A stretch of DNA of 64,000 nt from contig NZ_NFHP01000002.1 in assembly GCF_002159335.1 (NCBI RefSeq), positions 310,001 to 374,000 of the forward strand, read 5' to 3'. Below, piece by piece: positions 1 through 64,000 of this stretch. The notes beneath the pieces are model-generated. The model did not search any database and was not told the origin of the DNA. It worked only from the letters and a program-made list of their open reading frames with translations. Position 1 is the first letter of the stretch. Each line of letters opens with the position of its first letter. Source of the stretch: Collinsella sp. An7. GTDB taxonomy: Bacteria; Actinomycetota; Coriobacteriia; Coriobacteriales; Coriobacteriaceae. The position numbers and the translations under genes are program-made.

Positions 1-415
1 CGATCGTCACGCCGATAACGAGCGAGATGGCTACCGAGAGCAGGCCCACGGTAATCGAGATCTGGCTGCCGATGAGCACGCGGCAGAAGATGTCGCGGCC
101 CTGCTGGTCGGTCCCAAACCAGTGCTCAGCGCTCGGCGGCTGGAACGACGCAGAAAGATCCTGCTGGTAGGGATCGTAGGGCAGAACGCCCGGAGCCACA
201 AAGGTCACGATCGCCACGATCACGAGCGCAAGAATCACAAAGAGGCTCACCATGGCGGGGATGTTCTGACGGAGCGAGTACCAGACATCCTTCCAGAGAG
301 ACTCCGACTTTTCCGCGTTCGAGGTGGGAGCGTTCTTAGGGCCACCTGGGGTGGTCGGGTCGGTCTGGGGCGTGCGGGCGTTATCCGCATCTGCCGAAAG
401 GGTTGCTGCTGCCAT
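1..415 (-). CDS. Oligopeptide/dipeptide ABC transporter permease, DppC/OppC type (partial)
   Basis: Only the first ~138 residues are in the window; the gene runs off the left edge. The minus-strand ATG at 415 opens a protein with a ~45-residue polar Thr/Pro/Ala-rich start, one membrane helix (MVSLFVILALVIVAIVTF), the periplasmic blocks LPYDPYQQDL and HWFGTDQQGRDIF that are typical of DppC/OppC permeases, and the start of a second helix. It forms half of the inner-membrane channel of a peptide importer. It starts 5 nt after the stop of the DppB-like gene, with its ribosome site GGAAGAGGGG inside the end of that gene, so the two are translationally linked. The substrate (peptide, nickel or other) cannot be told from this fragment. 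Confidence 0.9.
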   Translation of the reverse strand, partial: MAAATLSADADNARTPQTDPTTPGGPKNAPTSNAEKSESLWKDVWYSLRQNIPAMVSLFVILALVIVAIVTFVAPGVLPYDPYQQDLSASFQPPSAEHWFGTDQQGRDIFCRVLIGSQISITVGLLSVAISLVIGVTI

Positions 416-420
416 GAGTA

Positions 421-1437
421 TCACCCCTCTTCCTTGGTATAGGTGATGCGCGGATCGAGGTAGGCGTAGATCACGTCGACCACGAGATTGATCACGATAA
501 AGATCACGCCGATGAGGAGCACCGCTCCCTGCACGACGGGAAAGTCCGACTTTAAGATGGAGTCGACCACGTACTTGCCGATACCCGGCCAAGCAAAGAC
601 CGTCTCGGTGAGCATGGCGCCGCCGAGGAGGCTTCCCAGCTGCAGGCCGATCACCGTGGTGATGGGGAGCATGGCGTTGCGCAGCGCATGGTGAATGTCC
701 ACGCGGCGCTTCTTGAGTCCCTTGGCGCGGGCGGTGCGGACGTAGTCCTCGCTAAGCGTCTCGAGCATGCTTGAACGCGTCATACGGGTGATAACCGCCA
801 TGGAGTACATGGAGAGCGCGAGCGCCGGCAAGATGATGTGCGACGCCGCATCGCTAAAGGCCTCGAAATCGCCCATGAGCAGGGTGTCGAGGAGATAGAA
901 GCCCGTGCCGCCCACCGGCTGGAGGAGCGGGTCGATGCGGCCCGAGCTCGGCAGCACGTGGAGCACGCCGGCAAAGAAGATAATGAGCAGCACGCCCAAC
1001 CAGAAGATCGGCATCGAGACGCCCACGAGCGCGAGGATCGTGGCGAGCCCGTCGATGGGCGAGTTCTTGTGGGTGGCCGAGATCACACCGAGCACCACGC
1101 CGATCACCGCGGCAATGATGATGGCCACGAGCGCGAGCTCAACCGTGGCCGGGAAGCGCGAGAGCAGCTCCTGGGTCACGGGGGTGTGCGTGTAGTAGCT
1201 CTCTCCGAGGTTACCCGTGAGGGCACCCGCAAGGAAGTTGAAGTATTGAACGATGAGCGGGTCGTTCAGCCCGTTTGCCTCGCGCCATTGATTCATGGCC
1301 TCGGCCGTAGCGTGTTGGCCGAGCACGACGGGCGCCGGGTCGGCCGAGAAGACGCGCATGATGAGAAACACGATGACCGAGACGCCGAGGAGCACCGGGA
1401 TCGCCAGCAAGATGCGCTTCACGATGTATTTAAGCAC
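421..1437 (-). CDS. Oligopeptide/dipeptide ABC transporter permease, DppB/OppB type
   Basis: A 338-residue inner-membrane permease, full family length. The N-terminus MLKYIVKRILLAIPVLLGVS, a periplasmic loop ending in NLGESYYTHTPV, and the cytoplasmic EAA-type loop (RTARAKGLKKRRV...HALRNAMLPI) followed by ETVFAWPGIGKYVVDSI are hallmarks of DppB/OppB. The EAA loop docks on the ATPase subunits, which must lie left of the window. The start is a GTG at 1437 with GGAGG 9 nt upstream. It lies between the binding-protein gene and the DppC-like gene in one leftward operon. A hairpin in the gap from the binding-protein gene probably lowers its expression relative to the binding protein, a common arrangement in such operons. 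Confidence 0.93.
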   Translation of the reverse strand: MLKYIVKRILLAIPVLLGVSVIVFLIMRVFSADPAPVVLGQHATAEAMNQWREANGLNDPLIVQYFNFLAGALTGNLGESYYTHTPVTQELLSRFPATVELALVAIIIAAVIGVVLGVISATHKNSPIDGLATILALVGVSMPIFWLGVLLIIFFAGVLHVLPSSGRIDPLLQPVGGTGFYLLDTLLMGDFEAFSDAASHIILPALALSMYSMAVITRMTRSSMLETLSEDYVRTARAKGLKKRRVDIHHALRNAMLPITTVIGLQLGSLLGGAMLTETVFAWPGIGKYVVDSILKSDFPVVQGAVLLIGVIFIVINLVVDVIYAYLDPRITYTKEEG

Positions 1438-1490
1438 GCTACCTACCTCCTCCCCTATCGGTTAGGCGCGCCTGCCACGCGCCGCAAACG

Positions 1491-1522
1491 CAAGACGGGC
1501 CGAGCAATCCCGGCCCGTCTTG
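1491..1522 (-). terminator. Hairpin between binding-protein and permease genes
   Basis: A perfect 12-bp stem (1491-1502 with 1511-1522, arm CAAGACGGGCCG) with an 8-nt loop, just after the stop of the binding-protein gene on the minus strand. It is followed by a poor T-run (CGTTTGCG), so it is more likely a partial terminator or mRNA stabiliser than a full stop. Confidence 0.7.
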
Positions 1523-1554
1523 CTACCAGGTCCTGTGTGACGCAGCCGTCGGCA

Positions 1555-3174
1555 CTAGGCACTCTTGGTGACGCCCTCCATGTGCACAACGCCGGTCGGG
1601 TGATAGAAGAAGCCCTTGACCTTGGGGCTGTAGCCCGCGAGGTTCTTGGAGTGGCTGATGAGCATCCAGGGCATCTCGTCGGCGACCATCTGCTCGCACT
1701 GCTTGTAGATCGCGTCGCGCTCGTCGCCCTCGGGCGTGGCGAGGCCCTGCTGGATGAGCGCGTTGTACGCGTCGGAGCGGTAACGACCCACGTTCATCGA
1801 GACGTTCTCGTCGGCCAGCAGGTTCATGAAGTTGTCCGGGTCGCCGTTGTCGCCCACCCAGCCGTAGAGACAGCAGTCGAAGGCGTCGGTCTCGACCTTG
1901 GTCTGGTACGTGGTCCAGTCGTAGGAGACGATGTCCATGTCAACGCCGGCATCGGCCAGGTAACCCTGGATGGCCTCGGCGAGCGCCTGACCACCGATGG
2001 AGTTGTAGGGACGCGGGTTGGTGTAGGTGAGCATGGTGCAGCTCGTGATGCCCAGCTCGGCGAACTTCTCCTTGGCGGCCTCGGGATCGTAGGCCGTCTG
2101 CTCGATGTCCTCGTCGTAGGGGGCCATCCACAGCGGCATGACGGAAGTGGCAACGCCGGCGTAGTCGCCGTAGAGGCTCTGGACCATCTCCTCGACGTTC
2201 ACCGCCTGGCAGAACGCGCGGCGCGCCTCGACGTCGGTGAAGGCACCGGAGTCGTTGCGGAACGCCATGTAGTTGATGTTCATGCCGTCCTCGTCAAAGA
2301 GCTCGTTGCCCGCGTCGGTGATGGTGGGAACCACGGAGGCGTCGATGCCGTCGATGATGTCGACCTCGCCGTTGTTGAGGGCGGTCACGCGGCTGGAGTT
2401 CTCAGCGATGAAGCGGAAGATGACGTTCTTGGTCTGGGGCATGTGCTCCTCGTCCCAATAGTCCTCGTTGGCCTCGAGCACCACGTTCTCGCCCTTGGAC
2501 CAGCTGACGAACTTGTACGGACCGGAGCCGATGGGGTTCTCGTTGGAGTCGCCGGCGTCGATGGCCGAGGGGGCCACGATGGGCGCGGCGAGGGCCATCG
2601 CCATGTTCTTGATGAACGGCGTGGAGGCGGCGCGGAGCGTGATGACAAGCGTAGTATCATCCGGAGCCTCGACGGAGGCGACACCGGCGCCGCTGTCCTC
2701 GGAGCCAAAGACGAAGGACGCGTAGGGCATGTCCTCGGTGCGGGCGGGCTCGAGCTGACGGTCGATGGAGGCCTTCACGGCCGCGGCGTTGCAGTCGGTG
2801 CCGTCGTGGAACTTGACGCCCTCGTGCAGCTTGAAGGTGTAGGTGAGGCCGTCTTCGGAGACCTCGGGCATCTCAGCGAGGCCGGCAACGACATCGCAGC
2901 TCTCGGTGTCGTAGCGGAGCAGCGTATCGTAGATGTTGCACATGATCTTGGCAGACTCGCCGTCGTCGACGTAGGCCGGGTCGAGGCCGCGCGGATCGGC
3001 ACCCTGGGCAAAGGTGATGGTGTCGGCGATGCCGCCCTCACCGCTCGTGGAGCCGGCCGCCTGGTCGCTTGCGCGCTGGGCACCGCAGCCGGCGAGCGCA
3101 AACGCGCTCGACGCACCCACGACGCCCATCGCCTGAAGGAAGCGACGCCTAGAAATCTCTGCCATGGTGGACAT
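1555..3174 (-). CDS. Extracellular oligopeptide-binding lipoprotein (SBP family 5)
   Basis: A 539-residue solute-binding protein of the DppA/OppA type (SBP_bac_5). The ATG at 3174 is preferred over an in-frame start 33 nt upstream because AAGGAG sits 6 nt before it. The N-terminus has a twin-arginine and lipoprotein signal: SRRRFLQAMG, a hydrophobic core, then ALAGCGAQ, so Cys is the lipidated residue after Tat-type export. Downstream are family blocks such as DTITFAQGADPRGLDPA, YTFKLHEGVKFHDGT and NPIGSGPYKF. It captures the ligand outside the membrane and delivers it to the two permeases that follow. A Tat-type twin-arginine motif on an SBP-5 lipoprotein is not rare in actinobacteria. Ligand identity cannot be read from sequence. 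Confidence 0.94.
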   Translation of the reverse strand: MSTMAEISRRRFLQAMGVVGASSAFALAGCGAQRASDQAAGSTSGEGGIADTITFAQGADPRGLDPAYVDDGESAKIMCNIYDTLLRYDTESCDVVAGLAEMPEVSEDGLTYTFKLHEGVKFHDGTDCNAAAVKASIDRQLEPARTEDMPYASFVFGSEDSGAGVASVEAPDDTTLVITLRAASTPFIKNMAMALAAPIVAPSAIDAGDSNENPIGSGPYKFVSWSKGENVVLEANEDYWDEEHMPQTKNVIFRFIAENSSRVTALNNGEVDIIDGIDASVVPTITDAGNELFDEDGMNINYMAFRNDSGAFTDVEARRAFCQAVNVEEMVQSLYGDYAGVATSVMPLWMAPYDEDIEQTAYDPEAAKEKFAELGITSCTMLTYTNPRPYNSIGGQALAEAIQGYLADAGVDMDIVSYDWTTYQTKVETDAFDCCLYGWVGDNGDPDNFMNLLADENVSMNVGRYRSDAYNALIQQGLATPEGDERDAIYKQCEQMVADEMPWMLISHSKNLAGYSPKVKGFFYHPTGVVHMEGVTKSA

Positions 3175-3282
3175 GATGTTCTCCTTCCCGTGAACAATGT
3201 GCAACACACTGTAGCAGCGGCAGAGCGGCGAGGGGTTCGAAAAGACGAGGATGCGCTTTACTGAAATAAAGTGGTCACGGGT

Positions 3283-3301
3283 TGGAAACGATTTGGAAAC
3301 A
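3283..3301. promoter_or_regulatory. Direct repeat upstream of the peptide importer operon
   Basis: Two copies of TTGGAAAC (3283-3290 and 3294-3301) lie 11 bp apart, about one helical turn, ~110 bp upstream of the binding-protein start. This is a plausible regulator site but no regulator is identified. The rest of the gap (3302-3529) is very GC-rich with no recognisable gene. Confidence 0.35.
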
Positions 3302-3529
3302 GGGTGGGGTTGGAGCTGGGTGCGGGGGGGTAGCGGCCCCCGCGGCGTGTGCAGTGGGGTGTGGTGGAGTGCGCGCTGGCGCGGAGCGGCGCGAGATCCG
3401 CGGCGCGAGGCTGGCCGAAGTTTACGCAGGTCAGCGCGCTGGTGCTCGGCAGCAGGCTAGGCAGGCCCACACGGGGCGGAGCGTGAGGTGCGGGCAGCGA
3501 TGGTCCGGGGCGGGCCGGCATGCCCGCGC

Positions 3530-4927
3530 TCAGCCGCGGAGCAAGGCGTCTACCAGCGCGTTGTCCTCGGGATCGGGCGATCCGAGAGGCAGGCCGCATG
3601 CCTCGAAGAAGTGGCTGCCGGCAAACTGCCGCGCTCGGAAGGCGTCGTGCGCGCCGTCGTTGAGGTAGCGCACGCGGCTGCGGCAGTCGGTCGTTCCGCA
3701 GAAGAGTGGACCGTGACCGCGCACGTAGGAAAGGTAGAGCGGGTCGTCCGACCAGAGGAGCACGCCGGCCATGTTCTCGAGCTCGTAGGCCGTGGCATAG
3801 GGCTGCCACGAGCCCCGGCGCTCGCGGATGTAGCGATCGAGCACCGCGGCCATGCGCGTAACGCGACGGAGGGTGTCCGAGGCCGACATCACGCGCGGGT
3901 GAGCTGTCTTAGCGGCGCCGGCTGCCACGCCTGCGCCACGAAGGCATACCGGAGCTCCCGGCTCAACCTGCTCTGCCGCACCCATCAGCGGCGCGGCATC
4001 CCCGGCATCCTCGGTTCGTTCCGCCGCACCCACCTGCCGCGCATCTGGCGCGGTCCGCCCAGCCTCCCCCACCTGCGGCGTACAGGCCGCACGCAGCGCG
4101 GCGAGCGCCCGGTCGCGCTCGGCGGGCGGGCAGAGCACGGCGGGCACCGTGAGCTTGATGGACTCGTCAGGAAAGAGCTCGATCGCGGAATGCGGAGCCA
4201 TCCCGTCAAAGGCCACCGAAGTGCGAAAGATGAGCGAGTCGTGCGCGTGCTGCACGTGGCACTCAAGCCGCTGAGCGGCAAACGCGCGACGCATCGCCTC
4301 GGCGCAGACGGCCACCTCGTCGCGCGAGGGGGTGTCGCGCCCCACGGTGTCCATGCGAAAGAGATAGAGGTCAAAGAGCGGCACCGGTCGCGCAAAAAAG
4401 ACGGTCCGGCGGCAGAACTCGGCGATACGTGACTGCCGGCGCGTAGCCTTGTCGTAGAGCTCCACGAGTGCCGCGCCCGTGGCCGGGCCGGAGGTCGACC
4501 CCTCGCGAATCTCCACCACGCCGTCCGCCACATATGGAGGAAAGCTCCCCTCCTCCACGCGAACCACCACGACGCCCTCGTCCTCGTTGGCCGGATTGGG
4601 GATAAACCGCACGTCAAACGGAGGCGCCGGCGAGACGTGACGGCGACAGAGCTCGCCGATAATCTGCCCGTAGTCGGCCGCGAGACGCGGTACGGGGCAG
4701 ATCGAGCGGTCGTCGTCGGCAATGCCAATGATGAGCCAGCCGCCCCGCGAGTTGGCAAACGACGCGATGATCTTGGGCACCTTTGCCTTGACGCTCGAGG
4801 TAAACGACCGCTTGAACTCGAGCACGTAGCCCTCGTCCATGTCAGCGAGCTGCGCGAGGTCGGCGTAGGTGACCGCCGCAAGCTCCTTGGCGGCTCCCCG
4901 CTCATCTCTAAACGGGCTGAACGACAT
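3530..4927 (-). CDS. AlbA_2 (Schlafen-type) domain protein
   Basis: A 465-residue cytoplasmic protein. The ATG at 4927 follows GGAGG by 9 nt and is chosen over upstream in-frame codons. Residues ~30-160 match the AlbA_2 domain (EGYVLEFKRSFTSS, KIIASFANSRGGWLIIGIAD, then IIGELCRRHVSPAP and VVVRVEEGSFPPYV). This domain is found in putative regulators and some Schlafen-like nucleic-acid-binding proteins; its activity here is unknown. Residues ~285-335 are an Ala/Gly/Pro-rich stretch that looks like a spacer. The C-terminal part (~345-465) is not recognised. It is a single-gene unit between the peptide importer and malQ. The name is by domain only; no pathway is implied. Confidence 0.75.
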   Translation of the reverse strand: MSFSPFRDERGAAKELAAVTYADLAQLADMDEGYVLEFKRSFTSSVKAKVPKIIASFANSRGGWLIIGIADDDRSICPVPRLAADYGQIIGELCRRHVSPAPPFDVRFIPNPANEDEGVVVVRVEEGSFPPYVADGVVEIREGSTSGPATGAALVELYDKATRRQSRIAEFCRRTVFFARPVPLFDLYLFRMDTVGRDTPSRDEVAVCAEAMRRAFAAQRLECHVQHAHDSLIFRTSVAFDGMAPHSAIELFPDESIKLTVPAVLCPPAERDRALAALRAACTPQVGEAGRTAPDARQVGAAERTEDAGDAAPLMGAAEQVEPGAPVCLRGAGVAAGAAKTAHPRVMSASDTLRRVTRMAAVLDRYIRERRGSWQPYATAYELENMAGVLLWSDDPLYLSYVRGHGPLFCGTTDCRSRVRYLNDGAHDAFRARQFAGSHFFEACGLPLGSPDPEDNALVDALLRG

Positions 4928-5037
4928 AGGCGCCACCTCCTTGGGAGGAGTTATACCCACGAGGCGGGGTGGCCGGGGCGCAGAGCAAAGGCAGGGCGGT
5001 CGCACAACGCGTCCGTTCCGTCCGGTGTCGCCGCCGC

Positions 5038-5190
5038 GTGTCAACTCGAGACGGAAAACTGTGCAAGAATCATCGTTCGCGCGGTTAGCGCCTAACCTCG
5101 CAGAGAAAAAACGCAGGTAGAGATTTCAGACGGTACGGCCCTACGCGACTGATACGCATCCATACGCAGTTTTCCGCCTCGAGTTGACAC
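5038..5190. repeat. 153-bp element with 26-nt inverted ends (type C, copy 1)
   Basis: Left arm 5038-5063 (GTGTCAACTCGAGACGGAAA...) and right arm 5165-5190 are inverted copies with 2 mismatches in 26. A third, single arm of the same sequence lies at 61519-61545. The interior has no gene. The element lies between the AlbA_2 gene and malQ, both leftward. Overall build matches the elements at 22227, 34862 and 61026. Confidence 0.8.
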
Positions 5191-5305
5191 GAGAGCCGGA
5201 GCACAGCGGCCCGACCCGGTCGCACAGACGTCCCAGCCGGGTTGCGCGGGCGCACAACGCTGCGGAGCGCTGCCAGCGGCATTCCCCCGCTCGGCGCCGG
5301 GCGCC

Positions 5306-6799
5306 TTACGCTTGCGGTGGGAGGCGCCGGTAGAGCGCGAGCTTGCGGCGCAGCTTGGCGGCGAGCTCCGGCGTTGCAAAGCCGGGCCGTGCGCGCCACG
5401 TCCAGTTGCCACCGAGCGTAGAGGGCGTGTTGATGCGCGCCTCGCTGCCAAGCTCGAGCAGGTCCTGCATGAGCACCACCGCAAGGTCGGAGGCGCTTGC
5501 AAGCACCCCGCGCATGAGGCCCCAGCCCTCGCCTTCCTGGGTATTGAGACCCAGAAACTCCCGCGCCGCCGTCACGTCCTCGGCAGGCGCCGTCTTGAGC
5601 CAACCGAGCGCGGTGTCGTTATCGTGGGTTCCCACGTAGGCCACGCTGTTTGTCGGATAGACAAAGGGCACATACGCCTCCGCGCCGCCGTCGCGGCTGT
5701 CAAAGGCAAACTGGAGCACCTTCATGCCCGGGTAGCCGCTCTCGGCGAGCAGCCGGTGCACCGACGGCGTGAGAAAGCCGAGGTCCTCGGCAACGATCCG
5801 CCGCGGACCGAGCTCCGCCTCCACGGCACGGAAGAACCCGATGCCCGGCCCCTCGCGCCACTGGCCGCCCGCCGCCGTGGTGTTGCCGGCGGGGATGGCA
5901 TAGTAGGAGTCAAAGCCGCGGAAGTGGTCGATGCGCAGAATGTCGTAGAACTTGAACTGATGCGCGATGCGCCCGATCCACCAGCGGTAGCCGTCCTCGC
6001 GCATGCGGTCCCAGGCAAAGAGGGGGTTGCCCCACAGCTGCCCGGTGGCCGAGAACCCATCGGGCGGGCAGCCGGCAACCTCCGTGGGCCGCAGGTTCTC
6101 GTCGAGCTGGAACTGCTCGGGATGCGCCCAGACCTCAACGCTGTCTTCCGCCACGTAGATGGGCAGATCGCCCATAATCTCGATTTCAGCGGTATGCGCG
6201 TAGCCCTGGAGGCGTCCCCACTGGCAGAAGAAGAGGTACTGAACGCCCCTCCAAAACGCGAGCTCGTCGGCAAGCTCGGCCCGGGCGGCATCGAGCGCTG
6301 CCAGATCGCGCCTGCGGAGCGGATCTTCCCACGCCGACCACGGGGCACCGTCGTGCGCACCCTTGAGCGCCATAAAGAGCGCGTAGTCCTCCAGCCAGGC
6401 GCGCTCGCGCTCGCAAAAGACCGCGTACTCGGCCGGCGGCTCGGCAGCAAGGCGGCGCACCGCGCAGGCGAGCACGTCAAAGCGCTCTCGGTAGAGTGCC
6501 CCGTAATCCACGCGCGCAGGGTCGTTCCCCCAGGTGCGGCTTGCGTACTCCGCGCGGTCGAGCAGGCCCTCGGCGGCAAGGTCATCGAGGTCGATGAGGT
6601 AGGGGTTGCCCGCAAAGGACGAGAAGGACTGGTAGGGCGAGTCGCCAAAGCTCGTGGGACCGATGGGCAGAATCTGCCACGTCGAGACCCCTGCCTCGAC
6701 CAAAAAGTCGATAAAAGAGCGCGCGGCCGCGCCCATGGTGCCGATACCCCACGGGCTCGGCAGCGACGTAATGGGCATGAGAACACCGGCGCGGCGCAT
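5306..6799 (-). CDS. malQ: 4-alpha-glucanotransferase (amylomaltase)
   Basis: A 497-residue GH77 enzyme that moves alpha-1,4-glucan segments between malto-oligosaccharides in the cytoplasm, part of maltodextrin or glycogen use. The N-terminus has the family signature GVLMPITSLPSPWGIGTMG and GPTSFGDSPYQSFSSFAGNP. Catalytic blocks are visible: DILRIDHFRGFDSYY (nucleophile Asp), IVAEDLGFLTPSV (acid/base Glu) and AYVGTHDNDTALGW. Length is normal for short bacterial MalQ. The start ATG at 6799 follows GGGGGA. No other maltodextrin gene is adjacent. Upstream, on the minus strand, TATAAG near 6895-6900 is a possible -10 but no convincing -35 is seen. Confidence 0.95.
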   Translation of the reverse strand: MRRAGVLMPITSLPSPWGIGTMGAAARSFIDFLVEAGVSTWQILPIGPTSFGDSPYQSFSSFAGNPYLIDLDDLAAEGLLDRAEYASRTWGNDPARVDYGALYRERFDVLACAVRRLAAEPPAEYAVFCERERAWLEDYALFMALKGAHDGAPWSAWEDPLRRRDLAALDAARAELADELAFWRGVQYLFFCQWGRLQGYAHTAEIEIMGDLPIYVAEDSVEVWAHPEQFQLDENLRPTEVAGCPPDGFSATGQLWGNPLFAWDRMREDGYRWWIGRIAHQFKFYDILRIDHFRGFDSYYAIPAGNTTAAGGQWREGPGIGFFRAVEAELGPRRIVAEDLGFLTPSVHRLLAESGYPGMKVLQFAFDSRDGGAEAYVPFVYPTNSVAYVGTHDNDTALGWLKTAPAEDVTAAREFLGLNTQEGEGWGLMRGVLASASDLAVVLMQDLLELGSEARINTPSTLGGNWTWRARPGFATPELAAKLRRKLALYRRLPPQA

Positions 6800-6966
6800 A
6801 AGGTCCCCCTATCGCGGGTGGGGCGGCCGGCGCGGCAACGGGTGCCAGCCGAGGGAACCGCCCCAGAGGTTGAAGTCTCCCGGCATGGTAGCACTAACTT
6901 ATACGAACAAGTTGAGCATCGCGGCCGCATCGGTAGGCGGTGGCGTTGGCCGCGCGGGCGGCGTGG

Positions 6967-7366
6967 ATTGACAAGCTGCCGTGGAACCCGCCGCAGGTTT
7001 TACGTTGTGCCGCAGTTCGTCAAATGAAGGGGCAGCACGGCCACGCAGATTGACTAACTGCAATGAAACCAGTTGTTCGCCTCTGGTTGTGTTGCAGATC
7101 GTCATTTGAAGGGTCGGCACCGCTGCTCAAATTGACCAACTGCAATGGAACCTGTTGTCCGTCTGCGGTTGTGCTGCAGATTGTCAGATAAAGGGCCAGG
7201 GACGCTTGCCTGTTTGACAATCTGCGGCAGAATCCGGCGGGCTGCCTTTAGTAATGGTGCGAATGGTCAAACGGAGGTTTCCAAAGGTGGCTGCAATTGA
7301 CAATCTGCGACACAACTACCGCCCGCCCTCAGGCCCACGCCAGTTGTATCGCAGATTGTTAAACGG
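6967..7366. repeat. Array of five ~64-bp palindromes with ~82-bp period
   Basis: Five imperfect palindromes begin at 6968, 7050, 7132, 7213 and 7297. Each opens with TTGAC(A/T/C)A(A/T)CTGC and closes with an inverted partner (GCAGNTNGTCA...). Units 1-4 are about 62-64 bp and unit 5 about 70 bp; GC-rich spacers of ~18-22 bp differ from one another. The sequence between left and right arms of each unit varies but keeps GGTTGTG or ACAACC-type inner arms. No protein is plausible here. It fills most of the 660-bp gap between malQ and gatB. It is not CRISPR: units are palindromic and diverged. Confidence 0.8.
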
Positions 7367-7459
7367 GAATCGAGAAAACGGAAATGGGACCGAGAAGCTG
7401 AGACCCGTCGAGGCGCACTCCAGCACCCCGGCGGGCCGCAAGCCCTCCCGCAAGCCCCT

Positions 7460-9343
7460 TTAGCTCAGCGACGCGCGCAGCAGCTCGTTGAAGAGCTTGG
7501 GGTTACCCGTGCCCTTGCTCTCGCGCATGCACTGCCCCACGAGGAAGCCGAGCACCTTTTGGTTGCCGTCGCGGTACTGCTGAGCCTGGTCGCTGCAGCG
7601 TGCGAGTACCGCGTCGACGATGGCCTGGAGTGCACCGGCGTCGCTCACCTGGCGCAGGCCGCGCTCGTCCACGATCTCCTCGGGGTCGCGCCCGGTGCCG
7701 GCCATGGCCTCAATGACGACGGCCGCCTGGTTGGAGGCGATGGCCTCGCCGGCGAGCAGGTGCGCGAGCGACGCCACCTGCGCAGGCTCAATACCCGCCG
7801 CCGCAAAGGGCGAGCTCGCTGCAGCGTCACCGGAGGTGCCCTCGGCACCCGCGGGCTCGACGGTATCGGCTGCAGAAGCGACGTCCCCGTCCGCAAGCCA
7901 CGCATCCGCATCGTCAACGACATCGGCGTCCGCGCGTGCGGCGGCCTTGAGGAAGGCGGGCAGGTCGTTAACCACCAAGTTTGCGACCTGCTGGGCCTCA
8001 CCGGGAGCGGCGAGCGCCACCGCCCCCTCAAAGAACGCCGCCGTCTGCGGGTCGCCCGCGAGCTGCTCGGCGTCGGCGCGCTTGATGCCAAAATCACGCT
8101 CAAAACGATCGCGGCGCGCATCCGGGAGCTCCGGCAGCTCGGCGCGGCAGCTCTCGATAAACTCGTCGGTCAGGTCAAAGGGCGCAAGGTCCGGATCGGG
8201 GAAGAACCGGTAGTCGTCGGCCGTCTCTTTCGTGCGCATCACCACGGTGCGCTTGTGGCTCGGCTCCCAGTGGCGCGTCTCCTGGTAGATGATGCCGCCC
8301 TCCTCGAGCACCTCGGCCTGACGGCAGATCTCGTAGGCAAGGCCGTCGTGCAGGGCCTTGAACGAGTTGAGGTTCTTGAGCTCGGTCTTGGTGCCCAGGC
8401 GCGTGTCGCCGCGGCGGCGCAGGCTCACGTTGCCGTCGCAGCGCATGGAGCCCTTCTCCATGGAGCAATCGGAGATGCCGAGCGTAACAAAGATGCGGCG
8501 CAGCTTCTCCATAAAGAGGCGCGCCTCCTCGGGGGTGCGCAGGTCGGGCTCGGTGACGAGCTCGATGAGCGGGGTGCCACAGCGGTTGTAGTCGATGAGG
8601 CTCTCGGCCGCGCCGCCGATGCGCCCCTCCTCGCCGCCGACGTGCACCATCTTGGCGGCGTCCTCCTCCATGTGAATGCGCAGGATGCGGATGGGCACGG
8701 TGTAGGAGCCGTCATCGCGCCGCTCGGGCACGGCAAGCCCGGCGGTGTCGTAGCCCGAGAGCCCCGCGAGCGCGGACGCAGGCGCTTCTGGGGCGGGGCC
8801 GCCTTGCGCCGTCCCCGTCTCCGCGCCGGACATGGCACATTTTGACCCCGTCCCAAAATGCATGCCCTCGCCCGCCATGCGTGAGAGGTCGGCCGAGAGG
8901 CCCACGGCGCCCGCGCTCGCACTAGCCAGGCTCTGAGCCTCGGCCTCGCCAAACGCGCAGTCGGGGCGCTCGGCCGCACCGCGGCCCGTGACCTCCAGGT
9001 CGAGCCGCCCGTGCATGCAAAACGCCACGGGCCCCTGCGTGGTCTGGAAGTTCTTGGCCATGTCGGGATAGAAATAGTGCTTGCGGTAGAACATCGAGTG
9101 CTTCTGGATCTCGCAGTTGGTGGCGAGACCGGCCTTAACGATGCTGCGGATGGCCTGCTCGTTGGGCACCGGCAGAGCACCCGGTAGGCCCAGGCACACG
9201 GGGCAGACGTGCGTGTTGGGCGCGTCGTCGTGACTGAGCTTGCAGTTGCAGAACATCTTGGTCTCGAGCGTGGTGAGCTCGGTGTGAATCTCGAGGCCGA
9301 TCACGGCCTCCCAGTCTTTGAGGACCTCCTGGAGCTCCTTCAT
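7460..9343 (-). CDS. gatB: Asp/Glu-tRNA amidotransferase subunit B with two insertions
   Basis: A 627-residue GatB, well above the usual ~480. It is the kinase/tRNA-binding subunit of GatCAB, which converts misacylated Glu-tRNA(Gln) or Asp-tRNA(Asn) to the amide form. Start region WEAVIGLEIHTELTT, zinc ligands CNC...CPVC (32-50), HYFYPDMAKNFQ, RIHMEEDAAKMVH and the C-terminal YqeY-like tail are all present. Two low-complexity insertions explain the length: residues ~120-210 (between GRLDLEV and DGSYTVPIRILR), containing a palindromic REP-like sequence, and residues ~470-518 (Asp/Ala-rich). The ATG at 9343 overlaps the gatA stop by 4 nt. The reading frame is intact throughout, so the gene is probably functional. 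Confidence 0.95.
   Translation of the reverse strand: MKELQEVLKDWEAVIGLEIHTELTTLETKMFCNCKLSHDDAPNTHVCPVCLGLPGALPVPNEQAIRSIVKAGLATNCEIQKHSMFYRKHYFYPDMAKNFQTTQGPVAFCMHGRLDLEVTGRGAAERPDCAFGEAEAQSLASASAGAVGLSADLSRMAGEGMHFGTGSKCAMSGAETGTAQGGPAPEAPASALAGLSGYDTAGLAVPERRDDGSYTVPIRILRIHMEEDAAKMVHVGGEEGRIGGAAESLIDYNRCGTPLIELVTEPDLRTPEEARLFMEKLRRIFVTLGISDCSMEKGSMRCDGNVSLRRRGDTRLGTKTELKNLNSFKALHDGLAYEICRQAEVLEEGGIIYQETRHWEPSHKRTVVMRTKETADDYRFFPDPDLAPFDLTDEFIESCRAELPELPDARRDRFERDFGIKRADAEQLAGDPQTAAFFEGAVALAAPGEAQQVANLVVNDLPAFLKAAARADADVVDDADAWLADGDVASAADTVEPAGAEGTSGDAAASSPFAAAGIEPAQVASLAHLLAGEAIASNQAAVVIEAMAGTGRDPEEIVDERGLRQVSDAGALQAIVDAVLARCSDQAQQYRDGNQKVLGFLVGQCMRESKGTGNPKLFNELLRASLS
8833..8867. repeat. 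REP-like palindrome with CCCGTCCC core inside gatB (type A, copy 1)
   Basis: Arms GGCACATTTTG (8834-8844) and CAAAATGCATGCC (8854-8866) flank the core ACCCCGTCC. The same core appears at 24179, 38133 (CCTGTCCCC form), 39256 and 51026. It is read in frame as GMHFGTGSKCAM within the first GatB insertion. Confidence 0.75.
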
Positions 9344-10914
9344 GCGAGCTCACCTCCCTTCCCGGCAAAGGCCGGGGCCACGCCGAGCACCGATGCCGAG
9401 CCGGGTACGGGGACCACAGCACCCTCGGGCGAACCGACGCCCGCCGCAAACGCGCCGCCTACGCCCCGCTCGACGGCGGCGGCAAAGGCGATGAGCCGCT
9501 CGTCGGCAAACGCGGGCGCCACGAGCTGCGCCGCCATGGGGAGCCCCGAGCTCTCGCCGAGCCCCACCGGCACTGAGATGCCGCCGTTGCCCGCGATGTT
9601 GAGCGAGATGGTGTACATATCGGAGAGGTACATGGCCGTGGGGTCGCTGATCTCTCCGTGGCGGAAGGCCGCATGCGGCGTGGCCGGCATGAGGATCACG
9701 TCGACCTGCTCAAAGGCGCGGGCGTAGTCGGCCGTGATGAGCGTGCGCGCCTTCTGCGCCGCGTAGTAGTAACGGTCGTAGACACCACTCGAGAGCAGGT
9801 AGGCGCCGAGCAGCTGGCGGCGCTTGGCCTCGGCCCCAAAGCCGTGGGCGCGCGAGAGGGCGCTCTGCCGGGCGAGCGAGGTGCAGCCCGGCTCCTGGTA
9901 GCCGTAGCGAATGCCGTCAAAGCGGGCGAGGTTGGAGAACGCCTCGGCCGGGCCGATCACGTAGTAGGCGGCGATGGCGGCATCCACGTGCGGGAGGTCG
10001 ACCTCCACGAGCTCCGCGCCCGCGGCATCGAGCGCCGCCGCCGCGCGCTCCACACCGGCGCGGACCTCGGGCGTAAGGCCCTCGGCCTCCATAAACGCCG
10101 GGACGAGGCCCACGCGCCGCCCGGCCACGGGCACCGCGCCCTCGCCCCGCGCCGCTGCGGCAAAGGAGGGCGCGACCTCCTGCGAGGTGGAATCGTACGG
10201 GTCGCGTCCGCCCGCCACGAGGGCGTCCATGGCGGCGGCAACATCGGCCACGGTGCGCCCAAAGGGGCCTACCTGGTCGAGCGAACTACCGAAGGCCACC
10301 ACGCCGTAGCGGCTGACGGCTCCGTAGGTGGGCTTCATGCCCACCACGCCGCAAAGGGCCGCCGGCTGGCGGATCGAGCCGCCCGTGTCGGATCCGAGCG
10401 CGAGCGGCACCATGCCGGCCGCCACCGCCGCCGCCGAGCCGCCCGAAGAGCCGCCGGGCACGCGCGTGAGGTCCCACGGGTTGTTGGTGGGGTGGAAGGC
10501 CGAGGTATCGGTCGACGAGCCGAAGGCAAACTCGTCCATGTTGGCCTTGCCGATGGGCAGGCAACCGGCCTTGAGCATGCGTGCGGCGCAGGTGGCGGTA
10601 TAGGGGCTCTCGTAGCTCTCGAGCATGCGGGAGGCGCAGGTGGTGCGCGTGCCCTCGAGGTTCATGTTGTCCTTGATGGCGAGCGGCACGCCCGCAAGCG
10701 GCGGCAGCGTCTCGCCGGCGGCGCGGGCGGCGTCGATGCGCTCGGCCGCCGCGAGGGCGAGCTCGGGCGTGACCTGGATGAATGCCTGGACCTCGGGCTC
10801 GCGCGCCTCAACCGCCTCGAGCGCCGCGCGAGCAACCTCAACGGCCAAGAAGGCCCCATCGCGCACACCCGCGGCAATCTGCTCCGCGGACAGGGTGTCG
10901 TAGCTCTGCGGCAT
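9340..10914 (-). CDS. gatA: Asp/Glu-tRNA amidotransferase subunit A
   Basis: A 524-residue amidase-signature enzyme, the glutaminase/amidase subunit of GatCAB that generates ammonia from Gln or Asn and feeds GatB. The Ser-cisSer-Lys triad is visible: Lys in [12 protein letters not shown], cis-Ser and nucleophile Ser in the block [15 protein letters not shown] and [11 protein letters not shown]. The C-terminal part ([16 protein letters not shown]) is also typical. The gene starts 1 nt inside the stop of gatC (TAATG) and ends 4 nt inside gatB, so all three subunits are translationally coupled. A ~30-residue Ala/Gly-rich C-terminal tail is longer than in most homologues. Confidence 0.97.
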
Positions 10915-11222
10915 TACTCCTCACCCTCCCCCAGAATCGACGGCACGCGGAAGTTCTCCCCGCGCGTGGAGGCCGCGTTGCCGAGCGCCGCCGCGAGCGT
11001 GAGGTCGCGCTCGGGCGCCAGCGCATCGGCGCGCATGACGTTGGAGAGGTCCCCGATGGGGTGGAACGTGGGGTCCACATCGGGCAGGTTGTAGGCGAGC
11101 ACGGGCTCGAGCATCGCCACGGCATCGTTGAGGTAGTCGGTCATCTGGGCGAGCTCGTCGCCCTCGAGCGCAATCCGCGCGTAATCGGCAATGCCGCGCA
11201 CGTCTTCTTGGGTAAGTGGCAT
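10914..11222 (-). CDS. gatC: Asp/Glu-tRNA amidotransferase subunit C
   Basis: A 102-residue small subunit that stabilises GatA. The ATG at 11222 has GGAAGGGG 7 nt upstream and is preferred over an in-frame start 33 nt earlier. Family features are LTQEDVRGIADYARIALEGDE at the N-terminus, YLNDAVAMLEPV, and the later LSNVMRADALAPER (the usual NVMREDV block). First gene of gatCAB. A TATAAT box on the minus strand at 11254-11259, 32 nt upstream, is the likely -10; no clear -35 is seen. Confidence 0.95.
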   Translation of the reverse strand: MPLTQEDVRGIADYARIALEGDELAQMTDYLNDAVAMLEPVLAYNLPDVDPTFHPIGDLSNVMRADALAPERDLTLAAALGNAASTRGENFRVPSILGEGEE

Positions 11223-11253
11223 GGGCGCCCCTTCCGGTCGGTCATGTCGCACC

Positions 11254-11259
11254 ATTATA
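11254..11259 (-). promoter_or_regulatory. -10 box of gatCAB
   Basis: A perfect TATAAT on the minus strand, followed by a short leader and the gatC ribosome site. No TTGACA-like -35 at 16-18 bp. The gap 11260-11580 is GC-rich and holds no gene. Confidence 0.5.
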
Positions 11260-11583
11260 AGAGAGTACGCGGACAGGCCGCGGCGAAGGGGCGCCGGTCA
11301 CGCAACGGCAACGTGCGGGCGAAGCGACGGGCGCGCGGGCGGCGCCAGCGCAGCCGGAGCGCTCGGCGGGCCAGGCTGGAGCCAGCCGCAAAGACACAAC
11401 GGGCGCAGACCCGGGCGAGTCGCAGGACCAGCAACGCGCATGCCGGCCGCCGAGCCACGCCGCCCGGCGGCAGCCGGTGGGGCTGCCCCGGCGCCCACCC
11501 GGGTAACTGCAGCAGATTCGGCACGGTTTTTGACAGCTCCGGCACGGCGGGGCGGCGGCGGCCGGGCGCAGGCGGCGCTTTTC

Positions 11584-11589
11584 TATAAT
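11584..11589 (+). promoter_or_regulatory. -10 box of the LytTR/sensor operon
   Basis: TATAAT at 11584-11589, 34 nt before the regulator ATG and just upstream of a GGGGAGGGGAGG ribosome site. No good -35 at normal spacing, which suggests an activated promoter. Confidence 0.5.
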
Positions 11590-11622
11590 GGCGAGAGCGC
11601 ATACGGGGAGGGGAGGCAGTAT

Positions 11623-12474
11623 ATGGTTACCGTCGCGATCGTGGACGACCGCGCCGCAGACGCGGAGGCGCTCGCGAGGCTGATTGGCGAACTGCCCGGC
11701 ACCGCGCTGCCGGACGGGCGGCCCTCCCGCCCCGGCTCCTCCTTTGATATTCGCACCTTTACCTCGGCAGATGAGCTCGCCCAAGCGCTCTCCGCCGGAT
11801 ACGACCCCGACCTCGCCTTTATCGATATCGTGCTCGCCGAGGAGGACGAAACCGGACGCGCCGCGGCCTCAGGCCAGGCTGCATCCACCGCGCCCGGGGC
11901 CAGCGGGGCCGCCGAGGGAACCGACGCCCGACCCGAAGGCTCGCACGCCGCCACCGGCATCGACGCCGTCGAGCGGCTCTTTGGCCTTGGCGCCCGCACG
12001 CAGGTGGTCTACGTGAGCGGCTACGACTCCTTCCACACGCAGGTCTATCGCACCCATCATGCTGCGTACCTCAAAAAACCATTCAACCGTGCCGATGTTG
12101 CCTACGCCCTCGAGCTCGCCCTCGCGGCCCTCGAGCGCTCGCACGAGGAGCCCATCGCTTTTAGGCTCAAGGGCGCCGACCGCGTGGTGCGCCCGGCCGA
12201 GATCCTCTACCTCGAGAGCAACCTCCACGTGGTGCGCGTCCACACGCGCCGCGACACCTTTGAGGTCTACGGCAAGCTCGCCGACCTCGTGCAGCAGCTC
12301 CCCGCGCGCTTCGCGCGCTGCCACCAGAGCTTTATCGTCAACCTTGCCGCCGTCGCCTCGCTCGACGCCACGGGTATTGTCCTCGTAACCGGCGAGCGCG
12401 TCCCCGTGAGCCGCCGCATGCGCGCGGGCGTGCGCCAGGCGCTCTTTGCCTACCTCCGGGCCTGCCGCCGATAA
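11623..12474 (+). CDS. LytTR-family response regulator with receiver insertion
   Basis: A 283-residue regulator of the AgrA/ComE/LytR type. ATG at 11623 follows GGGGAGGGGAGG. Receiver domain 1-~165: acidic pair VDD (8-9), phospho-acceptor Asp68 in DLAFIDIVL, VVYVSGYD (Ser), and Lys in YLKKPF. Residues ~73-111, right after the Asp68 loop, are an Ala/Gly/Ser/Thr-rich insertion not usual for the family. The LytTR DNA-binding domain (~175-275) has RVVRPAEILYLESN, VYGKLADLVQQLP, FARCHQSFIVNL and PVSRRM. All receiver catalytic residues remain, so it should accept phosphate. It heads a rightward unit with the three sensor genes that follow, gaps of about 10 nt. Confidence 0.92.
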   Translation: MVTVAIVDDRAADAEALARLIGELPGTALPDGRPSRPGSSFDIRTFTSADELAQALSAGYDPDLAFIDIVLAEEDETGRAAASGQAASTAPGASGAAEGTDARPEGSHAATGIDAVERLFGLGARTQVVYVSGYDSFHTQVYRTHHAAYLKKPFNRADVAYALELALAALERSHEEPIAFRLKGADRVVRPAEILYLESNLHVVRVHTRRDTFEVYGKLADLVQQLPARFARCHQSFIVNLAAVASLDATGIVLVTGERVPVSRRMRAGVRQALFAYLRACRR

Positions 12475-12484
12475 GCCGCCCTCC

Positions 12485-13693
12485 ATGCCGCTCTTCGCCC
12501 TCAACCTGATCGTGCTCCTTGGCGTCAACGCCGTCATCGCCACCGTCGCCACCTGGCTGCTGCCCATCCGGCGGCGAGTGGCCTTTTTTGCCTGCATGCT
12601 CGCCATCAGCCCTCTTGCGCTTGCGCTGGCGAGCCCCAACACCATGACCGCCTGGAATATCGCGGGGTATGCCCTCAATTACCTCGTTATCCCCTGTCTT
12701 TTTTGGAAAGGGCCCTGGGCGCGGCGTGCGGTCTGCGCGCTTTTGCTCGTGGCAACCGAGATCTCCAGCGAGATGGTCTTTGGGCTCCTCATCATCTTTG
12801 CCGGGCTCAACGTCAACCGCGACACGATCGATGCGAGCAGCATTATCGCACGGGCCCTGTGCGGGGTATCGATGCTCGCCATCGGGCGGGCCGTGGCGAT
12901 CGCCGTCCGACGCGCCGGCTGGCAGGGGCCGGCTGCGGACAAGCGGGAGCGAGACGCGGGGCGGGCGAGCACCGCGAGAGCCGCGGCAGGCGGTGCCGAT
13001 GCCGGAGCGTCACCGAACCGCCCGCAGGGCAGTGCGCGCCTGCGCCCGCGCGATTGCCGCGCCGCCCAGGCACCGGACCGACCCTACCTGCTCTTTCTTG
13101 CCACTCAGCTAGGTTTTCTGCTGGTTGGCTCGACGATCATCATGGCAAACCGCAACACCTCTCCCGCCATCTACCTCATCATGGTGGTCTCGGTTGCCGT
13201 CTGCCTCGCCGCCGATGTGCTCGCCTTTGCCTCACTCAGTCGCTTGGGTGCGGCGCTTAGAGAGCGCGAGCGGGCAGCGGCGCTCGAGCGGCAGCTTGCC
13301 GTGTACGTGCATGCCGCGGAACGCACGATGCGCGATGCGGAGGACGCGGCGCGCTTTCGGCACGACCAGCGTAACCACCTGCAGGTGCTCGGGGCGCTGG
13401 TAGAACGCGGGGAGCGCGGGCGCGCCCTCGCCTACGTGCGCGCACTGCGCCGCAGCCTCACCGAGCCGCCTGCCGCGAGCAAGCCCGGCGTCCCGGGCGG
13501 GCGACCCGTCCCAACGCCGTCCACAGGCGCTGCTTCAACCACCCACGCCCGGCCAAGCCCGCCCGACCCACCCAGCCCGGCATCCACCGGCGCCGATCCA
13601 TCTCCCCGTGCGCCGCAGCCCAACCCCTGCAAGAACCCTCGCCGCGGCACCGGGGCTCCGCAGCCCCTCCCTTCCCAAAGCACCAACTCCTAA
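12485..13693 (+). CDS. Membrane sensor with His phospho-acceptor but no ATPase domain (receptor 1)
   Basis: A 402-residue protein resembling the input half of AgrC-type kinases. About seven membrane helices span residues 1-252, interrupted by a polar Arg/Ala-rich loop (~146-200). A coiled segment (255-290) leads to FRHDQRNHLQ with His293, the phospho-acceptor of this kinase family, followed by VERGERGRALAYVRALRRSL. Where the ATPase domain should start (about residue 327) there is instead a ~75-residue Pro/Ser/Thr-rich tail ending at the stop. No N-box or G-box is present. Start ATG at 12485 has no strong ribosome site and lies 10 nt after the regulator stop, so translation is probably coupled. 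A paralogue is two genes downstream. Confidence 0.8.
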   Translation: MPLFALNLIVLLGVNAVIATVATWLLPIRRRVAFFACMLAISPLALALASPNTMTAWNIAGYALNYLVIPCLFWKGPWARRAVCALLLVATEISSEMVFGLLIIFAGLNVNRDTIDASSIIARALCGVSMLAIGRAVAIAVRRAGWQGPAADKRERDAGRASTARAAAGGADAGASPNRPQGSARLRPRDCRAAQAPDRPYLLFLATQLGFLLVGSTIIMANRNTSPAIYLIMVVSVAVCLAADVLAFASLSRLGAALRERERAAALERQLAVYVHAAERTMRDAEDAARFRHDQRNHLQVLGALVERGERGRALAYVRALRRSLTEPPAASKPGVPGGRPVPTPSTGAASTTHARPSPPDPPSPASTGADPSPRAPQPNPCKNPRRGTGAPQPLPSQSTNS

Positions 13694-13702
13694 GGAAGCC
13701 CC

Positions 13703-14704
13703 ATGAACGTCGTCTACACCCTCGGAGCCGTCTCGCTCGGTGCACTCGTAATCTCGACCGTCTACCTGTGGCACCTCCTCCGCGAGCTGCCGCTTGCGCG
13801 CCGCGCGGTCAACCTGCTCATGCCGGCGAGCCAGATCATCTTTGTGGCCAGTGCGTTCCTGCTCCGCCCGCACTTCGCCGCCTGGGAGGCCGTGGCGCTC
13901 CTGGCGGCGGCCATGGGCGTGGTCTGCGCCTGTCTGAACCCGCTCTTCTTCCGCAGCCTACTCGACGCCGAGCGAGCTGGCATCGAGGCTGAGCGGGCGG
14001 CGCTTCTGGAGGACCAAGTGGCCGCGCAGGAGCACTACGCCCTGCTCATGCGGCGCACGCAGGCCGAAGGCGACCGCGTGCGCACGGAGCTCGATGCTCA
14101 GCTCGCCCAGGTCGAGGCCGCCCTCGCAACGGGCGACGATGCCGCCGCGCTCACCCACCTGGCAGGCGCGGCCGAGGTGGTCCGCACGCCGGACGACCGC
14201 TTCTGCGAGCACCCCGTGGTCGACGCGCTTCTGGCAGCCAAGGCCGCGTGGTGTGCCGAGGAGGGCGTCGAGCTCGATGCGGACGCGACCGTGCCGGGCG
14301 ACCTCGCCACCCCTGACGTCGAGCTCTGCGCGCTCTTCGCCAACGCGCTCGACAACGCCGTGCACGCCTGCACCGCGCTGCCGACGGGCAAGCGCTGGAT
14401 CCACCTCCACGCACACCCCGCACAGGGTTATTTCCTTCTGGAGGTCGAGAACCCGGTCGCCCCGGTGGGAGCATCGGCCGGCCATGCGCACGCCGACAGG
14501 GCAGCCAATCGCCGCCGCGTCGACTCGAGCTCAACCTCGAGTCCTTCCGCCCAAACCACACATCCCGCCGCCCCGGCGGGCACACTCCCCCGCCACGGGC
14601 TCGGCCTCGCCATCATGCGCCAGATCGTCGAGCGGCGCGACGGCGAGATCACCTGCACGCGCGAGAACGGCATCTTTACCCTGAGCGCCCTCTGGAAAGA
14701 CTAG
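13703..14704 (+). CDS. Membrane-bound GHKL ATPase subunit lacking the acceptor His
   Basis: A 333-residue protein. Three N-terminal helices (1-~85), a coiled coil, then a DHp-like segment EHYALLMRRTQAEGDRVRTEL. The position of the usual RHDxRxH motif reads VRTELD, with Thr128 in place of the phospho-acceptor His. A complete GHKL ATPase domain follows: N-box LFANALDNAVHAC (211-223, Asn214/Asn218) and G-box HGLGLAIMRQIVERRDG (298-314), with a Ser/Thr/Ala-rich insertion at ~255-292 between them. It therefore should bind ATP but cannot phosphorylate itself on the canonical residue. AAGGAAG precedes the ATG. It sits between the two His-bearing sensors, which lack this domain; it probably works in trans on them. 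Confidence 0.85.
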   Translation: MNVVYTLGAVSLGALVISTVYLWHLLRELPLARRAVNLLMPASQIIFVASAFLLRPHFAAWEAVALLAAAMGVVCACLNPLFFRSLLDAERAGIEAERAALLEDQVAAQEHYALLMRRTQAEGDRVRTELDAQLAQVEAALATGDDAAALTHLAGAAEVVRTPDDRFCEHPVVDALLAAKAAWCAEEGVELDADATVPGDLATPDVELCALFANALDNAVHACTALPTGKRWIHLHAHPAQGYFLLEVENPVAPVGASAGHAHADRAANRRRVDSSSTSSPSAQTTHPAAPAGTLPRHGLGLAIMRQIVERRDGEITCTRENGIFTLSALWKD

Positions 14705-14713
14705 GAGCCCTCC

Positions 14714-15712
14714 ATGCAACCCTTCCTCCAAGCCGCCGACACGGGCGCCCTCGCCATCCTGCTCTTCAACTTCACCGTCAAGCACGTCGCCTTCGACCTG
14801 GTCTACCATGCCGTCTGCGCATGGGTCCTGCCCATCAAAAACCCGCGCGTGTACTGGACGGCGGCGATCGTGTGCCAGATCGTCGGCAACATGCTCCTGC
14901 CCATCGGTCCCGATCCCACCCAGCGCGTGCTCTGGTATCTTACCGACTACGTGCTCATCCCCTATCTGTGCTGGCGCGGTCCGCGCACGGTGCGCGCCGC
15001 GGCAATCGCCATCGGGGTCATTGCGGAGCTGACGGTAGAAACCTCCACCATGGTGCTCTACAGCGTGCTGGGCCTCCCCCTCACGGCGCAGGTAACGAGC
15101 GGCCCGCTCGAGTTTGCGGTCCGCGTTGCCGGGCTGGTGGCGCTCGCCATACTCGGTCTGGCGCTCCGACGGCTCTTCGCCCGGCAGCGGGAGGCGATCC
15201 TTGCACACGACCGCACGGCGGCAGACGGCTCGAGACCCCTGAACCGCGCTGCACTAGATGGAAGCGGGCAGGTCGAGGACGCGGAGGATGCTGCCCCATA
15301 CGGGCGGTTTCTGGCCACGCAGGGGTTCGTGATACTCGTCCTCTACACTGCCTACTTCTGCGGCGGGCTGGGCGTCATCCCCACGCCCCTCGCGCTCGTG
15401 ATGCTAGGCGTGACCCTGTTCTGCGCCGTTGCGGACATTGCGGCCGTCTTCTCCCTGCGCCGGTTCAGCACCGCGCAGCGCGAGCGGGCGCGCGCCGCGG
15501 GCCTTGAGGCGCAGCTTGCCGTGCACGCGGATGCCGCACGGCGCATGGCGCGCGAGGCCGAGGCGGCGGCGCGCTTCAGGCACGACCAGCGCAACCACCT
15601 GCAGGTAATCGGCATGCTTGTGGAGCGCGGCGAGCTGGAGCGCGCCCGCGCCTACGTGGCGGAGCTTCGCGCGCAGCTGGCCGCGTGGCCAAAATCGGCG
15701 TCGAAAAAGTAA
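14714..15712 (+). CDS. Membrane sensor with His phospho-acceptor but no ATPase domain (receptor 2)
   Basis: A 332-residue paralogue of the receptor two genes upstream. Six or seven helices occupy residues ~10-245 with a polar loop at ~155-195. The coiled segment LEAQLAVHADAARRMAREAE leads to FRHDQRNHLQVIG (acceptor His290) and VERGELERARAYVAEL, and then the protein ends only ~12 residues later. No ATPase domain. The last eight codons and the stop codon lie in the left arm of a 234-bp inverted-repeat element (15683-15916), so the present C-terminus may have been set by insertion of that element. However, receptor 1 lacks the ATPase domain without any such element. Confidence 0.8.
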   Translation: MQPFLQAADTGALAILLFNFTVKHVAFDLVYHAVCAWVLPIKNPRVYWTAAIVCQIVGNMLLPIGPDPTQRVLWYLTDYVLIPYLCWRGPRTVRAAAIAIGVIAELTVETSTMVLYSVLGLPLTAQVTSGPLEFAVRVAGLVALAILGLALRRLFARQREAILAHDRTAADGSRPLNRAALDGSGQVEDAEDAAPYGRFLATQGFVILVLYTAYFCGGLGVIPTPLALVMLGVTLFCAVADIAAVFSLRRFSTAQRERARAAGLEAQLAVHADAARRMAREAEAAARFRHDQRNHLQVIGMLVERGELERARAYVAELRAQLAAWPKSASKK

Positions 15713-15916
15713 TTTTCCGCGTTGCCAAGGGGCTGCTGGGCTTCCCACACCCCAAAGTGCATCGAGCTCCGTGGTCAGATGCAGGGAATTTGCCCGCTTA
15801 TCTGCACCTGCGAGCCTTCATAAGTTACGCGGACCATCCGTGCCGCCTTCTCCGATCGCTCAGCAGGCGGTCCGCGGGACGGCACGTTACTTTTTCGACG
15901 CTGTTTTTGGCCACGC
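15683..15916. repeat. 234-bp element with 30-nt inverted ends (type C-like, copy 5)
   Basis: Left arm 15683-15712 (GCGTGGCCAAAATCGGCGTC...) and right arm 15887-15916 are inverted copies with 2 mismatches in 30. The left arm supplies the 3' end of the receptor-2 gene. The interior has no gene. It is longer than the 150-bp elements but has the same layout. From 15917 to 16340 nothing convincing is seen; a minus-strand frame around 16010-16261 has no start or family match. Confidence 0.75.
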
Positions 15917-16351
15917 CAGCGTTTCGTTATAGATAAGAACCCCCCTCCCTGTCATGCATCCGCGCCCGAGCCCTTACGGCGCGAAATGTCCACCCGCCCG
16001 CGCGGCGTGTCATCCCGTCTGCATGCACCGCCAAGCTGTCCGCCCGCCCGCGCGGCGCGCCACTCCGCCCACACAATGCGCGTCCCGCCTGCATCCGCCG
16101 TCAGCCTGCCCATCCACTTGCGCAGGGCGCCGGTACAGGCAGCGGCTTCGGTCTTCAGGCCGCTTCGGACCGCCTTCTCCATGAGCGCGGGCACCTGCGG
16201 GCAAGCGGGTCGCATCCAAACAGGCTCGCCACGCTCCGATACCGGCGCTTGGCCCCGCCAACCGATACTGCCAAGCAAGCGACCCGTTCTGCCAAACCCC
16301 TTCCGTCCCACGTGGGCGGCGAGGATACTCTGAAAGACTATGGGTTCATGC

Positions 16352-16380
16352 TGCCCCGAGCTCACTGCGAGCCCGGGGCA
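16352..16380 (+). promoter_or_regulatory. Hairpin in the leader of the LAQTG surface-protein gene
   Basis: Arms TGCCCCG (16352-16358) and CGGGGCA (16374-16380) flank a 15-nt loop, 5 nt before the AAGAAAGGAA ribosome site of the next gene. It may be a terminator of the upstream unit without T-run or a 5'-leader stabiliser. Confidence 0.4.
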
Positions 16381-16399
16381 GGGGGAAGAAAGGAACGCT

Positions 16400-18469
16400 A
16401 TGGCACGACAGAACAAAGCGCGTACCCGCGCGGTCCGCGTCGCGGCGGCAGTGCTCATCGTTGCCGCGAGCGTGGGCGCAGGCAGCGTATGCCTCGCACC
16501 CACGGGGCTCTTTGCCGCCGACGAGGCCGGCCAGGCCGTCGCCTCGATAACGGACACCGAGGCCGCCAACGCGAGCGCGACCTCGACGGACGAGACCGGT
16601 GCGGCAACCACGGACGCCACCGAGACCGCCGGCACCGCAGAGACCGCACCAGCAGAGGCGACCGAGCCGGCCAAGGCCGCGGCAACTGATGCCCAGGCCA
16701 GCACACAGGCAGACGTGCACTACATCGTGCGCTTTGACATGCAGGATCCGGCGGGCGGCTTGTCCGACTTCGGCGTCGACGTCACGCTCGGCAAGACGCT
16801 CAACGAGGTCATCGCTGCGGAAGCTGCGGACCTGTTCCCCGTGGGCACAACGGAGATGTTCGGCGACGGCACTTATCACACCCTGCAGGGATGGGAGAGC
16901 TCTATCCCGCTCGACAAGAAGCTCGAAGCGTCAGACTTTACCGAGTCTAACGGCACCTTCAACATCTGGGTCTACGCAAAGTGGAGCGGCGTCTCCTCCA
17001 TCATCTTCGCCTCCAACACCACCGATATCCCCGCAAACGGCAAGGTCGACCTCGCCTGCATCGACGCGTGGCAGGCGTTCTGTGACCGCGTGGGCGGCCA
17101 GTACCCCATCGGCCTCGATCGCGCCGAGCTCAACGCCGCGCAGCAGCAGAGCTTTACCACGTACGCTCCCGACCAGCAGGCCCTTGCCATCCTTGACGTT
17201 GCTTTTGATGAGTATCTGACCGACGGTTCCGACGGCACGATCGACGTGGCCAAACACGACCTCGCAACCTCAGACGGCGTGACCTTTAACCTGACGCTCT
17301 TTGGGCTGGAGGAGGAGCTCGGCCTCAGCGACCTCAACGGGGTGTACGTCATGCGCATCCCCGAGAACGGCGGCGAGCCCGAGTATCTGTCGACCACCGT
17401 GGACAGCAACGGGCGCCTTGTGATCAAGGGCATGACCGCAACCGGCACCTACGTTCTCAGCAGCCTCAAATACGTCGCCGAGCCGTGGGACGAGAACAAC
17501 GAGCTCCTGCCCTACACCATCAACAACGGCGTTATGACCTTCCCGGGACACCCTGAGCTGGGCGAGTGGTACCAGCTCACGGTCAAGACCGAAGACGGCG
17601 TCACGTTCAGCGCGCCCAGCGGCAGCTCGGCGTGGACCATGATGATCGACGCGCACTCGCTCGACCCGTCCGACCCGCTCTATAACAGCGGGCACAACTC
17701 GGGCATCTACTTTGTGCGCGGCGACGGCCAGGGCGCATCCGCCAACCTGTGGGTTGAGTACCCTGCCGAGAAGGCGCTCTCCTACGCCCTCGCCCCCGCG
17801 GCGGGCACCCTCAACCGCAAGGGCGGCCCCAACTCACTCAACATCAACCTCACCGCGCCCGCGACGCTCACCCTCGGCACCTCGACGGAGACCGTGATCT
17901 CCAACGCGCAGGGCGCCACGCTCACCCACACCGTAAGCGGCAAGGTTGACGCCGACGGCTTTGGCGACGACGCTGTATGGAGCATGCTCACCCTGGTGAC
18001 CGACTGGATCGGCGGCGACGCAGCCGAGACCGCGGGCGATGCCATTAACACCGCGGTTGCCGGCGTGAAGGCGATGTACGTCTACGACATCCACCTCGAG
18101 GACTGGGCGGGCAACGAGTTTGCGGTGCCCGAGGGCGACCGTGTGACCGTGACGCTGCCCATCCCCGAGGGCATGAGCGCCGAGAACCTCTTTGTCTTCC
18201 ACGTTGCGGACGACGGCACGGTGACCGATATGCACGCGACCGTGGACGCCGAGGCCGGCACCGTGAGCTTTGAGACCACGCACTTCTCGACCTTTGTGCT
18301 GGCGAACGTCGAGCCTGGCAGCGGGTCTGTGGGAGCCGGCGCGGCGGGCACGCCGACCGGGACGCTCGCCCAGACCGGCGACCTCTCGCTTTTGGCGGGC
18401 GCCGGCGCTGCCACGGTGGCTCTGGCGGGCGGCTGCCTTATTGCCGTGGGCAAGCGCAAGCAGCGGTAA
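16400..18469 (+). CDS. Cell-wall-anchored surface protein with LAQTG sorting signal
   Basis: A 689-residue secreted protein. ATG at 16400 follows AAGAAAGGAA and gives a clean Sec signal peptide (basic MARQNKARTRAVR, hydrophobic core, cleavage near LFAADEA). A Thr/Ala/Glu-rich region (~45-105) precedes an InlB_B/Flg_new-like module (VHYIVRFDMQDPAGG ... LQGWESSIPLDKKL). The C-terminus has LAQTGD, a hydrophobic helix and KRKQR: a sorting signal of the LAxTG type, which in actinobacteria is handled by class E sortases. No sortase gene is in the window. It follows the LytTR/sensor genes and could be one of their targets, but this is only suggested by position. Ligand or host role unknown. Confidence 0.88.
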   Translation: MARQNKARTRAVRVAAAVLIVAASVGAGSVCLAPTGLFAADEAGQAVASITDTEAANASATSTDETGAATTDATETAGTAETAPAEATEPAKAAATDAQASTQADVHYIVRFDMQDPAGGLSDFGVDVTLGKTLNEVIAAEAADLFPVGTTEMFGDGTYHTLQGWESSIPLDKKLEASDFTESNGTFNIWVYAKWSGVSSIIFASNTTDIPANGKVDLACIDAWQAFCDRVGGQYPIGLDRAELNAAQQQSFTTYAPDQQALAILDVAFDEYLTDGSDGTIDVAKHDLATSDGVTFNLTLFGLEEELGLSDLNGVYVMRIPENGGEPEYLSTTVDSNGRLVIKGMTATGTYVLSSLKYVAEPWDENNELLPYTINNGVMTFPGHPELGEWYQLTVKTEDGVTFSAPSGSSAWTMMIDAHSLDPSDPLYNSGHNSGIYFVRGDGQGASANLWVEYPAEKALSYALAPAAGTLNRKGGPNSLNINLTAPATLTLGTSTETVISNAQGATLTHTVSGKVDADGFGDDAVWSMLTLVTDWIGGDAAETAGDAINTAVAGVKAMYVYDIHLEDWAGNEFAVPEGDRVTVTLPIPEGMSAENLFVFHVADDGTVTDMHATVDAEAGTVSFETTHFSTFVLANVEPGSGSVGAGAAGTPTGTLAQTGDLSLLAGAGAATVALAGGCLIAVGKRKQR

Positions 18470-18517
18470 GCCGCTGGGATAGAAAGCCGTTTCTGGCGGA
18501 CTGAGCCAGAGGTGCAT

Positions 18518-18551
18518 GCGGGCCGCGGCGAGGAGTCGCGGCCCGCTTTTT
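18518..18551 (+). terminator. Rho-independent terminator of the surface-protein gene
   Basis: Perfect 10-bp stem GCGGGCCGCG (18518-18527) with CGCGGCCCGC (18537-18546), 9-nt loop, then TTTTT. Confidence 0.92.
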
Positions 18552-18850
18552 GTTGGGGCGGGGTTGTTGGGCGACGGACCGCACGGGTTCCGCGGCGACG
18601 GGCGTTGCCCGGGTTCCGCGGGACCGGCCGTACGGCGAGCGTGCTCTGCAGCGGTCCGCAACGGCGGTATCCGGGGTGGCCGCAGTGTCCGAGACGGCCG
18701 GCCGGGCAGCCGCCGCCGACTCGCCCCTCCCGTCATCTCGGCTGGCCAGGCGGCCGCCCGCGACTGCCGTCCGCACCGCCGCCCGACGGTCGGGTGCTAG
18801 CCCAGGCCCGACATCGCGCCCGGCCGCACCGACCCGGAGCCCTCGCGCCC
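18552..18850. other. Non-coding gap between convergent genes
   Basis: About 300 bp of GC-rich sequence between two converging genes. It has several short GGGTTCCGCGG copies (around 18587 and 18610) but no gene, no clear terminator for the leftward gene and no recognised repeat family. Confidence 0.5.
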
Positions 18851-20098
18851 CTAAAACCCCAGCAGCTGCAGCACAAACATCACCACGGTGAGCACCGTGA
18901 TGAGCACGATCGTCGCCCAGGTGAGGACGTTCCACACCCGTCCGTTGCGGTACTGCCCCATGATGAGCCGGTCGCTTGCGATAAACACTAGAAAGACCAG
19001 CAGCACGGGTAGCAGCACGCCGTTGATGACCTGCGCCGACATCATGATCTCAAAGAGGTCCACCCCGGGCAAAATCACCAGCAAGGCCGATACCATGATC
19101 ACCGCCGTGATGATACCGCGGTAGACGGGCGCCTCGTCCCAGCTGCGGTCGGCCCCGCGCTCCCAGCCAAAGGCCTCGCAGATGGCGCTCGAGGTCACAC
19201 CCGGCAGCACACACGCCGCCAAAAAGCTCGCCGCCACGAGCCCCGCGGCAAAGAGGACGGTCGACCACGGCCCCACGATGGGCTCGAGGGCGAGCGCCGC
19301 GTCGGCTGCGTCGGAGACCTCGATTCCCGCGGGGTAGAGCACCGAGCCCGTCGTCACGATGATGAACCACGCGATGGCGCAGGCGATGATGGAGCCCGAG
19401 ACGGTATCGACCCGCTGGAGCGGGATTCCCGACTCGTCAACGTTCTTATCGACCACGTTGTTCTGCGCGAGAAAGATCATCCACGGCGCGATGGTGGTGC
19501 CGATGGTCGCCACCAGCAGCGATACGTACCCCGGGCTCGCCACCATGCGCGGCGTGACCGTAGCGGCCGCCACCGCGCCCCAGTCGGGTCCCACCAGAAA
19601 CGCGGCGACCACGTAGGTCAAGAACACGCAGCTCACAAGCAGGAGGATCTTCTCGATCCGCCGAAAGCTCCCCGACATGCTCACGAGCCAGATCACAAGC
19701 GCCACGAGCGGAACCGAGATGGTCTTGGGCACGCCAAAAAGCGCAAGGCCGCTCGCCAGGCCGGCAAACTCCGAGATGGTCACGGCCGTGTTGGCAATCA
19801 GCAGCGCCGCCATGGCGAGCGCGCTCTTGCGCACGCCGAACTTCTCGCGGATGAGCGAGGCAAAGCCCTTGCCCGTCACACAGCCGCAGCGCGCCGCCGT
19901 TTCCTGCACCACGATGAGCAGAAGCGCCATGATGGGCAGAATCCAGAGCGTCCCGTAGCCGTAGGTGGCACCCGCGCTCGAGTAGGTGGCGATACCGCCG
20001 GCGTCGTTGCCGGCGAGCGCCGCAAGAAGTCCGGGGCCCATCGCGCCCAGCACCGCCGCGAGCGTTAAGCGCTCGCCCGTCCCGCGCGCCATCCTCAC
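18851..20098 (-). CDS. Nramp-related divalent metal (probably Mg2+) transporter
   Basis: A 415-residue membrane protein with about 11 helices, Nramp fold. In helix 1 the classical DPGN metal motif reads NDAGGIATYS, and in helix 6 the usual AxMPH reads TIAPWM, so the Met that favours Mn/Fe over Mg/Ca is Ala. This pattern is what is known for Nramp-related magnesium transporters (NRMT), one of which was characterised from the coriobacterium Eggerthella lenta. It imports the ion across the inner membrane. The start GTG at 20098 overlaps the upstream gene by 4 nt (GTGA); an ATG 6 nt later is possible. Its coupled partner has MgtE-N and CBS domains, which supports magnesium. Mn2+ remains an alternative. 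Confidence 0.82.
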   Translation of the reverse strand: MRMARGTGERLTLAAVLGAMGPGLLAALAGNDAGGIATYSSAGATYGYGTLWILPIMALLLIVVQETAARCGCVTGKGFASLIREKFGVRKSALAMAALLIANTAVTISEFAGLASGLALFGVPKTISVPLVALVIWLVSMSGSFRRIEKILLLVSCVFLTYVVAAFLVGPDWGAVAAATVTPRMVASPGYVSLLVATIGTTIAPWMIFLAQNNVVDKNVDESGIPLQRVDTVSGSIIACAIAWFIIVTTGSVLYPAGIEVSDAADAALALEPIVGPWSTVLFAAGLVAASFLAACVLPGVTSSAICEAFGWERGADRSWDEAPVYRGIITAVIMVSALLVILPGVDLFEIMMSAQVINGVLLPVLLVFLVFIASDRLIMGQYRNGRVWNVLTWATIVLITVLTVVMFVLQLLGF

Positions 20099-21987
20099 GC
20101 CACCACAAGAAAGACGCCGAGCGTCGCGGCAACCGCGTACAGCACGCAGGCGATCAGCACCGCCGAGACGTTGAGCGCGATACCCGAGGTGTTGCGGTCG
20201 TGCTCATCGCGCCAGAAGAGGAGCTTGAGGTAGCCCACGGCACCCAAGAAGCACACGAACACCACCGCGGCCGCGGCGCCAAAGCACGCCGTGAGCACCT
20301 GCGCGGTGGTCTGCGCCGTCACATCCCACGCGCCGCCCACAAACACCGGCTCGAGCGACCCCTCAGGGAATGCCGCGCCCAGCACGAGCTGCCCGCAGAG
20401 GTAGACCACGAGCGCAAGCACCGCGCCCACGCCGGCGCAGCGCAAGAAGAACGCCAGATACGGCTTGCCTTCGTCCTCGCGCTCGTCGTACTCCAGGTAG
20501 AAGCCCCGCACAAACGAGGTCATACGGCTTGCAGTGATGAGCACCACCGGCATCACGCCCATGGGATAGATAAACCACGAGCTGCCGTCCACGCCCATCC
20601 AGGTGAGCACCGCCGCGATAACGCCCGAGGCGATGGCCCAGACGAGCACCCAGTACGAACGCTGCGCGAACCACGAGAGCGCGTGCATCGACTCGCCCGC
20701 CGCGCCGCTCTCGCCCGAGCCCATGCCCGCGATCTGCAGGTCCTCCTCGTGCTCCTCCGCAAGAACGTCGAGCGCGTCGTCCACCGTAACGATACCGAGC
20801 ACATGGCGCGCTTCGTCGCACACGGGGATGGCCACGAGGTTGTACTTGGTCATCTCGTCGGCCACCTCCTCTTGGTCGAGGTCGGGGGCGACCCATACCA
20901 CGTCGCGGTACGACAGCTCCGAGAGGCGCGCGTCGCGGTCGGCCACGATGAGCGTGCGGAGGCTGAGCACGCCCGTGAGCGCGCCCACCGGATCGAGCGT
21001 GTAGACGTAGTAGACGCTCTCAAAGTCCTCGTCGAGCCTGCGAATGGCGTCGATCGCATCGCCGACGGTCGCCGTAGCCGGAAGCGCCACAAACTCCTGG
21101 GTCATGATGCGGCCGGCGGTGTCCTCCGCGTAGCCGAGAAGCGTGCGGATGGCGCGCTCCTCCTTGACGCCCATGAGCCGCAGGAGCTTCTCGGCCTTCT
21201 CGTAGTCGAGCTCCTCGATGAGCGCGGCCGCGTCATCGGGGTCCATGAGGGCGAGCATGCTCGAGGCGTCGCGGTCGCTCATGCCCTCGAGCATCTCGGC
21301 CACGAGCTCGTCATCGTCAAGCTCGCTGATGGCCTCGGCCGCCTGCGCAGTGTCGAGCTGGGCAAAGACCTGGCCGCGGAGGCGCGGGTCGAGCTGCTCG
21401 ATGATGTCGGCGATGTCTGCCGGGTGCAGCTCGTCGAGCGTCTTGTGCGAGACCGAGAGCTTGATGGTCTGGGTCGAGCGCTCAAGAAGGTCCATGTACG
21501 ACCAGGCGATGATCTCTTCTTTGAGCGGACGGCCCGTGAGCTTGGCGAGCCGCATGACCGTACGCTCGAACGCGGGGTGGATGGCACGCAAGAGGCCGCG
21601 GGCGCCCACCTCGGCGCCGAGCAGGCGGAGCTGCCCCGCGCCCGTGGCCGAGAGCTTGATGTCGTTTACGCGCACGACCTTCATGCCCTGCGTGTCCACG
21701 ATCTGCTTGTTGAGGATGTCGCGCGCGAGCAGCACCTCGTCGGGCTGGAGGTACGAGAAGCGCACATCGGTGCTCACGGCCTTGAGGTAGACGCCCGTGT
21801 CGTCGAGATGATCGACGTACTTGCGCCAGCTGATCATAAAGGGCGTCTTGCCCGGCCCTTGAAAGGCGAGCGACGTAACGTGGGGAAAGACCTCGCCGGT
21901 GGCGATGCCGAGGTCGTTCACAACGCCGAGCTTCTCCCCCGCGGCGTCGATGACGGGGAGCCTGAGCATCTCAGACAGGTAATTCAT
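20095..21987 (-). CDS. PRC-barrel / MgtE-N / CBS-pair membrane protein
   Basis: A 630-residue protein. ATG at 21987 follows AGGAG by 11 nt. Residues 1-~165 hold PRC-barrel-like units (LPVIDAAGEKLGVVND, DTQGMKVVRVNDIKL). An MgtE-N type superhelix follows (LHPADIADIIEQLDPRLRGQVFAQL ... LDYEKAEKLLRLMGV), then a CBS pair (IMTQEFVALPATATVGDAI ... YNLVAIPVCDEARHVLGIV), and five membrane helices at the C-terminus. The membrane part does not show the GGNxGxQ motif of true MgtE channels, so the cytosolic sensing part is conserved but the pore is not obviously so. It is coupled to the Nramp-related transporter by a 4-nt overlap and may gate or regulate it in response to Mg2+. Confidence 0.78.
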   Translation of the reverse strand: MNYLSEMLRLPVIDAAGEKLGVVNDLGIATGEVFPHVTSLAFQGPGKTPFMISWRKYVDHLDDTGVYLKAVSTDVRFSYLQPDEVLLARDILNKQIVDTQGMKVVRVNDIKLSATGAGQLRLLGAEVGARGLLRAIHPAFERTVMRLAKLTGRPLKEEIIAWSYMDLLERSTQTIKLSVSHKTLDELHPADIADIIEQLDPRLRGQVFAQLDTAQAAEAISELDDDELVAEMLEGMSDRDASSMLALMDPDDAAALIEELDYEKAEKLLRLMGVKEERAIRTLLGYAEDTAGRIMTQEFVALPATATVGDAIDAIRRLDEDFESVYYVYTLDPVGALTGVLSLRTLIVADRDARLSELSYRDVVWVAPDLDQEEVADEMTKYNLVAIPVCDEARHVLGIVTVDDALDVLAEEHEEDLQIAGMGSGESGAAGESMHALSWFAQRSYWVLVWAIASGVIAAVLTWMGVDGSSWFIYPMGVMPVVLITASRMTSFVRGFYLEYDEREDEGKPYLAFFLRCAGVGAVLALVVYLCGQLVLGAAFPEGSLEPVFVGGAWDVTAQTTAQVLTACFGAAAAVVFVCFLGAVGYLKLLFWRDEHDRNTSGIALNVSAVLIACVLYAVAATLGVFLVVA

Positions 21988-22135
21988 GGGTATGGCGCTC
22001 CTTTGCGGCAGAAGGTGCAAGACACCCCGCACGCGCCGGCAGCGCCCGCAGGGCCCTATCGACTATGAGGTCGAGGTTTGGATTTCACCGCTCACCTTTC
22101 TCGAGACCCTGCGTATAACTTGCTAAGTGTACCAC
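21988..22135 (-). promoter_or_regulatory. Leader region of the metal-transport operon
   Basis: About 150 nt upstream of the PRC/MgtE-N gene. On the minus strand it can fold into a small hairpin TCGAC-CTCATA-GTCGA and has AGGTGAGCGGTGAAATCC, but it does not match the M-box or yybP-ykoY consensus that I know. Possible TTATAC -10 near 22110. A metal-responsive leader is possible but not shown. Confidence 0.25.
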
Positions 22136-22226
22136 GAGCGCGGTTTGGTGCCGGGCGAGCTGCCGGCCTGTCAGGGAGGCGCATCCGTACCGTTTTGCCC
22201 AAAACAGCGCCAAAGAGGGGTTAGTA

Positions 22227-22375
22227 TCAAAACTTCGCGCCAATGTAAGGATGAAAACGGCTTCCGTCGAGTAGAGCGAAAATCGGCACCGCATCTACCA
22301 GCGCTTTCTCTGGGCGCCCGGCCTAGTCTACTCGGCAAACCCCGATTCCATCCTTACATTGACGCGAAGTTTTGA
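22227..22375. repeat. 149-bp element with 26-nt inverted ends (type C, copy 2)
   Basis: Left arm 22227-22252 (TCAAAACTTCGCGCCAATGT...) and right arm 22350-22375 match in inverted orientation at 25 of 26 positions; similarity continues outward to an AGGGG on each side (22214 and 22389). Inside, CGAGTAGAGCG (near 22270) and GTCTACTCGG (near 22326) form a second inverted pair, also seen in the 34862 and 61026 copies. Confidence 0.85.
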
Positions 22376-22456
22376 AAATGACCCCCTAATCGGGCAACGA
22401 TGGGCCCCAGGCGCCCGACAAAACAGGCCCCAGGCGCCCCGATAGGGCCCGCGGTG

Positions 22457-24019
22457 TCACCCTTCGGGCATGGCGGCGTCCTCGGGCATCTTGACCGTTC
22501 CCTCGATGACCTCCTCGGGCACGCGCCCGTCGAGCTTCATGAGCTCGCTCACGGTAACGAGGGTGTAGCCGCGCTCCTTCAGGCCGTCGATGATGCCGGG
22601 CAACGCCTCGACATCCTGCTCGCGGTTGCCGCCACCGTCGTGCATGAGGATGATCGAGCCGTTCTCAACATTGTCCAGCACCGCGTTCGTGATGGCCTCG
22701 GCCCCGGGGCGCTTCCAGTCGAGCGTGTCGATGTTCCAGAGCACGTTGGCCGAGATAAGGTCGCCCGCGCGGCCCCACTCCGTCTCGGTAAAGGCGCCGT
22801 AGGGCGCACGGATCATCTGCGGGCGCGTGCCGCTCGCCTGCTCGAGCGTATCCGCCGCGGACGAAATCTCGGCACGCAGGCTCTCGCGGTCGAGCGTCGG
22901 CAGGTTCTGGTGCGCGTTGGTGTGGCTCGCGAGCTCGCAGCCCGCGTCCACGATGGCGCGGCAGCCGTCCGGATCCTTTGCGGCCTGGTTGCCCAGGTTA
23001 AAGAAGGTGGCCGGCACCTTCTTCTCTTTAAGAATCTCGAGGATCTGCGGGGTGTAGCTGCTCGGGCCGTCGTCAAAGGTGAGCGCCGCATACGGACCAC
23101 CCGCCGGCTCGAGATTGATGGAGCTCACCACCATGTCGGTCGCAGGCTCAATCACCGCCACGTCAACGCGCTCGCCCGAACGCTCGCCCACGCGGACCGT
23201 CTTTTTGCCGGCCTTTCCCCATTGCGAGACAAATTGCACCGCGCCTCCGCGCTCCCGCTGCACAGCCGGGGCGAGCTCCGCCTCCTCCTCGTGGCTCGGC
23301 TCGTCGGTGTCCACGCCGTTGGTCACGGTAAAGACGTCGCCGTCGTGCAGGAGGGTCTTGGCAAAGTCGCGCTCATCGATGGTGTCGCCGGTGGGAGCCT
23401 GCGAGGTATCTGCGGCAGCGTCCGAAGCGGCGGTGTCCTCGGCGGGCGCAGCCGAGTCGTCAGTCGAACCGTCCGGAGCGGCCTGATCTGCCACGGCGTC
23501 CCCCGCAGCGTCCCCGGCGTCCCCCGCCGCATCGCCCGTGGCCTCGGCATCGCCCCGGGTAACCGTACACGTTACGCCGCCCTCCTCATCGAGGACGTTC
23601 CCGCCCACCGAGAGCAAACGACCCGGCTTGGCACCAAAGTAGTCGTGCTCAGAGAGCAGGTTGGGGAGCGGGGTGTTAACGCGTGCCGTCACCGGCTCGC
23701 CGTTGACCGTGACGGTGATGTCGCGCAGCATAAAGTACCAGCCGCCCACCACGGTACCACACAGCAGCACCGCAAAGAGCGCGATCACGGCAAGGGCCGC
23801 CGCGCCGCCCCGGCCCCGCGGACGACGCGGCCCACGCCAGCCGCCATGGCCGACGTGCGCACCGTCCGAGCGATGCGTGAGACGCGGCCCGCCGGTATGC
23901 AGCTTGGGAAACTCAGATGAGCGGCCATGCGGCTTGGGCGCATGCCGGTAGTGCGCACGGCCACCGGTATAGTGCAGATTCGTTGCCTTGCCGACCTCGA
24001 CGCGATCGCGCTGCGCCAT
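22457..24019 (-). CDS. Membrane-anchored polysaccharide deacetylase (NodB, active-site complete)
   Basis: A 520-residue type II membrane protein. Start ATG at 24019 (a second ATG directly before it is also possible) follows AAGGCGG. Residues 1-70 are basic and cytoplasmic, 73-95 a membrane helix, then an outer region with ITVTVNGEPVTARV and an acidic Ala/Asp-rich spacer. The NodB domain carries all five motifs: TFDDGPSSY, SHTNAH, RAPYGAF, WNIDTLDW and ILMHD, so the metal Asp/His/His and catalytic residues are intact. It probably removes N-acetyl (or O-acetyl) groups from peptidoglycan or an exopolysaccharide at the cell surface. The next gene upstream is a paralogue with a broken active site. 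Confidence 0.9.
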   Translation of the reverse strand: MAQRDRVEVGKATNLHYTGGRAHYRHAPKPHGRSSEFPKLHTGGPRLTHRSDGAHVGHGGWRGPRRPRGRGGAAALAVIALFAVLLCGTVVGGWYFMLRDITVTVNGEPVTARVNTPLPNLLSEHDYFGAKPGRLLSVGGNVLDEEGGVTCTVTRGDAEATGDAAGDAGDAAGDAVADQAAPDGSTDDSAAPAEDTAASDAAADTSQAPTGDTIDERDFAKTLLHDGDVFTVTNGVDTDEPSHEEEAELAPAVQRERGGAVQFVSQWGKAGKKTVRVGERSGERVDVAVIEPATDMVVSSINLEPAGGPYAALTFDDGPSSYTPQILEILKEKKVPATFFNLGNQAAKDPDGCRAIVDAGCELASHTNAHQNLPTLDRESLRAEISSAADTLEQASGTRPQMIRAPYGAFTETEWGRAGDLISANVLWNIDTLDWKRPGAEAITNAVLDNVENGSIILMHDGGGNREQDVEALPGIIDGLKERGYTLVTVSELMKLDGRVPEEVIEGTVKMPEDAAMPEG

Positions 24020-24178
24020 CATGTCCGCCTTTCCGCCGCAGCCCTCTTTCTTGGCAGCGGTCTCTCCTTTGACGAGAAGCGTACCCGCAACGCGGGACCG
24101 ATACAAGTTACCGAAATGCTAGGTTGAAGCCAGAACAAGTGCTTGAAGCAGGGGGCTAGGGGGTCCGGTTCTCTCCAC

Positions 24179-24211
24179 GTGAGAAAGACGCACCCGTCCC
24201 CATATTCTCAC
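24179..24211. repeat. REP-like palindrome with CCCGTCCCC core (type A, copy 2)
   Basis: Arms GTGAGAA (24179-24185) and TTCTCAC (24205-24211) around a core ACCCGTCCCCA. The right arm overlaps the stop codon of the deacetylase-like gene at 24208. Confidence 0.65.
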
Positions 24212-25587
24212 TCCTCGGTGGAGAGCGTGGGCAGCACGGCGTCCTTGGGCATCGTCACCTTAGAGAGGTTGATGGCGTCCTTGAGGTCGCTGTCACTCGC
24301 CACCAGTTCCGAGAGGCTCACGATGCTAAAGCCGTTGGCCTGGAGCTGGTCGATGATCATCGGCAGCGCCTCAACCGCCTGCGCACCCGTCGCGTCGGTA
24401 TCAGAAAGGAGCACGATGTTGCCCGTGCGCGCCGCGCTCACCACGGTCGAGGCCACCTCGTCCGCCCCTGGCACGAGCCAATCGCCCGAGTCGAGATTCC
24501 ACGACACCACGGCGCTCACCAAATCCATTGCGTCGGCCCAGTTCTGCTCCGAGAACGCGGCGTACGGCGGGCGCAGCAGGCACACGTCCTCACCCGTGGC
24601 GTCTTTGATGGCGCTAAAGCCCTTCGTAAGCTGGGAGCGCAGGTCGTCGGCCGAAAGGTCGGTGAGGTCCGTATCGCTGTAGGAGTTGGACCCGATCTCG
24701 CACCCAGCCTCGGCGATGGCACGGGCCGCCGCAGGGTCGGCCTCAACCGCATCGCCCTGGAGAAAGAACGTTGCCGTAACGCCCTTCTCTTTGAGTACCT
24801 GCAGAATCTGCTCGGTATAGGAGCTCGGGCCCTCGTCAAAGGTGAGCGCGATGAGCTTCTTGCCGTCATCCGGGTAGACCGAGGTGAGCTTAACCACCGC
24901 GTTGACCACCTCGCGCACCGTGCCGCGGTCGGCCGTGATGCCCGAGGTCTTGCCCGTCCAAACCTCCGTGCGGCCGGGCACGCCCCAGGTGGCCACGTAG
25001 CCCACGGCACCCGAGCCCTCCACGGTGAGGGTCGGCGCGATCTCGGTCGCCTGAACGTCGTGGTCCTCGTAGGTGTCGGCGCCGTCGGCGATGGTAAGCT
25101 CCTCGCCGCCCGTGAGGTGCGTGGTGCCGTAATCGTCGGGTGCAACCTCGTTCCCGTTGAGCGTCACGGTATAGCGCGAGCCGCCCCCGCGCTCGAGCAC
25201 GGAGTCGTCCACCGCGAGCAGGTCGCCCGCGTCATACTCGTCGGCAAGCCCGTTGTCCTCAATGTACTGCGAAATCGACGCATTGATGCGCACGCTCGCC
25301 GGCTCACCGTTATAGGTAATCTCGACCGAGCGGTTGAGGTACCAGATGATGCTCGCCACAAAAAAGAGAAAGGCGCAGCCCACGGCCAAGATGGCGTAAG
25401 GCTTGCGGCTGTCGGGGCCGCTCGCGCGGAATCCCGTCCGCTTACGGCCAAACCCCTGCGAATGGTTAAGGTAGGTGGCACCCGGGCGCCGCTGGGAGCG
25501 CGCCCGTCCGCGCGGGAGCTGATAGCCCGTGGCCGCCCGACGGCGGGTCGGACGGGATGCCGGATAGGGGGTGCGACGTTTTGGCAA
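24208..25587 (-). CDS. Deacetylase-like pseudoenzyme (degenerate NodB domain)
   Basis: A 459-residue paralogue of the neighbouring deacetylase. Start is a TTG at 25587, with GAGGGGAG just upstream; in-frame codons further up have no ribosome site. Same layout: basic cytoplasmic tail, helix 64-84, outer VEITYNGEPASVRI region, NodB domain at the end. The active-site motifs are altered: TFDEGPSSY (second Asp to Glu), SNSYSD instead of SHTxxH (both metal His lost), RPPYAAF (Gly to Ala), and LLSDT instead of the catalytic HxD/LMHD (His lost). The frame is intact, so this is most likely a non-catalytic, perhaps carbohydrate-binding or regulatory, partner rather than a pseudogene. Confidence 0.85.
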   Translation of the reverse strand: MPKRRTPYPASRPTRRRAATGYQLPRGRARSQRRPGATYLNHSQGFGRKRTGFRASGPDSRKPYAILAVGCAFLFFVASIIWYLNRSVEITYNGEPASVRINASISQYIEDNGLADEYDAGDLLAVDDSVLERGGGSRYTVTLNGNEVAPDDYGTTHLTGGEELTIADGADTYEDHDVQATEIAPTLTVEGSGAVGYVATWGVPGRTEVWTGKTSGITADRGTVREVVNAVVKLTSVYPDDGKKLIALTFDEGPSSYTEQILQVLKEKGVTATFFLQGDAVEADPAAARAIAEAGCEIGSNSYSDTDLTDLSADDLRSQLTKGFSAIKDATGEDVCLLRPPYAAFSEQNWADAMDLVSAVVSWNLDSGDWLVPGADEVASTVVSAARTGNIVLLSDTDATGAQAVEALPMIIDQLQANGFSIVSLSELVASDSDLKDAINLSKVTMPKDAVLPTLSTEE

Positions 25588-25687
25588 TGGTTCTCCCCTC
25601 GCTATAACCGGAGGATGCGCCGGGGGTGCGAGCACCCATAGCGCGCAACACAAACACAAGACGGCCTTGCCTCCGACCAAGACCGCC

Positions 25688-26443
25688 TTACTGCGAAGCT
25701 TTCTTAAACTCGTCCTTAAAGGCCTTGAACATGCCCTTGGTCTTGCCGAGCTGGCGGCCCACGGCGCGGGTTCCCTTCTCCACGGCAGGTGCCGCCTTGT
25801 CGTCAAACGCCTTGGCGCCTGCCTTGACCTTGGCGGCCCCTTCTTTAACCGAGGCCGAGACCTTAACGCTCACCTCGGCCGCCTTAGCCGCCGCACCGCC
25901 CGTAACCTCGAGCTCGGCCGCTGCGTCGTCCACGATCATGCAGCCGTCGCGGTACCCCCGGAGAAGCTCCGCGGGCATCTCAACGTTGCCCAGAAGCGCC
26001 GTGGCGGTGGCGCCGCGCGTGAGCGCATAGGTAGAGACCGCGCCCGTCTTGGGGTCAAACGTTGCATCGGCGCAGTAGCCGAGCGACTCGCCCGAGACGG
26101 TGCGCACGTCCATGCCCGTCCAGATAAGGCAGCGGTCGAGGTCGATTCCCAGACGCTTGGCCGCCGGCTTATCAAACGAACCCTTGACGTCGAGCGCGCA
26201 GAACGCGCCCTCGTACGACTCAAGGGCGTCAAAAGCAACAAAGAAATCGGGGCGCTTGACCATCCCCGCAATCTCGGGCGGGGTCACCATAAAGCCCATC
26301 AAGCGATCGCCGCGTGGCGTAAAAACGGGAAAGTGCACCTTGCCCATCTTGCGCGGGCGCACCGGAGCGCCGGACTTGTCCGTCCGGCGGTCCTTAGGCG
26401 GCACGCGGTAGAGCTTGAGCCCCTGAAAATCGAGAGCGCGCAT
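25688..26443 (-). CDS. PRC-barrel domain protein
   Basis: A 251-residue soluble protein. Residues ~1-170 appear to hold two PRC-barrel-like units (KVHFPVFTPRGDRLMGFMVT and GMDVRTVSGESLGYCADATFD). The C-terminal ~70 residues are Lys/Ala-rich helix with repeated VKxGAxxVKAGAKAFDDKA, likely amphipathic or coiled. Its ATG overlaps the stop of the YtxH-like gene by 1 nt (TAATG), so the two form one unit. PRC barrels occur in RimM and in stress or metal-related membrane proteins; no reaction is implied. A PRC-barrel also begins the MgtE-N protein at 20095. Confidence 0.65.
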   Translation of the reverse strand: MRALDFQGLKLYRVPPKDRRTDKSGAPVRPRKMGKVHFPVFTPRGDRLMGFMVTPPEIAGMVKRPDFFVAFDALESYEGAFCALDVKGSFDKPAAKRLGIDLDRCLIWTGMDVRTVSGESLGYCADATFDPKTGAVSTYALTRGATATALLGNVEMPAELLRGYRDGCMIVDDAAAELEVTGGAAAKAAEVSVKVSASVKEGAAKVKAGAKAFDDKAAPAVEKGTRAVGRQLGKTKGMFKAFKDEFKKASQ

Positions 26444-26841
26444 TACGCCTCGGCGGGAGCCTCGGTGGGAGCCTTGGCAGCAGCCTCGGCGGCGGGAGCG
26501 ACCTCGACCTCAACGTCCATGGCGGGCTTTACGTTGCCGGAGGAGACAGCCTGGTTGAGAGTCTCGCGCAGCTGATCCATGCGCTCGCGGGCGAGGTCGA
26601 CCTTGGCGCGGAGCTCGTCGGTCTTGGCGTCAACCATCGGGCCAAAGTCGTTCACCGCCGAGCGGACCTGCTCGGTGCCCTGCTCGTAAAAGTCGCGCGC
26701 GTTGTCCCAAGCGTCGTTGGCCATATCGCTCGCCATCGCGCGGGTCTCGGCGCCCGAGCGCGGGGCAACGAGGATGCCGATGACCGTACCCGCCGCCGCG
26801 CCGAGCGCCGCGCCGACCACAAAGCTGAACGTCTTGCCCAT
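26443..26841 (-). CDS. YtxH-family small membrane protein
   Basis: A 132-residue protein. ATG at 26841 follows GGAGGG. The N-terminal helix with Gly/Ala pattern FVVGAALGAAAGTVIGILVAP followed by RSGAETRAM is the YtxH signature. A long amphipathic helix (DNARDFYEQGTEQVRSAV ... LRETLNQAVSS) and an Ala/Glu/Pro-rich tail follow. Such proteins are membrane-associated and often stress-induced; the exact role is unknown. It is first in a two-gene unit with the PRC-barrel gene. Confidence 0.8.
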   Translation of the reverse strand: MGKTFSFVVGAALGAAAGTVIGILVAPRSGAETRAMASDMANDAWDNARDFYEQGTEQVRSAVNDFGPMVDAKTDELRAKVDLARERMDQLRETLNQAVSSGNVKPAMDVEVEVAPAAEAAAKAPTEAPAEA

Positions 26842-26881
26842 GTCTATCCCTCCAGTGAGAGTTTGCGTACAGGTGCAGCTC

Positions 26882-26907
26882 ATTATACCCGCATGTGCGA
26901 GCGTCAA
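26882..26907 (-). promoter_or_regulatory. Promoter of the YtxH/PRC unit
   Basis: On the minus strand a perfect TATAAT (26882-26887) lies 40 nt before the start codon. TTGACG (26902-26907) is upstream but only 14 bp away, shorter than the normal 16-18. Confidence 0.5.
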
Positions 26908-26928
26908 CTCAGACGACCCGTGAGCGGT

Positions 26929-27001
26929 GATTTGTTTAGAAACGCAGCCGCCTCGCAGCATGGCCGCCCGGGTACTCCGGCACTGGACCCTGCTGCGAGG
27001 C
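26929..27001 (-). terminator. Long-stem terminator after the CphA-N-like gene
   Basis: An 11-bp perfect stem GCCTCGCAGCA (26950-26960) with TGCTGCGAGGC (26991-27001), a 30-nt loop, and on the minus strand a T-containing tail (GTTTCTAAACAAATC). Confidence 0.6.
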
Positions 27002-27030
27002 GATCCCGCTCGTATCTGCAATCAAGCAGT

Positions 27031-27654
27031 CTATCCCTGGTAGCCAGCGGCAGCCCCGCCAAAGACCGCACCCTCGGCCGGCTCGCCCGCCGCAGCGGGC
27101 GCCTCGGTGTCGATGGGAGCGCCGTCCTCGGCTCCGTCCGCAGACTCATCGGCCCCGTTACCTGCACTATCGTCCTCGCCGCGCAGGCTCAGCACGAGGC
27201 TCCGCAGCGCGGCGACGGTGCCCTCCACATCGGGCGCCGGGGTGTCGGGGTGCACAAAGGCCCACTGCATCATAAAGACGGCCGACGAGAGCGCGCCGAT
27301 GGTGAGCGCGTCGTCCGGGCAGCTCAGCTCGATGTCAAAGAGGTGCGGGTCCTCGGAGACCCCGCGGGTGCGCCCGCTCGAGATGTCGCCCGCAAGGCCC
27401 GTTTCGATCATAAGCTCAACGGTGAGGTGCTCGAGCAGGTGGGCGACCTCGGTATCGCCCATGCAGTCCTGGAACTTCTCGCCCGCGTCGCCGTAGCATG
27501 CGTGCTGGGCGATGGCCGGGACCAGGTAGTACACGCGCGCGGTGGCCTCGATGTCCTCGGAGGTGCGCACCGGCATGCCGGGGTTCACGAGCACGCGCGC
27601 CCGGAGTTTGTCGGCGCTCACGTGGATCTTCATGATGTTAAACAGGTCTGCCAT
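27031..27654 (-). CDS. Orphan protein resembling the N-terminal domain of cyanophycin synthetase
   Basis: A 207-residue soluble protein. ATG at 27654 follows a GGA/GGAG-containing leader. The block DTEVAHLLEHLTVELMIETG followed by SSGRTRGV resembles the CphA N-terminal domain (HxxEHxxxELQ...FGRTR). No ATP-grasp or Mur-ligase domain follows: the rest is a short beta/alpha region and a Gly/Ala/Asp-rich tail. In CphA this domain binds the growing cyanophycin chain; here a stand-alone version would be unusual. The match is by short motif only, so the family call is moderate. Neighbours (YtxH/PRC and CNNM genes) give no hint of function. Confidence 0.5.
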   Translation of the reverse strand: MADLFNIMKIHVSADKLRARVLVNPGMPVRTSEDIEATARVYYLVPAIAQHACYGDAGEKFQDCMGDTEVAHLLEHLTVELMIETGLAGDISSGRTRGVSEDPHLFDIELSCPDDALTIGALSSAVFMMQWAFVHPDTPAPDVEGTVAALRSLVLSLRGEDDSAGNGADESADGAEDGAPIDTEAPAAAGEPAEGAVFGGAAAGYQG

Positions 27655-27833
27655 GGCTCTCCGATCCTTCGGCTCCCGTTGCTTGCTGCCGGCCCGCGTG
27701 CAGGGCCGCTCGCGTGCGGGCACGCTCGGCGCGCTACGCGCAGGCGTTGCCGCAAGCACGTGGCAACGGCAACGGCGGCGTCAGCAGCGCTCGTCCGCGC
27801 GGCCCTCCCCCGTATTCTACCGGTTATGGGCAA

Positions 27834-29240
27834 CTAGGCGCGCGCCTCCTTGCCCTCTTCATCGTGGACGGCACCCTTGTGCGCGGCAGCGTCCTCCTCG
27901 GTGGCACGTGCGGCGGCATCGGCATCCTCGGCACCAACCGCCGGCGTCACCGGCTCCTCCGGCGCGATCACGCGGATGAGCGAGATACGCTGCCCGCGCA
28001 TCGACTGCACCTTAAACTTGTAGCCCTCCACGGTAAAGACCTCTCCGATGTCGGGCACCGAGTCGCAGAAGTCCATAATCCAGCCGGCGATGGTCTCGTA
28101 GTCGTCGCTCTCCTCGATAGGCCAACCCAGTTCAATGGCATCGTCACAGCTAAAGCGGCCGTCGACCAGCCACTCGCGACGGGAGAGGCGCGTAAGGTAC
28201 TTGTTGTCGGGGTCAAACTCGTCCTCGATTTCGCCCACGATCTCCTCAACGATGTCCTCGACGGTGATAACGCCGGCCGTGCCGCCGTACTCGTCCACCA
28301 CCACGACCATCTGCTCGTGCGCGGTCTGCATCTCGGAGAGAAGCGGTAGGATATCCTTGGTGTCGGGCACAAAGGTGGCGTCACGCAGGCTCCCGCTCAC
28401 CGGCTGCTTGCCCTTGCTCGAGAGCGCGAGCTCGATGAGGTCCTTGATATGCGCGATGCCCACCACGTTGTCGGGGTCCTCATGAAAGACCGGCACGCGC
28501 GAATAGCCGGTCTTGCGCATCACGTCGAGCACCTTCTCCACGCTGTCCACGTCCTCGACCATGGTCACGTCCACGCGCGGGACCATGACCTCGCGCGCCA
28601 CGGCGTCGCCCAGGTCAAAGATCTCGTGGATCATGCGCTTCTCTTCGTCGAGCAGGCCATCCTGCTCCGAGACCATGTACTTGATCTCTTCTTCCGAGAC
28701 GTTCTGGCGGTCGTCGGCGCTCTTGATGCCAAGCAGCGTCGAGATACCGTTGGCGCTCGCCTGCGTGAGCCACACGAGCGGCTTGGCGATCTTGCGGAAG
28801 AACATGATGGGCCCGGCAACAGACTTGGCCATGCCCTCGGCGTCGGAGAGGCCGATGCGCTTGGGCACGAGCTCGCCGATCACGATGGAGAGATACGACA
28901 CGATGAGCGTGATGACGATGGGCGAGGCCACGGGTGCCACGGCCGAGAGCGGGGCCACGCCAAACGAGACAACCCACTGGGTGAGCGGGTCGGAAAGCGT
29001 GTTAGACGAGACCGTTGCCGAGAAGAACCCCACGAGCGTGATAGCCACTTGGATGGTGGCGAGGAAGTCGGTGGAGTCGGCGGCGAGCTCGAGCGCCTGA
29101 GCGGCGCGCTTGTCGCCCTCCTCGGCGTCGTGCTCGAGGCTGGCGCGCTTGGCGGTGGTAAGGGCCATCTCGGACATCGAGAAGTAGCCGTTAAGAAGGG
29201 TCAGGAGCAGCGTTGCGACGATGGATATGGCAATGCCCAT
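27834..29240 (-). CDS. CNNM/CorC (hemolysin-C) family membrane protein
   Basis: A 468-residue protein with the standard order: DUF21 membrane domain (1-~200; four helices, FSMSEMALTTAKRASLEH, VIGELVPKRIGLS), CBS pair (REVMVPRVDVTMVED ... VVVVDEYGGTAGVITVEDIVEEIVGEIEDE) and CorC_HlyC domain to ~420, then a ~45-residue Ala/Glu tail. These proteins are linked to Mg2+/Co2+ efflux or homeostasis. AGGAGG lies 14 nt before ATG 29240. It is a second CBS-bearing metal-homeostasis candidate in the window, besides the gene at 20095. Confidence 0.9.
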   Translation of the reverse strand: MGIAISIVATLLLTLLNGYFSMSEMALTTAKRASLEHDAEEGDKRAAQALELAADSTDFLATIQVAITLVGFFSATVSSNTLSDPLTQWVVSFGVAPLSAVAPVASPIVITLIVSYLSIVIGELVPKRIGLSDAEGMAKSVAGPIMFFRKIAKPLVWLTQASANGISTLLGIKSADDRQNVSEEEIKYMVSEQDGLLDEEKRMIHEIFDLGDAVAREVMVPRVDVTMVEDVDSVEKVLDVMRKTGYSRVPVFHEDPDNVVGIAHIKDLIELALSSKGKQPVSGSLRDATFVPDTKDILPLLSEMQTAHEQMVVVVDEYGGTAGVITVEDIVEEIVGEIEDEFDPDNKYLTRLSRREWLVDGRFSCDDAIELGWPIEESDDYETIAGWIMDFCDSVPDIGEVFTVEGYKFKVQSMRGQRISLIRVIAPEEPVTPAVGAEDADAAARATEEDAAAHKGAVHDEEGKEARA

Positions 29241-29408
29241 ACGGCGGAATCGAACCTCCTAGGTACGATGGATGAGAACGTGCCCGGCTAGTACCCCTGA
29301 GGGGCGGGCGGTACGGCGGACGGCGGGGCGGCTCGCTTGCTGCCGGGACGGGCCCGAGCTGGGCGAGCGGCGCGGCCGGGCGACCCTTCGTCCGCGCGGG
29401 GTGCGCGA

Positions 29409-30221
29409 TCAGATCACGTAGAGGATCACCGCCATGAACTGGAAGATGCTCCCGGCGAGCACCCACAGGTGCCACACGCTGTGCATGTAGCGGACCTTCT
29501 TCATGAGGTAGAAGGCACAGCCCACGGTGTAGCACAAGCCGCCCACCGCGAGGAGGGCGAGCGCCACCGGGTCGAGCGCGCTGATGAGTTGCGGGAGCCG
29601 AAAGACCACGAGCCAGCCCATACACAGGTAGATGACCGTGGTGACCCAGCGCGGCTGGCGCTGGCGGCCGATGACCTCAAACGAGATGCCAGCGATGGCG
29701 AGCGCCCACACGATCACAAAGAGCACGATGCCGCCCGCACGCGCGAGCGTGATGAGACAAAACGGGGTGTAGGAGCCGGCGATGAGCAGGTAGATGCTGC
29801 TGTGGTCGATGATGCGAAAGACCCGCTTGGCCGCCGGCACCTGGATGGCGTGGTAGAGCGTGGAGGCGAGGTACTCCAGTATGAGCGTTACGCCAAAGAC
29901 GATGCCCGAGGCGAGGTGGGCCGGCTCAGCGCCGTCGAGCGTGGCCTTGACGATGAGCAGCACGAGTCCGGCGATGGCAAGTAGCACGCCGATGCCGTGC
30001 GTAATGGAGTTGGCGATCTCTTCGCCGAGGGTGTAATGGGGCGGCTCGCTCGGCGTGCGACGGCGGCGCGCGGAGGCGCGAGCGCCAGCGGCCGAGCCTT
30101 CTACCACGGAGAACCCATGGCTCGAGGTCGCTGCCTCGGCCGTAGGGGCAGCAGCGGAATCAGCGGCGTCGGAGGCCGCCGTGGTACTTCGGGGTGTGGA
30201 ACTGTCGCCCGATTGGGACAT
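29409..30221 (-). CDS. Hemolysin III / YqfA family membrane protein (PAQR-like)
   Basis: A 270-residue protein with seven helices after a ~60-residue polar Ala/Ser/Arg-rich N-terminus that is longer than usual. Family signatures: YTLGEEIANSITHGIGVLLA, STLYHAIQVPAAKRVFRIIDHSSIYLLIAGSYTPF (the His and Asp ligands of the PAQR core) and the final MHSVWHLWVLAGSIFQF. Homologues are called hemolysin III but the native role in most bacteria is uncertain, perhaps lipid hydrolysis or membrane homeostasis. GGAGG lies 9 nt upstream of the ATG. Confidence 0.9.
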   Translation of the reverse strand: MSQSGDSSTPRSTTAASDAADSAAAPTAEAATSSHGFSVVEGSAAGARASARRRRTPSEPPHYTLGEEIANSITHGIGVLLAIAGLVLLIVKATLDGAEPAHLASGIVFGVTLILEYLASTLYHAIQVPAAKRVFRIIDHSSIYLLIAGSYTPFCLITLARAGGIVLFVIVWALAIAGISFEVIGRQRQPRWVTTVIYLCMGWLVVFRLPQLISALDPVALALLAVGGLCYTVGCAFYLMKKVRYMHSVWHLWVLAGSIFQFMAVILYVI

Positions 30222-30256
30222 CTCCTACTCATCCTCCCAAGATAGACTGCTCAATA

Positions 30257-30285
30257 CTATATCAGAAGGAGAGGGGCGGGTGAAG
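30257..30285 (-). promoter_or_regulatory. Promoter of the hemolysin-III-like gene
   Basis: Minus strand TTCACC (30280-30285), 17-bp spacer, TATAGT (30257-30262), 36 nt before the start codon. Confidence 0.5.
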
Positions 30286-30397
30286 TACGCCGCTACAGGG
30301 CGCGGCGCCCGTCACCGACTGCTCGGCCACAGGCGCCCGCTCCCGGGAAATGATAAGTTGTTTAGGTGGTCAGAAGGCTGGTCAGGCAACCGGTTGG

Positions 30398-31639
30398 CTA
30401 TGCAGCGGTGGTCTCCCCTGCAGCGGCCAGCTCCCGCTCGACCTGCTTCTTCTCCTCCGCCTTAAAGAACGGCCGGTAGATTACGTACGAGATGACAATC
30501 TCCACCGCAGCCCAGATAGCCGCGCCGACGCTTCCGTTGGTGGCAAGGTAGGCACCGATCACCGGCGGAATGGTCCAGGGCACCTGAATGCAGATGCGCC
30601 CCACCACGCCGATTGTCATGAGCAGGTAGGTGCCTGCGCAGAGCACGAGTGGCGTCACGATAAACGGAATCATCATCATGGGGTTCATCACGATCGGGAA
30701 GCCAAAGATCACAGGCTCGTTGATGCAGAAGATGGCGGCGGGCAGCGACATCTTGCCAAGATCGCGATACATCTTGCTGCGCGAGCGGAGCATGTTGAGC
30801 ACCAGGCCGAGCGTGGAGCCGGTGCCACCGAAGCACATAAAGACGATCCAGTAGCCATCAGAGATGAAGTTGGGCGGCACGGTACCGGCCTGCATGGCAG
30901 CCACGTTCTCGGCAAGAAGACCGAGGAAGATCGGGCTCGCGATGCCAGAGAGCACGTTGTCGCCATGGATGCCGCACACCCAGAGCAGGCACACCATAAA
31001 CGAGTAGAGCATCATGCCGGGCAGGGTGTTGAGGCCCATAACGAGCGGCGAGAAGACGGTCGAGATGACCTCATTGAGGTTGATGCCGAGCACAGCGCGC
31101 AGCACCCACACAATAACCAGCACGATGGCGCCAGGGATGAGCGCGGTAAACGACGTAGAGACGTTAGGCGGCACGCCCTCGGGCATCTTGATCACAAAGT
31201 TGCGCTTAAGGCAGAACCTAAAGACCGCATTGGTAAGAAGCGCCATCACAATCGCGGTGAACATGCCCGTTGAGTCAAAGGCGGCAGCATTGATGGTGAA
31301 GTCATCGGTGAGCGTCGCGAGCAGGAAGGCGATTGTCGTCAGCAAGCTCGTGGAGATGGCGTCCAGCTCGAACGTCTCGCCCATGTAGTAGCCCACGCCG
31401 ATAGCCGTAATAAGACCGAGCGCGCTGAACGTAACGTTGGAGACGGCCGAGAGCATGCCCGACCAGGGCGCGATAAAGTCCGTCCACGCCGAAACGGGAA
31501 AATTGGCGATGATGAGGAAGATACTGCCGACGATGGTAAACGGAATGGTCTTGGTAATGCCGTCACGAATCGCAACGAGGTAGTTGTTGTTACCGACTTT
31601 GACGAGAACCGGCATGATACGGTTCATCAGGAAATCCAT
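30398..31639 (-). CDS. PTS EIIC, lactose/cellobiose (chitobiose) family
   Basis: A 413-residue phosphotransferase permease, full length. Start MDFLMNRIMPVLVKVGNNNYLVAIRDG is typical of CelB/ChbC. The substrate-site motif CINEPVIFGFPIVMNP (Glu/His family signature) and CGIHGDNVLSGIASP are present. It transports and helps phosphorylate a beta-linked disaccharide. EIIA and EIIB are not in this operon and must be supplied from elsewhere. It is the last gene of the leftward unit GH4, NagB-like, EIIC. With NagB present, an aminosugar disaccharide (chitobiose-like) is more likely than cellobiose, but that is inference. Confidence 0.92.
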   Translation of the reverse strand: MDFLMNRIMPVLVKVGNNNYLVAIRDGITKTIPFTIVGSIFLIIANFPVSAWTDFIAPWSGMLSAVSNVTFSALGLITAIGVGYYMGETFELDAISTSLLTTIAFLLATLTDDFTINAAAFDSTGMFTAIVMALLTNAVFRFCLKRNFVIKMPEGVPPNVSTSFTALIPGAIVLVIVWVLRAVLGINLNEVISTVFSPLVMGLNTLPGMMLYSFMVCLLWVCGIHGDNVLSGIASPIFLGLLAENVAAMQAGTVPPNFISDGYWIVFMCFGGTGSTLGLVLNMLRSRSKMYRDLGKMSLPAAIFCINEPVIFGFPIVMNPMMMIPFIVTPLVLCAGTYLLMTIGVVGRICIQVPWTIPPVIGAYLATNGSVGAAIWAAVEIVISYVIYRPFFKAEEKKQVERELAAAGETTAA

Positions 31640-31683
31640 AGTGTCTCCCCTCTCGATTTCCAGCTTGCAATGCGAGCGGCGCT

Positions 31684-32421
31684 CTAGGCGAGCACCGCCT
31701 CGTCAACCATGAGCGCTGCCGCGGAGGCTCCCCAGATACTCGTGACGGGCCAGGCCGGGTCGTAGGTACCACACAGAACGCGGCCGATGGCGTCGCGCTT
31801 GGTAGGGCCGCTCGCCTGCACGATGACCTCGTGAGCGGCAAGCAACTGAGCGAGCCCCAGGGTGATCCCGCGCGAGGCAGACGTGTGACCGTCCCGCGCC
31901 GCATCATCGAAGTACTTCGTGCCCACGGTGCGCGTCGACTCGGTGAGTTCCACCACGTGGGCCTGTGCGTCGAGGGCGCTCCCCGGCTCGTTAAAGCCCA
32001 GGTGCCCGTTCACGCCCACACCGAGGAGCGTGAGCGACATGCCCCCATGGGCGCTTACATAGGTGTTGGCGCTGTCGCACTCCGCCGCAAGGTCCGCGGC
32101 GCATGCGTCAAAGCAATGAATCTGCTCAGGTCGAATGCCCGCCGGCTCAAAGAGGTTTCGCTGCAGATAGGACACGCAGCTCCCCGGGTCTGCCGGGTCG
32201 AGGCCGACCCACTCGTCAAGCTCCACGAACGAGGCGCGGCTCATGTCAACGATGCCCGCGCGGGCTGCCGCGGCCACGAGCTTGAGCGTCCCCACCGGAG
32301 TGTCGCCCCCGGCAAAGCAGTAGAGGCCCGTAGGGTCGTTGTTGATATGCTCGATGATGCGCGCGGCGGTGCGACGGCTCAGGTCGTCGTAGTCGCGGGC
32401 GACCGTATATGAGAGAGCCAT
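31684..32421 (-). CDS. Glucosamine-6-phosphate deaminase-like protein (NagB family)
   Basis: A 245-residue NagB/RpiA-fold protein. ATG at 32421 is 1 nt past the stop of the GH4 gene, so translation is coupled. Motifs: GGDTPVGTLKLV (phosphate loop), FVELDEWVGLDPADPGSC (Asp of the active site), and LLGVGVNGHLGFNEPGS (catalytic His and Glu). These are the marks of GlcN6P deaminases rather than of 6-phosphogluconolactonases. It would convert GlcN6P to Fru6P and ammonia. Within this PTS operon it would process the sugar released by the GH4 enzyme. An isomerase on a related sugar phosphate is an alternative. Confidence 0.85.
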   Translation of the reverse strand: MALSYTVARDYDDLSRRTAARIIEHINNDPTGLYCFAGGDTPVGTLKLVAAAARAGIVDMSRASFVELDEWVGLDPADPGSCVSYLQRNLFEPAGIRPEQIHCFDACAADLAAECDSANTYVSAHGGMSLTLLGVGVNGHLGFNEPGSALDAQAHVVELTESTRTVGTKYFDDAARDGHTSASRGITLGLAQLLAAHEVIVQASGPTKRDAIGRVLCGTYDPAWPVTSIWGASAAALMVDEAVLA

Positions 32422-32422
32422 G

Positions 32423-33817
32423 CTACTCACCGCACCCGGCGTCGGCAGACTCGTTGGGGGCATCGGCGCGGGGCGCGGTCTTCCATACCGGCACGCCGTC
32501 GCGATAGAACTGTGGCAGGTAGTCCTTGTGCGCCTCGAAGAGCTCGTCCAAAATCTCGCGCGCCTCGATGTCACTCGGCACGAGGGGGTTAATCGTCATG
32601 GCAAGGAGCGCCGTGCGGTAGTCGCCCGTAACGGCAGCCTTGGCGGCGGTGCGCTCAAAGCTCTTGATCTGCTGCACGAGGCCCTTGATGCTCACCGGCA
32701 GCTCGCCCGTGGTGAGCGGAATCGGCCCCTGCTTGGTGATAACGCAGTTGACCTCCACGGCAGAATCCGGGTCGAGGTCGCGAATGGCACCGTTGTTGCG
32801 CGTGTTGACCGTCTGGATATCGCGCTTGTCGTTATAGATGGAGTTGATGAGGTTGCAGGCGGCCTCGCTGTAGTAGGCACCGCCGCGCTCGGCGAGCTGC
32901 GGGGGCTTAACATCGAGGTTCTCGTCGCGGTAGAGGTCAAAGAGCTCATGCTCCACGCGCTTGACTACCTGGGCGCGCGTACCCTCCTCGACAAGAGCGC
33001 GCTCGCCGTCGGCGAGCATGGCGGACGTCTTAAAGTAGTAACGCAGGTAGCTGATGGGAATCATGCCAAGCGCACGGAAGAACTCCGGGTCCCAGGCGTA
33101 GTCGGCAATGTTCTTGAGCGAGATGGCGTCACCGTTAGAGGCGATCATGCTCTCGATAACGTCGGCGGTAACGTCCTCGCCGTCGAGGAAGACGCGACGA
33201 GCAAAGACCATGTGGTTCAGCCCCTGGAATTCCACAAACACGCGCGAGGGATCGACGCCGAGCGTCTGCACGATGCCGCGCTGGATGCCGATGGGACCGT
33301 TGCAGAGACCCACGGCGCGCGGGAAGTTGCCGTAACGCAGAATTGCCTCGGTAACCATACCCGAGGGGTTGGTAAAGTTGATGAGCCACGCGTTGGGGCA
33401 GAGGCGCTTCATGTCCTCGATGATGTCGAGGATGACGGGGATGGTGCGAAGGCCCTTGAAGAGGCCACCGGGGCCGTTGGTCTCCTGGCCGATGACGTGA
33501 TGCTCGAGCGGGATGCGCTCATCCTTGGCGCGCGCGTCGAGCTGTCCCACGCGGAACTGCGTGGTCACAAAGTCGGCGTCCTTGAGCGCCGCCTCGCGGT
33601 CGAGCGTAAGGATGACCTTAAAGGGATTGCCCGCACGCGCCACCATGCGTTGCGCGAGAGCGCCCACGACCTCGAGCTTCTCGCGCCCCTCCTTGATATC
33701 TACGAGCCACAGTTCGCGCACCGGCAGCTCATCAGCACGGTTGATGAACCCCTCCACGAGCTCGGGGGTGTAACTCGACCCTCCCCCGATGGTTGCAATC
33801 TTGAGTCCGTCGTGCAT
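32423..33817 (-). CDS. 6-phospho-beta-glucosidase, GH4 family
   Basis: A 464-residue NAD- and metal-dependent glycosidase. The NAD fold begins with KIATIGGGSSYTPELVEGF; later INFTNPSGMVTEA and VGLCNGPIG (Cys and Asn of the metal/substrate site), and FQGLNHMVF are family marks. It hydrolyses 6-phospho-beta-glucosides (CelF/LicH/ChbF type) by an oxidation-elimination route. Start ATG 33817 follows GGGAGGG. First gene of the operon and divergent from the RpiR regulator across a 182-bp gap. It fits with the EIIC two genes down as the transporter that delivers phosphorylated substrate. Confidence 0.93.
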   Translation of the reverse strand: MHDGLKIATIGGGSSYTPELVEGFINRADELPVRELWLVDIKEGREKLEVVGALAQRMVARAGNPFKVILTLDREAALKDADFVTTQFRVGQLDARAKDERIPLEHHVIGQETNGPGGLFKGLRTIPVILDIIEDMKRLCPNAWLINFTNPSGMVTEAILRYGNFPRAVGLCNGPIGIQRGIVQTLGVDPSRVFVEFQGLNHMVFARRVFLDGEDVTADVIESMIASNGDAISLKNIADYAWDPEFFRALGMIPISYLRYYFKTSAMLADGERALVEEGTRAQVVKRVEHELFDLYRDENLDVKPPQLAERGGAYYSEAACNLINSIYNDKRDIQTVNTRNNGAIRDLDPDSAVEVNCVITKQGPIPLTTGELPVSIKGLVQQIKSFERTAAKAAVTGDYRTALLAMTINPLVPSDIEAREILDELFEAHKDYLPQFYRDGVPVWKTAPRADAPNESADAGCGE

Positions 33818-33837
33818 GGCACCCTCCCTGATACAAG

Positions 33838-33958
33838 ATGGTTACGTCACCTCTGCACCATAAAGGAGGTTGTTTATCTGCATGGTTTACGCTGCATGCG
33901 TTGTTTCGGCAAATGGTTTTAGACATACGTTACAATTACGTAACGCGATGTTACACCT
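33838..33958. promoter_or_regulatory. Candidate RpiR operators between divergent genes
   Basis: CGTTAC (33928-33933) and GTAACG (33940-33945) form an inverted repeat with 6-nt spacer; another GTTAC at 33950 follows. A second site, GGTTACGTCACC at 33839-33850, is a near-palindrome with the same half-site. Two copies of CTGCATG (33878, 33892) lie 14 bp apart. The region controls both the GH4 operon and the regulator, so these are good candidates for its binding sites. Confidence 0.55.
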
Positions 33959-33999
33959 TGCCTGCGGGTGCGACTAAGGCAGCATAGAGAGGGGCACAC

Positions 34000-34779
34000 A
34001 TGCTCTTTGTATCCGACACCCCCGACCTCAACGAGACCGATCTAGCCATCTATCAACGTGTGACGAGCCACTTTAAGGACATCGAGAGCCTCTCGGTGCG
34101 CCAGCTCGCCGCGGAGAGCAACACGAGCACCGCCTCGGTCCTGCGCTTCTGCCGCAAGTTTGGCACCACGGGCTTTACTGAGTTTAAGATCAGGCTCGCC
34201 GCGTACATACGTGCGCACGAGCCGTCGCCACAGCAGACGCTCAACCGAAGCAACGCGCCCGAGCTCATCAACTTTTTCTCACGCTTTCAAGACACGTACT
34301 ATCGCGAGAAGATCGACGAGGCGGTGGCGCTGCTCCTAGAAAAGGAGCTCATTCTCTTTATCGGGCTCGGATCGTCCAATATCATCGCCGAATACGGAGC
34401 GCTCTACTTCTCGTCCATCTTTACCATGGCCGTGCGCATCGAGGACCCAAACAACTACCCCGTCACGCACATGACGCCCGAACTAGCGCGACGCATCTGC
34501 ATCGTGGCGCTATCGGTCTCGGGCGAAACGCCCGAGGTCATCAACTATCTGAGCCACTTCAATCTGTCTGAGAGCTCGATCATCTCGATCACCAGTACGA
34601 GCACCTCAACAGTGGCGCGGCTCTCCGACATCAACATCCCCTACCACATTGCCATCGAGAAAATGCCGGATGGCTCGGCCGCGCCGCCCGATATTACCAC
34701 GCAGGTGCCGGCGCTCTATATCGTAGAGACGCTTGCGCGCGAGGTGCAGCGCCACATGGGGCGGCCAGCGGGGGCGTAA
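34000..34779 (+). CDS. RpiR/MurR-family transcriptional regulator
   Basis: A 259-residue regulator. N-terminal HTH (~25-75: SVRQLAAESNTSTASVLRFCRKFGTTGFTEFK) and C-terminal SIS sugar-phosphate-binding domain (~100-245: ELILFIGLGSSN ... ICIVALSVSGETPEVINYLS). GAGAGGGG precedes the ATG. Divergent from the GH4/NagB/EIIC genes, it very likely senses a sugar phosphate and controls that operon and itself through the shared intergenic region. Confidence 0.92.
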   Translation: MLFVSDTPDLNETDLAIYQRVTSHFKDIESLSVRQLAAESNTSTASVLRFCRKFGTTGFTEFKIRLAAYIRAHEPSPQQTLNRSNAPELINFFSRFQDTYYREKIDEAVALLLEKELILFIGLGSSNIIAEYGALYFSSIFTMAVRIEDPNNYPVTHMTPELARRICIVALSVSGETPEVINYLSHFNLSESSIISITSTSTSTVARLSDINIPYHIAIEKMPDGSAAPPDITTQVPALYIVETLAREVQRHMGRPAGA

Positions 34780-34861
34780 AACATGATGCGCTGCCGAAAC
34801 AGACGCCGGGACGACGAGCGCAACGGGCTCCGCAAGGCTGGGATTTTCCGCCTCAGAAAAA

Positions 34862-35011
34862 CTCGACCCCCGATGTGAGTGCATCTTTTCAGAACTCCCG
34901 ATAAGACCGACCCTTTTGGGCAATTTCGCACATCAAAACCCCAGTTGAGCACTGCAGCAAAGTGGAGTGCTACTCCACGGCGCCAAAAGATGCACTCACT
35001 TCCGGGTCGAG
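34862..35011. repeat. 150-bp element with 27-28-nt inverted ends (type C, copy 3)
   Basis: Left arm 34862-34889 (CTCGACCCCCGATGTGAGTG...) and right arm 34985-35011 are inverted, ~24 of 28 matching. The arms match those of the copy at 61026, and so does part of the inside (CAGTTGAGC near 34943; GACCG near 34906; GCTACTCC near 34969). Confidence 0.85.
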
Positions 35012-35060
35012 CTTAGAAATGGGTCAAAAAGGAACACGTCTCCATCCGCCCCGTTCGCAC

Positions 35061-35112
35061 AAAAAAGCGCCGGGCGTCGGCGCCCCACCCTGGGGAGCCA
35101 ACGCCCGGCGTT
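35061..35112 (-). terminator. Strong terminator of the DUF362 gene
   Basis: A ~20-bp GC-rich stem (35067-35086 with 35091-35112, arm GCGCCGGGCGTYGGC) with small loop, followed on the minus strand by TTTTTT (35061-35066). It lies 30 nt after the stop. Confidence 0.9.
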
Positions 35113-35140
35113 ACGTGCGGTGCACTTTTGCAAGCGGCGA

Positions 35141-36376
35141 CTACTTGACCTCGATGAGCTCGTAGTGGCTCGTGCCGAGACCGATCTTCTCGGCGTGCTC
35201 GATCATCGAGCGCCAGTTGGTATCGGGGTGCGTCATGTTGAAGTGGTCGTGCTCGCAGCGCTCGGGCACGCCTCCCTCGGCCTCGAGCTTGTCCCGCATA
35301 TCGGTGAGCTCGGTACCAGGCAGCGCCGGAGCGGCAAGGGCCATGTCGATGCACGCCTGGTCGATGGCGACCGGGTCAAAGCTCGCGAACATCCCGAGGT
35401 CGGACACGATGGGCGTATCGTTCTCGGCATGGCAGTCGCAGTTGGGCGAGATGTCGATGGCGAGCGAGATGTGGAAGTTCGGGCGGTCCTGCACCACGGC
35501 CTGCGTGTACTCGGCGATCTTGTAGTTGAGCACGTCCACCGCGGCGTCGTAATCGGGCTCGATGGCATCCTGGTTGCAGGCGCCGATGCAACGGCCGCAG
35601 CCCACGCAGCGGTCGTGATCGATCGACGCCACGCGCACCGTACGCGTAGTGCCGTTTGCGAGCTCGCAATCGCGCGTCTCGTCAAAGCTGATAGCACCGT
35701 GCGCGCAGATGCGGTCGCATGCGCGGCAGCCGATGCACTTCTCGGTGTGGACGCTCGGCTTACCCGCGGCGTGCTGCTCCATCTTGCCAGCACGGCTGCC
35801 GCCACCCATACCGAGGTTCTTCATGGCACCGCCAAAGCCAGCCTGCTCATGACCCTTAAAGTGCGTGAGGGAGATAACGATATCGGCATCCATGAGCGCG
35901 TGGCCGATCTTGGCCTCCTTTACGTACTCGCCGTTCTTGACGGACACGAGCGTCTCGTCGGTGCCCTTGAGGCCGTCGGCGATGATTACGTGGCAGCCCG
36001 TGGCATACGGGGTAAAGCCGTTCTGGTAGGCGCAGTCGATGTGCTCGAGCGCGTTCTTGCGGCTGCCCACATAAAGCGTGTTGCAGTCGGTTAGGAAGGG
36101 CTTGCCGCCCAGCTCCTTAACCACATCCGCCACGGCGCGCGCATAGTTGGGGCGCAGGAAGCTCAGGTTGCCCAGCTCGCCAAAGTGAATCTTGATGGCG
36201 ACGAACTTGTTGGTGAAATCAATCTGCTCGATGCCAGCCTTTCGGATGAGGCGCTTGAGCTTGTCGAGCTGGCTCTCCCTGCCGTAGGTGCGCAGGTTGG
36301 TGAAGTACACCTTTGCGGGCTCGGCAGAACCGTCGGCAGCGGCCCTGGTGGTCTGAGCGGTCATCTGGTCTGTCAT
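35141..36376 (-). CDS. DUF362 protein with two [4Fe-4S] ferredoxin sites
   Basis: A 411-residue cytoplasmic protein. ATG at 36376 follows GAGGGGAG by 8 nt. Most of the chain is DUF362 (FVAIKIHFGELGN, LTDCNTLYVGSRKN, THFKGHEQAGFGGAMKNLGMG). In the middle are two ferredoxin motifs, CIGCRACDRICAHGA and CVGCGRCIGACNQDA, each with Cys-x2-Cys-x2/3-Cys-x3-Cys. Such proteins are common in anaerobes and are thought to be electron carriers or assembly factors, but their function is not known. It is a single transcription unit with its own terminator. Confidence 0.88.
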   Translation of the reverse strand: MTDQMTAQTTRAAADGSAEPAKVYFTNLRTYGRESQLDKLKRLIRKAGIEQIDFTNKFVAIKIHFGELGNLSFLRPNYARAVADVVKELGGKPFLTDCNTLYVGSRKNALEHIDCAYQNGFTPYATGCHVIIADGLKGTDETLVSVKNGEYVKEAKIGHALMDADIVISLTHFKGHEQAGFGGAMKNLGMGGGSRAGKMEQHAAGKPSVHTEKCIGCRACDRICAHGAISFDETRDCELANGTTRTVRVASIDHDRCVGCGRCIGACNQDAIEPDYDAAVDVLNYKIAEYTQAVVQDRPNFHISLAIDISPNCDCHAENDTPIVSDLGMFASFDPVAIDQACIDMALAAPALPGTELTDMRDKLEAEGGVPERCEHDHFNMTHPDTNWRSMIEHAEKIGLGTSHYELIEVK

Positions 36377-36615
36377 GTGCAAGACTCCCCTCTTGTACGC
36401 ATCATCTGTCGTGTTGCATTATCGCCGATGCGCCGCGCGGGCAAAAATACTTCCTCGGCATAGCGCGGCATGCGGTTTGCGCATGGTACCACGCCGACCA
36501 TCTGTCTTTGTTATGCCATGCCCGTGATTCTTCCGTACGCCTCGCGTTAACCCCTTCTCTACGTCCCGGACTGACAGCTCTTTTCTGCCTCCGCCAAACT
36601 TTTTTGAAAAAGGTC

Positions 36616-36647
36616 TTGACGCACCCCGGGTGCCGTGCGATTATATC
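36616..36647 (+). promoter_or_regulatory. Promoter of tRNA-Arg
   Basis: TTGACG (36616-36621) and TTATAT/ATTATA (36640-36646), spacing 18-19 bp, ending just before the tRNA. The rest of 36377-36615 shows no gene. Confidence 0.75.
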
Positions 36648-36656
36648 CCTTGCGCT

Positions 36657-36733
36657 GCGCCATTAGCTCAGCTGGATAGAGCGTTTGACTACGAATCAAA
36701 AGGTCGTAGGTTCGAATCCTACATGGCGCACCA
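36657..36733 (+). tRNA. tRNA-Arg (anticodon ACG)
   Basis: Full cloverleaf with encoded CCA. Acceptor stem GCGCCAT with ATGGCGC (36723-36729), D-arm TAGCTCAGCTGGATAGAGC, anticodon stem TTTGA/TCAAA with ACG at 36691-36693, T-arm GTTCGAATC, discriminator A, CCA at 36731-36733. It reads CGN Arg codons, the A being expected to become inosine. Confidence 0.98.
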
Positions 36734-36745
36734 CAAGATCTCTCC

Positions 36746-36769
36746 GGGGACCCACGTGGTCCCTTTTTT
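36746..36769 (+). terminator. Terminator of tRNA-Arg
   Basis: Stem GGGACC (36747-36752) with GGTCCC (36758-36763), 5-nt loop, then TTTTTT. Confidence 0.9.
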
Positions 36770-36921
36770 GTTTTACGCGCCAGCGATAGCGCTGTGCATC
36801 TTACCCTCCTCCGCCAGCGTTATCTACAGGCCGATCCTCCAGCCCACGAGCCCGCCTTCGCTCAACACGCGCTGTGTCCACCACTGGATCGCTCGAGCGC
36901 TCTTGCCGTTTGGCGTCCCGG

Positions 36922-37170
36922 CTAAAGCGTTGCCGCGACCGCCTTACGGATGTAGTCGGACCGGTTGGTGGTCTTGCGGTCAATCGCCGCAACCATAGAA
37001 GCCGGGAACTTAACCGGCACCGTCACCAGAGGCTCGTCAGCAAGCGGTGGGCGACCCACACGCACATTCTCGAGACGGCCCTCCCACGAGCCATCCTCAA
37101 ACGAGCGGGTTTCGCGCTCCAGCTCCTCGTCCGTTACCACGTCCCCGTTTGCCAAACGGTACTCGGTCAT
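36922..37170 (-). CDS. Antitoxin of a BrnT/BrnA-like pair (ribbon-helix-helix)
   Basis: An 82-residue protein. ATG at 37170 follows GGAGGAG. The C-terminal half VTVPVKFPASMVAAIDRKTTNRSDYIRKAV is a ribbon-helix-helix DNA-binding unit of the CopG/MetJ type. The acidic N-terminal half likely binds the toxin. It starts 2 nt after the toxin stop (toxin first, as in brnTA). Likely represses its own promoter with the toxin. Confidence 0.75.
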   Translation of the reverse strand: MTEYRLANGDVVTDEELERETRSFEDGSWEGRLENVRVGRPPLADEPLVTVPVKFPASMVAAIDRKTTNRSDYIRKAVAATL

Positions 37171-37172
37171 CG

Positions 37173-37436
37173 TTATCTCCTCCTCAGCGCCTGCTCGATC
37201 TCGCGCATCGTCTTGCGCGAAGGCGGCGTTATCGCATGGTAGGCCAGCCATCCGTCCGTCGTGAGAACCCCGACCATCTCGAGCTCTCGCTCCAGCTCAT
37301 CAAAGCCAACCCTCAGCTCCCGTTCCCCCGGCTTCCTCGTTGCCGCCCCGGCATAGGAGCGCCAAGCCTTCTGGACATCGCATGGTCCCAACTCCGGGTG
37401 CCGTCTTTCGATACGAGGGTGAACGTGTACTTCCAT
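37173..37436 (-). CDS. BrnT-like toxin
   Basis: An 87-residue basic protein of the BrnT/RelE-like fold, expected to be an mRNA-cleaving toxin. Visible pattern: VHPRIERRHPELGPCDVQKAW, a central REL-VGFDE strand pair, and the C-terminal WLAYHAITPPSRKTMREIEQAL. GGGGGAAG precedes the ATG. It is upstream of and coupled to the antitoxin. The match is to the family's pattern, not to a close homologue, so the subfamily is uncertain. Confidence 0.65.
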   Translation of the reverse strand: MEVHVHPRIERRHPELGPCDVQKAWRSYAGAATRKPGERELRVGFDELERELEMVGVLTTDGWLAYHAITPPSRKTMREIEQALRRR

Positions 37437-37459
37437 CTTCTTCCCCCGCGCTTATTTCA

Positions 37460-37487
37460 TAATACCTTTTTGTAATACTTTTAATAT
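37460..37487 (-). promoter_or_regulatory. AT-rich promoter/operator of the toxin-antitoxin pair
   Basis: TAATAC occurs at 37460-37465 and 37473-37478, 13 bp apart, and a third related TTAATAT at 37481. On the minus strand the first supplies a TATTAT -10. Direct repeats in this position fit a ribbon-helix-helix antitoxin operator. Confidence 0.5.
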
Positions 37488-37498
37488 GGCGCATTCAC

Positions 37499-37855
37499 TT
37501 ATCGCGAGATGGCGCGCTCACGCACTTCGTAAGGCAGGTCCAAGCGCCTGAGGAGGTTGCGGATGGTAGCGGCGCAATCGTAGCCGGTAAACGCCACACG
37601 CAACACCTCGAGCAGCTGGATGCGCGTCTCCACCCTAAAATACGCGGCAAGGCCACGCACCGCTCGCCTATCCAGAACCGTCTCCACCACATGACGGGGC
37701 TCCTCAAAGCAGAACTGCGTGAGCGCCCCTTCACTCGCCTGCCGGATTGCCATACCGCCCTCCGGCTCAAGTGCGGCAACCACCCGTAACCGCTCCTCAT
37801 CTGGTCCGCTCTCAAACAGCACCACCTGCAACTCCGCCGCCGTTCCAACTACCAT
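37499..37855 (-). CDS. Small protein of unknown function with SOS-box-like promoter
   Basis: A 118-residue protein, no recognised family. ATG at 37855 follows AAAGGGG. The first half is acidic with beta-strand pattern (AELQVVLFESGPDEERLRVVAALEPEGG), the second half helical and basic (DRRAVRGLAAYFRVETRIQLLEVLRVAF, then LLRRLDLPYEVRERAISR). Two LexA-type palindromes lie 55-80 nt upstream, with a TATACT -10 (37892-37897) between them and the gene, so DNA damage is a likely inducer. The toxin-antitoxin pair follows 62 nt downstream on the same strand. The name is left open. Confidence 0.6.
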   Translation of the reverse strand: MVVGTAAELQVVLFESGPDEERLRVVAALEPEGGMAIRQASEGALTQFCFEEPRHVVETVLDRRAVRGLAAYFRVETRIQLLEVLRVAFTGYDCAATIRNLLRRLDLPYEVRERAISR

Positions 37856-37907
37856 CTCAGCCCCTTTCTCACCATCTCCTTTTGTGGCTCCAGTATACGC
37901 TTTAGTA

Positions 37908-37936
37908 CAAACATTTGTTCGTGGAACTTTTGTTCG
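37908..37936 (-). promoter_or_regulatory. Two tandem SOS (LexA) boxes
   Basis: On the minus strand CGAACAAATGTTTG (37908-37921) and CGAACAAAAGTTCC (37923-37936) both fit the Gram-positive/actinobacterial LexA pattern CGAAC-N4-GTTYG/C. Their centres are 15 bp apart. They lie directly upstream of the TATACT -10 of the leftward gene starting at 37855. Confidence 0.7.
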
Positions 37937-38132
37937 CTCATGGTCAAAGTTTGTCCGCACGACGTGCTACACGCCACAGCCCGCCAACTGTCCAGCCACA
38001 GCAACCGGCAAGCGCCATCCACAAAATGCAGCCCACTCACCTAAACGGCAGAATCCCAGCTTATTCCGTTCAAAATATGAGCGAACTACATTTTCGCTGG
38101 GCCACAACAAGAGAGGGGCCTGTACATAAGAT

Positions 38133-38187
38133 GTGACAATGGGGACAGGTTTTTTCACGCGATAACATAACCTGTCCCCATGGTCAC
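38133..38187. repeat. 55-bp palindrome with CCTGTCCCC core (type A, copy 3)
   Basis: Arms GTGACAATGGGGACAGGTT (38133-38151) and its inverted partner (38169-38187) match at 18 of 19; 17-nt loop. The arm GGGGACAGGTT is the kind of sequence seen at REP elements of RAYT-type (TnpA-REP) transposases. No RAYT gene is in the window. Confidence 0.8.
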
Positions 38188-38241
38188 AACAACAAAGCCG
38201 GCTTCCCCGTGCCGGGTGTCCGTAGTACGTCGGATCGGCGC

Positions 38242-38423
38242 GAAAGAGGAGGGCATAGGCCTTCGCGCCATGCCCGACGATTGAACGCCGAGGTGACGCG
38301 CCCTTCCCCATTGCCAGGCTGCAACGGAGCAGGCCTTTCCAGGTGCCGCAGATTCACCTGAAAGAGGGGCGCGCCTTACGGTGGCGACCGACGATTGAAG
38401 GCGAAGGTGCGGTGCCCGGGAAG
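38242..38423. repeat. Duplicated ~55-bp unit in the gap before the ABC exporter
   Basis: GAAAGAGG (38242, 38360) and CGACGATTGAA (38276, 38389) recur about 115 bp apart in the same orientation, followed by GAGGTG/GAAGGTG. The first unit contains a small hairpin GGCGCGAA/TTCGCGCC (38238-38269). No gene in 37937-38437 besides this and the palindrome at 38133. Confidence 0.5.
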
Positions 38424-38437
38424 GCCGAACAGGTCCG

Positions 38438-40384
38438 TTAATCCAATTCCTTGAGCCCTTGGCACAACTCCCAGTACGTTCCCCCAAGGGCATAGAGCTC
38501 GTCGTGGGTGCCGCGCTCGATGATGCGCCCGTGGTCGAGCACCATGATGGCGTCGGCGTCGCGCACGGTAGAGAGGCGATGCGCGATCATAAAGGTCGTT
38601 CTCCCCTGCATAAGCTGGTCCATGCCACGGCTGATGAGCATCTCGGTGCGCGTGTCGATGCTCGAGGTCGCCTCGTCCAGAATGAGCACCGGCGGGTCGG
38701 CCACCGCCGCGCGCGCAATGGCGAGGAGCTGCCGCTGCCCCTGCGAGAGGTTGGCGCCGTCGGAGGTCACCATGGTGTCGTAGCCCTGCGGCAGACGTCG
38801 AATAAAGCTGTCGGCGTTGGCGATCTTGGCCGCCGCGCGAACCTCCTCGTCGGTGGCGTCGAGCTTGCCAAAGCGGATGTTCTCGGCAATCGTGCCGGTA
38901 AAGAGGTGCGTATCCTGCAGCACGATACCCAGCGAGCGGCGCAGCGAATCCTTCTCGATATTCTTGACGTTGATGCCGTCGAAGGTGATCTCGCCCTCCT
39001 GCACATCGTAGAAACGATTGATGAGGTTAGTGATAGTGGTCTTGCCGGCGCCCGTGGACCCCACAAACGCGATCTTTTGACCGGGCTTGGCAAAGAGGTT
39101 GATGCCGTGGAGCACCTCGTGCCCCGGCTCGTAACCAAAGCTCACGTTGTGGAAGCGCACGTCACCGCGCAGGGGCAGCCGCCCCGTGGCGAGGAGCGTC
39201 CCGTCCACGCCGAGCGCGGTCTCCGTCGCCACGGCGCCCATGTCCTCAGCTGCAGGATGACGCATTGTAACCCCGTCCCCACATGAGTCATCGGCAACGG
39301 GCACGAGCGAGCCCCACACGCCCACGCCGTAGCCGTCGGGGATCTGCCACGCCCACGCGTCGCGCGCCGTCTGCACAAGCCGCACGCGTCCCTCGTCCAC
39401 CTCGGGAGGCTCGTGCATGGCCGAGAACACGCGCTCCGCACCGGCAAGGGCCGAGAGCAAGAAGTTGGACTGCTGCGTAAACTGGTTGATGGGCATGGCC
39501 GTCTGCCGCACAAACACCAGGTAGCTTGCGAGCGCACCCACGTCCGTCGCCCCGGTGATGGCCATCCAGCCGCCGAGCACGGCCACGATCGCGTAGTTCA
39601 CATAGCTGATGGAGACCACCGCCGGCACCATCGAGGCGGCGTAGGCCTGGGCGCTCGTGCCCGCCACGCGCAGCCGCTCGTTGCGTGCGCGGAACTCCTC
39701 CACGTTGGCGCGCTCGTGGTTAAAGACCTTTACGACCTTCTGCCCGGTGACCATCTCCTCGATGTAGCCGTCGAGCTCGCCCAGCTCGGTCTGCTGGCGC
39801 TGGTAGTAGCCTCGGCTGCGGTTGGTGGAGAACCGTATGTAGGCAAACATCACGATGTAGCCCACCACCACAACGAGCGAGAGCTGCCAGTTAAGGATAA
39901 AGATCATCGCAAGCGTGCCCACGATCTGGATAAAGCTCTGGATGACCATGGCAAAACTGTTGTTCATGGCCTCGGCCACAGTGTCCACGTCGTTGGTGAA
40001 GTAGCTCATGATGTCGCCGCGGCTGCGCGTGTCGAAGTAGCGCAGCGGCAGCGTCTGGATGTGCGAAAAGAGGTCGCGGCGGATATCCACGAGGACCTTC
40101 TGCGCCGCATGCACCATGACCTGCGTGTATCCAAAGGCCGAGAGCACGCCCACCACGTAGATGGCAGCCGTGAGCGCAATACTCGCCACAAAGCCCTCGA
40201 TATTGCCCTGCGAGAGCGCGTCTACCACGGGGCGGATCATATAGGTGCCGAGCAGGTTGGCCGTGGCCGAGATGGTCACGAGCACCGCCACTGCCAAGAA
40301 GAGCAGCTTGTGCCGCCCCAGGTAGGACATGAGTTCGCGCAGGGTGCGCATGAGGTTCTGAGGCTTCTTTCCCGGTGCCGGCAT
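38438..40384 (-). CDS. ABC exporter half-transporter (TMD-NBD), second of a pair
   Basis: A 648-residue fused membrane-ATPase protein, MdlB/LmrA-like. Six helices lie in residues 1-~310. ATPase motifs: Walker A GSTGAGKTT (~442-450), ABC signature LSQGQRQ, Walker B VLILDEATSSID and H-loop MIAHRL. Between the membrane part and the ATPase (residues ~332-405) a ~70-residue linker contains a REP-like palindrome; part of a linker with WAW motif is native to this subfamily. It works as a heterodimer with the previous gene: multidrug, lipid or peptide export. Start ATG overlaps the stop of the partner gene. In the MarR-controlled operon, a drug or toxic-compound exporter is the simplest reading. Confidence 0.9.
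   Translation of the reverse strand: MPAPGKKPQNLMRTLRELMSYLGRHKLLFLAVAVLVTISATANLLGTYMIRPVVDALSQGNIEGFVASIALTAAIYVVGVLSAFGYTQVMVHAAQKVLVDIRRDLFSHIQTLPLRYFDTRSRGDIMSYFTNDVDTVAEAMNNSFAMVIQSFIQIVGTLAMIFILNWQLSLVVVVGYIVMFAYIRFSTNRSRGYYQRQQTELGELDGYIEEMVTGQKVVKVFNHERANVEEFRARNERLRVAGTSAQAYAASMVPAVVSISYVNYAIVAVLGGWMAITGATDVGALASYLVFVRQTAMPINQFTQQSNFLLSALAGAERVFSAMHEPPEVDEGRVRLVQTARDAWAWQIPDGYGVGVWGSLVPVADDSCGDGVTMRHPAAEDMGAVATETALGVDGTLLATGRLPLRGDVRFHNVSFGYEPGHEVLHGINLFAKPGQKIAFVGSTGAGKTTITNLINRFYDVQEGEITFDGINVKNIEKDSLRRSLGIVLQDTHLFTGTIAENIRFGKLDATDEEVRAAAKIANADSFIRRLPQGYDTMVTSDGANLSQGQRQLLAIARAAVADPPVLILDEATSSIDTRTEMLISRGMDQLMQGRTTFMIAHRLSTVRDADAIMVLDHGRIIERGTHDELYALGGTYWELCQGLKELD
39256..39292. 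repeat. REP-like palindrome inside the ABC gene (type A, copy 4)
   Basis: GATGACGCATTGT (39256-39268) and ACATGAGTCATC (39281-39292) around a core AACCCCGTCCCC. It is read in frame within the linker as part of SCGDGVTMRH. Confidence 0.65.
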
Positions 40385-42231
40385 CAGCGCTCACCTCCTT
40401 CCGCGCCCTGTGCGCCCGTTGCCGCGCGCAGGGAGGGCTCTCCAGGCTGCGCTTCCGCGGGAAGCGGCCCATCTGGCTGCGGCGTGGCGGCACGCTCCCC
40501 CTCGCCCTCGGGCGTATAGGTCTGCGAGGTGTAAATCTCGCGATAGATCTTGTTGTGGGCCAGCAGCTCCTCGTGGGTGCCGACGCCGTCCACGCGCCCG
40601 TCGTCGAGCACCACGATCTGGTCGGCCGACTCCACCGAGTTCACCCGCTGAGCGATGATGATCTTGGTCACGCCCGTAAGCTCGGCAAGCGCCGCGCGAA
40701 TCTGCGCATCGGTGGCCATGTCCACCGCCGACGTGGAATCGTCGAAGATGATGACCTTGGGGCGCTTGAGCAGCGCACGGGCGATGCACAGGCGCTGCTT
40801 CTGACCGCCCGAGACGTTAACGCCGCCCTGCCCAAGGTCGTAGTCGAGCCCGCCGGGCAGACGGTCGAGAAACTCATCCACCCGCGCCCGACGGCATGCC
40901 TCGAGAATCTCCTCGTCGGCGGCCTCGGCGTTGCCCCAGCGCAGGTTCTCGCGCACCGTGCCCGAGAAGAGGACGTTCTTCTGCAGCACAACCGCCACGG
41001 CATCGCGCAGGGCCACGAGGTCGTAGTCGCGCACGTCGTGTCCGCCCACGAGCACCTGCCCCTCGGTGGCATCGTAGAGGCGGGCGATGAGCTGCACGAG
41101 CGAGGTCTTGCCCGAGCCCGTGCCGCCGAGGATGCCCACCGTGGAGCCCGCAGGGATGTTGAGCGAGATGTGCTCGAGCACGTTCTCGCGCGCGTCGGCG
41201 CGGTACTTAAACGACACGTCACGGAACTCCACCCGGCCGTCGGGCACCTCGGTGAGCGCACTCTCGGGCGAGGTAAGGTCAACCGGCTCGTCCAGCACCT
41301 CGCTGATGCGGTGCACGCTCGCGAGCGAGCGCGTGAGCAGCAGAAACACGTTGGAGATCATGATGAGCGAGTTGAGGATCTGCATCACGTAGGAAAGAAA
41401 ACCGGTGAGCTCGCCCACCTCCAACGTGCCGCCCAGAATCATCTGGCCGCCAAACCACATGATGAGCGTGGTGGCCGTATACATCGACACGTAGAGCACG
41501 GGCATGTTGAGCACCGCGAGGCGGAACGTCCGCTCGCTGGTGGCGGCAAGCCCCTCGTTGACGGCGCGGAACTCCTCGCACTCATAGTCGCCGCGCACGT
41601 ACGCCTTAACCGCGCGCACCGCGGTGAGCATCTCCTGCACCACGTCGTTGAGCTTGTCGACCGTGCGCTGCAGCACGCCGTAGAGCGGGCCCACATGCCG
41701 TACGATGACGGCCATGGCAATGGCCATGACGGGCACCACGGCGCAGAAAACGAGCGCAAGCTCGCCGTTGAGGTAGAACGCCAGGCCAAACCCGATGATG
41801 AGCATCACAGGGCCGCGCACCATGGGGCGAAAACCCGCGTTGAGGGCGTTTTGGATAACGGTGACGTCGGTCGTCATGCGGGTGACGAGCGAGGAGGTCT
41901 CAAAGCGGTCGAGGTTGGCGAAGGAGTACGCCTGCACCCGCTCGTACTCCGCCGCGCGCAGATGCGCCCCCAGCCCGTAGGCCGCGCGGGCCGCAAAGCG
42001 CGCGTAGAGGAGGCCTGTGATGAGGGCGAGCACCGCACAGATGCCCATGTAGGTGCCTTGGCGGAAGATGAAGTCGAGGTCGCGGTTGGCCACGCCAACG
42101 TCGATGATATCGGCCATGAGGATGGGAATGACCATCTCAAAGGCACTCTCGATGACGACGAGGAGCATGCCGAGAATGGCGTCGGTGCGGTAGCGGCCGA
42201 GGTAGCCGACGATGCGGCGGAGCTCATGCAT
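40384..42231 (-). CDS. ABC exporter half-transporter (TMD-NBD), first of a pair
   Basis: A 615-residue partner of the gene at 38438. ATG at 42231 follows AGGAGG by 8 nt. Six helices (1-~310), then Walker A GGTGSGKTSLV, signature VSGGQKQRLCIARAL, Walker B VIIFDDSTSAVD and switch His-loop IIAQRVNSV. The residue after Walker B is Asp (FDDST) instead of the catalytic Glu, and the H-loop has Gln in place of His (AQR): a degenerate nucleotide site, as is usual for one member of heterodimeric exporters (MdlA/LmrC-like). Tail (~590-615) is Pro/Ala/Glu-rich. MarR gene overlaps its start by 8 nt. Confidence 0.92.
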   Translation of the reverse strand: MHELRRIVGYLGRYRTDAILGMLLVVIESAFEMVIPILMADIIDVGVANRDLDFIFRQGTYMGICAVLALITGLLYARFAARAAYGLGAHLRAAEYERVQAYSFANLDRFETSSLVTRMTTDVTVIQNALNAGFRPMVRGPVMLIIGFGLAFYLNGELALVFCAVVPVMAIAMAVIVRHVGPLYGVLQRTVDKLNDVVQEMLTAVRAVKAYVRGDYECEEFRAVNEGLAATSERTFRLAVLNMPVLYVSMYTATTLIMWFGGQMILGGTLEVGELTGFLSYVMQILNSLIMISNVFLLLTRSLASVHRISEVLDEPVDLTSPESALTEVPDGRVEFRDVSFKYRADARENVLEHISLNIPAGSTVGILGGTGSGKTSLVQLIARLYDATEGQVLVGGHDVRDYDLVALRDAVAVVLQKNVLFSGTVRENLRWGNAEAADEEILEACRRARVDEFLDRLPGGLDYDLGQGGVNVSGGQKQRLCIARALLKRPKVIIFDDSTSAVDMATDAQIRAALAELTGVTKIIIAQRVNSVESADQIVVLDDGRVDGVGTHEELLAHNKIYREIYTSQTYTPEGEGERAATPQPDGPLPAEAQPGEPSLRAATGAQGAEGGER

Positions 42232-43060
42232 GGCGGGCCTCCTGGGGAGCGGGGACTGCGGGAGCGGGCGTCGGGACGGCGGGGTCCGCGGTGGGCTTGG
42301 GGTCGGCCCCGGCCGACGCCGGCGGTGCCGCGGCCGGGCTCGCATCCGCCACCGTCACCGCCGCACCCGCAGCATCCTCCCCCGCCGTCACCGACGCCGC
42401 GGCATCTTCCGCCGCTGCCGCCGACGCCTGGAGCCTGCTGCCGTACGCACGCAGGTTGGTGTGGGCGCGCCGCAGGTAATCGGCAAAAGCCTTGCGCTCC
42501 TCGGGCGTAAAGCCAGCGAGCATGGCCTCGGCCTCCTCAGCGCAGGCCGCGTTCCATGCGCAGGCCACACGCGCGCCCTCAGGCGTGAGCGAGACCACCT
42601 TAGAGCGACGGTCGGCCGCATGCGGCTCAATCTTTACAAACCCCTTGCCCGCCAACGCGTCGAGCATGCGCGACACACCCGCCGGGTCGAGTTCGTAGAA
42701 GTCCGCCATGTCGCGCGGAGAGCTCGAACCGTATTCGGCAAGGTATGAGAGAAGCTTGGGCTGGCCCGTGCCAAGCCCGATGCTCGCCATGAAAGGATGC
42801 ATGAGCTGCCGCTGGGCATGACTCGCACGGAAAAGTAGCATGCGGTAGCTGCCCGGATCACACGGAGGTGCGCTCGGGTGCGGGACATCCCGGTCGTCAG
42901 AGAAGTCGGGCGCCCCCGAAGCGACAGGCGTTTTGGACTTTTCGGGAGCGCCAGAGGCGCCAAAGGAGCGAGGTGTCTCCGGGCCACCGGAAAAAACCGG
43001 CACGCCAGAAGACGCAGGGGTATCAGCGCATTCTGAGGCGCTGGGGGAATCCACGGTCAT
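42224..43060 (-). CDS. MarR-family regulator with low-complexity extensions
   Basis: A 278-residue protein, about 100 longer than normal MarR. ATG at 43060 follows AAAGGA. Residues ~70-190 form the winged-helix core: PKLLSYLAEYGSSSPRDMADFYELDPAGVSRMLDALAGKGFVKIEPHAADRRSKVVSLTPEG, with the DRR wing. The first ~65 residues are Pro/Ser/Gly-rich and the last ~75 Ala/Pro-rich. It controls the two ABC genes in the same operon and very probably itself through a 31-bp palindrome just upstream. The long tails are low-complexity and may be tolerated spacers. Confidence 0.85.
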   Translation of the reverse strand: MTVDSPSASECADTPASSGVPVFSGGPETPRSFGASGAPEKSKTPVASGAPDFSDDRDVPHPSAPPCDPGSYRMLLFRASHAQRQLMHPFMASIGLGTGQPKLLSYLAEYGSSSPRDMADFYELDPAGVSRMLDALAGKGFVKIEPHAADRRSKVVSLTPEGARVACAWNAACAEEAEAMLAGFTPEERKAFADYLRRAHTNLRAYGSRLQASAAAAEDAAASVTAGEDAAGAAVTVADASPAAAPPASAGADPKPTADPAVPTPAPAVPAPQEARHA

Positions 43061-43078
43061 CCGCGGTCGCCGTCCTTT

Positions 43079-43109
43079 ACTTGACTCGTCAACAATTGAC
43101 CAATCAAGT
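43079..43109 (-). promoter_or_regulatory. 31-bp palindromic operator of the MarR/ABC operon
   Basis: Nested inverted repeats share one centre at 43094: ACTTGA/TCAAGT outside and GTCAA/TTGAC inside. Twelve of 15 paired positions match. It lies 19 nt upstream of the MarR start codon. Confidence 0.7.
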
Positions 43110-43211
43110 AATAGCGCGCTCCAGCTCAACTGTCAACCGAAGCCACCGACCCGATGCAGCCGAGCAACCGTCCTCCGCCACGGCAGCCTTCACGCCACAC
43201 GCACCCACCCG

Positions 43212-43354
43212 TGAGTGGTTTTCTGCCATCCAACCCCTCTCGCACCGACCCAAACGGTAGAAAACCACTCGTCGATGCTCCGCGTCCCCACCGGCGAGTG
43301 GTTTTCTGCCGTTATTGGCGCTTGCAGACCGCTCAAAGAGCAGAAAACCACTTG
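43212..43354. repeat. Two ~60-bp palindromes, GAGTGGTTTTCTGC arm (type B, copies 1-2)
   Basis: Arms in order: forward at 43212-43227, inverted at 43256-43273, forward at 43295-43310, inverted at 43340-43354. Each forward/inverted pair encloses ~28-30 bp of different sequence, like BIME arrangements of REP elements. It lies between the MarR gene and the AbiEi-like gene. Downstream, 43364-43420, GGCGCGGCCGTNGCTA occurs twice. Confidence 0.85.
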
Positions 43355-43465
43355 TGGAAAGGTTGGCGCGGCCGTTGCTACACAGGGGGGGGTGGCGCGG
43401 CCGTCGCTATGCGCGGGGCGCTCGGTACAGCCGTCACCGCACCCGCGGCACGCTCGGCACGGACG

Positions 43466-44422
43466 TCAGCGCACGCGCGGCACACCGTACTGTTCGAGCA
43501 GCCGCGTCAGATACGCATCGCTCCGCGCCTGGGCAGGCGTAATCCGAAAGATCCGGTCGACCCCGAGCGTCAGCCGAGACTCCCGCTGCCGCTCGGCCAC
43601 AAACTTCTTCGTCTCGTTTATCACGCCCGAGCTATCCGGCAATCGATACTTCTCCAACCCGTCGACCTCGCCGGCAATCGTTATGCCGCCGGCCAGCCGC
43701 CAGAACAAGTCCACGCGGTACGCACTGCCGGGATTGAGCGGGTCGGGCAACTCCACCTGCAAAATCGGCTCAGCAAACCCCAACTGCACAATGCGCGCTC
43801 GCACATACGATTCGCCGCCGCTCTCGCTCAACGGATTGGCCCACGCGAGCGTCTGCAGCGCGTGTCTGATCCCCCGCGCACCGCCCCATCCCTCGCGCAC
43901 AAGCTCAGCGACGTATTCCCGATTGAGCCCCAGATTCGCCAAAGCCGAATCCGCAATGCCAAGCCCCTGCTCAAACGGGGTATTGCGTAGGCAGTCAACC
44001 ATGGTCTGCAGCACCGATGTGACCCACACGCCCGATGCCTCGCAACGCCCCATCACGCGCAGACGCTCATGCTGCACGCCGCCAGCCGTCGCCGTATATG
44101 CCGACGCAACGCAGATTGTCCCGGTGAGCGCCCGGCCGACAAACAACCCCTGTGCCAACGCCGCGCTTCCCCGCACAAATACCCACGTAGGATGATGCCC
44201 GCCCAGCGCACGCATACTGTGAAGTTGGCGCTGCTCGTGCGTAAGCTCGCGCAGATAGTCTGGCCGCGAAAACACCCGAGGAAGGGGCGACGCGAGCTCG
44301 CCGGTACGTACGCGCCGAACAAGGCAGCGTTGCAGATTCGGATCCGAAGTCATCAGAAATCGCCTGTCGGCCTCAGCCTCATCGAGCAGAAAAGACAGCT
44401 CGGCGTCAATTCGCTTGCTCAT
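43466..44422 (-). CDS. AbiEi-like protein with PD-(D/E)XK-like C-terminus
   Basis: A 318-residue soluble protein. ATG at 44422 follows GGAAGGAG. N-terminal ~110 residues resemble the AbiEi antitoxin wing region (RRVRTGELASPLPRVFSRPDYLRELTHEQRQLHSMRALGG, then FVRGSAALAQGLFV). The C-terminal region has YRVDLFWRLAGGITIAGEVDG and LEKYR, the D-x(n)-ExD pattern of DUF559/Vsr-like nuclease folds. Such actinobacterial proteins are annotated as type IV antitoxin-like or DUF559; biochemical role is not known. No partner toxin (AbiEii) lies next to it. The gene is flanked on both sides by GAGTGGTTTTCTGC repeats. Confidence 0.6.
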   Translation of the reverse strand: MSKRIDAELSFLLDEAEADRRFLMTSDPNLQRCLVRRVRTGELASPLPRVFSRPDYLRELTHEQRQLHSMRALGGHHPTWVFVRGSAALAQGLFVGRALTGTICVASAYTATAGGVQHERLRVMGRCEASGVWVTSVLQTMVDCLRNTPFEQGLGIADSALANLGLNREYVAELVREGWGGARGIRHALQTLAWANPLSESGGESYVRARIVQLGFAEPILQVELPDPLNPGSAYRVDLFWRLAGGITIAGEVDGLEKYRLPDSSGVINETKKFVAERQRESRLTLGVDRIFRITPAQARSDAYLTRLLEQYGVPRVR

Positions 44423-44716
44423 CGCCGCTCCTTCCTCTCCCTCGACACCATAACAAGCGCATCTAACCGTTTTCTGACGCCGTGCGGACACAAAGCCAAC
44501 CAGGATCTGACCAAGATTTGGCACTTTCTAACCGCGCAGGTAGCTCATGCTGTTTTTCGCGTTCATAGAGAACGATGCGGCCGTCGTCCCGCCCTGCTAG
44601 AACGAGCCCCATCGGTCAGCGGTCACCCAAGCAGGGCAAACGGTCGCAAAATAGAATCGCAGCGCGGCCCATCTTCCCCCGAGCCTCGTGCGTGACCGGA
44701 ACTCCTCGGCACACGG

Positions 44717-44812
44717 CCTCGCCAGCCATCTCGCCAACCGTCTTGCCAGCTGTCTCGCCAACCGTTTTGCCAGCTGTCTCGCCAACCGTCTTGCCAGCTG
44801 TCTCGCCAACCA
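44717..44812. repeat. Four tandem 24-bp repeats
   Basis: Units at 44717, 44741, 44765 and 44789; units 2 and 4 are identical (GTCTTGCCAGCTGTCTCGCC + AACC), unit 3 differs by 1 base and unit 1 by 4. The number is a multiple of 3 but no real gene covers it. The gap 44423-44968 holds this, the type B repeats and no gene. Confidence 0.85.
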
Positions 44813-44827
44813 CTATTCTCGGCAAAC

Positions 44828-44928
44828 GGCAGAAAACCGCTCCTCAGCATGACGCCCATCCGCCGACGAGTGGTTTTCTGCCGTCTAGGGCCAGATGTAA
44901 GCCCCTGAATAGCAGAAAACCACTCGTC
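44828..44928. repeat. Three arms of the GAGTGGTTTTCTGC repeat (type B, copy 3)
   Basis: Inverted arm 44828-44842 (slightly diverged, CCGCTC end), forward arm 44865-44883 and inverted arm 44912-44928. It lies downstream of the erythromycin-esterase-like gene and upstream of the AbiEi-like one. Confidence 0.85.
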
Positions 44929-44968
44929 GATGGGCCGCCTGTCGCCCCAGTCCCGAGACCCGCCCGTC

Positions 44969-46225
44969 CTACGCCTCGTCAAGCGCTTCGGCCTGAGTGA
45001 GATCGGCCACGAAGATCATCTTCTGGTAATAGTCGAGCGTGCCGACCGCATCGTCACGCCGCCTGACGGCAAGACAGATATCCTGTGCAAAGGGGCTTGG
45101 CTCGTCCGCCAAGTCAAAGATCAGATTCATGCCCCAATATGCGCCAAACAGGTCATCGGTCAGGTGCGCTGCGATGTTCTGCCCCACCGAGCCGTTCTCG
45201 TCGGTATACATCAGCGGAATTGAGCAGACCTTCCCCTGCATCGGCGAGCCATCGGCGTTCAGCCGCGCCGCGAAGGGAAGACCATCTTTGAACTCCCCCG
45301 GAACATAGTCGTGCTGTGCGACATGCGCACTGCCAAACTGGCCGTAAAAGTGCTCAAACGGCAGGCGCTCACGCACGTAGAGGAAATTCTGTTCCATTAC
45401 CTCGTCGCGCAAGGCCCACTCGACATCACCCTCCAAGACATTGTAGAAATGCAGGGCGGCGTCGAAGTTCTTGATAACCTGCCGCGCCAGCTCGCACTGT
45501 TTGCCAAACACCTGGTCGATCAGATCGGGCGCCACACTCTTCTCCGATGCCAGCAGCATGTGTGCTGCGAGGTAATCACCCTCCTGCGCAAGGCGCCCGA
45601 TCAGCTCGTACAACCTCGCGGCCACCTCGTCCTCGGGCGGCGTATCGGGCAGCAAAAGCGCCAAGCCCGAAAGCCAGAGCGCCCCCTGATGATCAACGTC
45701 GAGCCCGATCACCCGCAGCTTTTGCTCATCCGGCAGCCCCACATTGTACTCATACAGCTTCTGGTAGAAAACGCGCTGCTCAACCGTGTACGACGCGGTT
45801 CCCGAGAGCTGGTTCATGATGTCGTCCAGCAGGGCATTGTCGCCCGTCTCAAGATAGCGGTTGAGATAGATGCTCGCGCCGAGACCGAGCTCCGCGACGA
45901 TATAGCGCAAATCCCAGTGCCGATTGAGGTAGCGGATGAGCATAAGCTGCACATCGAAGTTTTGCACGATAGCATGCATCTCGCCGGTAAGTATGAGCTG
46001 ATAGCAGCCGAGGTCGCCGAGCGCATCGACCTCGAGCTCACCGTGGGGATCGTAGGAGCGAACGTGCTCGACGAGATAATCGGTCGGATCGGTCACCTGC
46101 GGCCCCACGGCGTCGCAGCCCGCCAACGCACTCGCGCACGCCAGCGCCGCGGCGCTCGCCAGAAAGCCCCGGCGCGTGATCGCCGTTGCGCCGGGGATGT
46201 TTTTGCCGACAGTTTCCCTGTCCAT
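44969..46225 (-). CDS. Tat-type lipoprotein, erythromycin-esterase-like domain
   Basis: A 418-residue exported protein. ATG at 46225 follows GGGAGG by 8 nt. Signal: TRRGFLASAAALACASALAGC, twin-arginine and lipobox Cys. The mature part has LILTGEMHAIVQNFDVQLMLIRYLN and YGQFGSAHVAQHD, which resemble the Glu/His sites of the erythromycin-esterase/ChaN-like superfamily. Substrate unknown; homologues include predicted membrane-anchored hydrolases rather than true resistance genes. The gene stands alone between two sets of type B repeats. It may have arrived as a cassette, as base composition is not much different. Confidence 0.6.
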   Translation of the reverse strand: MDRETVGKNIPGATAITRRGFLASAAALACASALAGCDAVGPQVTDPTDYLVEHVRSYDPHGELEVDALGDLGCYQLILTGEMHAIVQNFDVQLMLIRYLNRHWDLRYIVAELGLGASIYLNRYLETGDNALLDDIMNQLSGTASYTVEQRVFYQKLYEYNVGLPDEQKLRVIGLDVDHQGALWLSGLALLLPDTPPEDEVAARLYELIGRLAQEGDYLAAHMLLASEKSVAPDLIDQVFGKQCELARQVIKNFDAALHFYNVLEGDVEWALRDEVMEQNFLYVRERLPFEHFYGQFGSAHVAQHDYVPGEFKDGLPFAARLNADGSPMQGKVCSIPLMYTDENGSVGQNIAAHLTDDLFGAYWGMNLIFDLADEPSPFAQDICLAVRRRDDAVGTLDYYQKMIFVADLTQAEALDEA

Positions 46226-46500
46226 AAGATAAGCCTCCCGCAAGACGTGATGGGTGAATTGATGGCTTGACACGGGCGTGAAGATGGCGCAGGCACGGGC
46301 GCAGGCGTGGCGTTGTTGGCGCGCGGCGGTGAACAGCGTACGAGCGAGCCGCCTACACCGTCGCTTGCACGCCGCACGCCGCTCGCCCCCCCGCCGCCCT
46401 CTACACGCCGCCTGACGCTCGCCCCGCCGTCGGCACGCCGCCCGATGCACGTCGCTCTCTGAACGTTGCCCGGCCCCGACGCTCGCTACCCATCGTAAAC
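46226..46500. other. Non-coding GC-rich gap with degenerate CGCCGCC repeats
   Basis: Upstream of the lipoprotein gene. It holds several degenerate copies of CACGCCGCC (around 46368-46445) and no gene that can be supported. Confidence 0.5.
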
Positions 46501-46602
46501 GGCAGAAAACCACTCCCCAGCACACCGTGCGCTCACCCGCGAGTGGTTTTCTGCTGTTTCAGACTTTGTCAGACCCCTCGAATAGCAGAAAACCACTCGT
46601 CG
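46501..46602. repeat. Three arms of the GAGTGGTTTTCTGC repeat (type B, copy 4)
   Basis: Inverted arm 46501-46515, forward arm 46540-46554, inverted arm 46585-46602. Same order and spacing as at 44828-44928. Confidence 0.85.
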
Positions 46603-46615
46603 CCGTTAGCCAAGC

Positions 46616-46720
46616 GTGCGCCCAGCCGCGCCATGGCACACGCCCCGGCAAGTGCGCGCCCACCTGCGCTATGGCTCATGCCCCGGCAAGCGTGCACCAG
46701 CCTGCGCCCGGCCACATGCC
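46616..46720. repeat. Tandem ~37-bp repeats (about three units)
   Basis: Units begin at 46616, 46652 and 46690; each holds GYGCxCCxxCCTGCGC and ATGGC-CA-GCCCCGGCAA, with moderate divergence. The third unit is partial. Not part of a real gene. Confidence 0.65.
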
Positions 46721-46778
46721 ACGGCCACACCCTGCCGCGAACGCAGGGGCACAACCGCGTCCGGCCGGTGCGCAACGC

Positions 46779-47105
46779 CTACTCGTCACTCAGGTCGACG
46801 GCGTAGACCGCCGTGGGCTCCTGCCGCGCGTCGGGGTCACCCTTCATGCTGCGGACGGCGTTGCGTGCGCGCTCCACGGCGAGCTCGTCGAGCTCCTCCT
46901 CGCTCACGCGGCGGATGAGGTCGCCGGGCTGGCAATCGAGCTCTACACAAATGTCGAGCAGCGTCTTGAGACGAATGGCCTTGATCTTGCCGTTGCGCAG
47001 CTTAGAGATGTTGGCCGGCGTGTGCCCCGTGGCGCGGATGAGGTCTGCGCTGGTTTTGCCCGCCTTGAGCAACTGCGCCTCGAGCTCGATGATGAGGTAA
47101 TCCAC
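46779..47105 (-). CDS. XRE-type regulator (Cro/CI-like HTH)
   Basis: A 108-residue protein. Start is GTG at 47105 with GGAGG 5 nt upstream. HTH: AGKTSADLIRATGHTPANISKLRNGKIKAIRLKTLLDICVELDCQPGDLI, the YozG-type short HTH. A charged C-terminal tail follows. It lies 9 nt after the DUF2975 gene, a well-known pairing (YozG/DUF2975), and likely controls that gene and itself. Confidence 0.9.
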   Translation of the reverse strand: MDYLIIELEAQLLKAGKTSADLIRATGHTPANISKLRNGKIKAIRLKTLLDICVELDCQPGDLIRRVSEEELDELAVERARNAVRSMKGDPDARQEPTAVYAVDLSDE

Positions 47106-47114
47106 GGCGGCCTC

Positions 47115-47690
47115 CTATACCAGGTCGTCGGACTGCGCCTGCAGCAGCGCCGCATAGCGCCACATGGCCGAAGTCGCAAAGCAGACGAGAGCCGTGAGCA
47201 GCGAGCCGACATCGAGCATGAGCGAGAGACCATGACCGAGGGCGATTCCGAGCATCATCGCGTTGGGCACATACGTAAAGAGAAGGATCTCGTGTCCGAT
47301 TCGCATAGTGCCCGGAAAGAACACGCCCATTACAGCATTGAACACAAACGCCGCGCCGAGCAGCGCGATCAAGCGCACATGCTTGACGGTAAACGGCGAC
47401 TCGCCATGCTTCATATCGCGGCAGATGCTCCATAGCGTCACCTCGAGCACAAGCGCAATGGCGAGCCATGCGACGGCCGGCAGGATGTAGACGCTGAGGC
47501 CGGCCCCCTCGATCACGCCAAAGCTCGTGACACGAGCATCGCGACCCACGTGCGCACCGACATTGATCGCGAGCGCCACCGCCAGCACAACCGTTGCGAC
47601 TGTGAGCGCGGCAAACACCGCACTCAGTACGCTTCCGAGCCGCTGCAGCTTGTGCAGGGACGTTTCGATGTGATGCGAGCTCTTGGACAT
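47115..47690 (-). CDS. DUF2975 membrane protein
   Basis: A 191-residue protein with four membrane helices (about 20-45, 65-88, 107-125, 150-175). ATG 47690 follows GGAGG. Helix pattern and co-occurrence with the small XRE regulator fit DUF2975. Function unknown; possibly sensory input for the regulator. First gene of the two-gene unit. Confidence 0.85.
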   Translation of the reverse strand: MSKSSHHIETSLHKLQRLGSVLSAVFAALTVATVVLAVALAINVGAHVGRDARVTSFGVIEGAGLSVYILPAVAWLAIALVLEVTLWSICRDMKHGESPFTVKHVRLIALLGAAFVFNAVMGVFFPGTMRIGHEILLFTYVPNAMMLGIALGHGLSLMLDVGSLLTALVCFATSAMWRYAALLQAQSDDLV

Positions 47691-47734
47691 GACGAGCCTC
47701 CGTAGCTTCAGTCATTTGCCAGAATGTTTTCTCT

Positions 47735-47770
47735 GATAGATATTGTTACTGTAAAACGATAACAATCTAT
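47735..47770 (-). promoter_or_regulatory. Inverted-repeat operator upstream of the DUF2975/XRE unit
   Basis: ATAGATATTGTTAC and GATAACAATCTATT form an imperfect inverted repeat with an 8-nt spacer, in an AT-rich patch ~45 nt before the DUF2975 start. It is a good candidate site for the XRE protein. Confidence 0.6.
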
Positions 47771-47843
47771 TTACAAGAGTACTTCTGATAGTTTTAGGCC
47801 TCTTGTACCGGTGCGCACATATGACGACGAAGGGGCGGGACCC

Positions 47844-47869
47844 AAAAGGGCGGGGCCAGAGCCCCGCCC
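47844..47869 (-). terminator. Terminator of ligA
   Basis: Stem GGGCGGGGC (47848-47856) with GCCCCGCCC (47861-47869), 4-nt loop, then TTTT on the minus strand (47844-47847). Confidence 0.8.
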
Positions 47870-47906
47870 GCATGACAATTCCCGGTCTCGCGATGGTTCG
47901 CAGCGC

Positions 47907-50291
<2,385 letters not shown>

Positions 50292-50311
50292 TCAGCTGTA
50301 TCTGAGAAGCG

Positions 50312-50343
50312 TATAATCTGCTTATTATCCGATTATTATCTGA
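50312..50343 (+). promoter_or_regulatory. Promoter and operator of the Phd/ParE-type pair
   Basis: TATAAT at 50312-50317, then two adjoining 11-bp direct repeats TTATTATCCGA (50322-50332) and TTATTATCTGA (50333-50343). No good -35; CTCAG/CTGAG inverted pair at 50291-50306. Placement over the start region fits autorepression by the antitoxin. Confidence 0.6.
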
Positions 50344-50354
50344 TGGAGTAGACA

Positions 50355-50660
50355 ATGGATACGAGCATCACTGCCCCGATCTTCCCCATCACAGCGCTCT
50401 CCAAGCAGCCGGCAGCAGTTAAAAAAGCTGCCGACCGAGGCCCGGTGCGCATCACCGAAAACGGCCGCGGAGCTTATGTGTTTATGAGCGAGCAGGCGCT
50501 CAAGGAGCTCATCGAGCGCGAACGAACCGACGCCGCCTACGAGGCCTATCTGCTTGACGCAGTCCAGCAGGGTGTGGCCGATATCGAAGAAGGTCGGTAC
50601 GTCACGTCGCGCGAGGAGATGTTCCGCCGCGCCGAGTCGCGGAGGGCCCGCCATGCGTAG
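50355..50660 (+). CDS. Phd/YefM-family antitoxin
   Basis: A 101-residue protein. N-terminal ITALSKQPAAVKKAADRGPVRITENGRGAYVFMSEQALKELIE is a Phd/YefM-type DNA-binding fold. The acidic helical C-terminus should bind the toxin. GGAG precedes ATG 50355. It overlaps the toxin gene by 8 nt. Likely autorepressor. Confidence 0.85.
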   Translation: MDTSITAPIFPITALSKQPAAVKKAADRGPVRITENGRGAYVFMSEQALKELIERERTDAAYEAYLLDAVQQGVADIEEGRYVTSREEMFRRAESRRARHA

Positions 50661-50922
50661 CGTCGTCTACGCCGATCGCTTTATCGATGACGTCGCCGCC
50701 ATCTACTCCGAGTGCGTTCTCTCGCTGCTCGACCGGCGCCTTGCGGCCATCGAGTCGCACCCGCTCATCGGCTCTCCCAACGTTCGCCCCTCGCTCATCG
50801 AGCGGTTTGGACCAACGCTGCGCACCTTCCCCGTACCACCCTTCACCATCGTCTACCGCTACGACGATACTCAGGACAAGCTTGAGTTTCTCGCACTCCC
50901 GTTTGACAAGACCATCCGCTAG
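50653..50922 (+). CDS. ParE/RelE-family toxin
   Basis: An 89-residue protein, expected to be either an mRNA-cleaving RelE or a gyrase-inhibiting ParE toxin. ATG 50653 overlaps the antitoxin and follows GGAGGG. Visible: YADRFIDDVAAIYS, LLDRRLAAIESHPLIG, and the end strand pair VPPFTIVYRYDDTQDKLEFLALP. The subfamily is not settled by sequence alone. Confidence 0.78.
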   Translation: MRSVVYADRFIDDVAAIYSECVLSLLDRRLAAIESHPLIGSPNVRPSLIERFGPTLRTFPVPPFTIVYRYDDTQDKLEFLALPFDKTIR

Positions 50923-51025
50923 CACCGCACGTGAGCGAGAGGCGATTTCCACCTATCGCGCGTGGGGCACATCCTCCGTGCGCATCGCGCAACATGCGCG
51001 CAAGCTCCCACTCGTCCTCCCCGAT

Positions 51026-51056
51026 GGTGCATTTTGACCCCGTCCCCAAATGAACC
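51026..51056. repeat. REP-like palindrome with CCCGTCCCC core (type A, copy 5)
   Basis: GGTGCATTTTG (51026-51036) and CAAATGAACC (51047-51056) around ACCCCGTCCC. Adjacent to a bidirectional terminator. Confidence 0.7.
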
Positions 51057-51059
51057 AAA

Positions 51060-51106
51060 ACGCAGCGGGGCGCGGCGCTCCTCTGAGCACCGCGCCCCGT
51101 TTTGAG
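51060..51106. terminator. Bidirectional terminator between the toxin gene and the Rnf-like operon
   Basis: Stem GGGGCGCGG (51067-51075) with CCGCGCCCC (51090-51098), with AAAAC on one side and GTTTT on the other, so it can act in both directions; it ends both converging units. Confidence 0.8.
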
Positions 51107-51157
51107 CGCTATCCACTATATACGCAGCCCGGTACCAAGACGCTACGCCGCTTGATG

Positions 51158-51325
51158 CTACTCCTGGACCTCAGCGTCCTTCTCGTCAATCTTCTCCGAG
51201 AGTCCGCTTTGGCTCTGCAGCCAGAGCGACCGCCGCACCGCGCGCGAGGCGAGGGCGATGATCGCCAGCGGGAGAAAGACCACCGTGGCCATGATGATGG
51301 GGGGCGCAATGAAGTAGATTCCCAT
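51158..51325 (-). CDS. 55-residue membrane peptide at the end of the Rnf-like operon
   Basis: A short open frame with GGAGG 6 nt before ATG 51325 and stop TAG at 51158-51160. One strong helix (IAPPIIMATVVFLPLAIIAL) followed by a basic ASRAVRRS boundary and an acidic tail (GLSEKIDEKDAEVQE), so the C-terminus should face the cytoplasm. It begins ~70 nt after the RnfA stop and ends before the terminator. It is in the position where rnfB would normally follow, but has no Cys and only a single helix, so it is not RnfB. Good ribosome site and helix topology suggest it is real. Confidence 0.7.
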   Translation of the reverse strand: MGIYFIAPPIIMATVVFLPLAIIALASRAVRRSLWLQSQSGLSEKIDEKDAEVQE

Positions 51326-51394
51326 AGCCAACCTCCTTACCCCAAACCGTTCATCGCAGCGAGCATGCCCGAGTGGGCTGCCCGCAAGCGCAAG

Positions 51395-51991
51395 TTATAC
51401 AAACAATCCGCCGGCGATGCCGGCAACGCCCGTAAACGCGAGTGCCATGAGCGCGGCCGTGATGAGCGAGATGGGCACGCCGCGGAGCACGCCCGGTACC
51501 AGCCGCTCGTCGATACGGTCGTGGATGAAGGCAAACGCCACCACGGCGATAAAGACACCCATGCCCGACCCGATGGCCGAACCGAGCGCCACGTCAAACG
51601 TGGCGACGTCAGCCGAGGCGGCCATAGAGAGCGGCACCGCGAGCACGGCAGCGCTCACCGCAAGGAGCGCGCAGGTGCGCAGCACGGACGCGCGGCGCTC
51701 AGCCGGGCAGCGCAGGGCCGCCACCGCACCGATGATAAAGATGACGGCGCAGCTCACCATGAGGTAGACGACGCTTGCCATGTAGCTCACGCCCCAGGGC
51801 TCGAGCACGTAGGTGTAGACCGGCCACCCGATGATGCCGGCCGCGGCGCAAGCGATCCAGAGCGCCCCGCCCAAGCGGAAGGCATCCTGCGGGCGCTCGG
51901 CCACCAAAAAGACGACAACCATGCCCACCAGCTGGCAGAACACCAGGTTCTGATCGAGTGCCGCGCTAAACAGCGCATTGAAAAACGTCAT
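51395..51991 (-). CDS. RnfA-like membrane subunit without iron-sulfur Cys
   Basis: A 198-residue six-helix protein, homologous to RnfA/RsxA: NLVFCQLVGMVV, WPVYTYVLEPWGVSYMASVVYLMV, VLRGVPISLITAALMALAFTGVAGIAGGL. The first conserved Cys of RnfA (LGLCPF, Cys25) is Val25 here, and the second (TTNCAVLG) is Ala114 in AVSAAVLAV. Other Cys (19, 48, 81, 95, 107) are present but not at those sites. The gene overlaps rnfE by 4 nt (ATGA). In a normal complex RnfA and RnfE bind a [2Fe-2S] cluster between them. Confidence 0.88.
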   Translation of the reverse strand: MTFFNALFSAALDQNLVFCQLVGMVVVFLVAERPQDAFRLGGALWIACAAAGIIGWPVYTYVLEPWGVSYMASVVYLMVSCAVIFIIGAVAALRCPAERRASVLRTCALLAVSAAVLAVPLSMAASADVATFDVALGSAIGSGMGVFIAVVAFAFIHDRIDERLVPGVLRGVPISLITAALMALAFTGVAGIAGGLFV

Positions 51992-52680
51992 GCGCGCTCA
52001 CCTCCCTTGGCGGCGGAATCGCCGGCTGCATCGGCCGTGTTGGCGGCGCGCAGCTCGGCGCTCTTGCGCGCCGCGTCGACGATCGAGTTCACAAAGGTGC
52101 ACACGAGCGCAAGCACCAGAAGCGACCCGGCAGGCGTGCCAAAGATCGCGATGGGCGAGGCGGCGAGCTCGCGGTTTACGAGACCAAAGACTTCGCCCGT
52201 GGCAAACATGCCGTTTATAAAGCCCACGAAGGTGAGCGCCAGGAAGGTGCACACCGCGCCAAAGACGGCCGTCCCCACCGTGGAGCCCGTGGCCGGGCGC
52301 GCGGTGAAGGCGTCGTCATAGATAAAGAAGGCAACAAGGCCGTTAACCGCGGCGAGCGGCAGGTAGATGCCAAGGTTCTGATAGACGAGCGGGTCGATGA
52401 TGCGCACCGCAAACGAGAGCAGCGTCACCACGGTTGCACTCACCATCAGAAGCACCGGGATGCGCGCCCAGATGCCCGTGATCGAGCGAAGCGGGCGTGC
52501 CAGAACGGCCATAACCACGATGGCGATGGCGCTCACCGCGCCGATGGCGATGCCGTTCGCAACCGAGGTGGCCGCCGCAAGACCCGTAAGCGAGCCAGCC
52601 GCCACCAGAAACGACGGCGTGCGCACGAGCTCGCCGATGCGCGCGTTCTGCTCGCGCACCACGTTCTCATTGAGAGCCAT
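51988..52680 (-). CDS. RnfE-like membrane subunit without iron-sulfur Cys
   Basis: A 230-residue six-helix protein like RnfE/RsxE: RTPSFLVAAGSLTGLAAATSVANGIAIG, LVYQNLGIYLPLAAVNGLVA, and a polar Ala-rich tail. The two conserved Cys of RnfE are changed: in the LGLCPxLA block the residue is Leu31, and in VNCIxxG it is Gly114. Together with RnfA, none of the four ligands of the intramembrane cluster remains. ATG overlaps the rnfG stop (TAATG). Confidence 0.88.
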   Translation of the reverse strand: MALNENVVREQNARIGELVRTPSFLVAAGSLTGLAAATSVANGIAIGAVSAIAIVVMAVLARPLRSITGIWARIPVLLMVSATVVTLLSFAVRIIDPLVYQNLGIYLPLAAVNGLVAFFIYDDAFTARPATGSTVGTAVFGAVCTFLALTFVGFINGMFATGEVFGLVNRELAASPIAIFGTPAGSLLVLALVCTFVNSIVDAARKSAELRAANTADAAGDSAAKGGERA

Positions 52681-53300
52681 TAGTTACCTCCCAACTGCGC
52701 GTACGCCTCAAAGGCGATGTTCAGGTCCTCCACCACGGCGGTAGAGGTAAAGGTCGCGCCCGAGATGCCGTCCACCTGAGTGCCCTCCGAGCCGTCGAGC
52801 GACAGCGACCCCTCGGCCGCCGTGCCGCTAAAGGTATCGAAGAAGTCCTCGGTGAGGGCGTTGGAGCCGATGCCGTCGGTCTCGTTCTCCGAGACCACCT
52901 GGATGCCCGCGACGGTGCCGTCGGAGGCGATGCCGATCATGAGCTCCACGTCGCCGCCGTAACCGGCAGACTGCACGTCAAAGACGTAGTCGCCCGCGTC
53001 GGTCTTGTAGGCGGAGTTGAGCCCGTCGATGGACGGGATGTCGAGCTTCTCAAAGCTCCCGGCCTCGGGGAAGAGCAGCGCGCGCTGGGCTCCGCCCTGA
53101 GCCTCGTCGAGCCGCGCGTCGGCGTCGGCGAAGGCGGTCGTGCCCCACTGGCCCTGGTAGTAGGCAAAGCCCATGACGCCACCGCACACGACGGCCGCCA
53201 CGAGCATCGTCACGAACGCATAGAGCGAGCCGTTGCGGTGCCGCGCGATCCAGGAGAGCTTCTTGGCGCCGGACTCGGGGGTCGCGTTAGACGAGGGCAT
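52680..53300 (-). CDS. RnfG-like subunit with covalent FMN motif
   Basis: A 206-residue subunit with one N-terminal helix (~25-50) and an outer FMN-binding domain. ATG 53300 follows GGGAGG. The attachment motif SGATFTS (DGISGATFTS near the C-terminus) is intact, and NETDGIGSNAL resembles the usual ETPGLG block. It should carry FMN on the Thr. Overlaps rnfD by 14 nt. Confidence 0.9.
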   Translation of the reverse strand: MPSSNATPESGAKKLSWIARHRNGSLYAFVTMLVAAVVCGGVMGFAYYQGQWGTTAFADADARLDEAQGGAQRALLFPEAGSFEKLDIPSIDGLNSAYKTDAGDYVFDVQSAGYGGDVELMIGIASDGTVAGIQVVSENETDGIGSNALTEDFFDTFSGTAAEGSLSLDGSEGTQVDGISGATFTSTAVVEDLNIAFEAYAQLGGN

Positions 53301-54219
53301 GCTTAACACCTCCCACCGGCTGCGACCGGGTGTAGCGGTCGATCAGCGGAACAAACAGGTTCATGAAGAGGATGGAGAAGGCCACGCCCTCGGGGGCGGA
53401 GGCAAACAGGCGCACGAGCGCGGTAATGAGGCCGCACCCCACGCCAAAGATGATCTTGCCCTTGGGCGTCATGGGCGTGGTGGTGTAGTCCGTTGCCATA
53501 AAGAACGCACCGAGCGCCAAGCCGCCAGAGAGCACCTGGTAGACCACGTCCTGGCCACCGATGCCCGTCACGATGGCAACCGTGGCAATGAAGGGCACCG
53601 TGGCCCATGCGTCGACCACGCGCACCGCGAGCAGGAAGATGTAGCCGATGAGCAGCGTGAGGATGCAGGTCTCGCCCAGGGCGCCCGCATGGTTGCCCAG
53701 GAACAGGTCGAGGTAGCTCGCCGTAGGCGCACCCGAGGCGGCCTCCGCGAGCGGCGTGGCACCCGAGATGGCGTCGAGCGGGGTGCCCTGCACGGCCGGA
53801 TAGCTCGCAAGCGCCGAGGGGAAGGCCACCATGATAAAGATGCGGCCCGCCACCGCGGGGTTGGCAAAGTTGCAGCCGATGCCGCCAAAGAGCATCTTGG
53901 CCACGATGATCGCAAACGCCGTGCCGGCCGCCGCCACGTAGAACGGGCAGGTCGCGGGCAGGGTAAAGGCGAGGAGCATGGCCGTCACCACGCACGAGAA
54001 GTCACCGGCGGTGGACTCGCGATGCATGATGATGCAGCAGAGGTGCTCACACACAAGCGCCGTGGCGATGCAGACGAGCACCACGAGCGGAGCGGAAAGG
54101 CCGTAGAGCGCCGTGGCGGCGATGAGCGTTGGAACGAGCGCCAGGCACACGGCGCCCATGATCTTCCAGGTCAGCGCGTTCCCGTGAAAATGCGGGGAGG
54201 CTTCGTTGATGAGGTTCAT
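53287..54219 (-). CDS. RnfD-like membrane subunit with FMN motif
   Basis: A 310-residue multi-helix subunit. SPHFHGNALTWKIMGAV at the start, LDAISGATPLAE (FMN Thr) and GGLALGAFFMATDYTTTPMTPKGK, GLITALVRLFASAPEGVAFSILFMNLFVPLID at the end are all typical RnfD/NqrB blocks. The AGGAGG ribosome site overlaps the end of rnfC. Both flavin motifs (RnfD and RnfG) are intact. Confidence 0.92.
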   Translation of the reverse strand: MNLINEASPHFHGNALTWKIMGAVCLALVPTLIAATALYGLSAPLVVLVCIATALVCEHLCCIIMHRESTAGDFSCVVTAMLLAFTLPATCPFYVAAAGTAFAIIVAKMLFGGIGCNFANPAVAGRIFIMVAFPSALASYPAVQGTPLDAISGATPLAEAASGAPTASYLDLFLGNHAGALGETCILTLLIGYIFLLAVRVVDAWATVPFIATVAIVTGIGGQDVVYQVLSGGLALGAFFMATDYTTTPMTPKGKIIFGVGCGLITALVRLFASAPEGVAFSILFMNLFVPLIDRYTRSQPVGGVKHALV

Positions 54220-54223
54220 AGCT

Positions 54224-55561
54224 TTAAGCCTCCTTTGCGGGTTGCGTGAGCCGCGCGGACTCAGAACGGTAGAAGCCCTTGCCCTCGCGGATCGAGGCGG
54301 TGATGCGCCGGTGCGCCGGGCAGGTGTAGGCGCAGCTACCGCACTCCATGCAGTTCATGACGGCAAACTCGTCGAGCTTGACCACGTCGTGGCTGCGGCT
54401 GGCGGCGTCGAGCTGGAAGGGCATGAGGCCCAGCGGGCACACGCGCACGCAGCGGCCGCAGCGGATGCAGGGCGTCTCGTCGGGCAGGATCGCCTTGTCC
54501 TCGAGGCAGAGGATGGCGTTGTTGGCCTTGAGGATCGGGCAGTCGATGTGCGTGATGGTGCGACCCATCATCGGGCCGCCCATGATGATCTTGCGCGGCT
54601 CCTTAACGAGCCCGCCCGTGGCCTCGATCACATCCTGCACGCTCATGCCGATGGGGATGCGGTAGTTGCCCGGGTTCTTGACGCAGTCGCCGGCGATGGT
54701 GACGGTCTTGCGCACGAGCGGCACGCCGTAGCGGAAGTACTCCTCGATACGCGAGACGGTGGTGACGTTGAGCACGAGGCAGCCCGCGTCGACGGGCAGC
54801 CCGCCCGCCGGCACCGCGCGGCCCGTGGTGGTCTGGATAAGCACCTTCTCGCCGCCCATGGGGTACTTGGTGGGAACCATCAGCACCTCAACGAGGTCGC
54901 CCACGCCCTTGGCCTTGATGGCCTCATTGAGCTTGTCGACGGCCTCGGGCTTGTTGTCCTCCACGCCGATGACGGCCGCGGGGATCTCGAGCGCACGAGC
55001 GATGCGCGCCACGCCGTCGATCACGCGCTCGGCGTGCTCGATCATCTGGCGGTAGTCGCTCGTAATGAACGGCTCGCACTCCATGCCGTTAACGACAACA
55101 AAGTCGAACTTCTTGCCCGGCGGGCACTTCATCTTGAACCACGACGGGAACGACGCACCGCCGAGGCCCACCACGCCGCTCTTGCGGACGCACTCGATGA
55201 ACTCGTCTTTGTTGGAGTACGTGGGCTTTGTGAGCGCCGGATCGTTCTCCATCTTGCCGTCGGACTCGATCTGGACCACCGGGGCGTGCTGTCCGGTGGG
55301 CAGCGTCTCCTCGGCAACCGACGTAACCGTGCCCGAAACCGTGGCGTGCACAGGCGCGCAGAGGCCCTCGCCATCGCCGATGAGCGTACCGATGTAAACG
55401 TGGTCGCCCACGCTCACCACCGGCTTGGCAGGCGCCCCGATGTGCATGTTCAGCGGGATGCGCACCTGCTTGGGAGGCTCGATCGACGTGACGGGGCAGT
55501 CCCGCGTGTCCTTGCACTGCGGCGGATGCACACCGCCTAACGTCTTGTGCAGAGAGAACAT
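54224..55561 (-). CDS. RnfC-like NADH/FMN subunit with two [4Fe-4S] sites
   Basis: A 445-residue soluble subunit. ATG 55561 follows GGGGAAGGGGAG. LHKTLGGVHPPQCKDT and HIGAPAKPVVSVGDHV begin the lipoyl-like part; VGLGGASFPSWFKM and VVVNGMECEPFITSDYRQM form the FMN/NADH site; CIRCGRCVRVCPLGL and CMECGSCAYTCP bind two clusters. First gene of the rnfC-D-G-E-A unit. In ordinary Rnf it passes electrons between NAD(H) and the membrane subunits via RnfB; RnfB is not encoded here. Confidence 0.92.
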   Translation of the reverse strand: MFSLHKTLGGVHPPQCKDTRDCPVTSIEPPKQVRIPLNMHIGAPAKPVVSVGDHVYIGTLIGDGEGLCAPVHATVSGTVTSVAEETLPTGQHAPVVQIESDGKMENDPALTKPTYSNKDEFIECVRKSGVVGLGGASFPSWFKMKCPPGKKFDFVVVNGMECEPFITSDYRQMIEHAERVIDGVARIARALEIPAAVIGVEDNKPEAVDKLNEAIKAKGVGDLVEVLMVPTKYPMGGEKVLIQTTTGRAVPAGGLPVDAGCLVLNVTTVSRIEEYFRYGVPLVRKTVTIAGDCVKNPGNYRIPIGMSVQDVIEATGGLVKEPRKIIMGGPMMGRTITHIDCPILKANNAILCLEDKAILPDETPCIRCGRCVRVCPLGLMPFQLDAASRSHDVVKLDEFAVMNCMECGSCAYTCPAHRRITASIREGKGFYRSESARLTQPAKEA

Positions 55562-55641
55562 CAACTCCCCTTCCCCCTCATGCTCTGCCGAAAGCAGGCT
55601 CTCCCGGCAGATTGAACGGTGTCTACACATGCATGCTCTCT

Positions 55642-55670
55642 ATTGTAACGACACGAGCACACATTTTGAA
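55642..55670 (-). promoter_or_regulatory. Promoter of the Rnf-like operon
   Basis: On the minus strand TTCAAA (55665-55670), 17-bp spacer, TACAAT (55642-55647), ~80 nt before the rnfC start. The AT-rich patch around it stands out from the GC-rich surroundings. Confidence 0.6.
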
Positions 55671-55871
55671 CACACAAATTAGCGGGGCAACAACCAATAT
55701 GCACGGTTCTTTATTCTTTTTAGAGGATAATGCCGGCGGCACGAGCAGCGACGCGCGGCCCGTTGGGGGCGTGACGGACAGCCGACTCGTCGCCCCCGCT
55801 AAGCGGTCGGCGCTGTTCATACGGCCCTCGGTGGACTGCCGGCTAGCCCCCTCCACTGAGCGCGCGTGCCG

Positions 55872-56342
55872 CTACTCCGAAAGCTCGATCTGCCGATACG
55901 TAACGCCGCAGCGCTCGAGGATGTTCTTGGAGATGAGGTTGTCCTTAGTGCCCGCGTACTTATCGTCGAGGTAAACGACCTCGCCGATGCCCGCCTGCAC
56001 GAGGGTCTTGGCGCACTCGTGGCACGGGAAGAGCGTAACGTAGACGGTCGCGCCCGCCATGTCTTTGAGCGAGCCGCGGTAGTTGAGGATGGCGTTGGCC
56101 TCTGCGTGGATCACGTAGTTGTGCTTGTCATAGAGCGGATCGTCCGCCGTGCCCCAGGGGAAGTCGTCATCGTTGAGGCCGGCCGGCGTGCCGTTGTAGC
56201 CCACCGAGAGAATGCGATTGTTGGTGTCGGCAATGCAGGCCCCCACCTGCGTGTTGGGATCTTTGCTGCGCAGGCTCGCCGCAACGGCGGCGCGCATAAA
56301 GAACTCGTCCCAGCTAATGACATCGGTACGCTTGCCCGGCAT
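55872..56342 (-). CDS. dCMP deaminase
   Basis: A 156-residue zinc deaminase making dUMP from dCMP for thymidylate synthesis (ComEB-type). Zinc site HAEAN ... PCHEC, N-terminal WDEFFMRAAVAASLRSKDPNTQVGA and VGYNGTPAGLND are typical. CGAGGAGGAG precedes ATG 56342. Single gene between htrA and the Rnf operon. Confidence 0.94.
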   Translation of the reverse strand: MPGKRTDVISWDEFFMRAAVAASLRSKDPNTQVGACIADTNNRILSVGYNGTPAGLNDDDFPWGTADDPLYDKHNYVIHAEANAILNYRGSLKDMAGATVYVTLFPCHECAKTLVQAGIGEVVYLDDKYAGTKDNLISKNILERCGVTYRQIELSE

Positions 56343-56502
56343 GGCTCCTCCTCGTGTGCCGTACCCGTTTGGGCTCCATTCTACCCGGCTTGACGCAAAC
56401 GATTAACCGGGGCGGGACGTCTTGCACCGGACGCTGCACCGCGGGCTCGCGATTGCTCGCCCTCTCCTGACCCGCTCACTCTCGCCCGGACTCACCCGTC
56501 CT

Positions 56503-56544
56503 AAAACAAAAGCGGCGACCCGCAGCCCAGCCGCAAGTCGCCGC
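56503..56544 (-). terminator. Terminator of the htrA-like gene
   Basis: Stem GCGGCGAC (56512-56519) with GTCGCCGC (56537-56544), then TTTTGTTTT on the minus strand (56503-56511). Confidence 0.85.
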
Positions 56545-56576
56545 CTCGCACGTACCCCGTGCGTTATCTCTTGTAC

Positions 56577-58040
56577 TTAGCCAATCTGCCCGCCAAGGTT
56601 ACCGCCGTTCTGGCCCATGAGCTCCTGGAGGTACTGAAGGAACTCCTCCTCCGTCATGGCACCGTTACCCGAGGAGGTGTCCTGCTGGTCGGTCTGCAGG
56701 TCGGCGTCGGAGCCGAGCGTCACGTCGATCTTCTTGGTCTCGTCGCCACGCACCACGGTGAGCGTCACCTTGTCGCCTACCTCGTGCTCGCGCAGGGCCA
56801 TGATGAGGCCGTCGGCCGAGGTCACCGGCTCGTCGTCCACAGCGGTCACGATGTCGTTGACCTCGAGGCCCGCCTCGGCCGCCGGAGTGCCCTCGTTAAC
56901 CTGCGAGATGAGCGCTCCCTCAGAGACGGAGAGGTTCTCGCGGCGCGCCACAAAGGCGTTTACCGAGGTCACGCTCACACCAAGGTAGGGATGCGCCGGG
57001 GTCTCGCCCGCGATGATCTGGTTGGCGATGTTGATCGCGTAGTTAATGGGAATCGCAAAGCCCACGCCCGAGCTCGAGCCGGAGTAGCTCTCGATGATGG
57101 AGTTGATGCCCACCAGCTTACCCTCGCTATCGACGAGCGCGCCGCCGGAGTTGCCGGGGTTGATGGCCGCATCGGTCTGGATCATGTTGGCGTAGATGGT
57201 CGTGCCCGTAGAAGACTGCATGGCCGTGGAGCGGTAGAGCGCGCTCACGACGCCCGTCGAGACGGACTGCTCGTTGCCGAACGGGCTGCCGATGGCCATG
57301 ACCCACTCGCCCACGCTGAGGTCGTCGGAGTCGCCAACCTCGATGGGGGTGAGCTGCGCGTCGCCCTTGTCGGTGATGCGGATGACGGCCAGGTCGCTCG
57401 ACTCGTCGGTACCCACGATCTCGGCCTCGTAACTCGCGTCATCATCAACGTTTACGGCGATGGCCGTGGCGCCCTCGATCACGTGGTAGTTGGTGAGGAT
57501 GTTGCCGTCGGCATCGAGGATCACGCCGGAGCCCACGCCGCCGCCGTCCTGGGTCTCGGTAGTGATGGAGACCACAGAGGGCAGCGCCTTGGCCGCCACA
57601 GCCTCGGCGAGGGTGGCATCCTCGGCATCGATCTTGATGGTCTGGGCAGCCGAGTCGCCCGCGGCCTGCACGTCGGAATCGGTGATGCGGAAGGCGCCCG
57701 ACATGACGAGCGCGATGAGCAGGATGCCACCGAGCACAAAGCCGCCGAGTGCCGCCAAAAAGACCGGGAGCTTCTTGGTCCGGGTCTTAACGACGGTGCG
57801 GGTTTCGCTTGCGGTGGAGGGCTCGTAGGGAATGTGCTCCGTGGCGCCCGCGGCGTGCGCCCCGGCAGCATGGGCGCCGGCGGCGTGCTCGCCCGAGTTG
57901 TACTCGCCCGAGGCGTGAGCGCCCGCGGGATTGGTTGCGCCGGCATCGGGCGTGGGCTCGACCTCCACGCGCGGCGGTGTTGGGCCGTTGCCGGAGGTAC
58001 CCCGGCTATCGGGGCGCTCGGGGGTGTGGTTGGTATCCAT
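56577..58040 (-). CDS. HtrA/DegP-like membrane serine protease with PDZ domain
   Basis: A 487-residue protease. A ~90-residue cytoplasmic tail with Ala/Gly/His repeats (AGAHAAGAHAAG), one helix (~93-115), trypsin domain with His in LTNYHVI, Asp in DESSDLAVI, Ser in PGNSGGAL, then a PDZ domain (VSEGALISQVNEGTPAAEAGL...) and a Gln/Asn/Gly tail. It degrades or refolds damaged exported proteins. Start 58040. Single gene. Confidence 0.95.
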   Translation of the reverse strand: MDTNHTPERPDSRGTSGNGPTPPRVEVEPTPDAGATNPAGAHASGEYNSGEHAAGAHAAGAHAAGATEHIPYEPSTASETRTVVKTRTKKLPVFLAALGGFVLGGILLIALVMSGAFRITDSDVQAAGDSAAQTIKIDAEDATLAEAVAAKALPSVVSITTETQDGGGVGSGVILDADGNILTNYHVIEGATAIAVNVDDDASYEAEIVGTDESSDLAVIRITDKGDAQLTPIEVGDSDDLSVGEWVMAIGSPFGNEQSVSTGVVSALYRSTAMQSSTGTTIYANMIQTDAAINPGNSGGALVDSEGKLVGINSIIESYSGSSSGVGFAIPINYAINIANQIIAGETPAHPYLGVSVTSVNAFVARRENLSVSEGALISQVNEGTPAAEAGLEVNDIVTAVDDEPVTSADGLIMALREHEVGDKVTLTVVRGDETKKIDVTLGSDADLQTDQQDTSSGNGAMTEEEFLQYLQELMGQNGGNLGGQIG

Positions 58041-58246
58041 GTGGTGCTTCCTTTCAGAATCTCAATATAGTTAGCTTGGTTGTACCCCAGAAACCCCAAG
58101 GTAGCCTTACGTAAACCTGAGCTTCACTCACTCTTAAGACTTGTGGACGAGCATTCATCTACGCAGCCTGCCCACACTCCGGGTGCCGCCGGAACTGTAT
58201 GAGGGCATCTCCCGCCCGCAATTACCCGCCGGTACGCGATCGGATG

Positions 58247-58430
58247 CACCTGCGGGTTCATTACCAGGTTTTTTACCAAGACGCTCCGTGCATTTCTCGC
58301 GGCAATGAACCCGCAGATGCGCTACAGGGCGGTTTCCCCGCGAGCGGGCGCATTGCGCGCGAAAACGCACGCCCCCTACCTGCGCTTCCTTCACGGGTTC
58401 ATTTGCGGGTTCATCGCCGGGTTCACTGAC
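58247..58430. repeat. GCGGGTTCATT palindrome and tandem copies
   Basis: CTGCGGGTTCATT (near 58250) and AATGAACCCGCAG (near 58302) form a ~67-bp palindrome. Downstream, CGGGTTCA occurs three times at 13-nt steps (58397, 58410, 58423). The whole gap 58041-58542 has no gene that can be supported. Confidence 0.65.
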
Positions 58431-58542
58431 GGGCCTTTTGCACGGCGCGGTCGGCCGGGGCGCACTCGATCGAGACGCGGCCGGCGGCACGCAGGCAAAC
58501 GGGCGGGACGCGTCCATCGCCCCGGTAGCACTAGAAGAGTGG

Positions 58543-59205
58543 CTAGTCCTTAAAGAGGTAGCCCACGCCGCGCACCGTGGTGATGTGCGCCGCAATCTGC
58601 GGACCCACCTTGGAGCGGATGCGGCGGATGTGCACGTCCACCGTGCGCGTGCCGCCACAGTACTCAAACCCCCACACGCGGTGCAACAGCACCTCGCGGC
58701 TGTAGGCGCGGTTGGGGTGCGTGGCCAAAAACGAGAGCAGCGAGTACTCCATGAGGGTGAGGTCGACCGGCTCGTCGTCCAGATAGACCTGGTAGGTGGC
58801 CAGGTTGATGACCATGTTGTCGACCTTGAGCACGTCGTCGGCCGCAAAGGAATCCTCCTGACCCACGAGGCGCCGCACGCGCGTCTCGAGCTCGAGCGCG
58901 CTCGCCGTGGGGCAGATAAAGTCGCTGTGGGAGTGCGCCGGCAGATGCAGCCCGGGCAGGGTCTCCTCGTCGGCGATCACGAGCATGGGGATGCCTCCGC
59001 GGTCGTCGAGCCATTTGGCGATTTGCTCGATACGGTCGTTGCGCACGCCGTCGGCGTCGAGCAGCAGCAGGCAGAAGTCGTGCACGGCGTTGGGCGAGTC
59101 GGGCGTGGCGAGCACCACCTCGTACCCTGCGGCATCGACGAGGGTGCGGGCAAAGTCGTTAAAGCGCGTGGTCCGCGCCATGAAGAGGATGCTGTTCTCG
59201 GCCAT
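58543..59205 (-). CDS. OmpR-family regulator with atypical receiver, GlnR-like
   Basis: A 220-residue regulator. ATG 59205 follows AGGAGG. The C-terminal winged helix is normal (MEYSLLSFLATHPNRAYSREVLLHRVWGFEYCGGTRTVDVHIRRIRSKVG ... VRGVGYLFK). In the receiver, the region of the phospho-acceptor reads CLLLLDADGV, the switch Thr is Ala (LVIADEE), and the conserved Lys of TKPF is replaced (ICPTASALEL). Such phosphorylation-independent receivers are a mark of actinobacterial GlnR. Its position directly downstream of glnA, and a GlnR-type box upstream of glnA, fit a nitrogen regulator. Confidence 0.75.
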   Translation of the reverse strand: MAENSILFMARTTRFNDFARTLVDAAGYEVVLATPDSPNAVHDFCLLLLDADGVRNDRIEQIAKWLDDRGGIPMLVIADEETLPGLHLPAHSHSDFICPTASALELETRVRRLVGQEDSFAADDVLKVDNMVINLATYQVYLDDEPVDLTLMEYSLLSFLATHPNRAYSREVLLHRVWGFEYCGGTRTVDVHIRRIRSKVGPQIAAHITTVRGVGYLFKD

Positions 59206-59237
59206 GCTCGACCTCCTGTACGTTTTTCTCATAGTAT

Positions 59238-59260
59238 CGCAACATAGCCTTTATGCTGCG
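59238..59260. promoter_or_regulatory. Inverted repeat upstream of the GlnR-like gene
   Basis: CGCAACATA (59238-59246) and TATGCTGCG (59252-59260), 8 of 9 pairs, 5-nt spacer, 33 nt before the start codon; possible autoregulatory site. Confidence 0.45.
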
Positions 59261-59387
59261 AAAACCTAGACTTTGCGCATTTAAAAGAACGTTCTGTACG
59301 CCTGTCCCCGGCAGGGCCGACACGCCGCCCGCAACGCGCCCGCCCGTCCGCAAGCGGCCTACGGGCACCCGGGCGGCCACCGCCACC

Positions 59388-60728
59388 CTACGAGTTGGCG
59401 AGGTAGTGTCGCACCTCCCACTCGGTGACCGTGGAGGCGAACTTGTTCCACTCGTCGCGCTTCTTGGCGAGGAAGAACGTGTGGATGTGCTCGCCCAGCG
59501 CGTCCTTCATAAACTCGGACTTCTCGAAGATGTCGAGCGCCTCGTCGAGGTTGCACGGCAGCGAGTCAATGCCCGCCGCCTCGAGCTCGTCGGCCGTCAT
59601 ACCGAGCATCTCGCTCGTGGTCTCGGCCGGGAGCGTAAGACCGCGCTCGATGCCGTCGAGACCCGCGGCGAGCGTGACGGCGTTGACGAGGTACGGGTTT
59701 GCCATGGGGTCGGGCGAGCGCAGCTCGATGCGCGTGGAGAGCTGCTTGTCGGGCTTGTAGATGGGCACGCGGATCATCGCCGCGCGGTTGCGCAGGCCCC
59801 ACGTCGCGGCCTTGGGCGTGGGACCCTCGTCGCCGAGGATGCGCTTGTAGGAGTTGACCGTGGGGTTGGTGATGGCCGCCATCTCGCGGGCGTGCGCGAG
59901 GATGCCCGCCATATAGCTCTTGGCGATGGGCGACAGGTGGTAGACCGGGTCGTCCTCGCCCCAAAAGACGTTGTTGCCGCTGTGGTCGAAGAGCGACTGG
60001 TGAAGCATCATGGCGCTCGCCGCCTCGCCCTTGATGGGCTTGGGCATAAACGACGCGTGGATGCCCGCCTGGTACGCCTCGAGGCGGATGACGTGCTTGG
60101 CCGTGATGATGGCGTCCGAGGCCGTCAGCGCCTCGGCATGGCGCAGCGAAATCCCGTGCTGTGAGCGGCCCGAGCTGTGGAAGGTGTACTCCACGGGGAT
60201 GCTCATCTTCTCGAGCATGAGGACGGTCTCGCGGCGCAGGTCGCGCGCTGAGTCGTCGGGCGTGAGGTCGAAGTAGCCCACGTCGTCGAGCGGCTCGGGC
60301 GTGCGCTCGTCGGGGAAGTAGTAGTACTCCAGCTCAGCGCCGACGTTGAGCAAATAGCCGCGCGCCTCGGCACGGTAGAACATGCGGCGCAGGCACTCGC
60401 GTGGGTCGCCAGCAAAGGGCTTGCGGTCGGGCGTGCAGACGTCACAGAAGATGCGCGCGGCGCCGTCCTGCTTGGGACGCCACGGGAGCACCTGGAAGGT
60501 CGAGGGATCGGGGAAGGCCAGCATGTCGGCCTCCTCCTTGGGCGTAAAGCCCTCAATAGCCGAGCCGTCAAAGCCGATGCCCTCCTCAAAGGCAGCCTCG
60601 AGGTCTTCGGGCGCAATGGCAAAGCTCTTGAGGCGGCCGAGCACATCGCAGAACCACAGGCGGATGAAGCGGATATCGCGCTCCTCGACGGTGCGTAGGA
60701 CAAAGTCGATGTACTGCTGCTGGTCCAT
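59388..60728 (-). CDS. glnA: Glutamine synthetase type I
   Basis: A 446-residue enzyme, ATP-dependent synthesis of Gln from Glu and ammonia. ATG at 60728 follows AAGGAG. FIRLWFCDVLGRLKSFAIAPEDLEAAFEEGIGFDGSAIEGF, GAELEYYYFPDE, HSSGRSQHGISL, FMPKPIKGEAASAMMLHQSL and the C-terminal ELRSPDPMANPYL are present. Length and N-terminus are like the short GSI-alpha group of Bacillus and relatives. The typical GSI-beta adenylylation Tyr loop is not seen. The GlnR-like gene lies downstream, 180 nt away. Confidence 0.95.
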   Translation of the reverse strand: MDQQQYIDFVLRTVEERDIRFIRLWFCDVLGRLKSFAIAPEDLEAAFEEGIGFDGSAIEGFTPKEEADMLAFPDPSTFQVLPWRPKQDGAARIFCDVCTPDRKPFAGDPRECLRRMFYRAEARGYLLNVGAELEYYYFPDERTPEPLDDVGYFDLTPDDSARDLRRETVLMLEKMSIPVEYTFHSSGRSQHGISLRHAEALTASDAIITAKHVIRLEAYQAGIHASFMPKPIKGEAASAMMLHQSLFDHSGNNVFWGEDDPVYHLSPIAKSYMAGILAHAREMAAITNPTVNSYKRILGDEGPTPKAATWGLRNRAAMIRVPIYKPDKQLSTRIELRSPDPMANPYLVNAVTLAAGLDGIERGLTLPAETTSEMLGMTADELEAAGIDSLPCNLDEALDIFEKSEFMKDALGEHIHTFFLAKKRDEWNKFASTVTEWEVRHYLANS

Positions 60729-60788
60729 GGGGCTCCTTTCGCCGTGCCCGCCGGGGACTCCGGCTCGTCGCAGATGGCCACAGATAGG

Positions 60789-60823
60789 GTTACTTTGGCA
60801 CAGCTTTGTTTCAGTGGGGTTAC
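60789..60823 (-). promoter_or_regulatory. GlnR-type box upstream of glnA
   Basis: On the minus strand GTAAC (60819-60823), 6 nt, GAAAC (60808-60812), 6 nt, GTGCC (60797-60801), then GTAAC (60789-60793). The actinomycete GlnR box is gTnAC-n6-GaAAC repeated. The first pair is perfect; the second repeat is partial. Confidence 0.65.
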
Positions 60824-60850
60824 CGCACGGGCGATTCCGCAGGGCGTGCG

Positions 60851-60960
60851 GAGGACGGCGCCCTGCCCGAGCCGCATCGTCCATCGCGCAGCGATTCGGC
60901 GGCGAGCGTGGAGGACGGCTCACCCTCCGCGCCGCATCGTCCATCGCGAAGCGAAACCGG
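60851..60960. repeat. Two tandem 60-bp repeats upstream of glnA
   Basis: GAGGACGGC at 60851 and 60911, GCCGCATCGTCCATCGCG at 60871 and 60931, exactly 60 bp apart. Positions match at most of ~48 bases. The repeated unit lies directly upstream of the GlnR-type box (relative to glnA). Confidence 0.75.
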
Positions 60961-61025
60961 TGGGGTGCGCGTCTTGACGGACCTCCCGCGCCCGCCTATT
61001 TCACGCTCCTTGCGCCCGGCGATTC

Positions 61026-61180
61026 ATCTCGACCCCGGAAGTGAGTGGATCTTTTGCGGGTCCCCGAGTAGACCGCGTTTTTTGCCCGCTGGTGCCCGGT
61101 AAAAGGGCAGTTGAGCGCTTTAGCCTGATGCAGTGTACTCGGAGGGTCGGAAAAGATCCACTCACTTCCGGGGTCGAGAT
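61026..61180. repeat. 155-bp element with perfect 30-nt inverted ends (type C, copy 4)
   Basis: Left arm 61026-61055 (ATCTCGACCCCGGAAGTGAG...) and right arm 61151-61180 are perfect inverted copies over 30 nt. Inner pair CCGAGTAGAC (61063-61072) and GTGTACTCGG (near 61134). The same arms occur at 34862. Confidence 0.9.
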
Positions 61181-61518
61181 GTTGCGCACGGCCTCTTGGC
61201 ACGCAAAAAAGGAGAATACCGGCCGCTGAAGCGCCGCTGCCGCCCATCTCCCTGCGGCGGCCCTCTCGCTGCCGGACTCGCCCGGCCCATCGGACCGACA
61301 GGAAAGCTGGGAGAAGTCGGCGCCGGGCACAGCGCGCAGCGACGCCTCGAGCACACGAGGGTAGTCGGCGATCACCGCCAACGAGAAAATGACGTCGAGC
61401 ACGAACTGCAGCGAGAGAAAGAAGCAACGCAAGCCGAGTAGCCTCAAATCGGCCGAAGCTCTGACCTGCGGGTTCTCTGTTGCGGTTTGGGCCTGTACTC
61501 GACGGCCCGCCATCCTTA

Positions 61519-61545
61519 CACAGTTTTCCGGGTCGAGTTGACATC
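61519..61545. repeat. Single arm of the element at 5038 (type C)
   Basis: The arm matches the right arm at 5165-5190 with few differences (ACAGTTTTCC...TCGAGTTGACA). Sequence to its left (61460-61518) also resembles the inside of the 5038 element. A degenerate left arm may be near 61393. No protein gene in 61181-61684 can be supported; a minus-strand frame there is made up largely of repeat sequence. Confidence 0.55.
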
Positions 61546-61684
61546 AGGCGCGGCAAACGGCAGCACACGGTGACATGCGGACGAGGGGCGCGGGCCCCTT
61601 CGTGTGTGCAGGATGGAACCCGTCTCGTTTCTGCGCAGGTGGAGAAAGGGCAGAATATCACTCCTCGACTGCCTGTGGATACAC

Positions 61685-61749
61685 CGACGAGTGGTTTTCT
61701 CCCACCCCTGCGTCCCAGGAGGCTTAGATACGGCAGAAAACCACTCGTG
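61685..61749. repeat. ~65-bp palindrome, GAGTGGTTTTCTGC arm (type B, copy 5)
   Basis: Forward arm 61685-61702 (with CTCCC instead of CTGCC) and inverted arm 61732-61749. Same unit as at 43212 and 46540. Confidence 0.8.
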
Positions 61750-61843
61750 ACCGTTTGGCGCCTGACTCCAAGCGGTCACGGCAAAAGGCGGCCCGCACGT
61801 CATCGCGTACGGACCGCCTCATGGGAGAGTATGCTTGCAAGCG

Positions 61844-62050
61844 CTACTTCACGCCGCGACCGAGCTTATCGGCAACAGCGTCGACGCCCTTGAGCGCCGG
61901 GCACGACGCCCGCTCAGAAGAGGAGCAATGCCCCGAGCACGTGCCGCCCTGAGCGCAGTCGGCGCAACTGCCCTTACGGCGCACGCGCACGCACACGACA
62001 GCAAACGCCACCGCAACCAGCGCGAGGATGATGAAGTCAACCGGACCCAT
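61844..62050 (-). CDS. FeoB-associated Cys-rich membrane protein
   Basis: A 68-residue peptide. ATG 62050 follows AAGGAGG. One helix (DFIILALVAVAFAVVCVRV) then RRKGSCADCAQGGTCSGHC with five Cys in the tail, the pattern of small FeoB partners. Downstream of feoB; it may deliver or handle Fe2+ on the inner side of FeoB. Confidence 0.88.
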   Translation of the reverse strand: MGPVDFIILALVAVAFAVVCVRVRRKGSCADCAQGGTCSGHCSSSERASCPALKGVDAVADKLGRGVK

Positions 62051-62193
62051 AGGCACCTCCTTTACGGCACTGATATCCTACCCCATGCCTCATCGCACCA
62101 CGCGTGCGGGCGCAAACGGGAGCGACCGCACGCCGCCGCCCGCGCAAAACCGCCCCGGGACAGAGCTCGCTCCGGAGCGGCAACCGACAACCC

Positions 62194-64000
62194 TTACGCT
62201 GCGGCGGCAGCGGGCTCGCGATCGTCGGTCCAAGCGTACTTGGGCATGGGCCGGAAGAGCTGGAAGAGGATGAGCGCGGCAAAGACCAGCGCCACTACCG
62301 TCCAGATGCTGAACACACCCGTCGCAGCCAGGTAGAACTGGTTGATCATAAGACCCACGACCCACGCGAAGGCGCACTCGTAGCCGATCGCGATGGCCGT
62401 CCACTTGGCCGAGTTCATCTGGGCGCGAATCGTTCCCATCGCGGCAAAGCACGGCGCGCACAGAAGGTTGAAGGCACCGAAGGCGGCAATCGCGCCGGCT
62501 GTGGGGAACATCCCGGCAAACGCGACCCAGAGGTTCGGGTCGGTCTCGGTACCGTCGGCAATGTGCAGCAGCGACGACGCGGTGGCCACGACGTTCTCCT
62601 TGGCCACAAGGCCCGTGATGGACATGGCCGTCGCCTGCCACGAGCTGAAGCCGAGCGGGGCGAAGATCCACGCGATCGCGCCGCCGAGCATAGCGAGCAC
62701 GGAGTAGTCGGTGAACTCCTCGGGTACGCCGGCCATGCCGGGCAGGAACCCGAAGGCGCCCGAACCGCCGTCCCACGAGGCAACGCCGAAGTTGGTGAGG
62801 AACCAGACCACCACGGTGGAAGCGAAGATGATCGTAAAGGCCTTCTTGATGTACGCGCTCACGCGCTCCCACACATGCAGCGCCCACGAGCGCAGCGACG
62901 GGAAGTGGTAGCTCGGCAGCTCCATCACAAACGGCGTCGGACGCCCGGCGAACAGACGCGTCTTCTTGAGCATGATGCCCGATGCGATGACCGCGATCAC
63001 GCCAAGGAAGTAGAACAGCGGACTGATCCACGCAGCTTCGGCGTCGCCCACCAGCGCGCCCATGAGCAGCGCGATGATGGGAAGCTTCGCCCCGCAGGGG
63101 ATGAAGGTGGTGGTCATGACCGTCATGCGACGGTCCTTCTCGTTCTCGATGGTCTTGGTGGCGAGCACGCCCGGCACGCCGCAGCCCGTGGAGACGAGCA
63201 TGGGGATGAACGACTTGCCCGACAGGCCGAAGCGACGGAACACGCGGTCCATGACGAAGGCCACGCGCGCCATGTAGCCGCAGTCCTCGAGGAAGCTGAG
63301 CAGCACGAAGAGCACGAACATCTGCGGGATGAAGCCGAGCACCGCGCCGACACCGGCAACGATGCCGTCGAGCACAAGGCTCGTCACCAGCTCACTCGCC
63401 CCGATCGAGGCGAGCCAGCCCTCGATAGCCCCGGGGATGGAGGGGAACGAGACCCCGAAGAGCTCGAAGCCCTCGCCGAAGAGGTTGTCGTTCACCCAAT
63501 CGGTACCGGCGGTGCCGATGGCGCCCGAGGAGGTGGCGATGAAGTAGACGGCGAACATGATCGCCAAGAAGATCGGCAGGCCGAGTACGCGGTTGGTCAC
63601 GACGCGGTCGATCTTCTCGGACACGGACATGCGCGCCGGCGCCTTGCGCACGCACTCGTCCATGATGTGCGCGATCACGGCGTAGCGCTCGCCGGCGATG
63701 ATGGATTCGGCGTCGTCGTCGCAGTCTCGCTCGCAATCGGCGATGAGTTGCTCCACGCTCGCGGCAGCGTCGCGCGTAAGGTTGACGGACGCCTGCGCGT
63801 CTGCGTCACGCTCAAAGAGCTTGACGGCCCAGTAGCGACGCTTCTCGGCCGGCACGGACCCGGGCAGGAGCGCCTCAATCTTCTGCAGCACGTCTTCGAT
63901 GGCCGAGTCGAAGCAATGGTCCGCCGCCTTCCCCTTGCTGCCGGCGACGCGGCGCACCTCGGCGAAAAGCCGGTCGATACCGGTGTTCTTGAGGGCGGAG
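62194..64000 (-). CDS. feoB: Ferrous iron transporter B, partial (C-terminal ~600 residues)
   Basis: The frame is open to the right edge of the window; the GTPase domain is outside. Visible are the cytosolic link (GIDRLFAEVRR, ERYAVIAHIMDECVR) and the membrane core with both Cys-bearing gate motifs: SFIPMLVSTGCGVPGVLATKTIE and TTFIPCGAKLPIIALLMGAL, plus FLEDCGYMARVAFVMDR. These are the hallmarks of FeoB. It takes up Fe2+ under anaerobic conditions. The Cys-rich small protein follows downstream on the same strand. A tail with Ala/Ala ends the protein. Confidence 0.97.
   Translation of the reverse strand, partial: SALKNTGIDRLFAEVRRVAGSKGKAADHCFDSAIEDVLQKIEALLPGSVPAEKRRYWAVKLFERDADAQASVNLTRDAAASVEQLIADCERDCDDDAESIIAGERYAVIAHIMDECVRKAPARMSVSEKIDRVVTNRVLGLPIFLAIMFAVYFIATSSGAIGTAGTDWVNDNLFGEGFELFGVSFPSIPGAIEGWLASIGASELVTSLVLDGIVAGVGAVLGFIPQMFVLFVLLSFLEDCGYMARVAFVMDRVFRRFGLSGKSFIPMLVSTGCGVPGVLATKTIENEKDRRMTVMTTTFIPCGAKLPIIALLMGALVGDAEAAWISPLFYFLGVIAVIASGIMLKKTRLFAGRPTPFVMELPSYHFPSLRSWALHVWERVSAYIKKAFTIIFASTVVVWFLTNFGVASWDGGSGAFGFLPGMAGVPEEFTDYSVLAMLGGAIAWIFAPLGFSSWQATAMSITGLVAKENVVATASSLLHIADGTETDPNLWVAFAGMFPTAGAIAAFGAFNLLCAPCFAAMGTIRAQMNSAKWTAIAIGYECAFAWVVGLMINQFYLAATGVFSIWTVVALVFAALILFQLFRPMPKYAWTDDREPAAAAA

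Follow-up and report, generated by a model that had tools for sequence, protein, structure and literature searches.

The usual explanation for a pseudoenzyme is that it assists an active relative, and a locus in Collinsella sp. An7 raises the question of whether such a protein can have a function of its own. The window analyzed here, a stretch of 64,000 nucleotides, contains two paralogous genes of the CE4/NodB fold, both on the minus strand, as are all features described below. The gene at 22457-24022 encodes an active-type CE4 protein (the active copy), while that at 24208-25587 encodes a 459-aa pseudoenzyme (the dead copy). Both match PF01522 above the Pfam cut-off of 23.1, with 117 and 101 bits, respectively. 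A sequence-only reading of the window had proposed that the first gene keeps all NodB motifs, that the second has lost its catalytic residues in an intact frame with a TTG start, and that the second might act as an allosteric partner of the first or as a binding protein.

The descriptive part of this reading is borne out. Motifs 1 to 5 of the active copy read TFDDGPS, SHTNAH, RAPYGAF, NIDTLDW, and LMHD. The corresponding motifs of the dead copy, within a NodB domain at 24292-24867 (residues 241-432), are TFDEGPS, SNSYSD, RPPYAAF, NLDSGDW, and LLSD. Motif 1 (24823-24843) retains the catalytic base Asp and has Glu in place of the metal Asp, motif 2 (24673-24690) has lost both metal His residues to Asn and Asp, and motif 5 (24400-24411) carries Ser at the position of the acid His. 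Consequently, the metal ligands D, H, H and the acid His have become E, N, D, and S. Against the PdaB/YbaN equivalog TIGR02764, the dead copy scores 145.8 bits, under the NCBIfam cut-off of 237.4.

The dead copy is a single unbroken frame from a TTG at 25587, which is preceded by AGGGGAG. When starts are assigned in the 62 orthologs by a purine-rich stretch near this position, 31 have TTG, 24 have ATG, and 4 have GTG, with no start found in 3, making the TTG plausible. The open frame of the active copy extends to a TTG at 24106, though the ATG at 24022, which sits behind GGAAAGG, is the likelier start.

The altered residues are a property of the whole family. Of the 62 dead-copy sequences (those of 61 of the 62 family genomes, plus that of G006), none has the canonical triad or the acid His, whereas active sequences keep the triad (51/51) and the acid His (49/49) wherever these positions are covered. 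Loss of the same four residues in 62/62 orthologs is more than chance. Without them, the dead copy cannot use the CE4 metal mechanism, and it presumably lacks enzymatic activity. The acid position is occupied by Thr in 59 orthologs and by Ser in 3. Three polar residues are invariant in 62/62: the Arg of motif 3 (RPPY, 24562-24573; Arg339), the Asp of the motif 4 Asp-Trp pair (24478-24483; Asp369), and the Asp that follows the acid position in motif 5 (Asp396). These may have a role in folding alone.

The replaced residues could themselves support an altered chemistry, in which E-N-D(-T/S) and the base Asp bind another metal or act without one. The base Asp is kept in 55/62 dead orthologs, including the window gene, and the full D-E-N-D set with Thr or Ser at the acid position in 53/62; metal-free NodB enzymes exist, as described for PuuE allantoinase (3CL6; PMC10967932). 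However, the acid His is missing from all dead orthologs, and several lineages that keep the gene have abandoned the set, showing NLMN, NGMG, NRNG, NNAA, NSY-, or NENF at these sites. The changed columns are only moderately slow (22nd to 43rd percentile of change) and not among the slowest. This rate and the variability in several lineages do not establish a pocket tuned to a ligand, and an enzyme of altered chemistry seems quite unlikely.

A catalytically empty gene might also be a gene in decay, for which the lost residues and one broken frame (G057, near residue 75) could be cited. The dead copy is, however, present in 61/62 family genomes (G012 lacks it), its other frames are open, and pairwise dN/dS in its NodB domain is 0.031-0.306 over 23 pairs. 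The range is 0.039-0.182 in the eight pairs where both genomes are without an active copy. Family-wide presence under purifying selection indicates a pseudoenzyme and not a decaying gene. The frameshifts or high dN/dS that had been suggested as signs of decay thus amount, at the family level, to a single broken frame and low ratios. Decay is ruled out at this level and is extremely improbable as an account of the dead copy, although local decay could appear in strain-level data.

The CE4 gene duplicated once, at the base of the Collinsella family. A tree built without the catalytic columns places a single duplication there (support 100/100 for the dead and 100/99 for the active clade), as does a quick tree. 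No match from the 185 other genomes of the order that were searched scores like a dead ortholog: the top match outside the family (E 1.5e-89) is weaker than the weakest dead ortholog (6.3e-135), and identity is at most 41% among the matches listed. The 20 outside loci examined carry D-D-H-H and the acid His, as do the best-scoring f5 loci (30/30), a set that overlaps the 20; some genera have three to six lower-scoring paralogs besides the loci covered here. A pseudoenzyme common to the sister families was accordingly rejected, as the outside matches are weaker and the loci checked keep their catalytic residues.

The most unexpected result concerns the fate of the active neighbor. An adjacent active copy is missing from 30 of the 62 dead-bearing genomes, a pattern that takes at least seven state changes through loss, and in 28/62 no PF01522 protein other than the dead copy is found. 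Of the 30 genomes, 29 show no trace of an active gene behind the dead copy; the other, G060, has one 25-aa match (E 0.003). The remaining 32 genomes hold both copies, in tandem in most and apart in G010. Of the two copies whose conservation in relatives the sequence-only reading proposed to check, the dead one is thus kept almost throughout and the active one is often missing.

These counts bear directly on the proposed partnership. The dead copy could regulate the neighboring CE4 enzyme allosterically, inhibit it, or present its substrate. The tandem arrangement in most genomes with both copies fits such a role, and common ancestry could permit heterodimers. Yet the dead copy is still constrained where no active neighbor (30/62) or no other PF01522 protein (28/62) exists, and the two genes are separated in G010. 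An obligate partnership with the active enzyme is thus excluded, and the allosteric role is contradicted as a general rule; of the two roles in the sequence-only reading, we favor that of a binding protein. A partner role may apply where both copies are present, but as the explanation of the protein it is rather unlikely. Being kept almost everywhere, even where the active copy is gone, the dead copy probably has its own job, as a membrane-anchored cell-wall protein.

Where selection acts on this protein has changed since the duplication. Constraint is shifted in the dead copy, with a cytoplasmic tail, membrane helix, and ectodomain conserved and the NodB domain freer. The tail carries the motif PGATYLNHSQGFG (25447-25485, residues 35-47), whose pattern occurs in 55/62 dead, 2/33 active, and 0/20 outgroup proteins; the two active matches fall within the membrane helix and are spurious, leaving the motif specific to the dead copy. 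A search for a second tail-bearing protein in the genome gave no match at a significant E-value. The single transmembrane helix (25336-25404, residues 62-84), a helix also in the AF2 model, is unusually conserved, with a majority fraction of 0.76 in dead versus 0.45 in active sequences. Per column, it shows 5.0 changes across the 41 tips of the dead tree and 9.1 across the 25 tips of the active tree. Between helix and NodB lies a beta-rich ectodomain (24880-25332, residues 86-236; AF2 pLDDT about 85-96). Of the 435 pairs among the 30 genomes with both copies compared, 395 show stronger conservation of the N-terminal part in the dead copy than in the active one, and 427 show weaker conservation of its NodB domain. 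Outside NodB, the dead copy has no Pfam match at E up to 10.

Subfunctionalization from an ancestral tail is not supported, as no outgroup protein carries the motif (0/20) and the dead and active ectodomains are equally close to the outgroup (0.339 each). The movement of constraint to tail, helix, and ectodomain could suggest that selection acts on these parts alone and that NodB is a passive folded spacer. This is unlikely, for NodB remains under purifying selection (dN/dS 0.03-0.31) and keeps its three groove residues in 62/62. Conservation of the tail and membrane helix points to some partner, without naming one.

The gene neighborhood offers candidates. The locus belongs to a conserved cluster ordered CNNM, cyanophycin-synthase-N-like, YtxH, PRC, CE4, MgtE, Nramp. 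Immediately upstream of the dead copy lies a gene for a PRC-barrel-like cytosolic protein (25688-26443; weak PF05239, E 0.037), followed by that for the YtxH-like protein of the cluster (26443-27021; PF12732, synteny); the next gene downstream of the pair encodes an MgtE_N/CBS/PRC membrane protein (20095-22032; Pfam search and synteny). In 37/38 loci of 6 kb or more, the PRC gene is the immediate upstream neighbor of the dead copy. The outgroup, where CE4 is active, shows this synteny too, so the arrangement does not single out the dead copy. An apparent PRC-pseudoenzyme fusion in G054 (a 669-aa frame) was discarded as partner evidence, being an artifact of unread bases (N) that join two frames.

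A scenario can be suggested from these sequence comparisons. A CE4 peptidoglycan-type deacetylase gene of the conserved cluster underwent a tandem duplication in the family ancestor. In the upstream copy, all three metal ligands and the acid His were replaced, while the fold and the polar groove residues Arg339, Asp369, and Asp396 were retained. This copy also gained or kept constraint on the membrane helix and ectodomain and on a new cytoplasmic tail motif. The product would be a bitopic membrane protein. Its exterior would use the former substrate groove to hold or sense wall glycan, and its helix and tail would bind a partner in the membrane or cytosol, with the PRC-barrel protein of the adjacent upstream gene as first candidate. 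We give roughly even chances to the dead copy having become, after the tandem duplication, a non-catalytic scaffold or sensor that is anchored in the membrane, binds the wall, and is independent of its active paralog. The substitutions and their conservation, the single duplication, the repeated loss of the active copy, and the shift of constraint come directly out of the computations; the lack of activity, glycan binding, the scaffold or sensor role, and the existence of a partner are deduced from sequence and models. A bolder version, tentative and rather improbable, is a one-pass transmembrane wall sensor whose groove reads peptidoglycan (e.g., its N-acetylation) and whose helix and PGAxYLxHSQGFG tail relay the reading to a protein in the cytosol, for instance the PRC-barrel one; this receptor would then have replaced the enzyme altogether in many gut Collinsella.

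Because the dead copy has outlived the enzyme on at least seven occasions within a single family, its own function is separable from a helper function, and natural species with and without the active copy are available for testing it. Collinsella intestinalis DSM 13280 and Enorma phocaeensis, for example, have the dead copy alone at the locus, and C. tanakaei has both. Fold-based automatic annotation would label this protein a polysaccharide deacetylase, although it is the only CE4-type protein in 28/62 species genomes. Lysozyme resistance is often tied to peptidoglycan deacetylation; in these 28 species, neither should be assumed.

CE4 pseudoenzymes are already known, and the Collinsella dead copy is a variant of them. 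Literature searches found no paper on a Collinsella pseudo-deacetylase. Its AF2 model (pLDDT 86) adopts the CE4 barrel, with VIA-align Z scores of 24-27 against CE4 structures for the NodB domain and up to 27.3 against Bc1960; the Foldseek and VIA-align search used the whole model and tests mainly NodB. BA3943 of Bacillus anthracis (PDB 7bkf, 6hm9, 6hpa), called a CE4 pseudoenzyme, shares this fold (Z 24.4-24.9, about 29-30% identity). We know of no tandem-active-copy history or membrane and tail conservation for BA3943. Its description names only motif 1 as departing and motif 2 as kept (PMC6115787), whereas the dead copy has its entire metal triad and acid His replaced. BA0150 (B. anthracis; PDB 4m1b; 33% identity, Z 26.1) is reported as catalytically inert and metal-free (PMC10967932, PMC6115787), and like the dead copy it has a CE4 fold, a lost metal site, and an N-terminal membrane anchor (table in PMC6115787). 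Unlike the dead copy, BA0150 is grouped with MurNAc deacetylases (PMC10967932) and keeps the motif 5 His in our alignment, where Collinsella dead copies have Thr or Ser. BA0330 and BA0331, also from B. anthracis, have a deacetylase fold without detected activity and help to stabilize the cell wall and to set the shape of the cell. Both are Fn3-containing lipoproteins with an intact Asp-His-His site (PMC4505593), whereas the dead copy has lost the site and is anchored by a membrane helix. There is also a parallel in architecture with PgdA/PdaC-type peptidoglycan deacetylases, which share the fold and the order of membrane anchor, extra domain, and NodB. The active paralog at 22457 belongs broadly to this type, and the dead copy differs from the type in lacking the catalytic residues in 62/62 orthologs. 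With a CE4 fold, lost catalytic residues, and a retained gene, the dead copy is a CE4 pseudoenzyme in the same loose sense as BA3943 and BA0150.

The sequence-only reading had described an active deacetylase gene beside a paralog with altered catalytic motifs, and both genes in Collinsella sp. An7 (genome size 2.37 Mb) are as it stated. The gene at 22457-24022 on the reverse strand (open frame to 24106), here the active copy, carries all CE4 motifs. Its paralog at 24208-25587 on the same strand, here the dead copy, starts with TTG and encodes a 459-residue protein that shares the NodB domain (PF01522, 101 bits) and has the motifs TFDEGPS, SNSYSD, and LLSD. In CE4 enzymes, the metal is bound by one motif-1 Asp (the second) and by the two motif-2 His residues, and the motif-5 His serves as the acid (PMC4505593). 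In the dead protein, all three ligands and the acid His are replaced; motif 1 keeps its first Asp, the base, and the Arg of motif 3 and Asp of motif 4 are likewise retained. The closest named relatives of this protein are from Collinsella sp. An268 (73%), Candidatus Coprousia avicola (72%), and Collinsella sp. An307 (70%). The An7 active copy also has a long Ala/Asp/Gly-rich ectodomain insertion (open-frame residues 190-240, approximately), which is modeled with low confidence and is probably disordered. The An7 genome encodes one more, distant PF01522 protein (G000:C14:101158-101523, locus L003; 52.9 bits), which has counterparts in some other family genomes.

Conservation of both copies and of the changed residues in relatives had been proposed as a check; the dead copy and the loss of its catalytic residues prove to be conserved. 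An ortholog of the dead protein (identity at least 53%) is present in 61 of 62 genomes of the Collinsella family searched (completeness at least 85%); the remaining genome, G012, has an active-type copy only. Adding a sequence from a genus search (G006) gives 62 dead sequences, and the canonical metal triad and acid His are absent from all of them. The metal Asp is replaced by Glu in 56 and the first motif-2 His by Asn in 57; the second is Asp in 53 and is otherwise changed or gapped in the remaining sequences. The acid His is replaced by Thr (59) or Ser (3). Each of the 62 has the Arg of motif 3 and the Asp of motifs 4 and 5; the base Asp remains in 55 (Asn in 7). In the same residue table, the triad is present in all 51 active-type sequences (33 from the family, 18 from the outgroup of other families in the order), as is the acid His in all 49 covering motif 5; two further outgroup proteins start SFDDGP, and their catalytic set is also complete. 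Because the ligand set and acid are gone in every ortholog, these residues indicate that canonical CE4 catalysis has very likely been lost. In a scan of 247 genomes from the order, 185 of them not in the family, the outside-family matches listed reach no more than 41% identity to the dead protein.

In a tree of 87 proteins from which catalytic columns were excluded (bootstrap/SH-aLRT support), the dead proteins form a single clade (100/100), as do the family active proteins (100/99), and the two are sisters relative to the outgroup, also in a quick tree. The gene order CNNM-CyaN-YtxH-PRC-CE4-MgtE-Nramp is wholly or partly common to the family and to outgroup family f5, where one active CE4 occupies the cluster slot (e.g., loci L138, L139, L141, L143, and L148). 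The sister clades and the single f5 enzyme thus point, as the simplest history, to a tandem duplication in the family ancestor, after which the upstream copy lost catalysis. At 18851-29240, metal-ion and PRC/CBS-type proteins (CNNM, MgtE_N/CBS/PRC, Nramp) are encoded in a conserved cluster that also contains the wall-protein genes and is partly common to another family. Between the active CE4 and MgtE genes lies an imperfect palindrome of about 150 bp (22222-22380), perhaps a MITE-like element, with no match in Rfam. Its arms, CAAAACTTCGCGYCAATGTAAGGATG, are about 121 bases apart start to start; other copies have outer GGGGTCA/TGACCCC, and across copies the arms are conserved and the center is variable. 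The arms match 15 times forward and 15 times reverse in the An7 genome (control 0 and 0) and are much rarer in eight congeners, with matches in G002 and G001 only.

The adjacent active copy is absent from 30 of the 62 genomes bearing the dead copy, and the downstream DNA holds no recognizable remnant of it in 29 of these. Mapped on the dead-copy tree, thinned to 41 tips, presence of the active copy changes at least seven times; since the duplication predates the family, the changes are read as losses. The active copy is missing from the locus in Enorma phocaeensis (L008), C. provencensis (L017), and C. intestinalis (L019), and present in C. tanakaei (L015, L016) and E. massiliensis (L014). Of the 62 genomes, 28 have no PF01522 match besides the dead copy, and G027 and G039 have only a distant third CE4 in addition. 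Some of these assemblies are complete or nearly so (G014 with one contig; G013, G029, and G036 with three each), which rules out an assembly gap as the cause.

Decay, which frameshifts or high dN/dS in other strains would have indicated, is not seen across relatives, except for a broken frame in E. massiliensis (G057). Nei-Gojobori dN/dS for the dead NodB domain spans 0.031-0.306 over 23 chosen pairs and 0.039-0.182 over the eight in which neither genome has the active copy; for the active copy, it is 0-0.287 in the 14 of the 23 pairs that possess it. These values are indications rather than tests, since branches are shared between pairs and dS is high in some (up to 1.28). The E. massiliensis frame breaks near residue 75 (two overlapping matches), through either a sequencing error or a true frameshift; in a relative, L021, the dead copy matches unbroken over residues 6-194.

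Constraint sits differently in the two paralogs. Across 435 non-independent pairs from the 30 genomes in which both copies are complete, dead copies are more alike than active copies in the region before NodB (395 pairs) and less alike in the NodB domain (427 pairs). The membrane helix (residues 61-86) has a mean majority fraction of 0.76 in dead versus 0.45 in active copies and, despite the greater number of tips in the dead tree, 5.0 versus 9.1 changes per column. A loose pattern search for the cytoplasmic tail motif PGAxYLxHSQGFG retrieves 55 of the 62 dead proteins and none of 20 outgroup proteins; its only two matches in active proteins are spurious. The changed catalytic-site columns evolve at a middling rate (22nd-43rd percentile), and Arg339, Asp369, and Asp396 show zero changes on the tree.

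An AlphaFold2 model of the dead protein from the family alignment (pLDDT 86) predicts a helix at 62-84, a beta-rich ectodomain without a Pfam match, and then NodB. The sequence-only reading had proposed an allosteric partner of the active neighbor or a binding protein. The allosteric role fits less well, as the dead copy persists without the enzyme. We infer that a scaffold or sensor that binds the wall and has a partner in the membrane or cytosol fits better, given the one-pass anchor with its conserved helix and tail, the folded outer part with its kept polar groove, and the dispensable enzyme. Anchored by a single pass, the protein would bind the wall through its outer part, while helix and tail would engage the partner. 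The first candidate partner is a PRC-barrel-like protein. Of the 38 loci with enough sequence for its position to be judged, 37 have its gene immediately upstream, and in the remaining one (G054) that stretch contains unread bases; the gene occupies the same position in the outgroup as well.

CE4 pseudoenzymes are already known (PMC10967932, PMC6115787; PDB titles). The NodB part of the model matches CE4 structures with Z 24-27, including BA3943 (7bkf, 6hm9, 6hpa), already termed a pseudoenzyme, and BA0150 (4m1b), so labeled in PMC10967932. As far as the literature searched shows, the new elements are a family-wide pseudoenzyme carrying E-N-D-T/S, the fact that it persists where the enzyme has repeatedly been lost, and the relocation of constraint toward the membrane helix and tail. 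In B. anthracis, BA0330 and BA0331 are described as deacetylase-fold proteins without detected activity that stabilize the cell wall (PMC4505593); they show that a role like the one proposed for the dead copy is possible.

Follow-up and report, generated by a model that had tools for sequence, protein, structure and literature searches.

The rnf operon of Collinsella sp. An7 encodes an Rnf complex without RnfB and without any of the four cysteines that hold the RnfA/RnfE cluster. It appears to be an undescribed variant of the known Rnf complex, judging only from the open-access literature searched, in which we found no description of an Rnf lacking both RnfB and the cluster cysteines (subscription papers were not covered). 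A normal Rnf complex has two electron-transfer arms, the first leading from ferredoxin via RnfB and the [2Fe-2S] cluster of RnfA and RnfE to the outer FMN of RnfG, the second from RnfG via RnfD and RnfC to NAD+. The reading we favor, with moderate confidence, is a 'half-Rnf' with one flavin path through NADH, RnfC, RnfD and RnfG, probably serving electron export; this activity is inferred, and there are no biochemical data.

The operon occupies positions 51158-55561 on the minus strand of the window, the whole 64,000-nucleotide stretch of DNA that was analysed, and contains rnfC-D-G-E-A followed by a 55-residue single-helix peptide. Its features are as follows.

55642-55670, minus strand: weak promoter-like site upstream of rnfC, TTCAAA-17-TACAAT; shuffles yield about as many
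54224-55561, minus strand: rnfC, NADH/FMN subunit of 445 aa, counted from the ATG at 55561; both [4Fe-4S] motifs intact
53287-54219, minus strand: rnfD, membrane flavin subunit of 310 aa; flavinylation Thr and proposed Na+-path residues kept
52680-53300/53309, minus strand: rnfG, predicted outer-face covalent-FMN subunit with a DGISGATFT motif
51988-52680, minus strand: rnfE, two cluster Cys missing (L31, G114)
51395-51991, minus strand: rnfA, two cluster Cys missing (V25, A114)
51158-51325, minus strand: 'mini-RnfB', the 55-aa single-helix peptide in the rnfB position, with its own Shine-Dalgarno site
51066-51099, minus strand: terminator-like hairpin at the operon end, a GC-rich stem of 15 pairs (13 G-C), then CTGCGTTTTG; pattern match only

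A TTTT run directly follows the terminator-like stem, again as a pattern match only. No riboswitch was detected 5' of the operon at Rfam gathering thresholds.

Alignment to solved Rnf/Nqr subunits places V25 and A114 at the cluster cysteines of A. woodii RnfA, and L31 and G114 at those of RnfE. Both proteins fall below their family cut-offs (RnfA, TIGR01943, 81.8 bits against 229.3; RnfE, TIGR01948, 45.4 bits against 213.4). Predicted models show the RnfA/NqrE fold for RnfA (TM 0.76-0.82) and the RnfE/NqrD fold for RnfE; these AlphaFold models are single chains and support a kept fold, nothing further. A cluster ligated by alternative cysteines was ruled out, as relatives share no conserved set: RnfA of locus L034 and RnfE of loci L029 and L042 contain no cysteine at all. 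Within the Cys-less clade, RnfA and RnfE have invariant residues of their own, for example D13, N15, Q20 and R100 in RnfA. Neither protein shows an evident conserved motif for cofactor binding.

The genome is 99.7% complete, and neither an rnfB nor a second RnfA/E pair (PF02508) was found anywhere in it. None of 67 Coriobacteriaceae genomes has an RnfB above the TIGR01944 cut-off, the best partial matches being ferredoxin repeats only. The best generic 8Fe ferredoxin match in the genome is the ferredoxin subunit of an Ech hydrogenase, and no TM-anchored RnfB-like protein was found. The RnfB Fe-S motif directly follows rnfA in 20 of 20 canonical Coriobacteriia loci and occurs nowhere in 28 Cys-less loci.

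The slot taken by rnfB itself in all 20 canonical Coriobacteriia loci is occupied, in all Cys-less loci examined, by a single-helix open reading frame of 43-68 aa, usually 9-14 nt after rnfA. Against a profile of the RnfB N-terminal anchor, the 55-aa peptide scores 23.7, compared with a maximum of 13.8 among shuffled sequences (0/60 reach its score), and other Rnf helices score below it. The match is weak and spans 29 columns; one row of the profile set (L109) is a wrong segment, which is expected to weaken rather than inflate it. Simple start-anchored BLOSUM scoring showed no significant similarity between the peptide and the RnfB N-terminus: the score was reached by 345 of 2000 permutations. 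The peptide's operon position is clear; that it is RnfB reduced to its N-terminal membrane helix is likely, an inference from position, topology and the weak profile match.

The second arm retains its cofactor motifs. RnfC exceeds its family cut-off (TIGR01945, 456.8 bits against 245.95) and matches the structurally solved C. tetanomorphum RnfC with 377 bits; both CxxCxxCxxxC motifs are present in every Cys-less relative with a fully recovered rnfC. RnfD also exceeds its cut-off (TIGR01946, 266.3 bits), is not fused to a C-terminal NAD-binding domain and has an intact DAISGAT flavinylation motif, whose Thr is found in 29/29 Cys-less loci. The same 29 loci keep RnfD residues N124, E185 and D248 (C. 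tetanomorphum numbering) of the proposed Na+ path; N90 is Thr in all of them, at a position that is variable in canonical RnfD too. RnfG falls below the TIGR01947 cut-off (62.9 bits against 102) and passes that of PF04205 (3.6e-17), and its flavinylation motif, DGISGATFT here, is found in 29/29 Cys-less loci. ApbE, the enzyme that attaches FMN, is encoded by 30/30 carrier genomes versus 7/37 non-carriers in the Coriobacteriaceae; one ApbE copy is a lipoprotein.

The complex is carried by 30 of the 67 Coriobacteriaceae genomes, all 30 without the four cluster cysteines, so the pattern is neither chance nor an assembly quirk. Gene order and cofactor sites are conserved across four genera. In the other 37 genomes the operon is cleanly absent; htrA is directly followed by ligA in five of six operon-free genomes examined, with ligA about 4 kb further in the sixth. 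Other Coriobacteriia keep both the cluster cysteines and RnfB, with rnfB directly after rnfA, and the RnfA cysteines are present in 20 proteins sampled across the phylum's other families, as well as in the loci read at class level. In the RnfC tree the Cys-less clade is monophyletic (100/99) and sister to L110, a canonical RnfB-bearing complex (99/94).

The complex is not decaying but kept by selection, as dN/dS lies mostly within 0.02-0.28 for each of the five subunits (ten pairs). Constraint differs between the arms: of the columns conserved in canonical complexes, RnfC keeps 76/87, RnfD 58/67 and RnfG 12/17, RnfE only 9/55 and RnfA only 12/53. Mean identity among Cys-less complexes (D 78%, C 75%, A 56%, E 55%) inverts the canonical ranking (A 80%, E 67%, D 64%, C 63%). 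We note that purifying selection on RnfA and RnfE could indicate more than scaffolding.

The initial annotation, made from sequence alone, had described the order C-D-G-E-A followed by a 55-residue membrane peptide and a terminator, Val25/Ala114 and Leu31/Gly114 at the four cysteine positions, and retained RnfC clusters and RnfD/RnfG flavin Thr motifs. All of this held, the hairpin as a pattern match, the substitutions by alignment to solved subunits and the motifs also across the Cys-less loci. Its observation that the window lacks rnfB extends to the whole genome, and the cysteine loss, which it proposed to check across the clade, is shared by all 30 Coriobacteriaceae carriers. It overlooked that the peptide occupies the rnfB slot. 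Two findings named there as refuting it did not materialize: an rnfB beside a second full rnf cluster, with this copy decayed (neither exists in the genome, and this copy is not decayed), and ligation by RnfA Cys 19, 48, 81, 95 and 107, which are not conserved across relatives.

A FeoB gene lies 6.5 kb upstream of rnf. A feoB-glnA-regulator-htrA block precedes rnf in seven of nine relatives, with no match in G044 and G021. We dismissed this linkage as a hint of ferric reduction: with housekeeping genes in the block and no match in two relatives, it proves nothing.

We suggest that the first arm was dismantled in the ancestor of the Coriobacteriaceae, in which the four RnfA/E cysteines would have been replaced by V, A, L and G and RnfB lost save, probably, for the membrane helix that is now the 55-aa peptide. 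With the RnfB Fe-S domains and the RnfA/E cysteines missing, there is no ferredoxin input and no A/E relay. The initial annotation's view that the normal relay was removed is well supported. Since the first arm is dismantled and the second intact and conserved, one-path electron flow is most likely. Electrons would pass from NAD(P)H to RnfC (FMN, two [4Fe-4S]), the flavins of RnfD and the FMN of RnfG on the outer face, and would probably be exported to a small external acceptor, for example soluble flavin or ferric iron. RnfA, RnfE and mini-RnfB may serve as a scaffold that holds together the membrane core and the docking site for RnfG. Path, outward direction, acceptor and scaffold role are inferred; the NADH-to-outer-flavin machine envisaged earlier is compatible with the data, its activity still inference only.

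The outer acceptor remains unidentified. A partner FMN_bind reductase was ruled out, as the genome encodes no FMN_bind protein other than RnfG, so no flavinylated partner is visible. No UbiA-family prenyltransferase is encoded, making an endogenous prenylquinone unlikely as acceptor, although scavenged quinones are not excluded. Replacement by NqrF was also ruled out: the genome has no NqrF-type subunit, and its sole PF00175 protein resembles PyrK and adjoins a dihydroorotase gene. The Ech-type hydrogenase offers another possible outlet for ferredoxin.

A bolder form of the half-Rnf reading is conceivable, in which surface-directed NADH oxidation via RnfC-D-G is ion-coupled by RnfD alone, with Cys-free RnfA/E re-purposed beyond a mere scaffold and RnfB reduced to a regulatory or structural helix of 55 aa. 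Electron import, in which an external reductant feeds RnfG and the same flavin path runs inward via RnfD and RnfC to NAD+, seems unlikely. It would match the direction of the retained arm in normal forward Rnf, from RnfG to NAD+ (PMC9588780), and every cofactor motif it needs is kept. However, inward transfer opposes the inside-negative membrane potential and requires a low-potential external donor, and no donor dehydrogenase was seen in or near the operon; the direction itself cannot be read from sequence. We also doubt an ion pump in which RnfC-D-G electron flow is coupled, in either direction, to Na+ movement via RnfD, with Cys-free RnfA/E re-purposed, for example to bind another cofactor or form part of the ion path. 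The RnfD residues kept in 29/29 loci, and the selection on and invariant residues of RnfA/E, speak for it; the N90 substitution (at a position variable in canonical RnfD as well) and the lack of an evident RnfA/E cofactor motif speak against it. Normal Rnf function, with another ferredoxin protein acting as RnfB in trans and the cluster held by other ligands, is very unlikely: generic 8Fe ferredoxin matches such as the Ech subunit exist, but there is no TM-anchored RnfB-like protein and no alternative cysteine set, some relatives lack any cysteine in RnfA or RnfE, and almost all canonical conserved columns of RnfA/E are gone. A functionless, decaying remnant, suggested by the missing subunit, the four missing ligands and the operon's clean absence from 37/67 family genomes, is practically excluded by the low dN/dS, intact frames, overlapping genes, and order and cofactor sites conserved across four genera.

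Like the canonical Rnf complexes of A. woodii, C. tetanomorphum and A. vinelandii, for which structures exist, the Collinsella complex has RnfC, RnfD and RnfG with all cofactor motifs, the RnfA/E fold, the order C-D-G-E-A and a protein with a single helix at the rnfB position; unlike them, it lacks the RnfB Fe-S domains and the RnfA/E cluster cysteines. Na+-NQR likewise derived from an rnf operon after rnfB loss, and the NqrF anchor has been proposed to be a kept or regained RnfB-like helix (PMC4014512). NQR, however, keeps the four A/E-type cysteines and lost the RnfC cofactors, the reverse of the Collinsella complex on both counts, and gained NqrF, which the Collinsella genome lacks together with a UbiA-family enzyme. 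Two-subunit Nqr/Rnf-like complexes, many of them in Actinobacteria, combine an RnfD-like domain fused to an NAD-binding domain with an FMN_bind protein (PMC8238504, PMC11334425) and resemble the inferred half-Rnf in passing electrons one way along a single path, from NAD(P)H to a flavin on the outer face. They are two-gene fusions without RnfC, RnfA, RnfE and the NqrB/RnfD flavinylation Thr, whereas the Collinsella complex keeps five Rnf subunits and the Thr. E. coli Rsx, which reduces SoxR, likewise belongs to the Rnf family without being dedicated to ferredoxin:NAD+ energy conservation, but it retains RsxB and, in the residues examined, the A/E cysteines.

Where ion pumping is coupled in Rnf and NQR, at the A/E cluster switch or at RnfD, is unsettled in the field. 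Dozens of species lack one arm and keep the other under selection, so the arms become separable for study; cultured carriers include the type strains of Collinsella stercoris, C. intestinalis and C. tanakaei. The operon further provides a separate natural case of rnfB loss with apparent helix retention, a step that NQR is proposed to have gone through at its origin (PMC4014512). An RnfB-keyed screen (as in PMC8238504) would not score a Collinsella-type complex as RNF, and our findings suggest that common gut Actinobacteria have an NADH-to-surface electron route that has been overlooked.

In Collinsella sp. An7, a compact minus-strand operon running from 55561 to 51158 consists of rnfC-rnfD-rnfG-rnfE-rnfA and a last reading frame for a single-helix peptide of 55 residues. 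The peptide has a Shine-Dalgarno sequence of its own, and beyond it lies a strong GC-rich hairpin with a short T run. The host, a member of the Coriobacteriaceae, has a 2.37 Mb genome of 99.7% completeness; its nearest named relatives (Collinsella sp. An268/An307, Candidatus Coprousia avicola) share 79-80% RnfA identity. Alignment to solved RnfA/RnfE/NqrE chains places V25 and A114 of RnfA and L31 and G114 of RnfE at the cluster cysteine positions, confirming what the initial annotation had placed by eye.

PF02508 proteins occur in 30/67 family genomes, always as a single pair, and all four cysteines are missing in 30/30 pairs, a clade-wide loss, which the initial annotation had proposed to check. 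In their place RnfA carries V/A/L and A/S, and RnfE carries L and G/A. Other Coriobacteriia retain the cysteines and score mostly 190-230 bits in their best PF02508 match, versus up to 77 in the Cys-less family; 20 RnfA sampled outside the family but within the phylum retain them too. The folds are kept: the AlphaFold model of RnfA matches RnfA/NqrE (TM 0.76-0.82) and that of RnfE matches RnfE/NqrD. The earlier suggestion that new RnfA cysteines might ligate a cluster fails, as the aligned family pairs contain no alternative conserved set and RnfA of locus L034, like RnfE of loci L029 and L042, has no cysteine.

The absence of rnfB, first noted for the window, extends to the genome, where a PF04060 profile search gave no match above cut-off, and to the family, where TIGR01944 exceeded its cut-off in 0/67 genomes. 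Partial TIGR01944 matches span ferredoxin repeats; in Collinsella sp. An7 the best of them hits an Ech-type hydrogenase, in its ferredoxin subunit. The RnfB Fe-S motif lies directly 3' of rnfA in 20/20 canonical Coriobacteriia loci read and nowhere in 28 Cys-less loci. Where canonical relatives begin rnfB, Cys-less loci hold a short ORF (43-68 aa) that encodes a single hydrophobic helix and a charged tail, in many cases rich in Ala/Glu; its start usually lies 9-14 nt beyond rnfA (69 nt in the window; uncertain in locus L131). Its profile scores 23.7 against the RnfB N-terminal helix, which in C. tetanomorphum Rnf is a membrane anchor near RnfA/E (PMC9588780); the maximum of 60 column-shuffled versions is 13.8, and 19 other Rnf-subunit helix segments score lower (top, the RnfG anchor, 19.2). 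A simpler start-anchored comparison with the RnfB N-terminus was not significant. The 55-residue peptide is probably RnfB shrunk to its anchor.

That this is a decayed copy, an alternative raised in the initial annotation, is very unlikely because pairwise dN/dS is mostly 0.02-0.28 in each of the five rnf genes, rnfA and rnfE among them. Instead, constraint has shifted among subunits. Retention of canonical-conserved columns in the Cys-less clade is high for RnfC (76/87), RnfD (58/67) and RnfG (12/17) and low for RnfE (9/55) and RnfA (12/53). RnfA is the most conserved subunit of canonical f2/f3 complexes (mean identity 80%); in the Cys-less clade RnfA (56%) and RnfE (55%) are the least conserved, versus 75-78% for RnfC and RnfD. 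The RnfC clusters and the RnfD and RnfG flavin threonines are kept clade-wide, as previously claimed for this operon, as are the RnfD Na+-path residues N124/E185/D248 (role from PMC9588780). Between loci L015 and L017 (C. intestinalis and Collinsella cluster2_bin.24), dS is 0.7-0.9 for rnfE/rnfA and about 0.17-0.23 for rnfC/D/G, so the E-A end may have been swapped by recombination.

In the RnfC tree the Cys-less clade forms a single group (100/99), sister (99/94) to the long-branched L110, a complex with RnfB and the cysteines from another family of the same order. This topology makes a one-time loss of the RnfB soluble domains and cluster ligands from a complete Rnf, near the family base, the likely origin. 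The operon is cleanly missing from 37/67 family genomes; among six examined, ligA lies about 0.3-0.8 kb after htrA in five and about 4 kb in the sixth.

Rnf electrons cross the membrane twice, outward through ferredoxin-RnfB-RnfA/E-RnfG and inward through RnfG-RnfD-RnfC-NAD+ (PMC12174285, PMC9588780). Judged from sequence alone, the Cys-less complex keeps cofactors for the second crossing only, and the simplest remaining machine would be one path linking NAD(P)H with the flavin of RnfG on the outer face. The earlier claim that the normal relay is removed holds, with cysteines and RnfB lost; NADH-to-outer-flavin activity is an inference, and direction, acceptor and ion coupling are likewise inferred. 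Membrane potential would favour outward electron flow, the direction we would predict. ApbE, the FMN-attaching enzyme, is present in all carriers, one copy being a lipoprotein. The genome encodes no UbiA-family enzyme and no FMN_bind protein other than RnfG; as acceptor, a soluble flavin or ferric iron would therefore be more plausible than a prenylquinone made by the cell or a flavinylated reductase. Ferredoxin would have another outlet in an Ech-type hydrogenase, found in 26/30 carriers, and this may explain how the ferredoxin arm came to be lost.

Several other genes were noted. For the energy-converting [NiFe] hydrogenase of Ech type, a 377-aa large subunit (G000:C16:86450-87512, locus L171) is followed by a 230-aa ferredoxin subunit; PF00346 occurs in 58/67 family genomes. 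Two ApbE genes lie at L134:5590-7567 (G000:C11, about 379.6-381.6 kb) and L135:7202-8419. The first encodes a lipoprotein (RR...LLGGC) directly 3' of a small membrane protein, which we take to resemble a Gx-type transporter; it matches no NCBIfam family and might supply flavin outside. The Rnf-free family genome G018 has a different flavin cluster (L136/G018:C46:56000-70000) in which ApbE accompanies a protein with multiple FMN_bind domains and a 1283-aa frame that also contains FMN_bind; it is possibly a separate extracellular electron transfer system. Within the window we noted the following, the first retaining synteny with rnf in 7/9 relatives tested:

61847-62050 and 62197-63957, minus strand: iron transporter FeoB, called in its C-terminal part, and a Cys-rich membrane peptide of 68 aa, upstream of glnA
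44969-46225, minus strand: Tat-type lipoprotein, 418 aa, no Pfam match
16451-18469, plus strand: predicted secreted protein, 672 aa, no Pfam match

We found no description of such a complex in the open literature searched, which did not cover subscription papers. Flavinylation surveys (PMC8238504, PMC11334425) have described Nqr/Rnf-like systems of two genes in which electrons flow one way; these are constructed differently. The former survey defined RNF by RnfB and thus would not have scored the Cys-less complex as RNF. NQR is proposed to have originated through rnfB loss, the NqrF anchor being a helix like that of RnfB (PMC4014512); in the present complex rnfB was lost separately and with another result. 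Although it departs from the definition of the Rnf family on two counts, RnfB and the A/E cluster, it derives from Rnf and, as far as function can be inferred, would work like one Rnf arm.
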